DNA of 45,873 bases, taken from assembly GCA_025360565.1 (NCBI GenBank), contig JANYBY010000154.1, positions 1-45,873 of the forward strand, read 5' to 3'. Made by a program: the position numbers and the translations under genes. Shown piece by piece: positions 1 to 45,873 of this stretch (position 1 is its first letter; the number at the start of each line of letters is the position of its first letter). This DNA is from Bacteroidota bacterium (GTDB lineage Bacteria > Bacteroidota > Bacteroidia > B-17B0 > Aurantibacillaceae). The notes under the pieces are model-generated. The model had not been told where the DNA came from, did not search any database, and saw nothing but the letters and a program-made list of their open reading frames with translations.

Positions 1-1441
<1,441 letters not shown>

Positions 1442-1719
1442 TTATTTAAGGCAAAAAGCCATAATTATGAGATGATTTTTAACAATTGAAAACCAAATGT
1501 TCATTACTCTTAACCAAACTAAGTAAAAGTTGATTTTTAAGCTGTTTTTTATTGGAAATTAAAAATTACAATTGTTTTGCCTTAATAATAAATTGCGAAA
1601 GTTTACTCACCAAAACTCATATTTCACCATTCATTAGGCTTATTCCACCATTCCGTTTGACACTTAAATGGTTGTAGTTGTTCGTTTTAGCTATATATTC
1701 AATACCTTTATCGGAATAT

Positions 1720-3621
1720 ATGACCCAAAGTACTTTCGTTAAACGCCTTTGCTCATTTGCATTTATTTTTTTATTTGCAGTTACTTCTTTTGGCCAGTCA
1801 ACCTATAACGCCTATGCAAAAGTTACTGCTATTGCGGGCGGCAACGTTTTAACGGTAACAAACGTAAATCAGGTAAATCACACATTTAATATTGGAGAAT
1901 TCGTAATTGTAATGCAGATGCAGGATGATGTTATTGGCGCCAACACCTTGAACGCGGCCACATTTGGCGATCTTAGCGCTATTGGCAATGCCGGCAAGTT
2001 TGAGGTAGCGCAAATATCGTCATTAGCCGGAGGGCTTACTACTATTGGATTAGCGAGCCCCCTGGTAAACGTTTATAACACCGGTGCAAATTCATTGGTG
2101 CAGGTTATTAGTTTCCGTAGATTAAGTGCAGGCGCATTTACATCAACTAATAACATAACAGGTGTTGTATGGAATTCAGCCCTAGGTACCGGCGGTGTTA
2201 TTGCCATCGAAATCCCAACAATTTTTACTTTAAATCACAGTATTAACGCTAACGGATTAGGTTTTAACGGAGGTGTAAAAAATACACCAAATGGTTTTAC
2301 CGTTTGCGAAACAATTACTTTTAGAAATGCGCTGGCAACAAGATATGCAGGAAAAGGCGAAGGAATTTATAGAAATACCAACGCGGCCTTTGCAGCTGCA
2401 AGAGGAAAAATATTAACCGGCGGCGGCGGCGGAAACGACGTAAATGCAGGCGGTGGCGGTGGTGGAAATTTTACAGTTGGCGGCTCTGGCGGATCGGGGT
2501 GGACCCCATCCGGCGCAGGTTGTAGCCCTATTGCCGGCGGCTTAGGCGGAATTGCACTCAATGCCTTCATAAATGCGGGCCGTGTTTACATGGGCGGCGG
2601 CGGCGGCGGCGGTCACGAGAACGATGGTGTTGGAACCCTTGGTGGAAACGGCGGCGGAATAATTTTACTTAAAACAGGAACTTTAACCACAGTTGCTTGT
2701 GGTGGAATTATTATTTCGGCAAATGGGATAACACCTCCAAATAACGGAATTGACGGGGCAGGTGGCGGTGGCGCGGCAGGCTCTTTAGTGTTTCAGGTAA
2801 ACGCGTGGAATGTTGCAGGTGGATGCCCATTAAGCATCACCGCAAATGGCGGAAGCGGAGGTAGCTCCAACTTTGGCGGAGCGGGTGCGCACGGCGGCGG
2901 CGGCGGCGGCGGTCAGGGTGCAATTATTTTTTCAACACCTATGCCAACACTAAATGTAAATGTAAACACCCTACCCGGAAACGGAGGTACAAGTTGTTTA
3001 GGTTGTGCCCCGGGTGTAAACGGCGGTAATGGAGGCGGGCCTAATAACGCCGGAATTATTGTGGATAACGTGGGTCCTTTGCCAATTGAGCTTGTTTATT
3101 TTAAAGCAGAAAGTATGGATACCAAAGTGGCTTTAAGCTGGGAAACTGCAACTGAAAGGAACACAAACTATTTTATTGCGGAAAAAAGCACCGATGGCGT
3201 TAATTGGATTGAATTGGATAAAATAAAGGCAGCTGAAAACTCTGCGGTAAAATTATTTTACGAACAAGAAGATCTGAATCCGCTTAAAGGAATATCTTAT
3301 TACAGATTAAGAGCAATTGATCTGGATCACACAGAGCATATTTCCGAAACGCAAGTGATTGACAGAACTAACAAAGCCGAATACGTTATTTTTTATCCGA
3401 ACCCAACAGCCGAAATTTTTAATATTGTTACTTCAGGGCAAGCCAAAGATGTGACTTACGAATTTTTTGATATTTCAGGAAAACAAGTGGAAGTGCTGGT
3501 AACCGAAATACAAGCGAATAAGATCATTTTTAATATTTCGGCATTAAATCGAGGAATTTATTTTCTGAATATTAAATCGCCAAACGGTAACAAAACCAAT
3601 AATAAGATTATTATTAAATAG
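1720..3621 (+). CDS. Glycine-rich secreted protein with C-terminal T9SS type A sorting domain
   Basis: Hydrophobic signal peptide after ATG 1720 (MTQSTFVKRLCSFAFIFLFAVTSFGQ); long Gly-rich tracts; C-terminal YPNPTAEIFNI...GIYFLNIKSPNGNKTNNKIIIK typical of T9SS CTDs. The tracked start 1678 is a TTG. Confidence 0.85.
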   Translation: MTQSTFVKRLCSFAFIFLFAVTSFGQSTYNAYAKVTAIAGGNVLTVTNVNQVNHTFNIGEFVIVMQMQDDVIGANTLNAATFGDLSAIGNAGKFEVAQISSLAGGLTTIGLASPLVNVYNTGANSLVQVISFRRLSAGAFTSTNNITGVVWNSALGTGGVIAIEIPTIFTLNHSINANGLGFNGGVKNTPNGFTVCETITFRNALATRYAGKGEGIYRNTNAAFAAARGKILTGGGGGNDVNAGGGGGGNFTVGGSGGSGWTPSGAGCSPIAGGLGGIALNAFINAGRVYMGGGGGGGHENDGVGTLGGNGGGIILLKTGTLTTVACGGIIISANGITPPNNGIDGAGGGGAAGSLVFQVNAWNVAGGCPLSITANGGSGGSSNFGGAGAHGGGGGGGQGAIIFSTPMPTLNVNVNTLPGNGGTSCLGCAPGVNGGNGGGPNNAGIIVDNVGPLPIELVYFKAESMDTKVALSWETATERNTNYFIAEKSTDGVNWIELDKIKAAENSAVKLFYEQEDLNPLKGISYYRLRAIDLDHTEHISETQVIDRTNKAEYVIFYPNPTAEIFNIVTSGQAKDVTYEFFDISGKQVEVLVTEIQANKIIFNISALNRGIYFLNIKSPNGNKTNNKIIIK

Positions 3622-3658
3622 TCTTTAATCTCAGTTCCAAAACCGTTACTTTTACATC

Positions 3659-4618
3659 GTGCTTACTGTAAGAAATACCAAACATTTCAGGATCGAACAG
3701 CCATCCATTGTTACCATTGGTACGTTTGACGGTGTTCATTTGGGGCATCAAAAAATATTGAGCCGCCTTCAGCAATTAAAACAAAAGCATGGTTTAAACG
3801 CGGTGGTGTTAACGTTTGAGCCCCATCCCCGAAAAGTATTGCATCCCGAACAAAAAGACCTTAAATTAATTACGCTGATCGAGGAAAAATTAAATCTGCT
3901 CGAAAATTACGGCGTAGATGTGGCCATTGTTTATCCGTTCGATAAAAGTTTTTCGTATTTCGAGGCGAGAGAATACATTGAAAAAATTCTCTTAAAAAGT
4001 TTAAAAGTAAAATACCTTGTTATTGGTTACGACCATAAATTTGGCCACGATCGTACGGGCGATATTAAAATATTAAAAGAGTACGCAAAAGAGTACGATT
4101 ACGAGGTGGAAGAGATAGATGCGATAGATATTGACCATATTGCTATTAGCAGCAGCAAAATAAGGGTTGCCATAGAAGCCGGTAATATTGATCTGGCGAA
4201 TAATTATTTGGGGCATTACTTTTTTTTATACGCAACCGTTGTTCATGGTAAGCAGCTTGGTAAACAACTCGGGTTTCCTACGGCGAATTTAAAAATTGAG
4301 AGCAAGGATAAACTGATCCCTAAAATAGGCGTGTATTTTGTTGAGGTTGAAATTGCAGCGAATAAATATTACGGTATGATGAATATTGGCATCAATCCCA
4401 CAACCGATAACGACGGTAAGGTGAAGATGGAAGTGAATATTTTTGATTTTAATGAAGATATTTACGGAAAGACCGTGTGTATAAATTTTCTTAAATATTT
4501 ACGCGACGAGAAAAAATTTAATACCTTGGAGGAACTTATTGATGAGATAAAGGAAGATAAAAAAAAATGTTTGGTCTTGATCGAAGAAATAAAAAAAACT
4601 TTGTGCTCGTTAACTTAG
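3659..4618 (+). CDS. ribF: Bifunctional riboflavin kinase/FAD synthetase
   Basis: GTG start; motifs TIGTFDGVHLGHQKIL, GYDHKFGHDRTGD, GKQLGKQLGFPTANL, GVYFVEVEI, MMNIGINPT. Confidence 0.95.
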   Translation: MLTVRNTKHFRIEQPSIVTIGTFDGVHLGHQKILSRLQQLKQKHGLNAVVLTFEPHPRKVLHPEQKDLKLITLIEEKLNLLENYGVDVAIVYPFDKSFSYFEAREYIEKILLKSLKVKYLVIGYDHKFGHDRTGDIKILKEYAKEYDYEVEEIDAIDIDHIAISSSKIRVAIEAGNIDLANNYLGHYFFLYATVVHGKQLGKQLGFPTANLKIESKDKLIPKIGVYFVEVEIAANKYYGMMNIGINPTTDNDGKVKMEVNIFDFNEDIYGKTVCINFLKYLRDEKKFNTLEELIDEIKEDKKKCLVLIEEIKKTLCSLT

Positions 4619-4629
4619 GATCTTTAAAA

Positions 4630-5232
4630 ATGAGAATTATTAAATTTGTTATACTGATTTTATTTATGGGTTCAGCGGCCGTTACGCGAGCCCAATTATT
4701 GGATACAGTTGCTCTCGAGGCATGTCCTACATACACTAATCTTGCAGAGGCGCTCAAAGATCCGGATAAAGTAATAAAGCTGAGTTTGCGCAAAAAAAAA
4801 TACAAAGAATTTCCGAGAGAGATCTATCAATTTAAAAATTTACAATGGCTCGATTTAAGTAAAAATGCCATCAAAGAATTGCCGGATAGTGTGGCTGAAT
4901 TTAAATTTTTGCAATTTTTTAGCATCAGCAAGAACGGATTAGAAAGATTGCCGCTAAACATCGGAAAACTTAAAAATTTAAAATACATTAACGTCAATCA
5001 AAATAATTTAACCCGTTTACCTTACACTTTTGGCGATCTTGAGAACCTGGAATTTGCAGATCTGTGGAGTAATAGTTTTGATGAATTTCCCGAAAGTTTA
5101 AAGAATCTGAAAAAGCTTAGGTCAATGGATCTTCGCAACATTCTTATCCCTAAAAACATTCAGCAAGGGCTTGAAAGTGTGCTCCCTAAGGCCATAATTT
5201 ATTTTAGTCCGCCCTGTAACTGCAGTTGGTAA
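4630..5232 (+). CDS. Secreted leucine-rich repeat protein
   Basis: Signal peptide MRIIKFVILILFMGSAAVTRAQ from ATG 4630; successive LRRs (LQWLDLSKNAIKELPDSVAEFKFLQFFSISKNGLERLPLNIGKLKNLKYINVNQNNLTRLP). Confidence 0.85.
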   Translation: MRIIKFVILILFMGSAAVTRAQLLDTVALEACPTYTNLAEALKDPDKVIKLSLRKKKYKEFPREIYQFKNLQWLDLSKNAIKELPDSVAEFKFLQFFSISKNGLERLPLNIGKLKNLKYINVNQNNLTRLPYTFGDLENLEFADLWSNSFDEFPESLKNLKKLRSMDLRNILIPKNIQQGLESVLPKAIIYFSPPCNCSW

Positions 5233-5250
5233 AGGGTTTTGGCCATTTCG

Positions 5251-5278
5251 ACTTATTAAGAAAGCGCTTTTAATAAGT
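5251..5278. terminator. Hairpin, possible terminator or processing site
   Basis: ACTTATTAA (5251-5259) / TTAATAAGT (5270-5278), 9-bp perfect inverted repeat enclosing palindromic AAAGCGCTTT, between two + genes. Confidence 0.4.
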
Positions 5279-5350
5279 TTTGCCCTTAGCGCTTAAAACC
5301 AAGCGCAATTATTCCAAATTTTATGAAATGCATTTTGCCCTTTTTTTACG

Positions 5351-7525
5351 ATGAAGAAAATAGTATTCTTTTCATGTATGTTATTGTTTATTTTCTTTGG
5401 CCATGGCGGTTTACAAGCCCAGCCGGAAACCAAAGCAATGCAAGAAGAGAAAGCTTACAACGCATTAAACGACCACGATTATGCCTTAGCTTATAATCTT
5501 TTTGATAAGCTGTACGCCAAATACCCCAAAAATTTTGACTACAAATTTAAACTTGGCTTTTGTTGTTTAAATTATCCCGAAAAAAAGCAGCGCGCGCTCG
5601 AAATGTTTCAGGAGATCAGAAAAGAAAATAAAAGTCTTGAGGCCGATTATTATTTAGCTTGGGCTTATCACATAAATTATAAGTTTGATAGGGCGATCGG
5701 AATTTTAGATACAATTGTACAGATCGTTACTAAGGATGAAAAAAAAATGGATAAAGAAATGTTTGTTAACTGCAAACATATCTTACAAAATTGCAAGAAC
5801 GGAAAATTGCTTATTGATAACAAGGTGATTTGCGAAATACTAAATCTGGGCGCGCCTATAAATACCGACGAAGATCAATACGTTCCGGCAATCACTACAG
5901 ATGAATCGATCCTGTTCTTTACCTATCGCGGTAAAAAGAGTGTGGGCGGCAAACTGAACGGAAACCTGGAACCCGATCCGATCGAAGGCGTTTATAATGA
6001 AGACGTTTACGTGGCTTACAATAATACCGATGGCACTTGGTCAGATCCGATCGAGATTCCCGGCATAAACACACCCGGTAACGACGCGGCCATTGCGGTT
6101 TCACCAGATGGACAAACGCTTTTTATTTTTTACAGCGATGCAAAAAATTCGGGCGATATTCTCGTTAGTACATTAGATGGAAGCAAATTCTCTAAACCCG
6201 TAGCGCTGAATAAAAATATTAACACGGATTATTGGGAAGGTTCCTGTTCTATTTCGGCCGATGGAAAAACTTTGTATTTCGCGAGCGAACGCCCGGGTGG
6301 CATTGGCGGAAGAGATATTTGGGTTTGTGAAAAAGTTGATGGCGACTGGGGTTCGGCAAAAAATCTTGGTCCAAAAATAAATACAGAGTTTGATGATGAT
6401 GCTCCTTTTATTCACCCCGATGGTATTACATTATTTTTTAGTTCAAAAGGCCATAGCAGTATTGGCGGGTATGATATTATGTTCTCGATCAAAAAAGATA
6501 ACGAGTGGCTTGCCCCAAGAAACATGGGCATTCCGTTAAATACCACCGAGGATGATAGATATTATGTTATTAATGACGAAGGAAGTAAAGGTTTTTTTAG
6601 CAGTAATCGTGGTAGCTCAGGAGGATTAGGCATGGAAGATATTTATGTAGTTAACCCGGGAATTTTAGGAGAAAAACCGGTTATCGCATTATTAAAAGGA
6701 ATTGTTTATGGCGACGATAAACCAATTGAGGCAAAACTACAAGTAACAAAATTGGCGAATAAAGATACCATTGGTCCGTTTATAACAAATAAAGAATCCG
6801 GAAAATATTTAATGGCACTTAGTCCCGGTTTTGTTTACCGCTTAAAGGTAATTGCTCCGGGATACGAGCCCATTGAAGAAGATCTTGACGTTGAAACTTT
6901 AAATACCTTCATGGAAACGGTTAAGAATTTTTATTTGTATTCGCCCGGCAAAACACCAACCGTTGTAATAACACCAACTGTGGCAACTACCAAAACAACG
7001 GTTACGGTGCCCACAAAAACAATTGTTACAACGCCAACTGTTACGCCAACCGAAACAACTGTTGTTGTAACCGAAACTACAGTGCCAACAAAAACAACGG
7101 CGCCAACAGAAACAGTGGCGTTAACAAACACACCATGCGATGGACAGCCTTTGCCTGACTTTACACCGCTAAAAGGAAAATCGCTGAACGATATCCAATA
7201 TTATAAACAGCTGCTGAGTATGGCCGGAAATTATTGCGCAGAAGGAATGATATATAAAGTACAGATAGGAGCCTATAGAAAACCCCAGAATTTTAAATAC
7301 AAAAATCTGCGCCAGTTCGGTCAGCCCGAAATTATTGATTACCCGGATGGAATAACGCGTTTTACCCAGCTGCAATTTAAAACTCTAAAAGAAGCTGAGG
7401 TTCAACGCCAGAAATCCATTGCCAAAGGCCAAACAGACGCGTGGATAGTTGCATTTGTAAATGGCAAGCGTTATACCCTTGAGGAGTTGATCATGCTTGA
7501 TTACCTTGGTAAGGCTATTAATTAG
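5351..7525 (+). CDS. TPR / PD40 beta-propeller / CarboxypepD_reg-like envelope protein with Thr-rich linker and SPOR-like C-terminus
   Basis: Signal peptide; TPR-like N-term; PD40 blades (GNDAAIAVSPDGQTLFIFYSD, WEGSCSISADGKTLYFASERPGGIGGRDIWV, DDDAPFIHPDGITLFFSSKGHSSIGGYDIMFS); Thr/Val linker; C-term IYKVQIGAYRKPQNF...RFTQLQFKTLKEAEVQRQKSIAKGQTDAWIVAFVNGKR. Confidence 0.85.
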   Translation: MKKIVFFSCMLLFIFFGHGGLQAQPETKAMQEEKAYNALNDHDYALAYNLFDKLYAKYPKNFDYKFKLGFCCLNYPEKKQRALEMFQEIRKENKSLEADYYLAWAYHINYKFDRAIGILDTIVQIVTKDEKKMDKEMFVNCKHILQNCKNGKLLIDNKVICEILNLGAPINTDEDQYVPAITTDESILFFTYRGKKSVGGKLNGNLEPDPIEGVYNEDVYVAYNNTDGTWSDPIEIPGINTPGNDAAIAVSPDGQTLFIFYSDAKNSGDILVSTLDGSKFSKPVALNKNINTDYWEGSCSISADGKTLYFASERPGGIGGRDIWVCEKVDGDWGSAKNLGPKINTEFDDDAPFIHPDGITLFFSSKGHSSIGGYDIMFSIKKDNEWLAPRNMGIPLNTTEDDRYYVINDEGSKGFFSSNRGSSGGLGMEDIYVVNPGILGEKPVIALLKGIVYGDDKPIEAKLQVTKLANKDTIGPFITNKESGKYLMALSPGFVYRLKVIAPGYEPIEEDLDVETLNTFMETVKNFYLYSPGKTPTVVITPTVATTKTTVTVPTKTIVTTPTVTPTETTVVVTETTVPTKTTAPTETVALTNTPCDGQPLPDFTPLKGKSLNDIQYYKQLLSMAGNYCAEGMIYKVQIGAYRKPQNFKYKNLRQFGQPEIIDYPDGITRFTQLQFKTLKEAEVQRQKSIAKGQTDAWIVAFVNGKRYTLEELIMLDYLGKAIN

Positions 7526-7574
7526 TCGCAAAACATTTCTTGTTCCTTGTTCTGTATGGTTAGCATTTTCCTGA

Positions 7575-7910
7575 ATGACTTTAATTCTTTTAATCTTAAT
7601 TACATTCATTCCCGCCATTTGTGTGGGTCTCTATTTATATTTCGGGCTGTTTGCTCCTTTGCGAAAAAAAGAAGCGGGAACAGAATTTGTGTATGTTGAG
7701 GCTGATGGATCAGTTCGCGAATTGCATCAACAGGAAATTGATTATTTAAATGCGCCCTTTAATTATAACGATGGCGCCAGGCCAATACTAAAAAAAAGAT
7801 ACGATGAAAAAAATACCGACGGAAAAATTTCGGGATTTATTTTACGCCAACGTGTTCCGCGGCACATTAAAATAATTAATAAGAGTGGGACAGGGATCAA
7901 TTTGAATTGA
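7575..7910 (+). CDS. Conserved-looking small protein with N-terminal TM segment, function unknown
   Basis: 111 aa ORF, ATG start, hydrophobic N-terminal segment, hydrophilic tail. Confidence 0.6.
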   Translation: MTLILLILITFIPAICVGLYLYFGLFAPLRKKEAGTEFVYVEADGSVRELHQQEIDYLNAPFNYNDGARPILKKRYDEKNTDGKISGFILRQRVPRHIKIINKSGTGINLN

Positions 7911-7931
7911 CAAATATGCCTGCATTTACGC

Positions 7932-8492
7932 CTAAACGGTCATGATCTCTTTTTCTTTTTGTTCAATGTGTTTATCCACTTTTACCGAACTGGCATCCGT
8001 TAAAGTTTGAATTTTAGTTTCACCGTCTTTTGCTTCATCTTCCGGTAATCCGTTCTTCTTTAAGGTTTTTACGGCTTCCATACTTTCTTTACGTAAATTT
8101 CGTATTGCCACTTTTGCATCTTCCCCTAAACTTTTTGCTGTTTTTGTCAAGTCCCTTCTGCGCTCTTCAGTTAAAGATGGAACAACAATACGAATAATTA
8201 CCCCATCGTTTTGCGGATTAAATCCAAGGTTTGCGGCCTGAATTGCTTTTTCTATGGGCGTTAACATGGTTTTTTCCCATGGCTGTATAATTAAAGTACG
8301 CGAATCCTGCGTGTTAACACTTGCTGTATTGCTGAGAGGCACTTTGCTTCCGTAATAATCAACCATTATATTTTCAACCATCATCGGGCTTGCTTTTCCG
8401 GCTCTTACTTTTTGAAGTTCCGATTCCAAATGTGTAATAGCTTTTTCCATTAAATCTTTGGTGTGCTCTAAAATTGATTTGATATCTTTCAT
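7932..8492 (-). CDS. frr: Ribosome recycling factor
   Basis: 186 aa; LQKVRAGKASPMMVENIMVDYYGSKVPLSNTASVN, LTEERRRDLTKTAKSLGEDAKVAIRNLRKE. Confidence 0.97.
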   Translation of the reverse strand: MKDIKSILEHTKDLMEKAITHLESELQKVRAGKASPMMVENIMVDYYGSKVPLSNTASVNTQDSRTLIIQPWEKTMLTPIEKAIQAANLGFNPQNDGVIIRIVVPSLTEERRRDLTKTAKSLGEDAKVAIRNLRKESMEAVKTLKKNGLPEDEAKDGETKIQTLTDASSVKVDKHIEQKEKEIMTV

Positions 8493-8583
8493 AATAGTTT
8501 AAAGTTTTGGGTTGATAGTTTATAGCTTTGAATTCTTGGTCATGTCTCTTTTAAGTCTTGCCTCTTGCTTCCCTTCATTCTTG

Positions 8584-9726
8584 TTATGCAGTTGTTTTTA
8601 TTGCAAAAAGTTCGGTTAATTTATTTACGGTAAAATCTATTTCTTCTTTTGTGGTGTATTTGCAAAAACTAAATCGTACAGAGGGCCTTTCCATATCAAT
8701 CCCGATTCCTTTTAAAACGTGACTGCCTTGATTGCTCCCGCTGCTGCAGGCGCTTCCGCCACTGGCCGCTATGCCTGCAATATCTAAATTAAAGAGCAGC
8801 ATTTCCGCATCGGGGTGATTTGGAAAACGGCAATTTAAAACAGTATATAAAGAGCTTTCGTGCGAAGTTTCTCCGTTAAATTCCATTCCCGGAATATTTT
8901 GGATCAGCTTCTCTTGCATATAATCTTTTAAACTCATAATATGTTTTTGGTGCGCTTCCATTTCGTTAAAACAAATTTCGAGCGCTTTTGCTAAACCAAC
9001 AATACCGTATAAATTCTCAGTTCCACCGCGCATGTTGCGTTCTTGCGCGCCGCCGTGAATAAAAGGGTTCAGTTTAAAATTATGATTCATGTACAAAAAA
9101 CCAACGCCTTTTGGCCCGTGAAATTTATGCGCCGCACAAGTTATAAAATGAACTTTAATTTCGCGCAGATCCATTTTATAATGTCCCATGGTTTGTACAG
9201 TATCACTATGAAATACCGCGTTGTATTTTTCGCAAAGCTCTCCCACTTCTTTTATCGGGAGTAAAGTCCCAATCTCATTATTGGCATGCATCAACGATAC
9301 TAAACTGCGCTCGTTATTTTTTAAAAGCTGTTCCAGATCATTCAGATCAACATTGCCTTTATCATCTATTTTTACCCAGCTTACTTTTACTTTACCTGCT
9401 TTTTCTAACGTTTTAATGGTATGTTCAACGGCATGGTGTTCTATTACCGCAGAAATAATATGTTTTATTCCGAAGGTATCAACGCTTTGACAAATAGCCA
9501 TGTTATCCGCTTCTGTTCCTCCCGATGTAAAAAATATTTCGGCAGGTGTAACGTTCAGTAATTTAGCAACTGTTTTACGCGAGTTCTCAATGGCCGAACG
9601 CGTCTTCCTTCCAAAACCGTGAATGGACGAGGGATTGCCGTAATCCGCCGTCATCAAAGGCATCATGGCCTTTAACACTTCTTCATCCAACCGCGTAGTA
9701 GCCGCGTTATCTAAGTACACTTTCAT
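8584..9726 (-). CDS. Cysteine desulfurase (NifS/IscS-type, PLP-dependent)
   Basis: YLDNAATTRLDEEV, GNPSSIHGFGRKTR, FTSGGTEADNMAI, AAHKFHGPKGVGFLY, SGGSACSSGSNQGSHVL. Confidence 0.95.
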   Translation of the reverse strand: MKVYLDNAATTRLDEEVLKAMMPLMTADYGNPSSIHGFGRKTRSAIENSRKTVAKLLNVTPAEIFFTSGGTEADNMAICQSVDTFGIKHIISAVIEHHAVEHTIKTLEKAGKVKVSWVKIDDKGNVDLNDLEQLLKNNERSLVSLMHANNEIGTLLPIKEVGELCEKYNAVFHSDTVQTMGHYKMDLREIKVHFITCAAHKFHGPKGVGFLYMNHNFKLNPFIHGGAQERNMRGGTENLYGIVGLAKALEICFNEMEAHQKHIMSLKDYMQEKLIQNIPGMEFNGETSHESSLYTVLNCRFPNHPDAEMLLFNLDIAGIAASGGSACSSGSNQGSHVLKGIGIDMERPSVRFSFCKYTTKEEIDFTVNKLTELFAIKTTA

Positions 9727-9904
9727 TCCTTTTAAACGTTGTCAGTTATTAGTTGTTTGTTATCAGTTATTCGTTAGTTTTTGTCTTGTTTCTCCATTTT
9801 GGTCTCGACTCCGCTCGACCTGGCAAGTTTTGTTTTCATTTGTAACTCGTCATTTTAACTTCGTACCTCATCATTCGTTAGTCCTGCCTCTTGCTTCCCG
9901 CCAT

Positions 9905-11299
9905 TTACTTCTTAATGATCTCTTTAATATCCGAAATAATTTTTTTGGCTAAACTCTCAGCGGTTGCTTCGCTTTGACTTTCGCTGTAAATTCTTATTAT
10001 AGGCTCAGTATTACTTTTACGTAAATGTACCCACTCTTTATCAAATTCTATCTTCACCCCATCTATTGTATTTACAGGTTGTTTTTTGTATTTTGTGTGA
10101 ACCTGTTTTAAAACATTATCTACATTTATTTGCGGGGTTAGTTCAATTTTATTTTTTGAAATAAAATAATTGGGATAAGTTGTTTTTAGCATAGACGCAG
10201 ACTTGCCGTATTTTGCAAGGTGCGTTAAAAATATGGCTATTCCCACTAAAGCATCGCGGCCGTAATGCAATTCCGGTAAAATAATTCCGCCGTTGCCTTC
10301 GCCGCCAATAACAGCTTTTGTTTCCTTCATCATCTTTACCACATTCACTTCGCCAACCGCAGAGGCCGAATAACTACCACCCTGTTTTTCGGTTATATCT
10401 CTCAGGGCTCTGGTGCTCGATAAATTACTTACCGTATTTCCTTTTTTATTGTGTTGTAGCACATAATCGGCTACTGCTACTAAAGTGTATTCTTCGCCAA
10501 ACATTTCTCCGTCCTCTGAAACAAAGGCCAATCGGTCAACATCGGGATCAACACTGATGCCCAAATGCGCTTTTTGTTTTATTACATTTTTACTTAAGTC
10601 GGTTAAGTGTTCGGGCAAGGGCTCCGGATTATGAGCAAAATTTCCGTTTGGCTCTCCGTGAATTACAAATACTTTTTTTACACCTAATTCTTTTAGAAGC
10701 AAAGGTACCGCTATTGCACCGCTGGAATTAATGGCGTCTAACACGATTGAAAAATTGGCTTTTGCAATGGCATCGGTATTCACATATGGCAATGCAAGTA
10801 TTTTGGCAATATGTTTATTTAAAAAATCGGTATTTAATTGATATTCTCCAAGGTTGTTAACCTCTGCATAATTAAATTCTGCTTTATCGGCAATTAATAA
10901 AAGTTCTTTCCCGGTTTCTTCACTTATAAATTCACCTTTTTCATTCAATAGTTTTAAAGCGTTCCATTGTTTTGGGTTATGGCTCGCGGTTAAAATTATG
11001 CCGCCCTGCGCTTTTAATTCGGTAACCGCCATTTCAACGGTAGGAGTGGTACTCAAACCAAGATCTATTACATTAATTCCTAATCCAGTTAAGGTGCCGC
11101 TAACAATACTCGAAACCATTTGTCCGCTTATCCTTGCATCTCTGCCAATTATGACGGTGGTTTTTTTTGCTTTAGAATTTTTTAAGATCAAAGTTCCGTA
11201 GGCCGATGTAAATTTTACTATATCAAGAGGCGTTAAACCATCGTTGGGTTTACCCCCAATGGTTCCTCTTATTCCTGAAATGCTTTTAATTAAGGTCAC
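9905..11299 (-). CDS. glmM: Phosphoglucosamine mutase (phosphohexomutase family)
   Basis: SISGIRGTIGGKPNDGLTP, ILTASHNPKQWNALKLLN, DPDVDRLAFV, GEGNGGIILPELHYGRDALVGI, LRKSNTEPIIRIYSE. Confidence 0.88.
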   Translation of the reverse strand: MTLIKSISGIRGTIGGKPNDGLTPLDIVKFTSAYGTLILKNSKAKKTTVIIGRDARISGQMVSSIVSGTLTGLGINVIDLGLSTTPTVEMAVTELKAQGGIILTASHNPKQWNALKLLNEKGEFISEETGKELLLIADKAEFNYAEVNNLGEYQLNTDFLNKHIAKILALPYVNTDAIAKANFSIVLDAINSSGAIAVPLLLKELGVKKVFVIHGEPNGNFAHNPEPLPEHLTDLSKNVIKQKAHLGISVDPDVDRLAFVSEDGEMFGEEYTLVAVADYVLQHNKKGNTVSNLSSTRALRDITEKQGGSYSASAVGEVNVVKMMKETKAVIGGEGNGGIILPELHYGRDALVGIAIFLTHLAKYGKSASMLKTTYPNYFISKNKIELTPQINVDNVLKQVHTKYKKQPVNTIDGVKIEFDKEWVHLRKSNTEPIIRIYSESQSEATAESLAKKIISDIKEIIKK

Positions 11300-11406
11300 A
11301 ATAAATCAATTTTTAGACGTGTAAATATAGAAAAAGTGTCGAATATATGAAGATATATAAATGAACAAAATCCGTGTTTTTTTATTAATTTGGCGCATAT
11401 AGAAAT

Positions 11407-11856
11407 TTGATTTTGAGCTTTCGTCCGTTGAAAAGAATATTTAGGCTTATTTTGCTTTTGTTTTGGTTTTTTTTAACCGGAAAAATAAACGCAAAAACAG
11501 TTGCTTGCGATACTTTTGTTTTACAATTAAAGGAAATGAAAAAATCGGATACGGCAAACTTTTGTATTGAGGAACTTACCGATAAACGCCCAAACCCTAT
11601 TTTTCAATTATTAAGAGACAAGCATAAAAAAAATAAAAAGATCACCGCGGCCATTTTAGCCTTTCCTTTTCCATTTGGTATGGTTGGCCTTCATCGAATT
11701 TATTTAGGAACAGCGCCTCATGTTCCGGTTATTTACATTGGCAGTGTTGGGGGTGTTTTCGGACTCTTACCCTTAATTGATTTCTTTGCACTGCTTGCTA
11801 AAAAAGATATTGACCCTTATATTGAAAATAAAAAAGTGTTTATGTGGGTAAATTAA
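11407..11856 (+). CDS. TM2-domain-like membrane protein
   Basis: Hydrophobic N-term; C-terminal AAILAFPFPFGMVGLHRIYLGTAPHVPVIYIGSVGGVFGLLPLIDFFALL, matching the FLGxHRFYLG...DxxxL pattern of TM2. Start is a TTG, uncertain. Confidence 0.65.
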   Translation: MILSFRPLKRIFRLILLLFWFFLTGKINAKTVACDTFVLQLKEMKKSDTANFCIEELTDKRPNPIFQLLRDKHKKNKKITAAILAFPFPFGMVGLHRIYLGTAPHVPVIYIGSVGGVFGLLPLIDFFALLAKKDIDPYIENKKVFMWVN

Positions 11857-11862
11857 GATCAA

Positions 11863-13773
11863 ATGTGTGGAATTGCCGGAATAATTTTAAAACAAAACGC
11901 CTCTTTTAACCTGATTGAAAAGATCGCGTTAATGGCCAAAACCCTTGCCCATAGGGGTCCGGATGGTGAAGGTTTTATTTTGGCAGATCAAAGTTTGGTT
12001 ACGCCTTATTACAATTCTGTTTCCGCAAAATTTTCATCAAAAGACCTTAAATTTTTTCCGCATCAATCTTTAGACCAAGCCGCAAATACAAATTATTTTC
12101 TCGCGTTTGCTCACCGACGGCTTTCAATAATTGATATTACCGAAGGAGGGCATCAACCCATGTGCAGTGCAGACGCCAAGTTGTGGATCACGTTTAATGG
12201 AGAGATCTATAATTATGTTGAATTGCGAAAAGAACTTAAGGTTTTAAATTATTCTTTTGTGACTGAAAGCGATACCGAAGTTTTATTGAATGCCTACAAA
12301 CAATGGGGAACAGATTGTGTAAACAAATTTAACGGCATGTGGGCCTTTTGCATTTACGACACCGAAAAACAGATCTGCTTTGCATCGCGCGATAGGCTTG
12401 GTGTTAAACCATTTTATTACATTAATAATAAACACTTTTTTTCATTCGCGAGTGAACAAAAGGCTTTTGTAAGATCAAATTTAATTAAGGCTGAAGTAAA
12501 TGAAAAAGGACTTCACGATTATTTAATTAACGGAACACTTGAAAGTGATACGGCTAATTTTTTTGAAGGTGTTGAAGAGTTATTTCCGGGCAACAATTTA
12601 ATTTATTCTTTAAAGGATCAAACCATTAATATTGAAAAATATTATCATGTTGAATTTACCGAAAAGAACGAGAATCTGTCGGAAGAAGAACTGATCGGAA
12701 AAATAAAAGACAAGCTGTATAACTCTGTAAAGTTGCGCCTGCGAAGCGATGTGGAGGTGGGCACATGTTTAAGTGGTGGCATAGACAGCAGCGTGCTTAG
12801 CGGTATAATGCACGAAATTCTTGGGAAAGATTTTTTTTGTTTTACGTCCGTTTTCCGAAACGAAAGTTTTAATGAGGAAAAATATGCAGATCTGGTGGCG
12901 ACAAAAATAAATGCCAAGCATAAAAAGATTGAACCCGATGAAAAAGGATTTACCGAAGAGCTAAACGATGTGATCTATTGCCAGGATGTGCCAATTTGGG
13001 ATACAAGCACTTATTCTCAATTTAAAGTTATGCAACTCGCAAAACAAAATAATATTAAAGTGGTGTTGGATGGGCAAGGGGCAGATGAGCTTTTTGCAGG
13101 ATACCATCACCATTATATTGCCAAATGGAATAATTTAATGGCGGGTGTTGATAAGCTCGAAGCCATTATGGAAATAAAAGCTTCGCGAAAAACAATTGAA
13201 AGCCCCTTTGTATTTTACGCGAAGGAAAAGATCAAACAAAAAAGTAATTTCGCGCAAGCTATTTATAAAAAATTTTATACAGGTGATTTTATAAATTCAC
13301 ACGAAGTAATTAATCCCGTAATTTATTTTAATAGTGTTAATGAACAATTGCTTAACGATATTGAAAAAGCCCGCTTAAGATCATTTTTAAAGTGTGAAGA
13401 TCGCAATGGCATGTGGCATCATGTAGAAAGTCGTACACCATTTAGTGATGATGTAGAATTAATTGATCTGATGTTTTCATTTAACGGAAATAGAAAAATA
13501 AAAGACGGAGTTTCGAAATATTTACTGCGCGAAGCAGGAAAAAGCGTTTTACCCGTGCAAATTTACAATCGTTACGATAAAAAAGGGTTTGAAACCCCAA
13601 TGCAAAGCTGGATAAAAAATTTATTGCCGGTAATATTAGAAGAAGTCACTGCCGCTAAATTTAGTTTTCTGAATTACGATAATTTAAAAAAAGCCGACCC
13701 TGATAATATCAATGAAATTAAAATTTTGTTCAAGCTTTTTGTTTTGGCAAGGTGGAAAAAGATCTTTATTTAA
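11863..13773 (+). CDS. asnB: Asparagine synthase (glutamine-hydrolyzing)
   Basis: MCGIAGIIL, AHRGPDGEGF, AHRRLSIIDITEGGHQPM, TFNGEIYNY, GTCLSGGIDSSVLSG, LDGQGADELFAGY. Confidence 0.93.
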   Translation: MCGIAGIILKQNASFNLIEKIALMAKTLAHRGPDGEGFILADQSLVTPYYNSVSAKFSSKDLKFFPHQSLDQAANTNYFLAFAHRRLSIIDITEGGHQPMCSADAKLWITFNGEIYNYVELRKELKVLNYSFVTESDTEVLLNAYKQWGTDCVNKFNGMWAFCIYDTEKQICFASRDRLGVKPFYYINNKHFFSFASEQKAFVRSNLIKAEVNEKGLHDYLINGTLESDTANFFEGVEELFPGNNLIYSLKDQTINIEKYYHVEFTEKNENLSEEELIGKIKDKLYNSVKLRLRSDVEVGTCLSGGIDSSVLSGIMHEILGKDFFCFTSVFRNESFNEEKYADLVATKINAKHKKIEPDEKGFTEELNDVIYCQDVPIWDTSTYSQFKVMQLAKQNNIKVVLDGQGADELFAGYHHHYIAKWNNLMAGVDKLEAIMEIKASRKTIESPFVFYAKEKIKQKSNFAQAIYKKFYTGDFINSHEVINPVIYFNSVNEQLLNDIEKARLRSFLKCEDRNGMWHHVESRTPFSDDVELIDLMFSFNGNRKIKDGVSKYLLREAGKSVLPVQIYNRYDKKGFETPMQSWIKNLLPVILEEVTAAKFSFLNYDNLKKADPDNINEIKILFKLFVLARWKKIFI

Positions 13774-14467
13774 CCGGCGCCTCAGTCGATTCTTTTGGTT
13801 TTTCTTTCTCTTTTGTTTTTTCTTTCGGGTTTAAGAATCTAAATTGAATTCCGAAACTGAGATTGAAACCGGGAATGCCTTTAAGGCCCAACTTTTGATC
13901 TTTATTGAACTGATCGTTATTGGTATCTAAGGTTTTATATTTTGCAAATGGTAAACCTAATTTCATGTTAAACCCAAATCGCCCAATGTAAAGTCGTGGA
14001 AGAACGTACATGGAAATATAAGAACCGGAACCCCAAATATGTGTTTTATCTTTATCGTTCACATAAAAATCAATTTTTGAATAACCAACATCTGCACCCA
14101 AAACAAGATCAAATTTATTAGTAGAAACGGGATGGTAATTTAATTGAACAAGTATGTCGTTGGATTTAACGCTCGGTGCTGTACCGGTAGTATCTTTTCC
14201 CTGTATCCAAGTATTGCCTTTAAATCTTATACCAATACCAAAATTTTTGTGAAGCCCATATTCGCCCCCAAACGTAAAATGTGTGTTGGCGCCCTTGCCC
14301 TCCTGCGTGGTATCGTGCTTGTTCGCTACAAAGTAGTGCGCATTCACGTATGTGTTATACACTTCTACCCCGCCACCCAAGTCAAAAACAAGTGCCCCTT
14401 TGTGAAAGGATTGCGCGTTCAATTTACAAACGGAAGCTAAAATTATAAGGGTAAATAATTTTTTCAT
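13766..14467 (-). CDS. Outer membrane beta-barrel-like protein, unknown function
   Basis: Signal peptide MKKLFTLIILASVCKLNAQ from ATG 14467; alternating beta-type sequence; Lys/Glu-rich C-term tail. Tail-to-tail 8-bp overlap with asnB. Confidence 0.6.
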   Translation of the reverse strand: MKKLFTLIILASVCKLNAQSFHKGALVFDLGGGVEVYNTYVNAHYFVANKHDTTQEGKGANTHFTFGGEYGLHKNFGIGIRFKGNTWIQGKDTTGTAPSVKSNDILVQLNYHPVSTNKFDLVLGADVGYSKIDFYVNDKDKTHIWGSGSYISMYVLPRLYIGRFGFNMKLGLPFAKYKTLDTNNDQFNKDQKLGLKGIPGFNLSFGIQFRFLNPKEKTKEKEKPKESTEAPVK

Positions 14468-14498
14468 GGTATTTTTTGTTTTAATAAATATACGAAAA

Positions 14499-16472
14499 TT
14501 ATTTTGCAATTACCTTAAACTCTGTTCTTCTGTTTTGTGCTTTATTTTCAGGTGTATTGTTAGGTACTTTTGGTTTTAGATCGGCGTACCCTTTAAAAGT
14601 TAAGCGACCTGCGCCAATTTTACCTTCGCTTATCAAAAAATCATAAACCGATTTTGCTCTGTTCCCCGAAAGCGTAATGTTATTTTTCCGGTCGCCTGTA
14701 TTATCTGTGTGGCCGCTTATTTCAATTTTTAAACTTGGATTTAAAGTTAAAAAAGAAATGAGTTTATTTAATTCGGCTTTACTTTCGGGTTTCAGATCCC
14801 ATTTATTCACATCAAAAAATACATTCTTTAATTCTATTACAATGCCTGTGTCTATTGGCTGCAGCGGAATATCGAGTTTATACGGTTTGTTGAAATCGGT
14901 TTCTTTTCCTTTTAAACTAAAGTTATCGCTGTAAAAAGAAAAGCCGGGTTTATTTACGTTTACCATGTAATTTTTATTTGCTGTGAGTGTTACAAAAAAT
15001 TCGCCGTTAGCACCCGTATAATTTTTTGCCACATTTAAACCGGTTTCTAAGTCTACCAATTCAAAAATAGACTCGAGGGGTTCTTTTGTAATAGCATTGT
15101 AAACTTTTCCTTTTACGTAAGTTATTTTTTCGGGACGAAGATCTTCGGGCAATTCAAATTGATAAATATCTAAATTTCCAAATCCTCCGGGTTTATTACT
15201 TGCAAAATAAGCTACTTTTCCGCCTGGGTTTACCAATAAACTGTTCTCATCGTTAAATGTATTTATTGGGTATCCAAGATTAATGGCTTTGCCCCAATCG
15301 CCATTCGGCTGGCGTTTACTCATATATATATCAAGGCCGCCCATGCCAGGATGCCCGCCGCTGCTGAAGTACAGGGTCATATTATCGGGATGAATAAAAA
15401 CCGACTCTTCTCTTTCGGGCGTATTAATATTTTCGTTGAGTTTTACGGGAGCAGTAAATTTTCCTTCGTCGGAAATGGTACTCATATAAATATCTTGCTC
15501 TTTAGCAGCACCGCGATGAAGAATACCGCGGATAAAATAAAGTGTTTTTCCATCACTGCTAAAACTTGGTTGTGATTCAAAATGCGAAGTATTAATAGTA
15601 GGGCCTGCGTTGCGCGGTTTACTCCATTTGCCATTTATTTTTTGAGAGAAAAAAATATCGCAGCTGCCATAACCTTTTCTGTCGGGCGCGCCGTAATCGC
15701 CTCCTTCATCGCTGCATGAAGCGAAGAACATAATATTACCATCGGCCGAAAGTGAAGGTGCGCCTTCGTTGCCGTAACTATTAATGATTGAAATTGGTGT
15801 GGCAGTTTGCCAAACATTATTTACGTTATTGCTAACATAAAAATCTTCGTTAAAATAACCGGGCATTCCATCGCGGGGTAATTCGCGTGTAAATAAAAAT
15901 TGTTTTCCGTCGCCGGTAATTGCCGGAAAGTATTCGCCGAATTCGGAATTTATTCCAGGGCCCGCATTTATCGGATTAAAGGGCTTTGGATTTTTAATGG
16001 CCTGTGCGCCGAAAGTGGCGTTGGCAAGATGTTTCAAGGCACTTTCTTTTGTGTTTGGATTAATGCGTTCTATTTTCACAAATGTTTCTAAACTGGTTTT
16101 AGCGTCTTCATACTTTCCGGTGGCGAGTTGTGCAAGTGCTAAAAAATAATAGGTATTCGCAAAAAATTTGGGGTTGATTGTCAACGCTTTTTTAAAATAA
16201 ACAATTGATTCTTCGGGCTTGTTGTTTACCTGGTATAAATTTGCCAGGCCTAAAGTGGCTTCCACAAAATTGGGGTCTTCTTCAAGTGCTTTTTTAAAAG
16301 ATTTTTCGGCCACATCGTCTTTTTTTACTTCGTAAGCGATCCGTGCTTCTTCAATGTATTTGATGGCTTTTTTATTTGTAGAGGTATATTGCCCTGTTGG
16401 TAATTGAGCCAAAGCAACACCGGAATTGATGAGCAGAATAATAAATAAAATTAATTGTTTGTGTTTTTTCAT
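14499..16472 (-). CDS. TPR / PD40 / CarboxypepD_reg-like / OmpA family protein (PorE-like architecture)
   Basis: Start re-placed at ATG 16472 (MKKHKQLILFIILLINSGVALAQ); TPR; PD40 repeats; C-term OmpA motif LKIEISGHTDNTGDRKNNITLSGNRAKSVYDFLISEG...NRRTEFKVIAK. Confidence 0.88.
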   Translation of the reverse strand: MKKHKQLILFIILLINSGVALAQLPTGQYTSTNKKAIKYIEEARIAYEVKKDDVAEKSFKKALEEDPNFVEATLGLANLYQVNNKPEESIVYFKKALTINPKFFANTYYFLALAQLATGKYEDAKTSLETFVKIERINPNTKESALKHLANATFGAQAIKNPKPFNPINAGPGINSEFGEYFPAITGDGKQFLFTRELPRDGMPGYFNEDFYVSNNVNNVWQTATPISIINSYGNEGAPSLSADGNIMFFASCSDEGGDYGAPDRKGYGSCDIFFSQKINGKWSKPRNAGPTINTSHFESQPSFSSDGKTLYFIRGILHRGAAKEQDIYMSTISDEGKFTAPVKLNENINTPEREESVFIHPDNMTLYFSSGGHPGMGGLDIYMSKRQPNGDWGKAINLGYPINTFNDENSLLVNPGGKVAYFASNKPGGFGNLDIYQFELPEDLRPEKITYVKGKVYNAITKEPLESIFELVDLETGLNVAKNYTGANGEFFVTLTANKNYMVNVNKPGFSFYSDNFSLKGKETDFNKPYKLDIPLQPIDTGIVIELKNVFFDVNKWDLKPESKAELNKLISFLTLNPSLKIEISGHTDNTGDRKNNITLSGNRAKSVYDFLISEGKIGAGRLTFKGYADLKPKVPNNTPENKAQNRRTEFKVIAK

Positions 16473-16532
16473 TTTCTTTTGAAGCGTTGTCTGTTGTTTG
16501 TTATCAGTTATTCGTTTGTTTTTGTGGATAAG

Positions 16533-16574
16533 ACCTGCAAGGTTTTCGGTAAAATTCGGAAAAACCTTGCAGGT
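16533..16574. repeat. Inverted repeat hairpin in intergenic DNA
   Basis: ACCTGCAAGGTTTT (16533-16546) / AAAACCTTGCAGGT (16561-16574), 14-bp perfect arms, 14-nt loop. Confidence 0.85.
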
Positions 16575-16705
16575 GTACGCAGGCTTTAATTGCGTCCTGC
16601 TAGCGCCTCCTGCCAACTGTCTACTTTTCTCCTCTTGCAGCCTTTCAGTCCTGCCTCTTGCTTCCTTTCTCTTGTCTCAATACCCAATACTCAATTCTCA
16701 CTACT

Positions 16706-18571
16706 CTAAAGTCCCACCCAACTTCTTAAAATTTGTTTTTGTTTATCGGTTATATCTTTACTAAGCGAAATTTTGTTGTATTCAACTATTTTTATTTTGC
16801 GGGCTTTGGCACTGAGTGTTTTTAGTTTGAATTTTCCTTTTTTTCCTTTTGGCCTGTAAACCTCAATGGTTATTACATCGCCTTCTTTAATGGTATCATA
16901 ATAATCGGCAATAACCTGTTTTACTTTTTCAACGGTAAGTTCTTTACCGTTTAATTTACTGAGTTCATCGCCCACTTTAAAACCCAGGTCTTTTCCAAAT
17001 TCATCCAGGTCCTTAATGCTCATTACTACCAGCCTATGGGTTTCTTCTTTGTAATCAAGATCGGGTGTACCGAAAGAAAACTCGTAGCTCACACTTTCCT
17101 TAGCGAAATCAATTCCAATTTTGTTTAACACTTCCTTTATTGGTAATGGCTTATGGCCTCCAACATGATTCCTTAAAAAAGAGCCAATTTCGGGATAGGT
17201 AAATTTTTCAATATCGTTGAACAGATCAGCATCATTAAAGGATTTATTTTTTCCGTATTTACTTGCAAGGTCTTTCATTAAATTTTGCGTTCCGTATTTT
17301 CCATCGCTCAGGTCACGCAATAAAATATCGAGGCACATACCAATTACCGCTCCTTTTTCATACACATTGTTGTATTGCGGATGAATTTTATCGAGTAAAA
17401 CATTTTTGCTCATCCCTGTAAAACTCATGGTATCGTTAAAACTATTTAAGCTGTTATCGTATTTCTGCATCATGTTGCCAAGCAAAACATCAACAGTTGT
17501 TATGCCACCTTTGGCTTGGGCGTGATGGGCTGCGTATTCCGTCATGCCTTCGTATAGCCAAAGGTGCTCGCTCATTAAAGGATTATTAAAATCAAAATCA
17601 CCGATCTCTTTTGAATGAATGTTTAAAGGTGTAACAATGTGAAAAAATTCGTGAGCGGCAACATCTCGCAGTTCCTGTTTAATATAGGTGCTGTCTATTT
17701 CGGGCATTACATAAAAGGAAGAATACGAATGCTCAAGCGCACCGTTGGCACCGGAACGGGTTGGCTTTGGCGCGAAATAAAACAGAAACGCGTATTTATC
17801 AACCGGCAATTTACCACCGAGATATTCGCTTTGCGCCCCAAGTAATTCAATTAATGTACGGGCAATAAAACCAGAAGTTACTTTTTTATTGGGCGAGTAA
17901 CACGATACTAAAACTTTTGTATTTCCAACCAAAATGGTAGTAGTATCAGGCAGTTGGTACAAAATGGGCGAATCCACCAGGTCATGATAATCAAAAACCG
18001 AAATAACATCTTTGGTTGAACCGGTTTTGATATTTGATAAACCGGTTGCGGGATAAAAGTTTTTTGGTTTTTCAAACTCCAAAATAAAATTGCGGTTGGT
18101 AAGGCCTTTTATGTATCCAAAAAAGCCATGTGTGTTAATGCCAAAAAATTTATCGGCCTCAATACCTGTTCCTCCGGGTTCAAAAATTACTTTTTCTTTA
18201 TTTTCAGCATCGTCTTTTTTATCCCAGGTATCATCAACATCATAGCTGATCTCAGAAATTTTGTTTGCCGGAGAGATCCTAAAAGTATTATCATCCTTTT
18301 TTACAACGTTTATTTTTTCACCGTTCTTCCCTTTCACGGTAAAATTGCTAATGTACCTCCCGAAATTATAGATCTCGTAAGTGCCGGGTACCATTGCAGG
18401 AAAGCAGAAATCTATTTCGTTTTGGGTAAGGTCAGGTGGAATCAATTTTACGGCAACTTTATCGTTTTCAACTTTTACAAGATTTATAAAATACCGGTAA
18501 TTTTCATCTGCAATTACTGAAATCGAAAAAAAAGAAAGAATTAAAAAGAGGGTTGAACGCATAATTGTCAA
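16706..18571 (-). CDS. M61 family (glycyl aminopeptidase-like) metallopeptidase with C-terminal PDZ
   Basis: AHEFFHIVTPLNIHSKEIGDFDF (HExxH), LWLYEGMTEY; C-term PDZ-like FGKDLGFKVGDELSKLNGKEL. Likely initiates at ATG 18562 (MRSTLFLILSFFSISVIA). Confidence 0.9.
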   Translation of the reverse strand: MTIMRSTLFLILSFFSISVIADENYRYFINLVKVENDKVAVKLIPPDLTQNEIDFCFPAMVPGTYEIYNFGRYISNFTVKGKNGEKINVVKKDDNTFRISPANKISEISYDVDDTWDKKDDAENKEKVIFEPGGTGIEADKFFGINTHGFFGYIKGLTNRNFILEFEKPKNFYPATGLSNIKTGSTKDVISVFDYHDLVDSPILYQLPDTTTILVGNTKVLVSCYSPNKKVTSGFIARTLIELLGAQSEYLGGKLPVDKYAFLFYFAPKPTRSGANGALEHSYSSFYVMPEIDSTYIKQELRDVAAHEFFHIVTPLNIHSKEIGDFDFNNPLMSEHLWLYEGMTEYAAHHAQAKGGITTVDVLLGNMMQKYDNSLNSFNDTMSFTGMSKNVLLDKIHPQYNNVYEKGAVIGMCLDILLRDLSDGKYGTQNLMKDLASKYGKNKSFNDADLFNDIEKFTYPEIGSFLRNHVGGHKPLPIKEVLNKIGIDFAKESVSYEFSFGTPDLDYKEETHRLVVMSIKDLDEFGKDLGFKVGDELSKLNGKELTVEKVKQVIADYYDTIKEGDVITIEVYRPKGKKGKFKLKTLSAKARKIKIVEYNKISLSKDITDKQKQILRSWVGL

Positions 18572-18575
18572 CGTT

Positions 18576-19544
18576 TTATTTAAGTATTAAATTAAAGTTT
18601 TTCCAGCGATATTTAAGCCAAAAAATTGTAAAAGTTATTGCTGCCATTACAAGCCAAAGAACAAATTCAGATCCCGGATTTTCAACATTCACTAAAAAAA
18701 TAGCATCGGTCTTTAAAACGCCGTTTGGTGAAGTAACGAGCAAAGATGAAAATAAATTATTAGCGAGATGTATGCCAAGAGCCAGTTCCAGCCCTTCATC
18801 CAACAGTGTGAGCAGTCCTAAAAATGCGCCAAAACAACAATAATAAGGCAACATAATAAGCCAGCCGTATGTTTTTGCTTCGGGATTACTCATGTGCAGT
18901 AATCCGAAAAGCAGAGAGGTAATAATTAAAGGAACAATGCCATTTTTAAAAACCTGTGAGAGGCCTTGCATTAAATAGCCACGCATAATTATTTCTTCGG
19001 TGCTTGTTTGAATAGGCATTAGCAAAACCGATACAGCAAGCAGGACGAAAAAATTCGTGGGTTTAAACTGAATAGTTGCATCCTGCGGAAAAAGTAAATA
19101 AGAAACCACAACAGATGAGATCACAAATGTACCCCAAATAGCAAATGCAAAAAAGAAACGTTTGTACCGTAGTTTACTGTAAGCGGTAATGATTGAAAGA
19201 AAGGGTTTGTGATGAATTTTTTTTACAACGAGGTACAAGCCGAACAAAGCGAAAACAAACATGGAAAGGAGCATGATCAGTAAAATATTTTTATCGATGC
19301 CCACTTTATCCGGATTAAAAAGGGTTTCAGGATCTTTTTGAAGTTCGGCAAAGGTAACCCCATGGGCAAGAGCCGAATTAACCAAGGGAAAAGAAATTAG
19401 AAGCTGACAAATAAGATAACCGAAAAAAGTAGCGGCAATTCCGGCAATATACATCCACCCTTTATTTAAACCATTTACTGCTCCCGAATTTAAAAACAGA
19501 TTATTAAATGGAAGTGGTTTTTGCTCTGATTCAGTTTCGGTCAT
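18576..19544 (-). CDS. CPBP (CAAX/ABI) family intramembrane metalloprotease
   Basis: Polytopic; TSTEEIIMRGYLMQGLSQVF ... SLLFGLLHMSN ... GIHLANNLF (EExxxR, FxxxH, HxxxN motifs). Confidence 0.88.
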   Translation of the reverse strand: MTETESEQKPLPFNNLFLNSGAVNGLNKGWMYIAGIAATFFGYLICQLLISFPLVNSALAHGVTFAELQKDPETLFNPDKVGIDKNILLIMLLSMFVFALFGLYLVVKKIHHKPFLSIITAYSKLRYKRFFFAFAIWGTFVISSVVVSYLLFPQDATIQFKPTNFFVLLAVSVLLMPIQTSTEEIIMRGYLMQGLSQVFKNGIVPLIITSLLFGLLHMSNPEAKTYGWLIMLPYYCCFGAFLGLLTLLDEGLELALGIHLANNLFSSLLVTSPNGVLKTDAIFLVNVENPGSEFVLWLVMAAITFTIFWLKYRWKNFNLILK

Positions 19545-19579
19545 TTAAAAAGGGTATAATGCTGTAACCACAAAATAGT

Positions 19580-19587
19580 TACTTTTG
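19580..19587 (+). promoter_or_regulatory. Putative Bacteroidota -7 element (TAnnTTTG)
   Basis: TACTTTTG, 28 nt upstream of proposed ATG 19615; no convincing -33 element seen. Confidence 0.4.
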
Positions 19588-19614
19588 CATCTTATAAAAG
19601 TATTTATTTTTTTC

Positions 19615-20586
19615 ATGAATGCAAACCTACTTTGCTTAAGATATAAACTTGTTTGTGTTATATTAATTTTGTCGTTTTTAACCGGCTGTTTTAAAAAGGA
19701 GAGTGAAAAATTAATTGCAACTGAACAGCAATTAGGTAAAGCTTTATTTTTTGATGTTATTTTATCGCGCGATAGTACTATTAGCTGCGCAAGCTGCCAT
19801 AAACCCGAATTTGCCTTTTCCGATAATGTGGCTTTAAGTAAAGGTGTTTACGGTAAAACCGGTAACAGAAATACACCCTCTGTTATGAACCAAACAAACC
19901 GCAACGTATATTTTTGGGATGGACGCTCTGAAACATTGGAGGAGCAGGCCCTTGCACCGATTGAGAATGTGGTGGAAATGGATCTGCCTGGCACTATATT
20001 GGTGCAGCGTTTATTGAAAAATGAAATTTACCGAACAGCTTTTTTAAACGTTTATGGCAAAGATCCTTCAAAAGTATTAATAGCAAGCGCAATTGTTGCG
20101 TATGAACGAACGCTTGAAACCAATAAAAGTCCGTTTGATAAATACATGAGCGGAGAAGATACAACGTTGTTTTCGGAAAGTGCAAAGCGGGGGTTGCGTA
20201 TTTTTAACACGAAAGGAAAATGTTTTGATTGCCACTTTGGCGTTGATTTTACAGGGAACGATGACTATAAAAATATTGGTCTTTATAACGGTAAAGAGCT
20301 GAATGATAAAGGGCGATTTTTGATCAGTAATAAAGCAAAGGATCTTGGACGATTTAAAATTCCGGGTTTAAGAAACATAGCGCAAACAGCGCCATACATG
20401 CACAACGGCATGCACAATACTTTGCGTGAGGTGATTGATTACTACGATATGCCCGATAAATTTGTTGGCAACGGCGTTAATCGCGATACTTTATTAAGTA
20501 AACCTTTGGGCTTAACCGAAGGAGATAAAAAAGATCTGGAGAATTTTTTATTGAGTTTATCGGATGACCGTTTTGTTAAGCGATAA
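19615..20586 (+). CDS. Di-heme cytochrome c peroxidase-like lipoprotein (MauG/CCP family)
   Basis: Lipobox LSFLTGC; CASCHKPEFAFSD and CFDCHFGVDFTGN CxxCH motifs; FKIPGLRNIAQTAPYMHNGMHNTL. Confidence 0.92.
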   Translation: MNANLLCLRYKLVCVILILSFLTGCFKKESEKLIATEQQLGKALFFDVILSRDSTISCASCHKPEFAFSDNVALSKGVYGKTGNRNTPSVMNQTNRNVYFWDGRSETLEEQALAPIENVVEMDLPGTILVQRLLKNEIYRTAFLNVYGKDPSKVLIASAIVAYERTLETNKSPFDKYMSGEDTTLFSESAKRGLRIFNTKGKCFDCHFGVDFTGNDDYKNIGLYNGKELNDKGRFLISNKAKDLGRFKIPGLRNIAQTAPYMHNGMHNTLREVIDYYDMPDKFVGNGVNRDTLLSKPLGLTEGDKKDLENFLLSLSDDRFVKR

Positions 20587-21010
20587 TCTGCTCTTTTAAT
20601 TCTTTCAGGATAGCCGACTTTTCTATTATTTCAAACCAATCAAGAGCAGTTTCAATTTCAGAGAACATTCGCGTATTAACATTGGGCTTAAAGAATTTTA
20701 AATAAAAATTTCCAAGCATTTTCTGACCCAGGCCTTTTATTAAGATGCCTTTTTTGATCTGATATTTCGAGTATTGATTATCCGAAAAATATTGCAACGA
20801 CTCTTTTGGAAAATGTTCGTATTGTACTTTTTTTATATTTACAAGCAAGCGCACATTCGCATCCTTTTTTATTTCGTTAATGGCTTGATGTTCTTTAATA
20901 ACGTTGCTTAAAGTGAAATCTACATTTGGTTTAAGTTCAAGATAAAGAAATTGCAGGGTTGGAAAATAATAAAGATTCGTTAATAAGGTATCTGCTTTAA
21001 TTACTTCCAT
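20576..21010 (-). CDS. Hypothetical protein, possibly STAS/SpoIIAA-like fold
   Basis: 144 aa; starts 1 nt inside the upstream gene's stop codon (TAATG-type coupling); fold guess based on residue pattern only. Confidence 0.55.
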   Translation of the reverse strand: MEVIKADTLLTNLYYFPTLQFLYLELKPNVDFTLSNVIKEHQAINEIKKDANVRLLVNIKKVQYEHFPKESLQYFSDNQYSKYQIKKGILIKGLGQKMLGNFYLKFFKPNVNTRMFSEIETALDWFEIIEKSAILKELKEQIIA

Positions 21011-21981
21011 TAGTTAAATTTACGGTGTTCTACTTTAGTAAGATCTTCTTTACTCAACGATTTAAAATACGCGTAAGTAATTTTTAAGCCCTCGGCCCTT
21101 GATACTTTTGGCTCCCAGCCAAGCAGTTCTTTAGCTTTAGTAATATCTGGTTGTCTTTGTTTTGGATCGTCCTTGGGTAAAGGCAGTGAAATTAATTTTT
21201 GTTTGGCACCGGTTAATTTTAAAATTTCTTCACCAAATTCTTTTATAGTTATTTCGCTTGGGTTGCCAATATTTACAGGCAAAGAATAATCGCTTAATAA
21301 TAATCTGTAAATACCTTCCACCAGATCGTCAACATAACAAAAACTGCGGGTTTGGCTTCCATCGCCGAACATGGTAAGGTCTTCGCCGCGTAAAGCCTGC
21401 CCAATAAAAGCGGGTAACACGCGCCCGTCGTTTAAACGCATTCTAGGGCCGTAAGTATTAAATATGCGTACTATTCTGGTTTCTAATCCATGCGCGTTAT
21501 GGTAAGCCATTGTTAAGGCCTCCATAAAACGTTTTGCTTCATCGTAACAGCCCCGAGGGCCAACAGGATTTACATTTCCCCAATACTCTTCGGTTTGCGG
21601 GTGCACGTGCGGGTCGCCATAAACTTCGCTGGTAGAGGCCACTAAAACTCTTGCGCCTTTTACTTTTGCCAAACCCAAAACATTGTGCGTTCCCAAAGAA
21701 GAAACTTTTAATGTTTGAATGGGAATTTTTAAATAATCAATCGGTGAAGCAGGTGAAGCAAAATGCAGTATATAATCTAATTGCCCCGGAACATGAATGA
21801 ATTTAGAAACATCGTGATGATAAAATTCAAAATCCTTTAATTTAAAAAGATGCTCAATGTTTTTAAGATCACCGGTAATTAAATTATCCATGGCCACCAC
21901 ACTGTATCCCTCCTTAATAAATCGATCGCATAAATGCGAGCCTAAAAATCCTGCCGCCCCTGTTATTAATACTCTTTTCAT
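21010..21981 (-). CDS. NAD-dependent SDR, UDP-glucuronate decarboxylase (UXS)-like
   Basis: [75 protein letters not shown]. Confidence 0.9.
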
Positions 21982-21989
21982 ATTTGTAG

Positions 21990-22015
21990 AATTTTAGAAT
22001 TTTTGATTTATAGAT
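21990..22015. repeat. 26-nt direct repeat, copy 1 (5' leader of UXS-like gene)
   Basis: AATTTTAGAATTTTTGATTTATAGAT, identical to 23939-23964. Confidence 0.9.
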
Positions 22016-22026
22016 GAAACCATAAG

Positions 22027-22473
22027 TTATTTTTCGGGTAAATTATTCAGGTCTGTCTTATCTTTATCCCTTCCTGTAGCTTTTTTATTTAACCTAAGAT
22101 GAAAAAGACTAATAAAATTAACGGGGATTGAATCAATTTCTACAATTTTTTTATTCGCGAGGCATTCTTCAAAATTTAAACCTGTAACTCCTGTAATTAG
22201 ATCAATTCTGTTTGGAGGATATCCTAATTGAACAACTTTATCCGGTTCATTAAAATCATTTTCTGAAATGTCATAACCTCCAAATCCAAAATCTATTAAT
22301 GCCAGAATTAAATTTTTAGCGTTTTGCTGATTTGGCTTAACCCAGAAATCAATATCTCCGGTATATCGTGGATAGCCATACATCGCAACTGCATAGCCTC
22401 CAACAACAAGATATTCTACCTTGTGCTTATTTAATAACTCTATAAACTCTTTGAAATCCTGACTTATGTCCAT
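22027..22473 (-). CDS. Nucleotidyltransferase-fold protein (DUF6036/AbiEii-like)
   Basis: VEYLVVGGYAVAMYGYPRYTGDIDFWVKP (GG...GDIDFWV NTase motif), RIDLITGVTGLNFEE. Confidence 0.8.
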   Translation of the reverse strand: MDISQDFKEFIELLNKHKVEYLVVGGYAVAMYGYPRYTGDIDFWVKPNQQNAKNLILALIDFGFGGYDISENDFNEPDKVVQLGYPPNRIDLITGVTGLNFEECLANKKIVEIDSIPVNFISLFHLRLNKKATGRDKDKTDLNNLPEK

Positions 22474-22606
22474 TTAAAAAAAATTGAATATAATGTTCCC
22501 TAAGCTTCTCTAAAGCTTGGATACGTTCGGTGTAATTTTTAGTGAGCCAAAAATCCAGATCGTTTGGCTCTTCGTTAAGTTTATATTTTTTTACTACTTT
22601 ATCCAT
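22427..22606 (-). CDS. Small 59-aa protein, partner of the nucleotidyltransferase (TA-like pair)
   Basis: Manual translation: MDKVVKKYKLNEEPNDLDFWLTKNYTERIQALEKLREHYIQFFLNGHKSGFQRVYRVIK*; stop TTA(rc) at 22427-22429; overlaps the NTase start by 47 nt in another frame. Below the ORF-track size limit. I recall this pattern (DxxxWL..xxERI.alE.lR..y..........lQRVxRVIK) as typical of small ORFs preceding such NTases. Confidence 0.75.
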   Translation of the reverse strand: MDKVVKKYKLNEEPNDLDFWLTKNYTERIQALEKLREHYIQFFLNGHKSGFQRVYRVIK

Positions 22607-22609
22607 AAA

Positions 22610-23932
22610 CTATTTCGTTTTTACCCCAATACAATAATAATTAAAACCTTGTTTTTTAATATCTCCTGCTTCAAAAATATTTCTGCCGTCAAAAATAACC
22701 TTGTTGTTTAAACGTTTTGCAAGCTCTTCAAAATCGGGAGACCTAAACTCGGGCCACTCGGTTACAATTAATAAGGCGTCTGCTTTATTCAATGTGCTGT
22801 ACATATCTTTTGAATAAGAAATGGTATCGCCTAAAATGCGCTCTGCTTCGTGCTGTGCTACGGGATCGTAGGCTACCACGCTTGCTCCGGCCTTTAATAA
22901 TTTTTCAATTATAACTAAACTTGGTGCCTCACGCATATCATCCGTTTTTGGTTTAAATGATAAACCCCACAACGCAAATGTTTTTCCTTTCAGATCGTTA
23001 TTAAAGTGAGTGCGCACTTTATTAAATAAAACTTCTTTCTGGCTTTCGTTCACCTCTTCAACCGCGTTTAAAATACGCATGTTGTAATTTTTTTCTTTCG
23101 CTGTTTTTATCAAAGCTTTCACGTCTTTAGGAAAACAACTGCCGCCATATCCTACACCGGGGTAAATAAATTTATTGCCAATTCTCCCGTCGCTGCCAAT
23201 GCCTTTGCGCACCATGTTAACATCGGCCCCCATTATTTCGCAAAGGTTTGCTATGTCGTTCATAAAACTGATCTTGGTTGCAAGCATGGAGTTGGCGGCG
23301 TACTTGGTCATTTCCGCACTCGGAATATCCATAAAAATTATGGGATGCCCGTTCATCAAAAAAGGTTTGTATAGCTTACGCATTATTTCTTCGGCAACCG
23401 GATGATCAATGCCAACAACAATTCGGTCGGGTTTCATAAAGTCATCAATGGCCGCGCCCTCTTTTAAAAATTCGGGATTAGAAGAAATATAATATTCAAT
23501 TTTTTCACCGCGTTTATCTAATTCCGTTTGCACGGCCTTGCGCACTTTTTCGGCAGTAGTTACAGGTACCGTAGATTTTGTAACAATTACCAAAGGCTTT
23601 TTCATATGTTGACCAATAGATGAAGCCACCGCCAAAACATATTTTAAATCGGCCGAACCGTCCTCGTCAGGCGGAGTGCCTACTGCAATAAAGGCCACAT
23701 CGGTATCAACAATATTTTCAGGAAGTGAAGTAGAAAAATGTAAACGGTCTTTTTGCACATTTCTTAAAACCATTTCTTCAAGTCCCGGTTCGTAAATGGG
23801 CAGAATTCCTTTTTTAAGATTGTCAATTTTTTTTGTATCAATATCAACACAAGTGGCATTAACGCCAACTTCAGCAAAGCATGTTCCTGTAACTAATCCA
23901 ACGTATCCGGTTCCTATTACGGTTATTTTCAT
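22610..23932 (-). CDS. ugd: UDP-glucose/GDP-mannose dehydrogenase family, likely UDP-glucose 6-dehydrogenase
   Basis: MKITVIGTGYVGLVTGTCFAEVG, VGTPPDEDG, NPEFLKEGAAIDDFMKPDRIVVG, GVGYGGSCFPKDVKAL. Confidence 0.95.
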   Translation of the reverse strand: MKITVIGTGYVGLVTGTCFAEVGVNATCVDIDTKKIDNLKKGILPIYEPGLEEMVLRNVQKDRLHFSTSLPENIVDTDVAFIAVGTPPDEDGSADLKYVLAVASSIGQHMKKPLVIVTKSTVPVTTAEKVRKAVQTELDKRGEKIEYYISSNPEFLKEGAAIDDFMKPDRIVVGIDHPVAEEIMRKLYKPFLMNGHPIIFMDIPSAEMTKYAANSMLATKISFMNDIANLCEIMGADVNMVRKGIGSDGRIGNKFIYPGVGYGGSCFPKDVKALIKTAKEKNYNMRILNAVEEVNESQKEVLFNKVRTHFNNDLKGKTFALWGLSFKPKTDDMREAPSLVIIEKLLKAGASVVAYDPVAQHEAERILGDTISYSKDMYSTLNKADALLIVTEWPEFRSPDFEELAKRLNNKVIFDGRNIFEAGDIKKQGFNYYCIGVKTK

Positions 23933-23938
23933 TTATAT

Positions 23939-23964
23939 AATTTTAGAATTTTTGATTTATAGAT
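23939..23964. repeat. 26-nt direct repeat, copy 2 (5' leader of ugd)
   Basis: AATTTTAGAATTTTTGATTTATAGAT, identical to 21990-22015. Confidence 0.9.
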
Positions 23965-23972
23965 TTGTAGAA

Positions 23973-25106
23973 TTATATAAGTTCTAAAACAGTTTTTGTT
24001 ATAAACGACAAAGTTTCTTCATCCAACTCCGTATGCATAGGCAGCGATAAAACACTTGCACAAAGTTTTTCGGTTACCGGAAAATCGCCTTGTTTGTATC
24101 GATCGCTTGTGTATGCTTTTTGCATGTGTAAAGGAATGGGGTAATAGATCATTGCCGGAATACCGCGTTCGGCAAGCTGTTCGCGCAACTTTGCACGGTC
24201 AACATTTACCAATTGTAAAGTGTACTGATGAAAAACATGGTTCGAGAATTTTGCCCGCACCGGCGTTTTTAATTTTGGGTTATTTGCAAAGGCCTTATCA
24301 TAATGATCTGCAACTTTATTTCTCGCCGCCGCGTATTCGTCCAAATGTTTTAACTTTGCATTTAACACTACTGCTTGTATCGTATCCAAACGCGAATTAA
24401 CACCCAATACATCGTGAACATATTGCACACTTTGTCCGTGATGCGCGATCATTTTTAATTGCGTTGCTAAATTATCATCGTTGGTATAAATAGCGCCACC
24501 ATCGCCGTAACAACCTAAATTTTTACTTGGAAAAAACGAAGTGCAACCTACATGCCCAATAGTGCCTGCTTTTTTAACAGTGCCGTCTTTAAATGTATAA
24601 TCAGCTCCAATTGCTTGTGCAACATCTTCAATCACAAACAAATTATGTTTTTTGGCAAGGGCCATTATTCTTTCCATATCGGCGCATTGCCCGAATAAAT
24701 GAACAGGTACAATGGCTTTTGTTTTTGGTGTAATATTGCGTTCTATTGCTTCTATATCAATATCAAATGTATCGGGATAAACATCAACTAAAACCGGTGT
24801 TAGGCCCAAAAGCCCTATTACTTCTGCCGTTGCCACATAGGTAAAACTGGCCGTAATTACTTCGTCGCCCGCTTTTAAACCAAGTGCCATCATGGCAATT
24901 TGCAGGGCATCTGTTCCGTTTGCGCAAGGTATAACGTGTTTAGCATTTAAATATTTTTCAAAACTTGCCTGAAATTCTTTTACCGAAGGGCCGTTAATAA
25001 AGGCGGTTGAATTTATTACATTCTGTATCCCTTCATCAACCTCGGTTTTAATTTTTTCGTACTGACCTTTAAGGTCGACCATTTGTATTTTTTTTGCGGA
25101 CACCAT
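23973..25106 (-). CDS. DegT/DnrJ/EryC1/StrS family aminotransferase
   Basis: ANGTDALQIAMMALGLKAGDEVITASFTYVATAEVI, VIEDVAQAIGADY, TSFFPSKNLGCYGDGGAIYTND. Confidence 0.94.
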   Translation of the reverse strand: MVSAKKIQMVDLKGQYEKIKTEVDEGIQNVINSTAFINGPSVKEFQASFEKYLNAKHVIPCANGTDALQIAMMALGLKAGDEVITASFTYVATAEVIGLLGLTPVLVDVYPDTFDIDIEAIERNITPKTKAIVPVHLFGQCADMERIMALAKKHNLFVIEDVAQAIGADYTFKDGTVKKAGTIGHVGCTSFFPSKNLGCYGDGGAIYTNDDNLATQLKMIAHHGQSVQYVHDVLGVNSRLDTIQAVVLNAKLKHLDEYAAARNKVADHYDKAFANNPKLKTPVRAKFSNHVFHQYTLQLVNVDRAKLREQLAERGIPAMIYYPIPLHMQKAYTSDRYKQGDFPVTEKLCASVLSLPMHTELDEETLSFITKTVLELI

Positions 25107-25163
25107 TTAAATGTGTTTAAAAGAAATGAACGGACGAATGTACTAAAAAATAGCCATCTATTT

Positions 25164-25326
25164 GAAGCCATCTTAAAAGTATGTTTTAGGGTTTTTTTCG
25201 AGTATTTTTTGCTTTAACGAGGCGCGTTTTGAAGTGAATAGCTCAGCGACCTCTTGACGAAAAGGCAACGAAGTTTAAGCGAAAAAGACGAAGGAAAAGC
25301 GCAATAGATATTTTTGAGATGGCTTC
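25164..25326. repeat. Foldback (MITE-like) imperfect palindromic element, ~163 bp
   Basis: Terminal arms GAAGCCATCT (25164-25173) / AGATGGCTTC (25317-25326); internal pairing of TTTTTTGCTTTAAC with GTTTAAGCGAAAAAG and GAGGCGC (25219-25225) with GCGaCCTC (25246-25253). Confidence 0.7.
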
Positions 25327-25736
25327 TAACTAAAATATGGTTTCAAAGCGTTGTAAAACCAATCGGGAATTGCTGTGATCTTATTGTTGGATTTTTGAAC
25401 GAATACAAGTGTAACTTTTCCCGAATTCAATAATTCTCCGGCGGCATTAAAACACTCGTATTCAAAGGGTAATTTAACGCCCTCAGGCATTTGTTTTATG
25501 GAAGTTACAATTGTTACTTCGTCATCGTAAAATGCGGGTTTTTTATAATTAATGGTAAAATCTACCACCGGCAACAAAATGCCTCGCGCTTCAACTTCTT
25601 TATAACTAAAGCCTAATAAGCGTATAGCTTCTACACGGCCAACCTCGTAATATTGCGCATAAACGCCATAATAAGCATAACCCATTTGATCGGTTTCGCC
25701 GTAGCGCACACGTATTTTTATTTCAGATCTTATCAT
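25326..25736 (-). CDS. Acyl-CoA thioesterase, 4HBT/YbgC-like hotdog fold
   Basis: 136 aa; IRVRYGETDQMGYAYYGVYAQYYEVGRVEAIRLLGFSYKEVEARGILLPVVDFTINYKKPAFYDDEV. Confidence 0.9.
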   Translation of the reverse strand: MIRSEIKIRVRYGETDQMGYAYYGVYAQYYEVGRVEAIRLLGFSYKEVEARGILLPVVDFTINYKKPAFYDDEVTIVTSIKQMPEGVKLPFEYECFNAAGELLNSGKVTLVFVQKSNNKITAIPDWFYNALKPYFS

Positions 25737-25866
25737 AACTTTTTAATAAATTTAGGCTTTATCCCATATGATTTCAATTGCCGAATTTTTAACATTGATC
25801 TCTACGGATTATGTGAAGTATTTTGGGAGCCCCGAAACTTTCACAAAACAAATGTAATTTTATTTC

Positions 25867-26604
25867 ATGATTTTAAGGCTTGGCATACTAATTATTCTGC
25901 AGTTTTTTTTAAGCACTTGCGGTAAACATTATTATAAGCAAAAAGAAGAGTATAAACATTATTCTCTTAAGGAAAGTTCGGATAAAAGCGCTGTTTCCGA
26001 TTCAATAACAAGATTCAAATTAAAAGTAATTACCGAAACCGGAAAAGTAATTGCCCTTGCAGCAGATGAATTGACAAAGGAAGGGGCCGAAACAACTTTA
26101 GGTAATTTTGTGTGCGACGCTTTAATATACGCCGGAAAGTTAGAATTTAAAACTGATCCCGATCTCATCATCCTTAACCGCGGAGGCTTAAGAATAAATT
26201 TACCAAAAGGAGAAATAAAAGTGTCCACCATTTTTGAACTGATGCCGTTTGAAAATGAATTGGTAATGCTGAATGTTTCGGGTCAAAAGCTGTTGGAACA
26301 TTTACCCGCGTTTTTGGAAAAGAAACATCCATTCGCGGGTATGAAAGTAAAAATGGAGAATAGAAAAGTAATTTCTATATTAATAAATGGTGTTACCGTT
26401 GACGAGAAAAAAAATTATGTTGTTTTTACGAGCGATTACCTTAGTAATGGGGGCGATAATATTGGTTTTTTAAAGGAGCCGGCGAGTTTAAAAACTAGTA
26501 ACTTAAAAATAAGGGATGCTATAATAAAGTACTGCAATTATTTAACCGAAAATAAAAAACAGATCACACCTTATACTGATGGAAGATTTGAAATTTCAAA
26601 ATAG
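25867..26604 (+). CDS. 5'-nucleotidase C-terminal domain protein (lipoprotein-like)
   Basis: N-term hydrophobic LGILIILQFFLSTCGKHYY; AADELTKEGAETTLGNFVCDALIYA, DPDLIILNRGGLRINLPKGEIKVSTIFELMPFENELVMLNVSGQKLLEHL, TSDYLSNGGDNIGFL. Confidence 0.9.
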   Translation: MILRLGILIILQFFLSTCGKHYYKQKEEYKHYSLKESSDKSAVSDSITRFKLKVITETGKVIALAADELTKEGAETTLGNFVCDALIYAGKLEFKTDPDLIILNRGGLRINLPKGEIKVSTIFELMPFENELVMLNVSGQKLLEHLPAFLEKKHPFAGMKVKMENRKVISILINGVTVDEKKNYVVFTSDYLSNGGDNIGFLKEPASLKTSNLKIRDAIIKYCNYLTENKKQITPYTDGRFEISK

Positions 26605-27523
26605 ACGAGAGTTTATAAAATACACATTAGGCACCGCGGCTGTATTATATGGTATGAATGCTAATGCCAATAAAAGAGGCCTTATAAAAGAAGGTTTTAC
26701 AAAACTGACTATATTATATACCAACGATCAGCATAGCCGCATAGAACCGTTTCCGGATAATGATGCAAGATTTCCCGGTGAGGGTGGTTTCGCAAAACGG
26801 GCGACTTTAATTGAAAAAATAAGGGCAGAGGAGGAACATGTTTTACTATTGGATGCTGGCGACATATTTCAGGGAACGCCCTATTTTAATTATTTTTTCG
26901 GCGAGGTGGAATATAAGTTAATGAGTATGATGAAATACGATGCCGTAACATTTGGTAACCATGATTTTGACCTTGGTTGCGAAAATATTGTAAAACAAAT
27001 GCCCCATGCCGCGTTCGATTTTATTAATTGTAATTACGATCTTAAGGATACGGCCTTATTCGAAAACAAAAAGGTATTTCCGTATAAGATCTATAAGCGC
27101 GGAAAAATTAAAATAGGAGTTTTTGGAGTTGGGATAGATCTAGAAAATTTGGTGGACAAAAAATATGTGAGCGGAGTGGTTTATAAAGATCCGATAACGG
27201 AAGCAAATAAATGGGCGGCGATTTTAAAAGTGGATGAAAAATGCGATTATATAATTTGTCTTTCGCACCTCGGATATAAGTACGAAAATAAAAAAGTGTC
27301 GGATGTGATCTTGGCTGCGCAAACAAAAAACATCGACCTTATAATTGGAGGGCATACGCATACATTCCTTGATAATCCTGATATTACAAAGAACATGGCC
27401 GGGGAGCCTGTAACGATCACGCAAGTGGGTTGGGCGGGTATATGGCTCGGCAAAATTGAAATTTTATTATCTCCGCATAATAAAATTATTTTGAAAAATA
27501 GTGCCAATCATAAGGTTATATAG
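26579..27523 (+). CDS. Metallophosphoesterase, 5'-nucleotidase N-terminal domain, with twin-Arg-like leader
   Basis: NRREFIKYTLGTAAVLYG leader; LTILYTNDQHSRIEPF, LLDAGDIFQGTPYFNYF, DAVTFGNHDFDLG, ICLSHLGYKYE, DLIIGGHTHTF. Confidence 0.92.
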   Translation: MEDLKFQNRREFIKYTLGTAAVLYGMNANANKRGLIKEGFTKLTILYTNDQHSRIEPFPDNDARFPGEGGFAKRATLIEKIRAEEEHVLLLDAGDIFQGTPYFNYFFGEVEYKLMSMMKYDAVTFGNHDFDLGCENIVKQMPHAAFDFINCNYDLKDTALFENKKVFPYKIYKRGKIKIGVFGVGIDLENLVDKKYVSGVVYKDPITEANKWAAILKVDEKCDYIICLSHLGYKYENKKVSDVILAAQTKNIDLIIGGHTHTFLDNPDITKNMAGEPVTITQVGWAGIWLGKIEILLSPHNKIILKNSANHKVI

Positions 27524-27682
27524 GGGAAATAAAAGTTTTCCAAACTTCCAAATATATTCGAAAAATATTTTTAATTTTTTTTTTGGCGAAATATGTTGCA
27601 AACACAAATAATCAAGTTATATTTACAAACAAGTTCATGTTAACTATTAAATAACCGAAAATATTATAAACTTTTTTTAATT

Positions 27683-29119
27683 ATGATGAAGGAAAAGACT
27701 GCAGAGCAAGTATGGAATGGATGCCTGGAAATTGTAAAAGACAATGTTAGCCCACAAAATTTTAAAACATGGTTTGATCCGATCAAAGCCATTAAAATAA
27801 ACAACAGTGTTTTAACGATTCAGGTTCCGTCGCAGTTTTTTTATGAGTGGTTAGAAGAGCATTATATTACATTAATTAAAAAAGTAATTAAAAAAGAATT
27901 AGGTGCAGAAGGCCGTTTAGAGTACAATATTATAATGGACAATGCTTCGGGTAAAACTGAAACACCTATTACTTTCAAATTACCAAACATCAATACTAAT
28001 TTAAAGAACCCTTCGGTTTCAATGCCGATCGAAGTTGGGAGCTCTATAAAAAATCCTTTTGTTATTCCTGGTTTAAAAAAGGTTCAGGTTGAATCGCAAT
28101 TAAATCCAAACTACAGTTTCGATAATTTTGTTGAAGGCGATTGTAACCGTTTAGCTCGCAGTGCAGGTTTTGCAGTAGCACAAAAGCCGGGCGGAAACGC
28201 GTTTAACCCATTATTATTATATGGAGGCGTTGGCCTTGGTAAAACCCACTTAGCCCAAGCCATCGGTATTGAGGTTAAAAAGAATTACCCTAACAAAACA
28301 GTATTATACGTTCAGTCAGAAAAATTCATTACCCAGTTTATTGAATCAATAAAAAACAATAATCAAAACGACTTTATCCACTTCTACCAAATGATAGACG
28401 TATTGATCATTGACGACGTTCAGTACTTTGCCGGCAAAGAAAAAACGCAAGATATTTTCTTCCATATTTTTAACCACTTACATCAATTAGGCAAACAGAT
28501 TATCTTAACTGCTGATCGTCCACCGGTTGATATACAAGGTATTGAACAGCGTTTATTATCCCGTTTCAAATGGGGCCTTAGCGCCGATTTGCAAGCTCCG
28601 GGCTTAGAAACACGTATTGGCATTTTAGAAAAAAAGGTTTATAACGAAGGAATTCAATTACCAAAAGAGGTTATCGAATATTTAGCGTATAGCATTACCT
28701 CAAATGTGCGTGAGTTGGAAGGTGCTTTAATTTCATTATTAGCTCAATCCAGCTTAAACAAAAAGATCATCACTTTAGAATTGGCCAAGGCCATGATCGA
28801 TAAGTTTGTTAAGAGTACCGCACGTGAGGTTTCTATTGATTACATACAAAAAGTGGTTTGCGATTATTTTGACCTTGCCATTGATACAATGAAATCAAAA
28901 ACCCGTAAACGCGAGGTGGTTCAGGCTCGTCAAATAGCCATGTACTTCGCCAAAAATATGACTAAATCAAGTTTAGCTACTATTGGTATGCATTGTGGTG
29001 GTAAAGACCACGCAACCGTTTTACATGCTTGCCGCACGGTAAATAATTTAATGGATACCGACAAACGCTTTAAGGCTTATATTGAAGAACTTGAAAAAAA
29101 GATCAGCATAAGCAATTAA
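27683..29119 (+). CDS. dnaA: Chromosomal replication initiator protein DnaA
   Basis: NYSFDNFVEGDCNRLARSAGFAVA, LLYGGVGLGKTHLAQAIG, VLIIDDVQYFAGKEKTQDIFFHIFN, LLSRFKWGLSADLQAP, C-term GGKDHATVLHACRTV. Confidence 0.97.
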   Translation: MMKEKTAEQVWNGCLEIVKDNVSPQNFKTWFDPIKAIKINNSVLTIQVPSQFFYEWLEEHYITLIKKVIKKELGAEGRLEYNIIMDNASGKTETPITFKLPNINTNLKNPSVSMPIEVGSSIKNPFVIPGLKKVQVESQLNPNYSFDNFVEGDCNRLARSAGFAVAQKPGGNAFNPLLLYGGVGLGKTHLAQAIGIEVKKNYPNKTVLYVQSEKFITQFIESIKNNNQNDFIHFYQMIDVLIIDDVQYFAGKEKTQDIFFHIFNHLHQLGKQIILTADRPPVDIQGIEQRLLSRFKWGLSADLQAPGLETRIGILEKKVYNEGIQLPKEVIEYLAYSITSNVRELEGALISLLAQSSLNKKIITLELAKAMIDKFVKSTAREVSIDYIQKVVCDYFDLAIDTMKSKTRKREVVQARQIAMYFAKNMTKSSLATIGMHCGGKDHATVLHACRTVNNLMDTDKRFKAYIEELEKKISISN

Positions 29120-29139
29120 TAAACAAACACTACTACTGC

Positions 29140-29170
29140 AAAAAGCCCTGAAGAAATTCGGGGCTTTTTT
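29140..29170 (+). terminator. Rho-independent terminator after dnaA
   Basis: AAAAAGCCCTGAA-GAAA-TTCGGGGCTTTTTT: 9-bp stem plus inner 3-bp stem, GAAA tetraloop, T-run. Confidence 0.85.
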
Positions 29171-29296
29171 GTTTAAAATTTTCCTTGGTTAAACCAAAAT
29201 TCTCAGTTAGCTTTATTCTTTCAAATTTTAAAAATAAGCCAAGGCCTTTAGGGTTGATTTTTAAATTGCTTTTCTAAAAATAAATAAAAATAAAAG

Positions 29297-30208
29297 ATGA
29301 AAAATATTACAGTTATCGGCAGTGGTACAATGGGAAACGGAATTGCCCATACCTTCGCGCAATTTGGTTATAACGTTAACCTTGTTGATATAAACGAAGC
29401 CGCTTTACAAAAAGCAATTGCCACAATTACTAAAAATTTAGACAGGCAGGTGCAAAAAGGAACCATTACCGAAGAAGCAAAAGCAATTACTTTAAACAAC
29501 ATAACCACTTTAACCGATATGGCAAAGGGCGCTGCAAATGCCGACCTCGTTGTTGAAGCCGCAAGCGAGAACATTGATATAAAATTAAAAATATTTAAAC
29601 AATTAGATGAGATCTGTTCGCCAAATACAATTTTAGCGAGTAACACTTCTTCTATTTCAATTACCCAAATTGCAGCAGTAACAAAACGCGCCGATAAAGT
29701 AATAGGCATGCATTTTATGAATCCTGTTCCGGTAATGAAATTGATCGAGGTCATTCGCGGGTACAATACTTCTAACGAAGTATGCGAATTGGTGATGGAG
29801 ACTTCAAAAAATTTAAATAAAATACCGGTTGAGGTAAACGATTATCCCGGCTTTGTGGCAAATAAAATTTTAATGCCAATGATCAACGAAGCTATTATTA
29901 CCTTGTACGAAGGTGTAGCCGGTGTTGAAGAAATTGATACTGTTATGAAATTAGGAATGGCGCATCCAATGGGTCCATTGCAATTAGCCGATTTTATTGG
30001 ATTAGATGTTTGCCTTAATATCCTTCGTGTGTTACAAGACGGTTTCGGAAATCCAAAATATGCACCTTGTCCGTTATTAGTTAATATGGTAACCGCGGGG
30101 CACTTAGGTGTTAAATCGGGAAAAGGTTTTTACGATTATAGTGGCGGTGGAAAAGAATTGGTACCTGCAGACAGGTTCAAAAAAAAAATGACATTAGAGC
30201 TTAGTTAA
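29297..30208 (+). CDS. 3-hydroxybutyryl-CoA dehydrogenase / 3-hydroxyacyl-CoA dehydrogenase
   Basis: ITVIGSGTMGNGIAHTFAQFGYNVNLVDI, LVVEAASENIDIK, LASNTSSISIT, GMHFMNPVPVMKLIEVI, VNDYPGFVANKILMPMINEA. Confidence 0.95.
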   Translation: MKNITVIGSGTMGNGIAHTFAQFGYNVNLVDINEAALQKAIATITKNLDRQVQKGTITEEAKAITLNNITTLTDMAKGAANADLVVEAASENIDIKLKIFKQLDEICSPNTILASNTSSISITQIAAVTKRADKVIGMHFMNPVPVMKLIEVIRGYNTSNEVCELVMETSKNLNKIPVEVNDYPGFVANKILMPMINEAIITLYEGVAGVEEIDTVMKLGMAHPMGPLQLADFIGLDVCLNILRVLQDGFGNPKYAPCPLLVNMVTAGHLGVKSGKGFYDYSGGGKELVPADRFKKKMTLELS

Positions 30209-30211
30209 CTA

Positions 30212-30640
30212 GTGGCGGAACCTTACAAGAATATATTATCCATAGAGTTTCCCAACATTCCAAGTGCGGGAGTTTACTATTTTAATACGCAAAGCGGGTT
30301 AAGGTACGAGGTAAGATTCGGGCGGTTGCAGGATAATATTTTACATGCCAATATTGTATTTGGTGTTGTAAATGATGAGTTTGAAGGCGAAGAATATGTA
30401 ACTACCAACAGAGGCGAAGTGTACCAGGTAATGAATACAATTGTTCAGATCATAAAAAATTATATGAAAGAACATCCAAAAGTAAGCATCTACGAATTTA
30501 ACGCAGTTGGCCGCGATGGCGAGGATGAAAGTGCCGAGAACGCGCGGATGCTTTTATATAAACGCTTTTTGCCAAGGATCTTTGAGGAGGGCTGGAAATT
30601 TAAGATTGAAGGTAATTTTGCCTTAGTGACCAAGATTTAA
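30212..30640 (+). CDS. Conserved-looking hypothetical protein
   Basis: 142 aa, GTG start 3 nt after the preceding stop; compositionally protein-like. Confidence 0.65.
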   Translation: MAEPYKNILSIEFPNIPSAGVYYFNTQSGLRYEVRFGRLQDNILHANIVFGVVNDEFEGEEYVTTNRGEVYQVMNTIVQIIKNYMKEHPKVSIYEFNAVGRDGEDESAENARMLLYKRFLPRIFEEGWKFKIEGNFALVTKI

Positions 30641-30648
30641 ATGTTCGC

Positions 30649-30685
30649 GGTGATTAAATTTTAGCCCTTTAAATAATTTATCACC
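30649..30685. terminator. Hairpin, possible terminator
   Basis: GGTGATTAAATT ... AATTTATCACC inverted repeat (one bulge) between two + genes. Confidence 0.4.
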
Positions 30686-30733
30686 TTATTTAAAAAATTC
30701 CTTTCTTTTCGGTACCTTTAACTATACAAATTT

Positions 30734-31195
30734 TTGGATATGAAATTTTATTCAACCCACGCCATCGATCAGCTCACAAGGCATTGTTTAAAAGACACCA
30801 TTGGCTTTAACTGGTTAATGAATAACGGATACAAAGAACTTATAGCGGTTTTGGATGCCGTGCGCGACGATAAAATAGCTTTTAAATATTTAATGGAAAA
30901 CAAACATTTGGAGCTGGCCGCGTTTGTAAATGCTATTTGGGAAGATCAGAAAGCATTTAAATTTTTAATGGATTCAAAAGCTTACGATTGGGCGGCTGCA
31001 GCAAATATTATTAATGGTGATCAAAATGCCGAAGATGCACTTCGCCGCTCGGGCAAAATGCATTTTGTTTTATTGGCACACGCCATTCAAAGCCGCATCC
31101 ATGAAGATGGTGATCGGAATATGAGCCCCTGGGGTGTTATGCAAAACCTGCTCAATTTTAAAAAAGCATTAAAAAAGGATGAGGATAATAGATAG
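30734..31195 (+). CDS. Hypothetical protein with four ~25-aa tandem helical repeats
   Basis: GFNWLMNNGYKELIAVLDAVRDDKIA / AFKYLMENKHLELAAFVNAIWEDQK / AFKFLMDSKAYDWAAAANIINGDQN / AEDALRRSGKMHFVLLAHAIQSR; exact 25-residue spacing (F25, F50, F75). Confidence 0.75.
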   Translation: MDMKFYSTHAIDQLTRHCLKDTIGFNWLMNNGYKELIAVLDAVRDDKIAFKYLMENKHLELAAFVNAIWEDQKAFKFLMDSKAYDWAAAANIINGDQNAEDALRRSGKMHFVLLAHAIQSRIHEDGDRNMSPWGVMQNLLNFKKALKKDEDNR

Positions 31196-31406
31196 TATTC
31201 CGCACCCGAGTATCACGATCAGTATTTTTCAGATGAATGATAAATACATGGTTAAGTTTGAGGCGGGCATGATGGAGCAGACATTTAAATTTTTGACCTC
31301 AGATGTAAAAAGCGTTGAGGATCTGAAAAAAAAGATCTCGCCAGAATTTATTGAGAACACAAGAAAAAGATTTAACGAAATGTTCTTACAGATGAAAGAT
31401 ATTTAA
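31179..31406 (+). CDS. Hypothetical 75-aa protein
   Basis: ATG start overlapping the previous gene by 17 nt; ends 1 nt into the next start codon. Confidence 0.6.
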   Translation: MRIIDSIPHPSITISIFQMNDKYMVKFEAGMMEQTFKFLTSDVKSVEDLKKKISPEFIENTRKRFNEMFLQMKDI

Positions 31407-33382
31407 TGCAAAGAATTTTTTATCTGATATGTACTTTTTTAATTTGCTCATCATCATTGGCGCAAACAGATTCGGCAGCGTTGGAAAAAGTGGTGAACGC
31501 GGCGGTGGTTAAAGATCCCCAAATTAAATACTTTGTACATGCTTCCGACAGTCTTGAAAAAGTATCAAAATATCTTTATAAGGTTTTTCTTTTAAAGGTA
31601 AACCAAAAGGCAAAAGAAAACGGAGATATATATCTTGAGGGAATGTGCATAAATTACCAAGGCCTTTGGTACTTGAACCTGGGTCTTTATTCCGACGCTT
31701 ACAATTACCTTAACAAAGCACTTCAGCATTTCGAAAAAACAAACAATCAAAAAGGAGTTCTAAATGTGTACACAAATATGGGTAATCTGTATTATTACTT
31801 AAATCAGCCTAAAAAGGCGTTGGAATATTCGTTAAAAGCCCTTGAATTAAATAAGGAGAATTTTAAACGGCCCGAAAATTATTTCAGAGCGGTAAATGTG
31901 TATCTCAATCTGGGAAGCATGTACGGAGTGAGTGGAAACCTAGACCTTGCCCAAAATTGTTTTTTTAAGGCGCTTGAATATTATAAAATATCGCCCGAAA
32001 AAGATACTATTACCCGCGCGTATATACTCAATAATATTGCTGATACATACTTTTATAAAGGCGATGTTGAAAATGCCGAAAAGTATGGGTTAACTGCTTT
32101 AGGTATAAAATTAAAATATGGCACCCTTAACGATAAGGCCGATGGGTATAAAGCGTACGCAACATTTATTGAAAAGAAAAAGCCGAAAGAAGCGCTTGAC
32201 ATGTTTATTAAAGCTGAGAAATTATACGATAAAGATCCCGTTTGCGATAATATGAAGCAAAATTATTTGGAGCTGTCGGAAATAAACGAGAGATTGAAAA
32301 ACTATAGTGAGGCAATGCGATATTTAAAACTGGCCAATAAAACAGAAACGTATCTTGATAGTATTGGAAAAGCGTCTGAAATAGGTATTAAAGAAACCCG
32401 AAATGAATTAAGAAAAAAATCGGTGAATGATAGTTTACAAAATCAAATTCAAATTAAAGTGCGCGATGTAAAGTTAGTCCAAAAAAAACGCGAATCTTAT
32501 CTGGTTATTTTAGTTTTAGTTATTGTTAGCGCTTTTGCCTTTTTATTTTATCGCCGTTTTAAACTATCACAAAAACAAAAAGCCGAAATTGAATTTCAAA
32601 AAAAGATGGTAGATGAAAAGAACAAAGAAATTACCGAAAGTATAAATTACGCCAAAAATGTGCAAGATGCTCTGATGCCAAATGCCGCAGAACTTTCCAT
32701 CCTTTTTCCGGAATCATTTGTTACGTATTTACCAAAAGATATTGTAGCCGGCGATTTTTATTGGTGGCACAATTTTACAGTTAACGGCAAACAAAAAATA
32801 TTGATCGCGGTGGCAGATTGTACAGGCCATGGTGTGCCGGGGGCCATGGTAAGCGTGGTTTGTATTAATGCGTTAAACAGGGTTGTAAACGAATTTAACC
32901 TGCTGGCACCAAATGAGGTTTTAGATAAGGTGAATATTTTGGTGAACGAAACATTCAGTAAAAACAATAAACACATTAACGATGGGATGGATATTTCCTT
33001 ACTTCTCATTGATCACGATAAAATGACGGTTAATTGGTCGGGGGCAAATAACAGATTAATGTATTTTGAAAAGGGTAAATTGATGGAGATAAAACCCGAT
33101 AAGCAATCTATTGGAAAAAGTGATGTTAAGAAACCGTTTGTTGTGCATTCCATTCCTTTAATTAAAGGTACTTCATTTTATTTGTTAAGTGATGGGTTTC
33201 ATGATCAGTTTGGAGGAGAAAGATCAAAAAAAATGGGCTTCGCTAATTTCAGAACGCTATTGCTTGATAATTATGAAAAAACCATGCAAGTGCAGGGGAA
33301 AAATTATGAGGAAGCATTTAAGAAATGGAAAAAAGATCTTGAACAAACCGATGATGTAACGCTGATTGGAATTAAGGTTTGA
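31406..33382 (+). CDS. TPR - transmembrane - coiled coil - SpoIIE/PP2C-type serine phosphatase
   Basis: Signal peptide MQRIFYLICTFLICSSSLAQ; TPRs; TM ESYLVILVLVIVSAFAFLFYRRF; SINYAKNVQDALMP, LPKDIVAGDFYWW, VADCTGHGVPGAMVS, DGMDISLL, LSDGFHDQFGG. Confidence 0.9.
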   Translation: MQRIFYLICTFLICSSSLAQTDSAALEKVVNAAVVKDPQIKYFVHASDSLEKVSKYLYKVFLLKVNQKAKENGDIYLEGMCINYQGLWYLNLGLYSDAYNYLNKALQHFEKTNNQKGVLNVYTNMGNLYYYLNQPKKALEYSLKALELNKENFKRPENYFRAVNVYLNLGSMYGVSGNLDLAQNCFFKALEYYKISPEKDTITRAYILNNIADTYFYKGDVENAEKYGLTALGIKLKYGTLNDKADGYKAYATFIEKKKPKEALDMFIKAEKLYDKDPVCDNMKQNYLELSEINERLKNYSEAMRYLKLANKTETYLDSIGKASEIGIKETRNELRKKSVNDSLQNQIQIKVRDVKLVQKKRESYLVILVLVIVSAFAFLFYRRFKLSQKQKAEIEFQKKMVDEKNKEITESINYAKNVQDALMPNAAELSILFPESFVTYLPKDIVAGDFYWWHNFTVNGKQKILIAVADCTGHGVPGAMVSVVCINALNRVVNEFNLLAPNEVLDKVNILVNETFSKNNKHINDGMDISLLLIDHDKMTVNWSGANNRLMYFEKGKLMEIKPDKQSIGKSDVKKPFVVHSIPLIKGTSFYLLSDGFHDQFGGERSKKMGFANFRTLLLDNYEKTMQVQGKNYEEAFKKWKKDLEQTDDVTLIGIKV

Positions 33383-33385
33383 TTA

Positions 33386-33547
33386 ATACCATTAGCACAT
33401 ATAAAATAGTCCAATCTACTGTTTCTTTTTCATCAATACATCTTCAAAAACCATTTGCATAGCTTGGGCTATGCAAATGGTTTTTATCATCGTCTTGATA
33501 AAAAATAAATGCGCATATTCAGCCTATTTTATATGAGGTAATGGTAT
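33386..33547. repeat. Foldback (MITE-like) palindromic element, 162 bp
   Basis: Terminal ATACCATTA (33386-33394) / TAATGGTAT (33539-33547), CATATAAAATAG / CTATTTTATATG, and central perfect 18-bp stem AAAAACCATTTGCATAGC-TTGG-GCTATGCAAATGGTTTTT (33446-33485). Confidence 0.85.
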
Positions 33548-33580
33548 AAAAGAATTTATCGCTGCCGCGGTGCGAAACTG

Positions 33581-34393
33581 TTATTTGAACCCCAGTTCTT
33601 TTACCAAAACAAAAACACCTACCACAAGGGTAAACCAGCCAAAAGCCGGCCTTAATTTTTTAGAAGAGATCTTATCGGATAATAAACTCCCAATTAATAT
33701 TCCTGCAACGCAAATGCCGGAGATCATTAATAGAAAGAACCAATCAATGGTTTGAGTGCCAATGTTTCCGGTAAAACCTACGAGGGAATTAATTGCAATG
33801 ATACACAAAGAAGTGCCTATCGCTTTCTTAAAATTTAACCGTAAAAAAAAGATCAATACAGGTACAATAATAAATCCGCCACCCGCACCAACAAAGCCCG
33901 TAATGGCCCCTACAGCCACTCCTAATAATATTATGAAAGGAATTCCTAAAGGTGTTCTAAAAAATTCGGCCAACTTAACCTGACTTATTCTGTTAACAGG
34001 CTTTCTTTTTTTAAGCATGCTGTAAGAAGAAATTAAAATTAGGATCCCGAACACAACCATTATCATCGCGTGTTTAGAAATGGCAAATCCTTCGAAACTA
34101 AGATTAACCGGAATGGCGGGCATAATAAATTTACGCATACAAAACACGGTGAGCATAGAGGCAATAGCAAATTGAAAAATAGCCTCGGCGCTTATTTCTC
34201 CCTTTTTTAAATAGGAGAATGCCCCGATTAAAGAGGTAATGCCTACAATGAATAAAGAATAGGTTGTTGCCTCATCGGCGCCGTAACACATTAAATAAAC
34301 TAAAACGGGCACCCCAAGAATACTGCCTCCGCCGCCAATCAATCCAAGAATTAATCCAATAAATAAAAAAGCTATAAAACCTGAAATGATCAA
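33581..34393 (-). CDS. TauE/SafE family sulfite/organosulfonate exporter-like permease
   Basis: [23 protein letters not shown] and [40 protein letters not shown] duplicated motif; TTG start overlapping aspS stop. Confidence 0.9.
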
Positions 34394-36168
34394 TTGCTGT
34401 TGCGTATTTGAATGTGCAGTTCTTTTAATTGTTCTTCACTTATTTCGCTTGGACTATCGATCATTACATCGCGTCCTGAATTATTTTTTGGGAAAGCAAT
34501 AAAATCGCGGATACTTTCGGCACCGCCAAATAACGAACACAAACGATCGAAACCAAAAGCAATACCGCCGTGCGGAGGCGCGCCAAATTCAAACGCGTTC
34601 ATTAAAAAACCAAATTGTTTTTGCGCTTCTTCTTTTGTAAAACCTAACACCTCAAACATTTTGGCTTGCAGGTCGCGATTATGAATACGAATACTTCCGC
34701 CCCCAACTTCAACGCCGTTAATTACAATGTCGTAAGCGTTTGCCCTTACAGCACCGGGATCAGTATTGAGTAATTCAAAGTCTTCGGGTTTGGGTGAGGT
34801 AAAGGGATGATGTTTTGCATGCCATCTTCCGGCCAATGATGCCAATAGGTTGGGATCGCCTTCGTTCCATTCCAATAACGGAAAATCAATTACCCATAAG
34901 GCAGAAAATTTATTTTTATCGCGTAAACCCAAACGGTTTCCCATTTCCAAACGTAATTCGCTCATGGCTTTGCGTGTTTTTTCTTCGGTGCCTGCCAATA
35001 CTAAAATTAAATCACCCGGTTGAGAACCGCAGGCCTCAGACCATTTTTTCAGATCAGCTTCGTTATAAAATTTATCTACGCTTGATTTAATGGTGCCATC
35101 GGCATTGTGTCGCGCATAAATAAGGCCTGTAGCGCCTATTTGCGGACGTTTTACCCATTCGGTCAACTCATCTAATTGTTTACGTGTATATTCTGCTGCG
35201 CCTTTAGCACAAATGGCCACAACCAATTCTGCATCATCAAAAACTTTAAAGCCTTTTCCTTTAACGAGGTCTGCGGTGAGGCTGACTAGTTTCATCTCAA
35301 ATCTGGTATCGGGTTTATCGTTGCCGTAATATTTCATGGCTTCGGCGAAACTTATGCGCGGTATTTCGGGAATGTCAATTCCTTTTACACTTTTAAATAA
35401 ATGTTTTGTAAGCCCTTCAAAAGTTTGTAAAATATCTTCCTGTTCTACAAAACTCATTTCGCAATCTATCTGTGTAAACTCCGGTTGACGGTCGGCACGC
35501 AGATCTTCGTCCCGAAAACATTTTACAATTTGGTAATATCTGTCGAATCCGCTCACCATTAATAATTGTTTAAATGTTTGCGGCGATTGAGGTAAAGCGT
35601 AAAACTGATCTTTGTTCATACGGCTTGGTACTACAAAATCGCGAGCACCCTCGGGTGTAGATTTAATGAGCACCGGCGTTTCTACCTCCAAAAAATTTTG
35701 TTTGTCTAAATAGTTCCGTGTTTCAATGGCCATGCGGTGGCGCAGCTCAAGGTTTTTTCTTACAACAGTGCGACGCAGATCCAGGTAACGGTATTTCATT
35801 CTTAATTCATCTCCTCCGTCAGTTTCATCTTCAATAGTAAATGGCGGGGTAATGGATGTATTAAGTACTTCTACATGTTGTAATTTGATTTCAATTTCTC
35901 CGGTAGATAAATTTTTATTTTTACTTTCTCTTTCAATAACAATTCCCGAAACTTTTAAAACCGATTCACGGCCAAAAGCTTCTTCGCTAAAATTTTTTCC
36001 TTTCGCATTGTCATCCGAAAAAATTAATTGTGTAATGCCGTACCTATCACGCAGATCAATAAAAGTTGCGCCGCCAAGCTTACGGGTTTTTTGAATCCAA
36101 CCGCAAAGTGTAACGGTTTTGTTTACATCAGATATCCTTAATTCTCCACAGGTATGAGTTCTCAGCAT
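34390..36168 (-). CDS. aspS: Aspartyl-tRNA synthetase (bacterial type)
   Basis: [114 protein letters not shown]. Confidence 0.97.
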
Positions 36169-36304
36169 AATTTTAAATAAGACTTTAAAATTATTGAAAA
36201 ATGTTGAATTTTAAGAAGGTTTGGGCGATTAATTATAAATAAAACCTTTCGGCTAAATTTAAACCTCAAATGTTCCTTTTTCTATGTGTTCTATGTGGTT
36301 TGTT

Positions 36305-38764
36305 TTACAGCCTTAGGTTCAAGCCAAAGGTAAAACCCGAGTTAATTTTGTTTTCAGGAGCAAATCCCAATACATAATCTAAACGTATCACTTTAAAGAT
36401 CCGTTCAATTCCAAAATTAATTTCATAATAGTATTTTAATTTATTACTTGATAAAAAATGAGCTCCCACAATTTCACCAATTTTTAATTTTCGGATCACC
36501 GGAATTTTATTAATGATGAATCCGTTAAAATGATGTTCACCGTGAGCCTCGGCGTACCATTGATCGGCGCTAAAAGTATAATAAGGCAATAACCTGAAAC
36601 TGCTTAAATAATCGTTGGTATTAAATATGGTTTGATTTCCTAAAAAATATTTAAAGTCCATGAACAATAATTTTTGTGTATTTAAAAAGCCACCGCCTCG
36701 TAATTTAAATCCAAAATTACCGAACAAGCCAAGCCTTACATTATCAGAAAGCACCACGCTTGCCAGATCGTAATTAGCGGTTGTGTTCAAATACGGAAAA
36801 GCCTTTTTATAAATTACACTTAAGCGCGGGTATTTGCTGCGTGTAATTATTTTTCGCTGAGGCAAGGTGTAGTATTTTTGTTTGAACCTAAATGAAAAAC
36901 TAACCTCGGCGGTTAACGCGTTATTGGTTGTAAACAGGGAATCGTGATTAATATCGGGCCTTGGATCATTGCTGGTAAAAAGAAGATCTTTATTATCTAT
37001 CAATAAAAGATCGCTTGCATTTTTTAAAGCGTCGCGTTCTACGTATTTTACTACTCCGCTAAAATAAACGCCATTGCTTAATTCGGTAAAATAATTCAAC
37101 TCAACGCCGGTTTCTTTAAACGCTTTCATGTAATTTCGGTTCAGCAATAAAGTGTACAGCGAATTTACCAAGGGCGAAATAGGGTCGAGCTGATTATATT
37201 GTTCTATGATCGATTTAAATTTAATTCCGAATCGTGAAAATTTCATAGGGTTATAATAATACATGGCATCCAATTCTCCACCCCAGAGTTTATTGGAAAA
37301 TCCGTAGCGTGACCTTCCGTTAATTGTAAAAAAACGAAAGTCTTCATAAGTTTTGGTGATCCCGAATTTGTAACTCAGGTTTAATCCTTCAACAGTGTTG
37401 TATTGCACGCCATAGGTAATTATTCCCGGCAATGAAACGCTGATCCTCCTTTTGGTATTATTAAACGTGTAACCCGTAAACAATTCGGTGAATTCAAGTT
37501 TGTTTGTTTTTTTATCTACCGAGTCTTTATATCTGTCGGTATCTCTTATTTTGGCAATGCTGTCTTTTTCTCTGTAATCGTTTTCTTCTTCTTTTGTTAA
37601 TGGTACGGCTCTGTTGGCTTGCCAATAGGTGCTGTCTTTTTTGTTAGAGCCTTCTTCTACTTTTAAAACTTCGTTCTTGAAAAAATTTTTTGCAAAAACA
37701 GGATGAAGATCGTAATCTTTTATATTGGCGTTAAAATAACCGTTACCCTTAAAGCCAAAAACTTTAAAACCAAATTCAAAATTAAGTGTTATGGGAAGCC
37801 AAATACTATCGCCCACAACAGGCGCGTGCAATTGTTTTATGGCAAGGGTGTCAACAAAGGCAATTTTTGTATCTTTTGTTAAGAGCATGTCAACACTTGT
37901 AATACGCCAAGTGCTATCCTGAATATAAATAATACCGCTAAAACATGGATCGCCCTTACGTTTAGGCACGACTTTAATTTTATTGATGGTTTTGCCATCG
38001 CCGGTAATTTTACCTAATAAAAAATAACGGTAAAATAAAAACGCGTTTTCGTTTAAGGGCGATACAATTGGGCGCGGACTTAAATTACCCAATTCAATTA
38101 GATTGTTGTAAAAATTTATTTTCATATCGCTGAGCTGATTAAAGCTAAAGGCTTTATTATCGCCGCTTACTTTGCTGCCGATCATTATTTCTTTTTCTTC
38201 CTCTTTTTTTCGGAAATGGTATTTACTTTCACTTTCCGATAAATATACAACACCTTTCAGATCGTTGGTATCAGAAGGATTACCACCGGTAAGTTTAATT
38301 AATTTTCCTAAATTTTTTGGTAAATGCGTAATTCTCTGCAAACCTTTTATATATGCCTTGCAAGTGTAAGCGTCAATTTGGTTGAGATAAAATTTTCGTT
38401 TTTTAATGGCTTTACGCATAATGGGATAGGCGGGATCTTCTCCGGCTTTTATTTCTATTTCTTTTAAAGAGATCCCATCGGCCGATAAATTCACGTTAAG
38501 CGTTTTATCGCCTGTTAACTCGATCTTTTCAGTTTTTTTGCTGTAGCCAACATACTGGTAAACTATTTCGTAAGTACCCGCGGGTAATTTTAAAGTGTAT
38601 AAACCGTTAATATTACTATTTGTGCCTTTGGTTGTGCCCTTAACTAAAATGGTGGCAAAGGGAAGGGGTTCATTCTGATCTGAAATTTTACCGGATAAAA
38701 TAAAGGTTTGGCAATCGGTAATTAAACATGAAAAAAGAAGTAGATAAAATATAATGTGTTTCAT
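36305..38764 (-). CDS. DUF5686 / carboxypeptidase-regulatory-like outer membrane protein
   Basis: LSGKISDQNEPLPFATILVKGTTKGTNSNINGLYTLKLPAGTYEIVYQYVGY (CarboxypepD_reg); AGEDPAYPIMRKAIKKRKFYLNQIDAYTCKAYIKG; long beta-barrel-like C-term. Confidence 0.85.
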   Translation of the reverse strand: MKHIIFYLLLFSCLITDCQTFILSGKISDQNEPLPFATILVKGTTKGTNSNINGLYTLKLPAGTYEIVYQYVGYSKKTEKIELTGDKTLNVNLSADGISLKEIEIKAGEDPAYPIMRKAIKKRKFYLNQIDAYTCKAYIKGLQRITHLPKNLGKLIKLTGGNPSDTNDLKGVVYLSESESKYHFRKKEEEKEIMIGSKVSGDNKAFSFNQLSDMKINFYNNLIELGNLSPRPIVSPLNENAFLFYRYFLLGKITGDGKTINKIKVVPKRKGDPCFSGIIYIQDSTWRITSVDMLLTKDTKIAFVDTLAIKQLHAPVVGDSIWLPITLNFEFGFKVFGFKGNGYFNANIKDYDLHPVFAKNFFKNEVLKVEEGSNKKDSTYWQANRAVPLTKEEENDYREKDSIAKIRDTDRYKDSVDKKTNKLEFTELFTGYTFNNTKRRISVSLPGIITYGVQYNTVEGLNLSYKFGITKTYEDFRFFTINGRSRYGFSNKLWGGELDAMYYYNPMKFSRFGIKFKSIIEQYNQLDPISPLVNSLYTLLLNRNYMKAFKETGVELNYFTELSNGVYFSGVVKYVERDALKNASDLLLIDNKDLLFTSNDPRPDINHDSLFTTNNALTAEVSFSFRFKQKYYTLPQRKIITRSKYPRLSVIYKKAFPYLNTTANYDLASVVLSDNVRLGLFGNFGFKLRGGGFLNTQKLLFMDFKYFLGNQTIFNTNDYLSSFRLLPYYTFSADQWYAEAHGEHHFNGFIINKIPVIRKLKIGEIVGAHFLSSNKLKYYYEINFGIERIFKVIRLDYVLGFAPENKINSGFTFGLNLRL

Positions 38765-38788
38765 TTATAGTATAAATAATAACATTTA

Positions 38789-39421
38789 TTATTTTTTTGA
38801 ATAAAATAAATAGTTTACTCCAATTTTCAATAAAAGATTATCAGTAAAGATGGATGATAGTTCAACAGGATTTAAAGGGAATTTAGTGGAATATTTTTCT
38901 GTTTTTAAATCCGGATGTGTCACAAGAATAACATCCTGGTGAGCGTAAAACAAATAAGAATTGACGGATATTTTAAAATTCAAATTATTAGTTATTCGGG
39001 TATTTACCCCAATTCCCAGTAAATTATAAATGTCATGAGTTCTGTTTTCATAACTGTCTGTAATAATTTGTGAATTAGTAGCGTAGTAGCTATGATCGTA
39101 AGAGCGCGATGTATTATAATTGAGAATACAAAAGGAAAAAAACAGATCAATTCTATTTTTGGTTGAATTCGGATAGAAATCATAATTTAAACTTAGGCCA
39201 TGTTCGTTTGAGCCGCCTGCGCGAGGCGCTATAATTCCATCAATTGAAAAATTATTTTTTTTAAAGTTTAAGCACGCCCCAATATGATGAGCATAAAATA
39301 AACCGTTGCTTACATAATACTCAGCGCCGAGCTTAAACTTATTCCCTATTTTTAGACTATCGTGGCAAAACAACTTGTTAACTGTTAAAATTAAAACAAA
39401 AAAATAAATTAATTTTTTCAT
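38789..39421 (-). CDS. Hypothetical outer membrane beta-barrel-like protein
   Basis: Signal peptide MKKLIYFFVLILTVNKLFC; alternating aromatic/polar beta pattern. Confidence 0.6.
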   Translation of the reverse strand: MKKLIYFFVLILTVNKLFCHDSLKIGNKFKLGAEYYVSNGLFYAHHIGACLNFKKNNFSIDGIIAPRAGGSNEHGLSLNYDFYPNSTKNRIDLFFSFCILNYNTSRSYDHSYYATNSQIITDSYENRTHDIYNLLGIGVNTRITNNLNFKISVNSYLFYAHQDVILVTHPDLKTEKYSTKFPLNPVELSSIFTDNLLLKIGVNYLFYSKK

Positions 39422-39426
39422 GTCGT

Positions 39427-40110
39427 TTACTTTTTATCATTCCCCGTAAACGCATACGAAATAATATTCGCGCCCATTTTTAAAGCTTTTGTTCTGGTTT
39501 CTTCACTGTCGTGGTGCACTTCAGCGCTTTCCCATCCATCACCAAGATCGCATTCATAATCATAAAAACAAACCAAACGGCCCTTGTAAATTAAACCAAA
39601 TCCTTTTGGCGCACCATTATCATGCTCATGCACTTTTGGCAAACCGTTGGGAAAATCAAATTTTTGATGATAGATAGGATGGTTAAAAGGCAATTCAACC
39701 AGATCTAATTCGGGAAAAACCTTTTTTAATTGTGTGCGTATAAATTTATCCATGCCGTAATTATCGCTCACATGTAAAAATCCGCCACCCATTAAATAGT
39801 TCCTTAAATTATCAGCCTCCTGATTCGAAAAAATAACGTTGCCGTGCCCTGTCATATGAATAAAAGGGTAATTGAACAACTCAGAGCTTGCCGCATCAAC
39901 AATACCTTGCTCGGGATTGATATTTGTTTTTATATTGTCGTTACAAAATTTAATAAGATTTGGAACCGACGTTTCTAAATTGGCGTACCAATCGCCGCCG
40001 CCGTTATACTTTAAAACGGCAATTTGGTATGCGTAAGGGGCATTGATCTTAAATCCAAAAAAGAAAAAGCTAATTGAGATCAGAAAAAGGTATGCAAAAA
40101 ATTTCTTCAT
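39427..40110 (-). CDS. DUF4159-like secreted protein
   Basis: AVLKYNGGGDWYANLETSVPNLIKFC, FIHMTGHGNVIFSNQEADNLRNYLMGGGFLHVSDNYGMD, VFPELDLVELPFNHPIYHQKFDFPNGLPKVHEHDN. Confidence 0.85.
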   Translation of the reverse strand: MKKFFAYLFLISISFFFFGFKINAPYAYQIAVLKYNGGGDWYANLETSVPNLIKFCNDNIKTNINPEQGIVDAASSELFNYPFIHMTGHGNVIFSNQEADNLRNYLMGGGFLHVSDNYGMDKFIRTQLKKVFPELDLVELPFNHPIYHQKFDFPNGLPKVHEHDNGAPKGFGLIYKGRLVCFYDYECDLGDGWESAEVHHDSEETRTKALKMGANIISYAFTGNDKK

Positions 40111-40118
40111 ATAAAAGA

Positions 40119-40973
40119 TCAGTTGTTTTTATAATATTCTACAAGGTCAATGGCTTGTTTTGCTTCTATAACGTCGTGCACACGTAAAATATTGCAGCCG
40201 TTAAGCAAGGCTATGGTATTTAAAATGCTTGTGCCATTCAAAGCGGTAACGGGGTTTGTTTGTATCACTTTATTTATCATGCTTTTTCGCGAAATGCCCG
40301 CCAGTAAAGGAAAACCGAGCGATGCAAATTCGTTTATATTTTTTAAGAGCGTAAAATTATGTTCGGTTGTTTTTCCAAAGCCAAAACCGGGATCAACAAT
40401 TATTTTTTCAAAACCAAGTTTTTTTAAGAGGCTTGTTTTCATTTGTAATTCGGTTTTCACCTCTTTTAGCACATTACTGTATTCAGGTGCTGACTGCATG
40501 GTTTGCGGTGTACCTTTAATATGCATTAAAATATAAGGGATCTGCAGGTTCGATACAGTTTTAAACATTTCCGCATCGTAATTTCCTCCGCTTATATCGT
40601 TAATGATATCAGCTCCAAGGTCGGCACTTTTTTTTGCAATCGTGCTTCTGTACGTATCAATACTTATAAAAACTTTGTTAAATCTTTTACGCACTTCCCT
40701 CAGTATATTTTCTAATCTCTGCCATTCGTCGGTTTCACTTATTTCTGCGGCACCGGGCCGCGAAGACGCTGCCCCAATATCAATAATATCAGCCCCGTGT
40801 TTAATTTTTTCCTCCACATCCCGCAAAACATCGCTTACATTATCGTATTTATTACCATCGTAAAAGCTGTCGGGTGTAATATTAACAATAGCCATTACCA
40901 AGGGCTTAATAAATGTTAATGATTTACCATTGCAAGTATATTCAATTGAGTTTATTTCGTTATTTTTAGTCAC
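40119..40973 (-). CDS. folP: Dihydropteroate synthase
   Basis: GTG start; VMAIVNITPDSFYDGNKY, GADIIDIGAASSRPGA, ISIDTYRSTIA, INDISGG, KIIVDPGFGFGKTTEHN, RVHDV. Confidence 0.96.
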   Translation of the reverse strand: MTKNNEINSIEYTCNGKSLTFIKPLVMAIVNITPDSFYDGNKYDNVSDVLRDVEEKIKHGADIIDIGAASSRPGAAEISETDEWQRLENILREVRKRFNKVFISIDTYRSTIAKKSADLGADIINDISGGNYDAEMFKTVSNLQIPYILMHIKGTPQTMQSAPEYSNVLKEVKTELQMKTSLLKKLGFEKIIVDPGFGFGKTTEHNFTLLKNINEFASLGFPLLAGISRKSMINKVIQTNPVTALNGTSILNTIALLNGCNILRVHDVIEAKQAIDLVEYYKNN

Positions 40974-40981
40974 CCTAATTT

Positions 40982-41515
40982 ATGCAAAACACATCGCAAC
41001 AATACGACTTAGCAATTTCGCTATGCAAAGATATATTTTTAAAGAAGATGAAGGACTATGGCACAGCTTGGCGCAATTTAAGGCCCACCTCCCTTACCGA
41101 CCAGATCTTTATAAAGGCCCAGCGTATAAAAAGTATTGAAGAAAAAGGCACACAAAAAGTGGAAGATGATATTAAGGGCGAGTACATTGGTATTATTAAT
41201 TACTGTGCCATTGCCCTTATACAGCTTGAGCTGGCGAATGATACACGGGTTGATTTGCCTTATGATGAAGTAGCAGCCCTTTATTTAAAATACCTTGCTA
41301 AGACCAAACAATTAATGGAAGATAAGAACCATGACTATGGCGAGGCCTGGAGGGATATGCGCATTAATTCGTTAACAGATCTGATCTTGATGAAGGTTTT
41401 CAGGGTAAAACAAATTGAGGATAATAAGGGCAAAACCATTATTAGCGAAGGGGTGGATGCCAATTATATGGATATGATAAATTATTCGGTTTTTGCTTTG
41501 ATAAAATTAAGTTGA
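40982..41515 (+). CDS. DUF1599 family protein (internal domain duplication)
   Basis: KKMKDYGTAWRNLRPTSLTDQIFIKAQRIKSIEEK...YIGIINYCAIALIQLEL and KNHDYGEAWRDMRINSLTDLILMKVFRVKQIEDN...YMDMINYSVFALIKLS. Confidence 0.88.
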   Translation: MQNTSQQYDLAISLCKDIFLKKMKDYGTAWRNLRPTSLTDQIFIKAQRIKSIEEKGTQKVEDDIKGEYIGIINYCAIALIQLELANDTRVDLPYDEVAALYLKYLAKTKQLMEDKNHDYGEAWRDMRINSLTDLILMKVFRVKQIEDNKGKTIISEGVDANYMDMINYSVFALIKLS

Positions 41516-41520
41516 AAAAA

Positions 41521-43449
41521 ATGATAAAAAAGCTTACGGTTTTCATTTTGTTGCTTTTTATTTCTATACCGATGCTTGCAAACGAATTGGATTCTTTGAA
41601 GTTAAAATTAAGCAAAGCAAAAAACGACAGCGCTAAGATCGAGCTCTTGTACCGATTTTCGATCCGAAAAAAAAATTCCTTAAAAGTTACAGATTCAATT
41701 CTTGATGTAATAAGGGATTATTCACGATCAAAGGATTGTTTTACAAAACTTTTTTGTTTTTACCGGATCGGCAGCCATTATTCAGTTAAAGAGAGTTTGC
41801 ACAAATCGGTTGAAAATTTAATGATTGCATTACGGATGGCAGATAGCTGCGCCAATAAGCGGATGATGATGCTAACGTATGGCAGGTTGGCATATATAAA
41901 TAAGATCAGCGAAAATTTTCAGGCAGCGATATTGAACGCCCATTATTCTCTCGGTTACAGGAATATGTTCAAAGATTCGGCTTTGTTAGCCGATAACTAT
42001 ACGCTTTTGGGCAATATGTACAAAACCAAATATTTGTTAGACTCGGCTTTACTTTACCATAATAAGGTTCTTGCAATAAGAGAAAAATTGGGAAATGACA
42101 ATCTTTTGGCTCAAACTTATAATAACCTTGGCTTAGTATATAAAAATAAAAAGGATTATTTAAAGGCCCTTTTCTATTTAAGAAAGTGCATGGTACTGAA
42201 AATAAAAATTAAGGACTATGCATTTTCTTCGGCGTATAATAATTTGGCCATTGTTTTTCAACAAATGAAATTATACGATAGTTCTGTATTTTATTCACGT
42301 AAAGTGGTTCAAATTGGCTTGAATCAAAAAGATGTAAGAGTTCTCAACCTTGGTTTAATGAATTTAGCCGAGGTGCATGATGCCATGAAAGATACAAAAA
42401 ACGCACTTTATTATTACAGGCGATTACATGTCACCGAAGACTCAGCAAATAAGGAGGCCATTACAACTGCTTATCAGGAACTGCAATCCAAATTTGAGAG
42501 TGATAGAAAGGATTCGGAATTAAAAAGAAATGAAGACACGATCAAACTTGCAGCTTCTGAAAATTCACGAAAAAACGTTCTTATATTGTTTTCTTCCATC
42601 GCTTTTTTTATGGCCATTATTGCTGTAATTTTTATTGCCCGAAGTTATCGAATGAGCAGAAAAAATGCCAAAGCACTTGGTCAGAAAAATAAACTCATCC
42701 AGGAAAAAAATAAAGAAATAACCGATAGCATTAATTACGCTAAAAATATTCAACAAAGTTTGCTTACACATGAAAAGAAATTTAAGGATAATCTGAAAGA
42801 CCATTTTATTTTGTTTAACCCAAAAGATATTGTGAGCGGCGATTTTTATTGGGCAGAGAAAGAAGGCGATGAATTTTTGATCATGTGTGCAGATTGCACG
42901 GGTCATGGGGTTCCCGGAGCTTTTATGAGTTTGTTGGGAATTAGTTATTTATCTGAAATAAAATTCAGTAAAAAAATATTTCGTCCCGATCTGGTGTTAA
43001 ACGAGCTTCGCGCAAGATTGATAGAAGGATTTAGTTTGACCAATAATAAGGACGGGATGGATGCTTCCTTAATAAAAATAAACGGCCTGCAACTCGAAAT
43101 GGCAGCGGCCAATAACCCGGTGTGGGTCATCCGAAATAAACAAAATCTTGTATTAAAACCCGATAAATTTCCCATTGGAAAACATCATGGTGCGGTTCAC
43201 GATTTTTCACTAAGCTCAATGAAATTGGAAGAGAATGATCTGATTATTGCTTTTACTGATGGGTATGCCGACCAATTTGGCGGACCAAAAAACAAAAAAT
43301 TCAAATACAAAAATATGGAGGCGCTCATCATTGAAAACTCTCACCTGCCCTTGGAAAACATAAAACAAATATTGGATAACAATATGAAGGATTGGATGGG
43401 GCAGAACGAACAAGTGGATGATATACTGGTAATAGGAATCCGAATGTAG
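41521..43449 (+). CDS. TPR - transmembrane - SpoIIE/PP2C-type serine phosphatase
   Basis: Signal peptide; TPRs; TM VLILFSSIAFFMAIIAVIFIARSYRM; SINYAKNIQQSLL, NPKDIVSGDFYWAEK, CADCTGHGVPGAFMS, DGMDASLI, FTDGYADQFGG. Tracked TTG start 41512; ATG at 41521 equally likely. Confidence 0.9.
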   Translation: MIKKLTVFILLLFISIPMLANELDSLKLKLSKAKNDSAKIELLYRFSIRKKNSLKVTDSILDVIRDYSRSKDCFTKLFCFYRIGSHYSVKESLHKSVENLMIALRMADSCANKRMMMLTYGRLAYINKISENFQAAILNAHYSLGYRNMFKDSALLADNYTLLGNMYKTKYLLDSALLYHNKVLAIREKLGNDNLLAQTYNNLGLVYKNKKDYLKALFYLRKCMVLKIKIKDYAFSSAYNNLAIVFQQMKLYDSSVFYSRKVVQIGLNQKDVRVLNLGLMNLAEVHDAMKDTKNALYYYRRLHVTEDSANKEAITTAYQELQSKFESDRKDSELKRNEDTIKLAASENSRKNVLILFSSIAFFMAIIAVIFIARSYRMSRKNAKALGQKNKLIQEKNKEITDSINYAKNIQQSLLTHEKKFKDNLKDHFILFNPKDIVSGDFYWAEKEGDEFLIMCADCTGHGVPGAFMSLLGISYLSEIKFSKKIFRPDLVLNELRARLIEGFSLTNNKDGMDASLIKINGLQLEMAAANNPVWVIRNKQNLVLKPDKFPIGKHHGAVHDFSLSSMKLEENDLIIAFTDGYADQFGGPKNKKFKYKNMEALIIENSHLPLENIKQILDNNMKDWMGQNEQVDDILVIGIRM

Positions 43450-43482
43450 AATTAACAATCGTATCTTAGTTAAAAAAGTCTA

Positions 43483-43512
43483 ATTGCCTTTTTAATCACC
43501 TTATTAGGCAAT
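43483..43512. terminator. Hairpin, possible terminator
   Basis: ATTGCCT (43483-43489) / AGGCAAT (43506-43512) between two + genes. Confidence 0.4.
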
Positions 43513-43536
43513 ATCTTTAAAGCATTACTCAATACT

Positions 43537-44856
43537 ATGAAGAAATTTTTATCCTCAAAAGCATTTCGTTTTATCTGGTCGGGCGGTTTGGCTGTACTGT
43601 TTTATTTTACATGTCCGCCTTGCTTCAGCAAAACCACGCTTGCAATTTTATTGGCCATACAATTAATTTTAATTAATGCTTCCGGCTTTATTGGTCGCTT
43701 GGCTTGGTTAACGCATATTTCGCGTTTTTTGGTGGGAGGTTTATTTATTTTTTCAGGATTCATAAAAGCAAATGATCCTTTAGGGTTTAGTTATAAACTA
43801 AAAGAATATTTTGAGGTTTTTCAAAACGATACAGGTTTATCTTTATTCGAAGGATTTGCCCACATTGCTTTGCCTTTGGCAATTATTGTTTGTGCCAGCG
43901 AAATTATATTGGGTATAATGTTATTGATCGGTTATAAAACAAATTTAACCCTTTGGTTATTATTCGCGCAAATTGCTTTTTTTACCTTCCTTACTTTTTA
44001 CAGCGCATGTTATAATAAAGTAACGCATTGCGGTTGTTTCGGCGATTTTTTAAAACTACGCCCTTGGGAAAGTTTTTGGAAAGACATTGCGCTCATGATC
44101 TTAATTACCTTGTTATTTGCAGGCAAAGAAAACATTCGTGAACTGTTTGCGCCTTTTGTAATGAGCTTTTTATTTTTAACGGGTGTTGTTTTTTCTATCG
44201 GCTTCCCTGTTTACGCATATCGTAATTTGCCACCGCTCGATTTCAGGGCCTATGCGCCGGGCATGAGCATTAAAGAAAATATGAAAAAGGGTGCGGGTTA
44301 TAAGGATGCCGTTTATGAAACCGGATTTATTTACGAAAATTTAAAGACCGGAAAAAAGGAACACTTTAATTTAAAAACATATCCATGGCAAGATACGTTG
44401 AATTGGAAATGGGTGGCCTCTGAACCAAAGTTAGTAAGCGAAGCCGTTAATCCGCCAAAGATAACCGACTTTACCGTAAATAATATGGATGGTGCAAATG
44501 TTACAGATTCGGTTTTAAATGATAAAAATTACAGCTTCTGGTTAATTATGTATGATCTTAAATTGAGTGCCGATGATGAAACACTTCTTGCTAAAATAAA
44601 TGATTTTACTAAACTGGCAAGTCAGGATAAATACAAAGTGCTTGGCTTCACCAGCAGTTCGGGCGGTGATGTGGAGGCTTATAAATTAAAACATAAAGTA
44701 GCTTATCCGTTTGTATCGGTGGATGGAATTGTTTTAAAAACCATGATCCGCAGTAACCCCGGATTGATGTTGGTGAAGGAAGGAAAGGTAATTGCCAACT
44801 GGCATCATAACAATTTCCCGAGCTTTAGTGAGGTGAAGCAAAAGTGGATGAAGTAA
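43537..44856 (+). CDS. BT_3928-like DoxX/MauE-type membrane protein with C-terminal thioredoxin-like region
   Basis: Polytopic N-term; HISRFLVGGLFIFSGFIKANDPLGFSYKLKEYFEVF; THCGCFGDFLKLRPWESFWKDI. Confidence 0.82.
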   Translation: MKKFLSSKAFRFIWSGGLAVLFYFTCPPCFSKTTLAILLAIQLILINASGFIGRLAWLTHISRFLVGGLFIFSGFIKANDPLGFSYKLKEYFEVFQNDTGLSLFEGFAHIALPLAIIVCASEIILGIMLLIGYKTNLTLWLLFAQIAFFTFLTFYSACYNKVTHCGCFGDFLKLRPWESFWKDIALMILITLLFAGKENIRELFAPFVMSFLFLTGVVFSIGFPVYAYRNLPPLDFRAYAPGMSIKENMKKGAGYKDAVYETGFIYENLKTGKKEHFNLKTYPWQDTLNWKWVASEPKLVSEAVNPPKITDFTVNNMDGANVTDSVLNDKNYSFWLIMYDLKLSADDETLLAKINDFTKLASQDKYKVLGFTSSSGGDVEAYKLKHKVAYPFVSVDGIVLKTMIRSNPGLMLVKEGKVIANWHHNNFPSFSEVKQKWMK

Positions 44857-44859
44857 AGT

Positions 44860-44928
44860 AATTTTAGAATTTTAGAGTTGATGAATTTTAGAATGAACCT
44901 CAGGCTGTAATTCTAAAATTCTAAAATT
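44860..44928. terminator. AT-rich inverted repeat between convergent genes, possible bidirectional terminator
   Basis: AATTTTAGAATTTTAGA (44860-44876) / TCTAAAATTCTAAAATT (44912-44928), 17 bp perfect. Confidence 0.5.
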
Positions 44929-44942
44929 GACCCATTCTAAAA

Positions 44943-45873
44943 TTAATAAGCGTAATCCTTCAGGTACTCAAAACCTTTTGTCAGTTTCCCATCTTTACAA
45001 ATACTTGCGCGTTCAATTACTTTATCGGGATCGTTGCTGAAAAGAAAAGGTAAAACCCTTTCTGAAAGATCCTTTCCAAAATCATCGCTCGCATCGCGCG
45101 GCAATTCACAGGGTAAATTATCTACGGCCATAATGCAAATGGTGTCTTTATTAAAAGGCAGGTCTTCGTGGTGATTTAAAATGTGATATCCATAAAACGG
45201 ATGGTCTATAGTGCTGGAGCGAATGGTGGAAGGAACACTTCCGTCTATATCACAGGTAATATCTGCGATTACCGATATATGAAAATCGGGCATTTCCATT
45301 TCCTGTTGGGTAAACATTTTTGGTGCGCGCGGATCCCAGTAATGAGCCGACATGTACAAATCGGTTACTTTTGTAAAAGGCGCAAATTTGGAAATAAAAT
45401 GATCGGGGTGTTTAAAAAAATCGTTCAGGTCAAAGTTGTGATCGTCGGGCCTTTCAACATAATCGCGTGGGTTCAGTTGGCAATAAACCGGTTCGCGAAA
45501 ACTCATGTTTAAAAATTCTTCGGCGGTAACTTTTCTTATCCGCAACGCGCTAAGCGTTTCAATGGCGCCATTTGCAACACGTCCGCCGCCTGTAAGCGCT
45601 ATTTTTATGTTCGGTAATTTTACGCGTTTTAATTCCTCTTCCATTTCAGCGCGGTCGCGGCAAAAATGCGCAGGCTTTAATCTAAACAGATCGTATTTTA
45701 AGCCATAACCTAAAATACCGTTGTAAGCGCCTACTACGCCTGCATAACGGCCAAAGCCAATTATGCGGTTGTTATTTTTATCGGTTAAAGTTTCATAATC
45801 GATCATCTGAATTTTCTTTTCAATGAGGGCTTTCATTAATTTTTGATTGTGAATTTGTTTTTTGATGGTATGC
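44943..45873 (-). CDS. Saccharopine dehydrogenase / alanine dehydrogenase-like (N-terminus cut by window edge)
   Basis: ITGGGRVANGAIETL-type motif (ALTGGGRVANGAIETL), FGRYAGVVGAYNG; frame stays open upstream of tracked Met 45836 to the edge, reading HTIKKQIHNQKLMKALIEKKIQMIDYE, which looks like the conserved interior of the family. Confidence 0.85.
   Translation of the reverse strand, partial: HTIKKQIHNQKLMKALIEKKIQMIDYETLTDKNNNRIIGFGRYAGVVGAYNGILGYGLKYDLFRLKPAHFCRDRAEMEEELKRVKLPNIKIALTGGGRVANGAIETLSALRIRKVTAEEFLNMSFREPVYCQLNPRDYVERPDDHNFDLNDFFKHPDHFISKFAPFTKVTDLYMSAHYWDPRAPKMFTQQEMEMPDFHISVIADITCDIDGSVPSTIRSSTIDHPFYGYHILNHHEDLPFNKDTICIMAVDNLPCELPRDASDDFGKDLSERVLPFLFSNDPDKVIERASICKDGKLTKGFEYLKDYAY

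Follow-up and report, generated by a model that had tools for sequence, protein, structure and literature searches.

A palindrome between convergent SpoIIE and TauE genes as a probable member of a previously unnamed family of MITEs in uncultured Bacteroidota that duplicate their target in a Tourist-like way

The SpoIIE-TauE gap and its palindrome

The window analysed here is a stretch of 45,873 nucleotides (contig JANYBY010000154.1 of assembly GCA_025360565.1, Bacteroidota bacterium, family Aurantibacillaceae), and its own assembly, designated G000, is 91.6% complete in 433 contigs. A SpoIIE-type phosphatase gene and a TauE-like permease gene converge in this window, and the stop-to-stop gap between them (33383-33580, 198 bp) is occupied to 82% by a single imperfect palindrome of 162 bp at 33386-33547 (Table 1). 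The original prediction had described a near full-length foldback between these convergent genes, with arms of 78 and 80 nt and a perfect 18-bp central stem closed by a TTGG loop, and each of these features was confirmed in the sequence. Folding of the segment 33380-33550 gave -54.6 kcal/mol for the RNA of the plus strand (z -8.3 against dinucleotide shuffles) and -63.8 kcal/mol for that of the minus strand (z -9.9), while the DNA fold had a z of -9.8 against shuffles, and none of the shuffles reached the folding energy of the real sequence. The stretch between the 24-nt outer arms and the central stem pairs imperfectly, and its mismatches are kept across the family described below. The predicted limits of the palindrome hold for the pairing but not for the element proper, which begins and ends one base further in, the two end bases belonging to TAA duplications. 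The SpoIIE stop codon precedes the start of the element by 1-3 bp, and the element has no coding capacity, the list of ORFs containing none of 80 aa or more across the 162 bp.

A second foldback, unrelated and imperfect, was observed in the window at 25161-25329 (GAAGCCATCTTAAAA.../...TTTTGAGATGGCTTC; 35-nt arms, 77% complementary and 99 nt apart), between thioesterase-like and aminotransferase-like genes. It matches the covariance model of the family (R1, see below) weakly, at 27.7 bits, and no other copies of it were found among the loci examined.

Table 1. Features of the gap between the SpoIIE-type and TauE-like genes (positions in the window)
Feature	Position	Strand	Basis and remarks
SpoIIE-type phosphatase gene	31406-33382	+	ORF list; name from the original prediction; stop codon 1 bp from the left TAA
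Left target-site duplication, TAA	33384-33386	.	Sequence, with flanks of G044 (n=38) and family (n=48) copies; the palindrome also starts at 33386
Outer left arm (terminal inverted repeat), ATACCATTAGCACATATAAAATAG	33386-33409	+	Sequence and fold; pairs with 33524-33547
Element proper (probable MITE), TACCA...TGGTA, 160 bp	33387-33546	+	Orientation of covariance model R1; cmsearch 161.9 bits on +, 88.4 bits on -
Central hairpin, perfect 18-bp stem (33446-33463/33468-33485), loop TTGG (33464-33467)	33446-33485	.	A5/T5 at the stem base; candidate bidirectional intrinsic terminator
Outer right arm (terminal inverted repeat), CTATTTTATATGAGGTAATGGTAT	33524-33547	+	Sequence and fold; pairs with 33386-33409
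Right target-site duplication, TAA	33547-33549	.	Sequence and G044 flanks
TauE-like permease gene, convergent	33581-34393	-	ORF list; name from the original prediction

Copies, target sites and empty sites

The palindrome belongs to a dispersed, multi-copy family. Comparison of the element with its own assembly by blastn returned copies with 96%, 95% and 99% identity (the last being a 71-bp piece at a contig end) as well as diverged copies with 78-82% identity. The covariance model R1, built from an alignment (A1) of 29 copies of 159-164 bp each, added further sites, for example on contigs C130, C308 and C234, bringing the assembly to at least 13 dispersed copies. Within the genus, the R1 search identified 16 of 40 genomes as carriers; within the order, 25 of the 87 genomes, distributed over 5 of the 10 genera, were carriers, the 87 genomes all falling in one family, and blastn gave no match in 16 other families, each represented by one genome. 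When 84,980 species genomes were scanned for an exact pattern, 17 stretches were recovered, every one of them from a MAG that bears the label Bacteroidota, Bacteroidia, Sphingobacteriaceae or Chryseobacterium gleum; the Chryseobacterium gleum label is probably wrong. The viral, plasmid and phage collections contained no significant similarity to the element, and no paper on its family was found in the literature searched, subscription journals being mostly outside that search.

In the congener G044, the arm pattern gave 249 hits, corresponding to about 125 copies (a reversed control pattern gave 1 and 2 hits per strand). Most of the 38 copies read with their flanks are 98-100% identical to each other while the flanks are mostly unrelated, so that the boundaries of the element are exact, and the amplification in this genome is recent, a transposition burst. 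The element runs from TACCA to TGGTA and is bounded by a direct 3-bp duplication, TNA, which is identical on both sides in 32 of these 38 copies. Base -1 equals base +1 in 34 of them (permutation mean 14.5, maximum 24 in 10,000), position -2 is T in 37 and position +2 is A in 36, and the outer context, with C or T at -3 in 33 copies and G or A at +3 in 30, extends the target to YTNAR. All four bases occur in the middle of TNA, which is therefore a true direct duplication. Across the whole family, identical TNA flanks were present in 32 of the 48 copies with intact ends. The window copy is flanked by TAA at either end, and one copy carries compensated ends (GCACC/GGTGC). In G002, a copy (L042:1964-2124) has inserted into what is likely the hairpin of an intrinsic terminator (CCTCTCC...TGAGAGG) and has TGA at either flank.

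Empty sites were found both within and between genomes. Several G044 copies lie in other repeats of the same genome, whose uninterrupted copies represent paralogous empty sites with one TNA, as in CTTTAGAATAAAA versus the filled CTTTA-element-TTAGAATAAAA (also given as CTTTAGAATAAAATA versus CTTTA-element-TTAGAATAAAATA) and in a second case at L151 (ATAACTTAACTCATAG / CATATAACTTAACTCATAG). At the orthologous position, the convergent SpoIIE-TauE pair is present in G006, G019 and G021 with the element missing from the gap, and in G012 the pair encloses a small gene, again without the element; this comparison rests on the loci with a SpoIIE neighbour, the remaining TauE loci, which showed none in the available stretch, being uninformative. 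The palindrome is neither single-copy nor conserved at this locus in all relatives, the combination that the original prediction had named as the mark of a local structure. The SpoIIE-TauE gap of G006 (contig C12, L080) is filled with another kind of repeat (TTTATCCTGAG..CCGTCGAAGGAATGTTTGC), arranged in tandem copies of about 74 bp, and shorter versions of this repeat occupy the gaps of G019 and G021.

Genomic context, terminator role and derivatives

The 95 insertions that were classified comprise 41 in convergent, 43 in codirectional and 11 in divergent gaps, and a simple ORF call placed none of them within a gene. Because convergent gaps alternate with divergent ones along a chromosome, near-equal numbers of the two would be expected. 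The insertions are clearly biased to gene 3' ends, in counts that derive from crude ORF calls and are unadjusted for gap length. Folded alone, the central hairpin reaches -25.3 kcal/mol on one strand and -25.8 kcal/mol on the other (z about -8), and it has A/U runs at its base; a simple terminator scan did not list it. Judging from structure and position, this A/U-flanked hairpin probably also terminates transcription in both directions at the window site, where, so close to the SpoIIE stop codon, it may serve, or be tolerated, as a two-way terminator. A mobile element residing at gene 3' ends would in this way bring along a hairpin that could turn into a transcription terminator. On contig C46 of G044 (L217:1731-2999), the last codons of a glycosyltransferase-like ORF are supplied by a truncated element.

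Shortened and extended forms were also observed. Two loci of G044 (L238 and L246) contain derivatives of 59-60 bp that consist of the ends only, flanked by TAA/TAA and TTA/TTA duplications, in which the deletion joins short CTTTT repeats, and the same genome carries a variant of 220 bp. Derivatives of 105 bp, without the left core and the central hairpin, are present at two sites in one MAG (L230:1294-1398 and L236:4427-4531). The existence of these 59-60-bp and 105-bp forms, which keep their ends, shows that the complete core is not needed for an element to persist.

Nature of the element and its mobiliser

We consider it highly probable that the palindrome belongs to a family of non-autonomous DNA transposons (MITEs), whose mobility in trans would be due to a DDE transposase with an IS5/PIF-Harbinger-like choice of target. 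The family combines terminal inverted repeats with fixed ends, target-site duplications, dispersed copies with corresponding empty sites and a lack of coding capacity, which are the attributes of a MITE. The original prediction had left the choice between a non-autonomous mobile element and a structured RNA, and the dispersed copies, the TNA duplications, the empty sites and the absence from the gap of three relatives support the former. The copies show that this element of about 160 bp inserts at TNA, preferably within YTNAR, duplicating those 3 bp, and that it has spread within and between species, with recent amplification in at least one. A DDE-type enzyme is implied by the direct duplication of 3 bp, which Y1 enzymes would not be expected to produce. 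The DDE transposase, acting in trans, would bind both ends and cut with a 3-bp stagger, and its assignment to the IS5/PIF-Harbinger (PHIS) type is suggested by the 3-bp target of TNA type.

The evidence also bears on explanations in which the palindrome arose or moved differently. Evolution in place, as an intrinsic terminator or a regulatory RNA serving the SpoIIE/TauE pair, would account for a central hairpin that is strong on both strands and for a position between convergent genes immediately after a stop codon, but near-identical copies are dispersed beside unrelated genes, the same gap lacks the element in three relatives and target duplications are present; as an origin this explanation is already contradicted and barely credible, surviving solely as a secondary role. 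The near full-length palindrome, together with the Y1 transposases encoded in G000 and in many congeners, would suit a REP/PATE-like sequence moved through a single-stranded hairpin by a Y1 (HUH) transposase of IS200/IS605 or RAYT type. Palindromes of the REP/RAYT or IS200-IS605 kind have no target duplication and have a Y1 partner, whereas here 3 bp with a variable middle base are directly duplicated, and the copy-rich genomes G016 and G024 have no Y1 match. On account of the duplication and the Y1 absence in these two genomes we rejected a Y1 or RAYT mobiliser, and this mode of movement is highly improbable; the RNA-model hits near Y1 genes are likewise weak, with the exception of a MITE on contig C96 of G000 that lies about 2.2 kb away from a Y1 gene. 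ERIC (IRU), RUP and Correia/NEMIS are palindromic MITEs of 100-200 bp with TA at their ends and stable stem-loop transcripts, and RUP inserts at TA (PMC2229807). With these elements and with YPAL the family shares being short, palindromic, non-coding and mobile, and its 5'-TA ends, A+T richness, palindromic form and intergenic location correspond to the general profile given in the same paper, as expected of a Tc1/IS630-type MITE with a TA duplication. Unlike in ERIC, RUP and Correia, the base outside the terminal A/T is also duplicated (34 of 38 copies), making the duplicated unit TNA rather than TA, and the copy with compensated ends also argues against membership of this type, which appears very unlikely.

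Readings centred on the folded form deserve somewhat more weight. A structured RNA with a functional transcript, for which mobility would be incidental, is consistent with the consensus fold of 49 pairs, 30 of which show changes on both sides, and with a covariation score of 0.375, compared with 0.115 after shuffling and no more than 0.099 with slid partners. Conservation is highest in the terminal TACCA and in parts of the core (CTTTTTCATCAATAC.., CATCGTC..GATAAAAAATAA), while arm positions 8-25 vary most, yet change together, the outer arms differing among subfamilies and remaining complementary. This covariation is no proof of selection on folding, because terminal inverted repeats bound by one transposase at both ends would give the same pattern in the absence of any RNA. 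Among 22 subfamily consensuses, mismatches in the outer stem are 32 AC versus 8 GT, which favours the minus strand as the one that tolerates wobble pairs when single-stranded, but in the central stem the asymmetry is reversed (18 GT versus 2 AC), and we rejected it as proof of an RNA since the two stems indicate opposite strands. Moreover, no Rfam family matched at its gathering score, the best sub-threshold hits being far below theirs, and the 59-60-bp and 105-bp derivatives lack most of the core. The structured RNA offered by the original prediction is accordingly kept as an improbable alternative. It is also unlikely, with slightly better prospects, that mobility or persistence depends on a folded form (cruciform, single-stranded DNA or RNA) and not on a fixed terminal sequence; an enzyme or host factor may read structure, because the outer arms covary and stay paired and the more conserved, imperfectly paired core is retained.

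As a MITE family with a Tourist-like target duplication, the element is best filed as previously unnamed, although the kind of element is well known. Tourist/NuwaII, other eukaryotic PIF-Harbinger (PHIS) MITEs and the bacterial IS5 group are likewise short, non-coding, bounded by terminal inverted repeats and flanked by a 3-bp duplication of TNA type, and the YTNAR context resembles the target C|TNA|G preferred by NuwaII elements of the PHIS superfamily (PMC4482050). YPAL/RU-2, the Yersinia palindromic sequences, are also intergenic and duplicate their target sites, with a length of 168 bp (PMC2229807), but differ in having duplications of 3 to 26 bp and internal inverted repeats, in not being A+T-rich and in lacking TA ends. 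A Bacteroidota MITE from Porphyromonas gingivalis differs in containing a minisatellite (PMC4596501), none of which was seen in the present element.

The exact boundaries, the target rule (YTNAR with a 3-bp duplication) and a searchable model are thereby available for a MITE family of uncultured Bacteroidota, and the covarying arms with their conserved core offer a way to distinguish protein binding from folding as the force that maintains the ends of MITEs. The approximately 125 mostly near-identical copies of G044 mark a burst recent enough that its enzyme should be findable. No transposase sharing the TACCA...TGGTA ends was found in G044 by arm searches and DDE family searches. Two arm searches of this genome that excluded MITE interiors returned deletion derivatives of 59-60 bp as well as diverged copies and solitary ends, next to which no transposase gene was identified, and 20 sampled places with arms lacking an obvious partner were nearly all ordinary MITE copies, the rest being diverged, truncated or solitary ends. 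G000 itself has no match to DDE_Tnp_1, DDE_Tnp_1_2, HTH_Tnp_4 or DDE_Tnp_4. IS5-like transposases (HTH_Tnp_4 with DDE_Tnp_4) are present in only 3 of the 40 congeners (G002, G014 and G044), all of them carriers, and these elements were considered as the autonomous form and rejected, their ends being of the GACCTCTT type, different from TACCA, where both could be read (G014 and G044). Given the negative outcome of the test for shared ends, we do not claim membership of an IS5/PHIS-derived family. An IS1380-like transposase (Pfam DDE_Tnp_1_4) on contig C112 of G044 (L189:970-2163) was also set aside as a candidate: its gene directly follows the left half of a MITE, and the abrupt end of the MITE sequence there gives the appearance of an IS that has inserted into the MITE.
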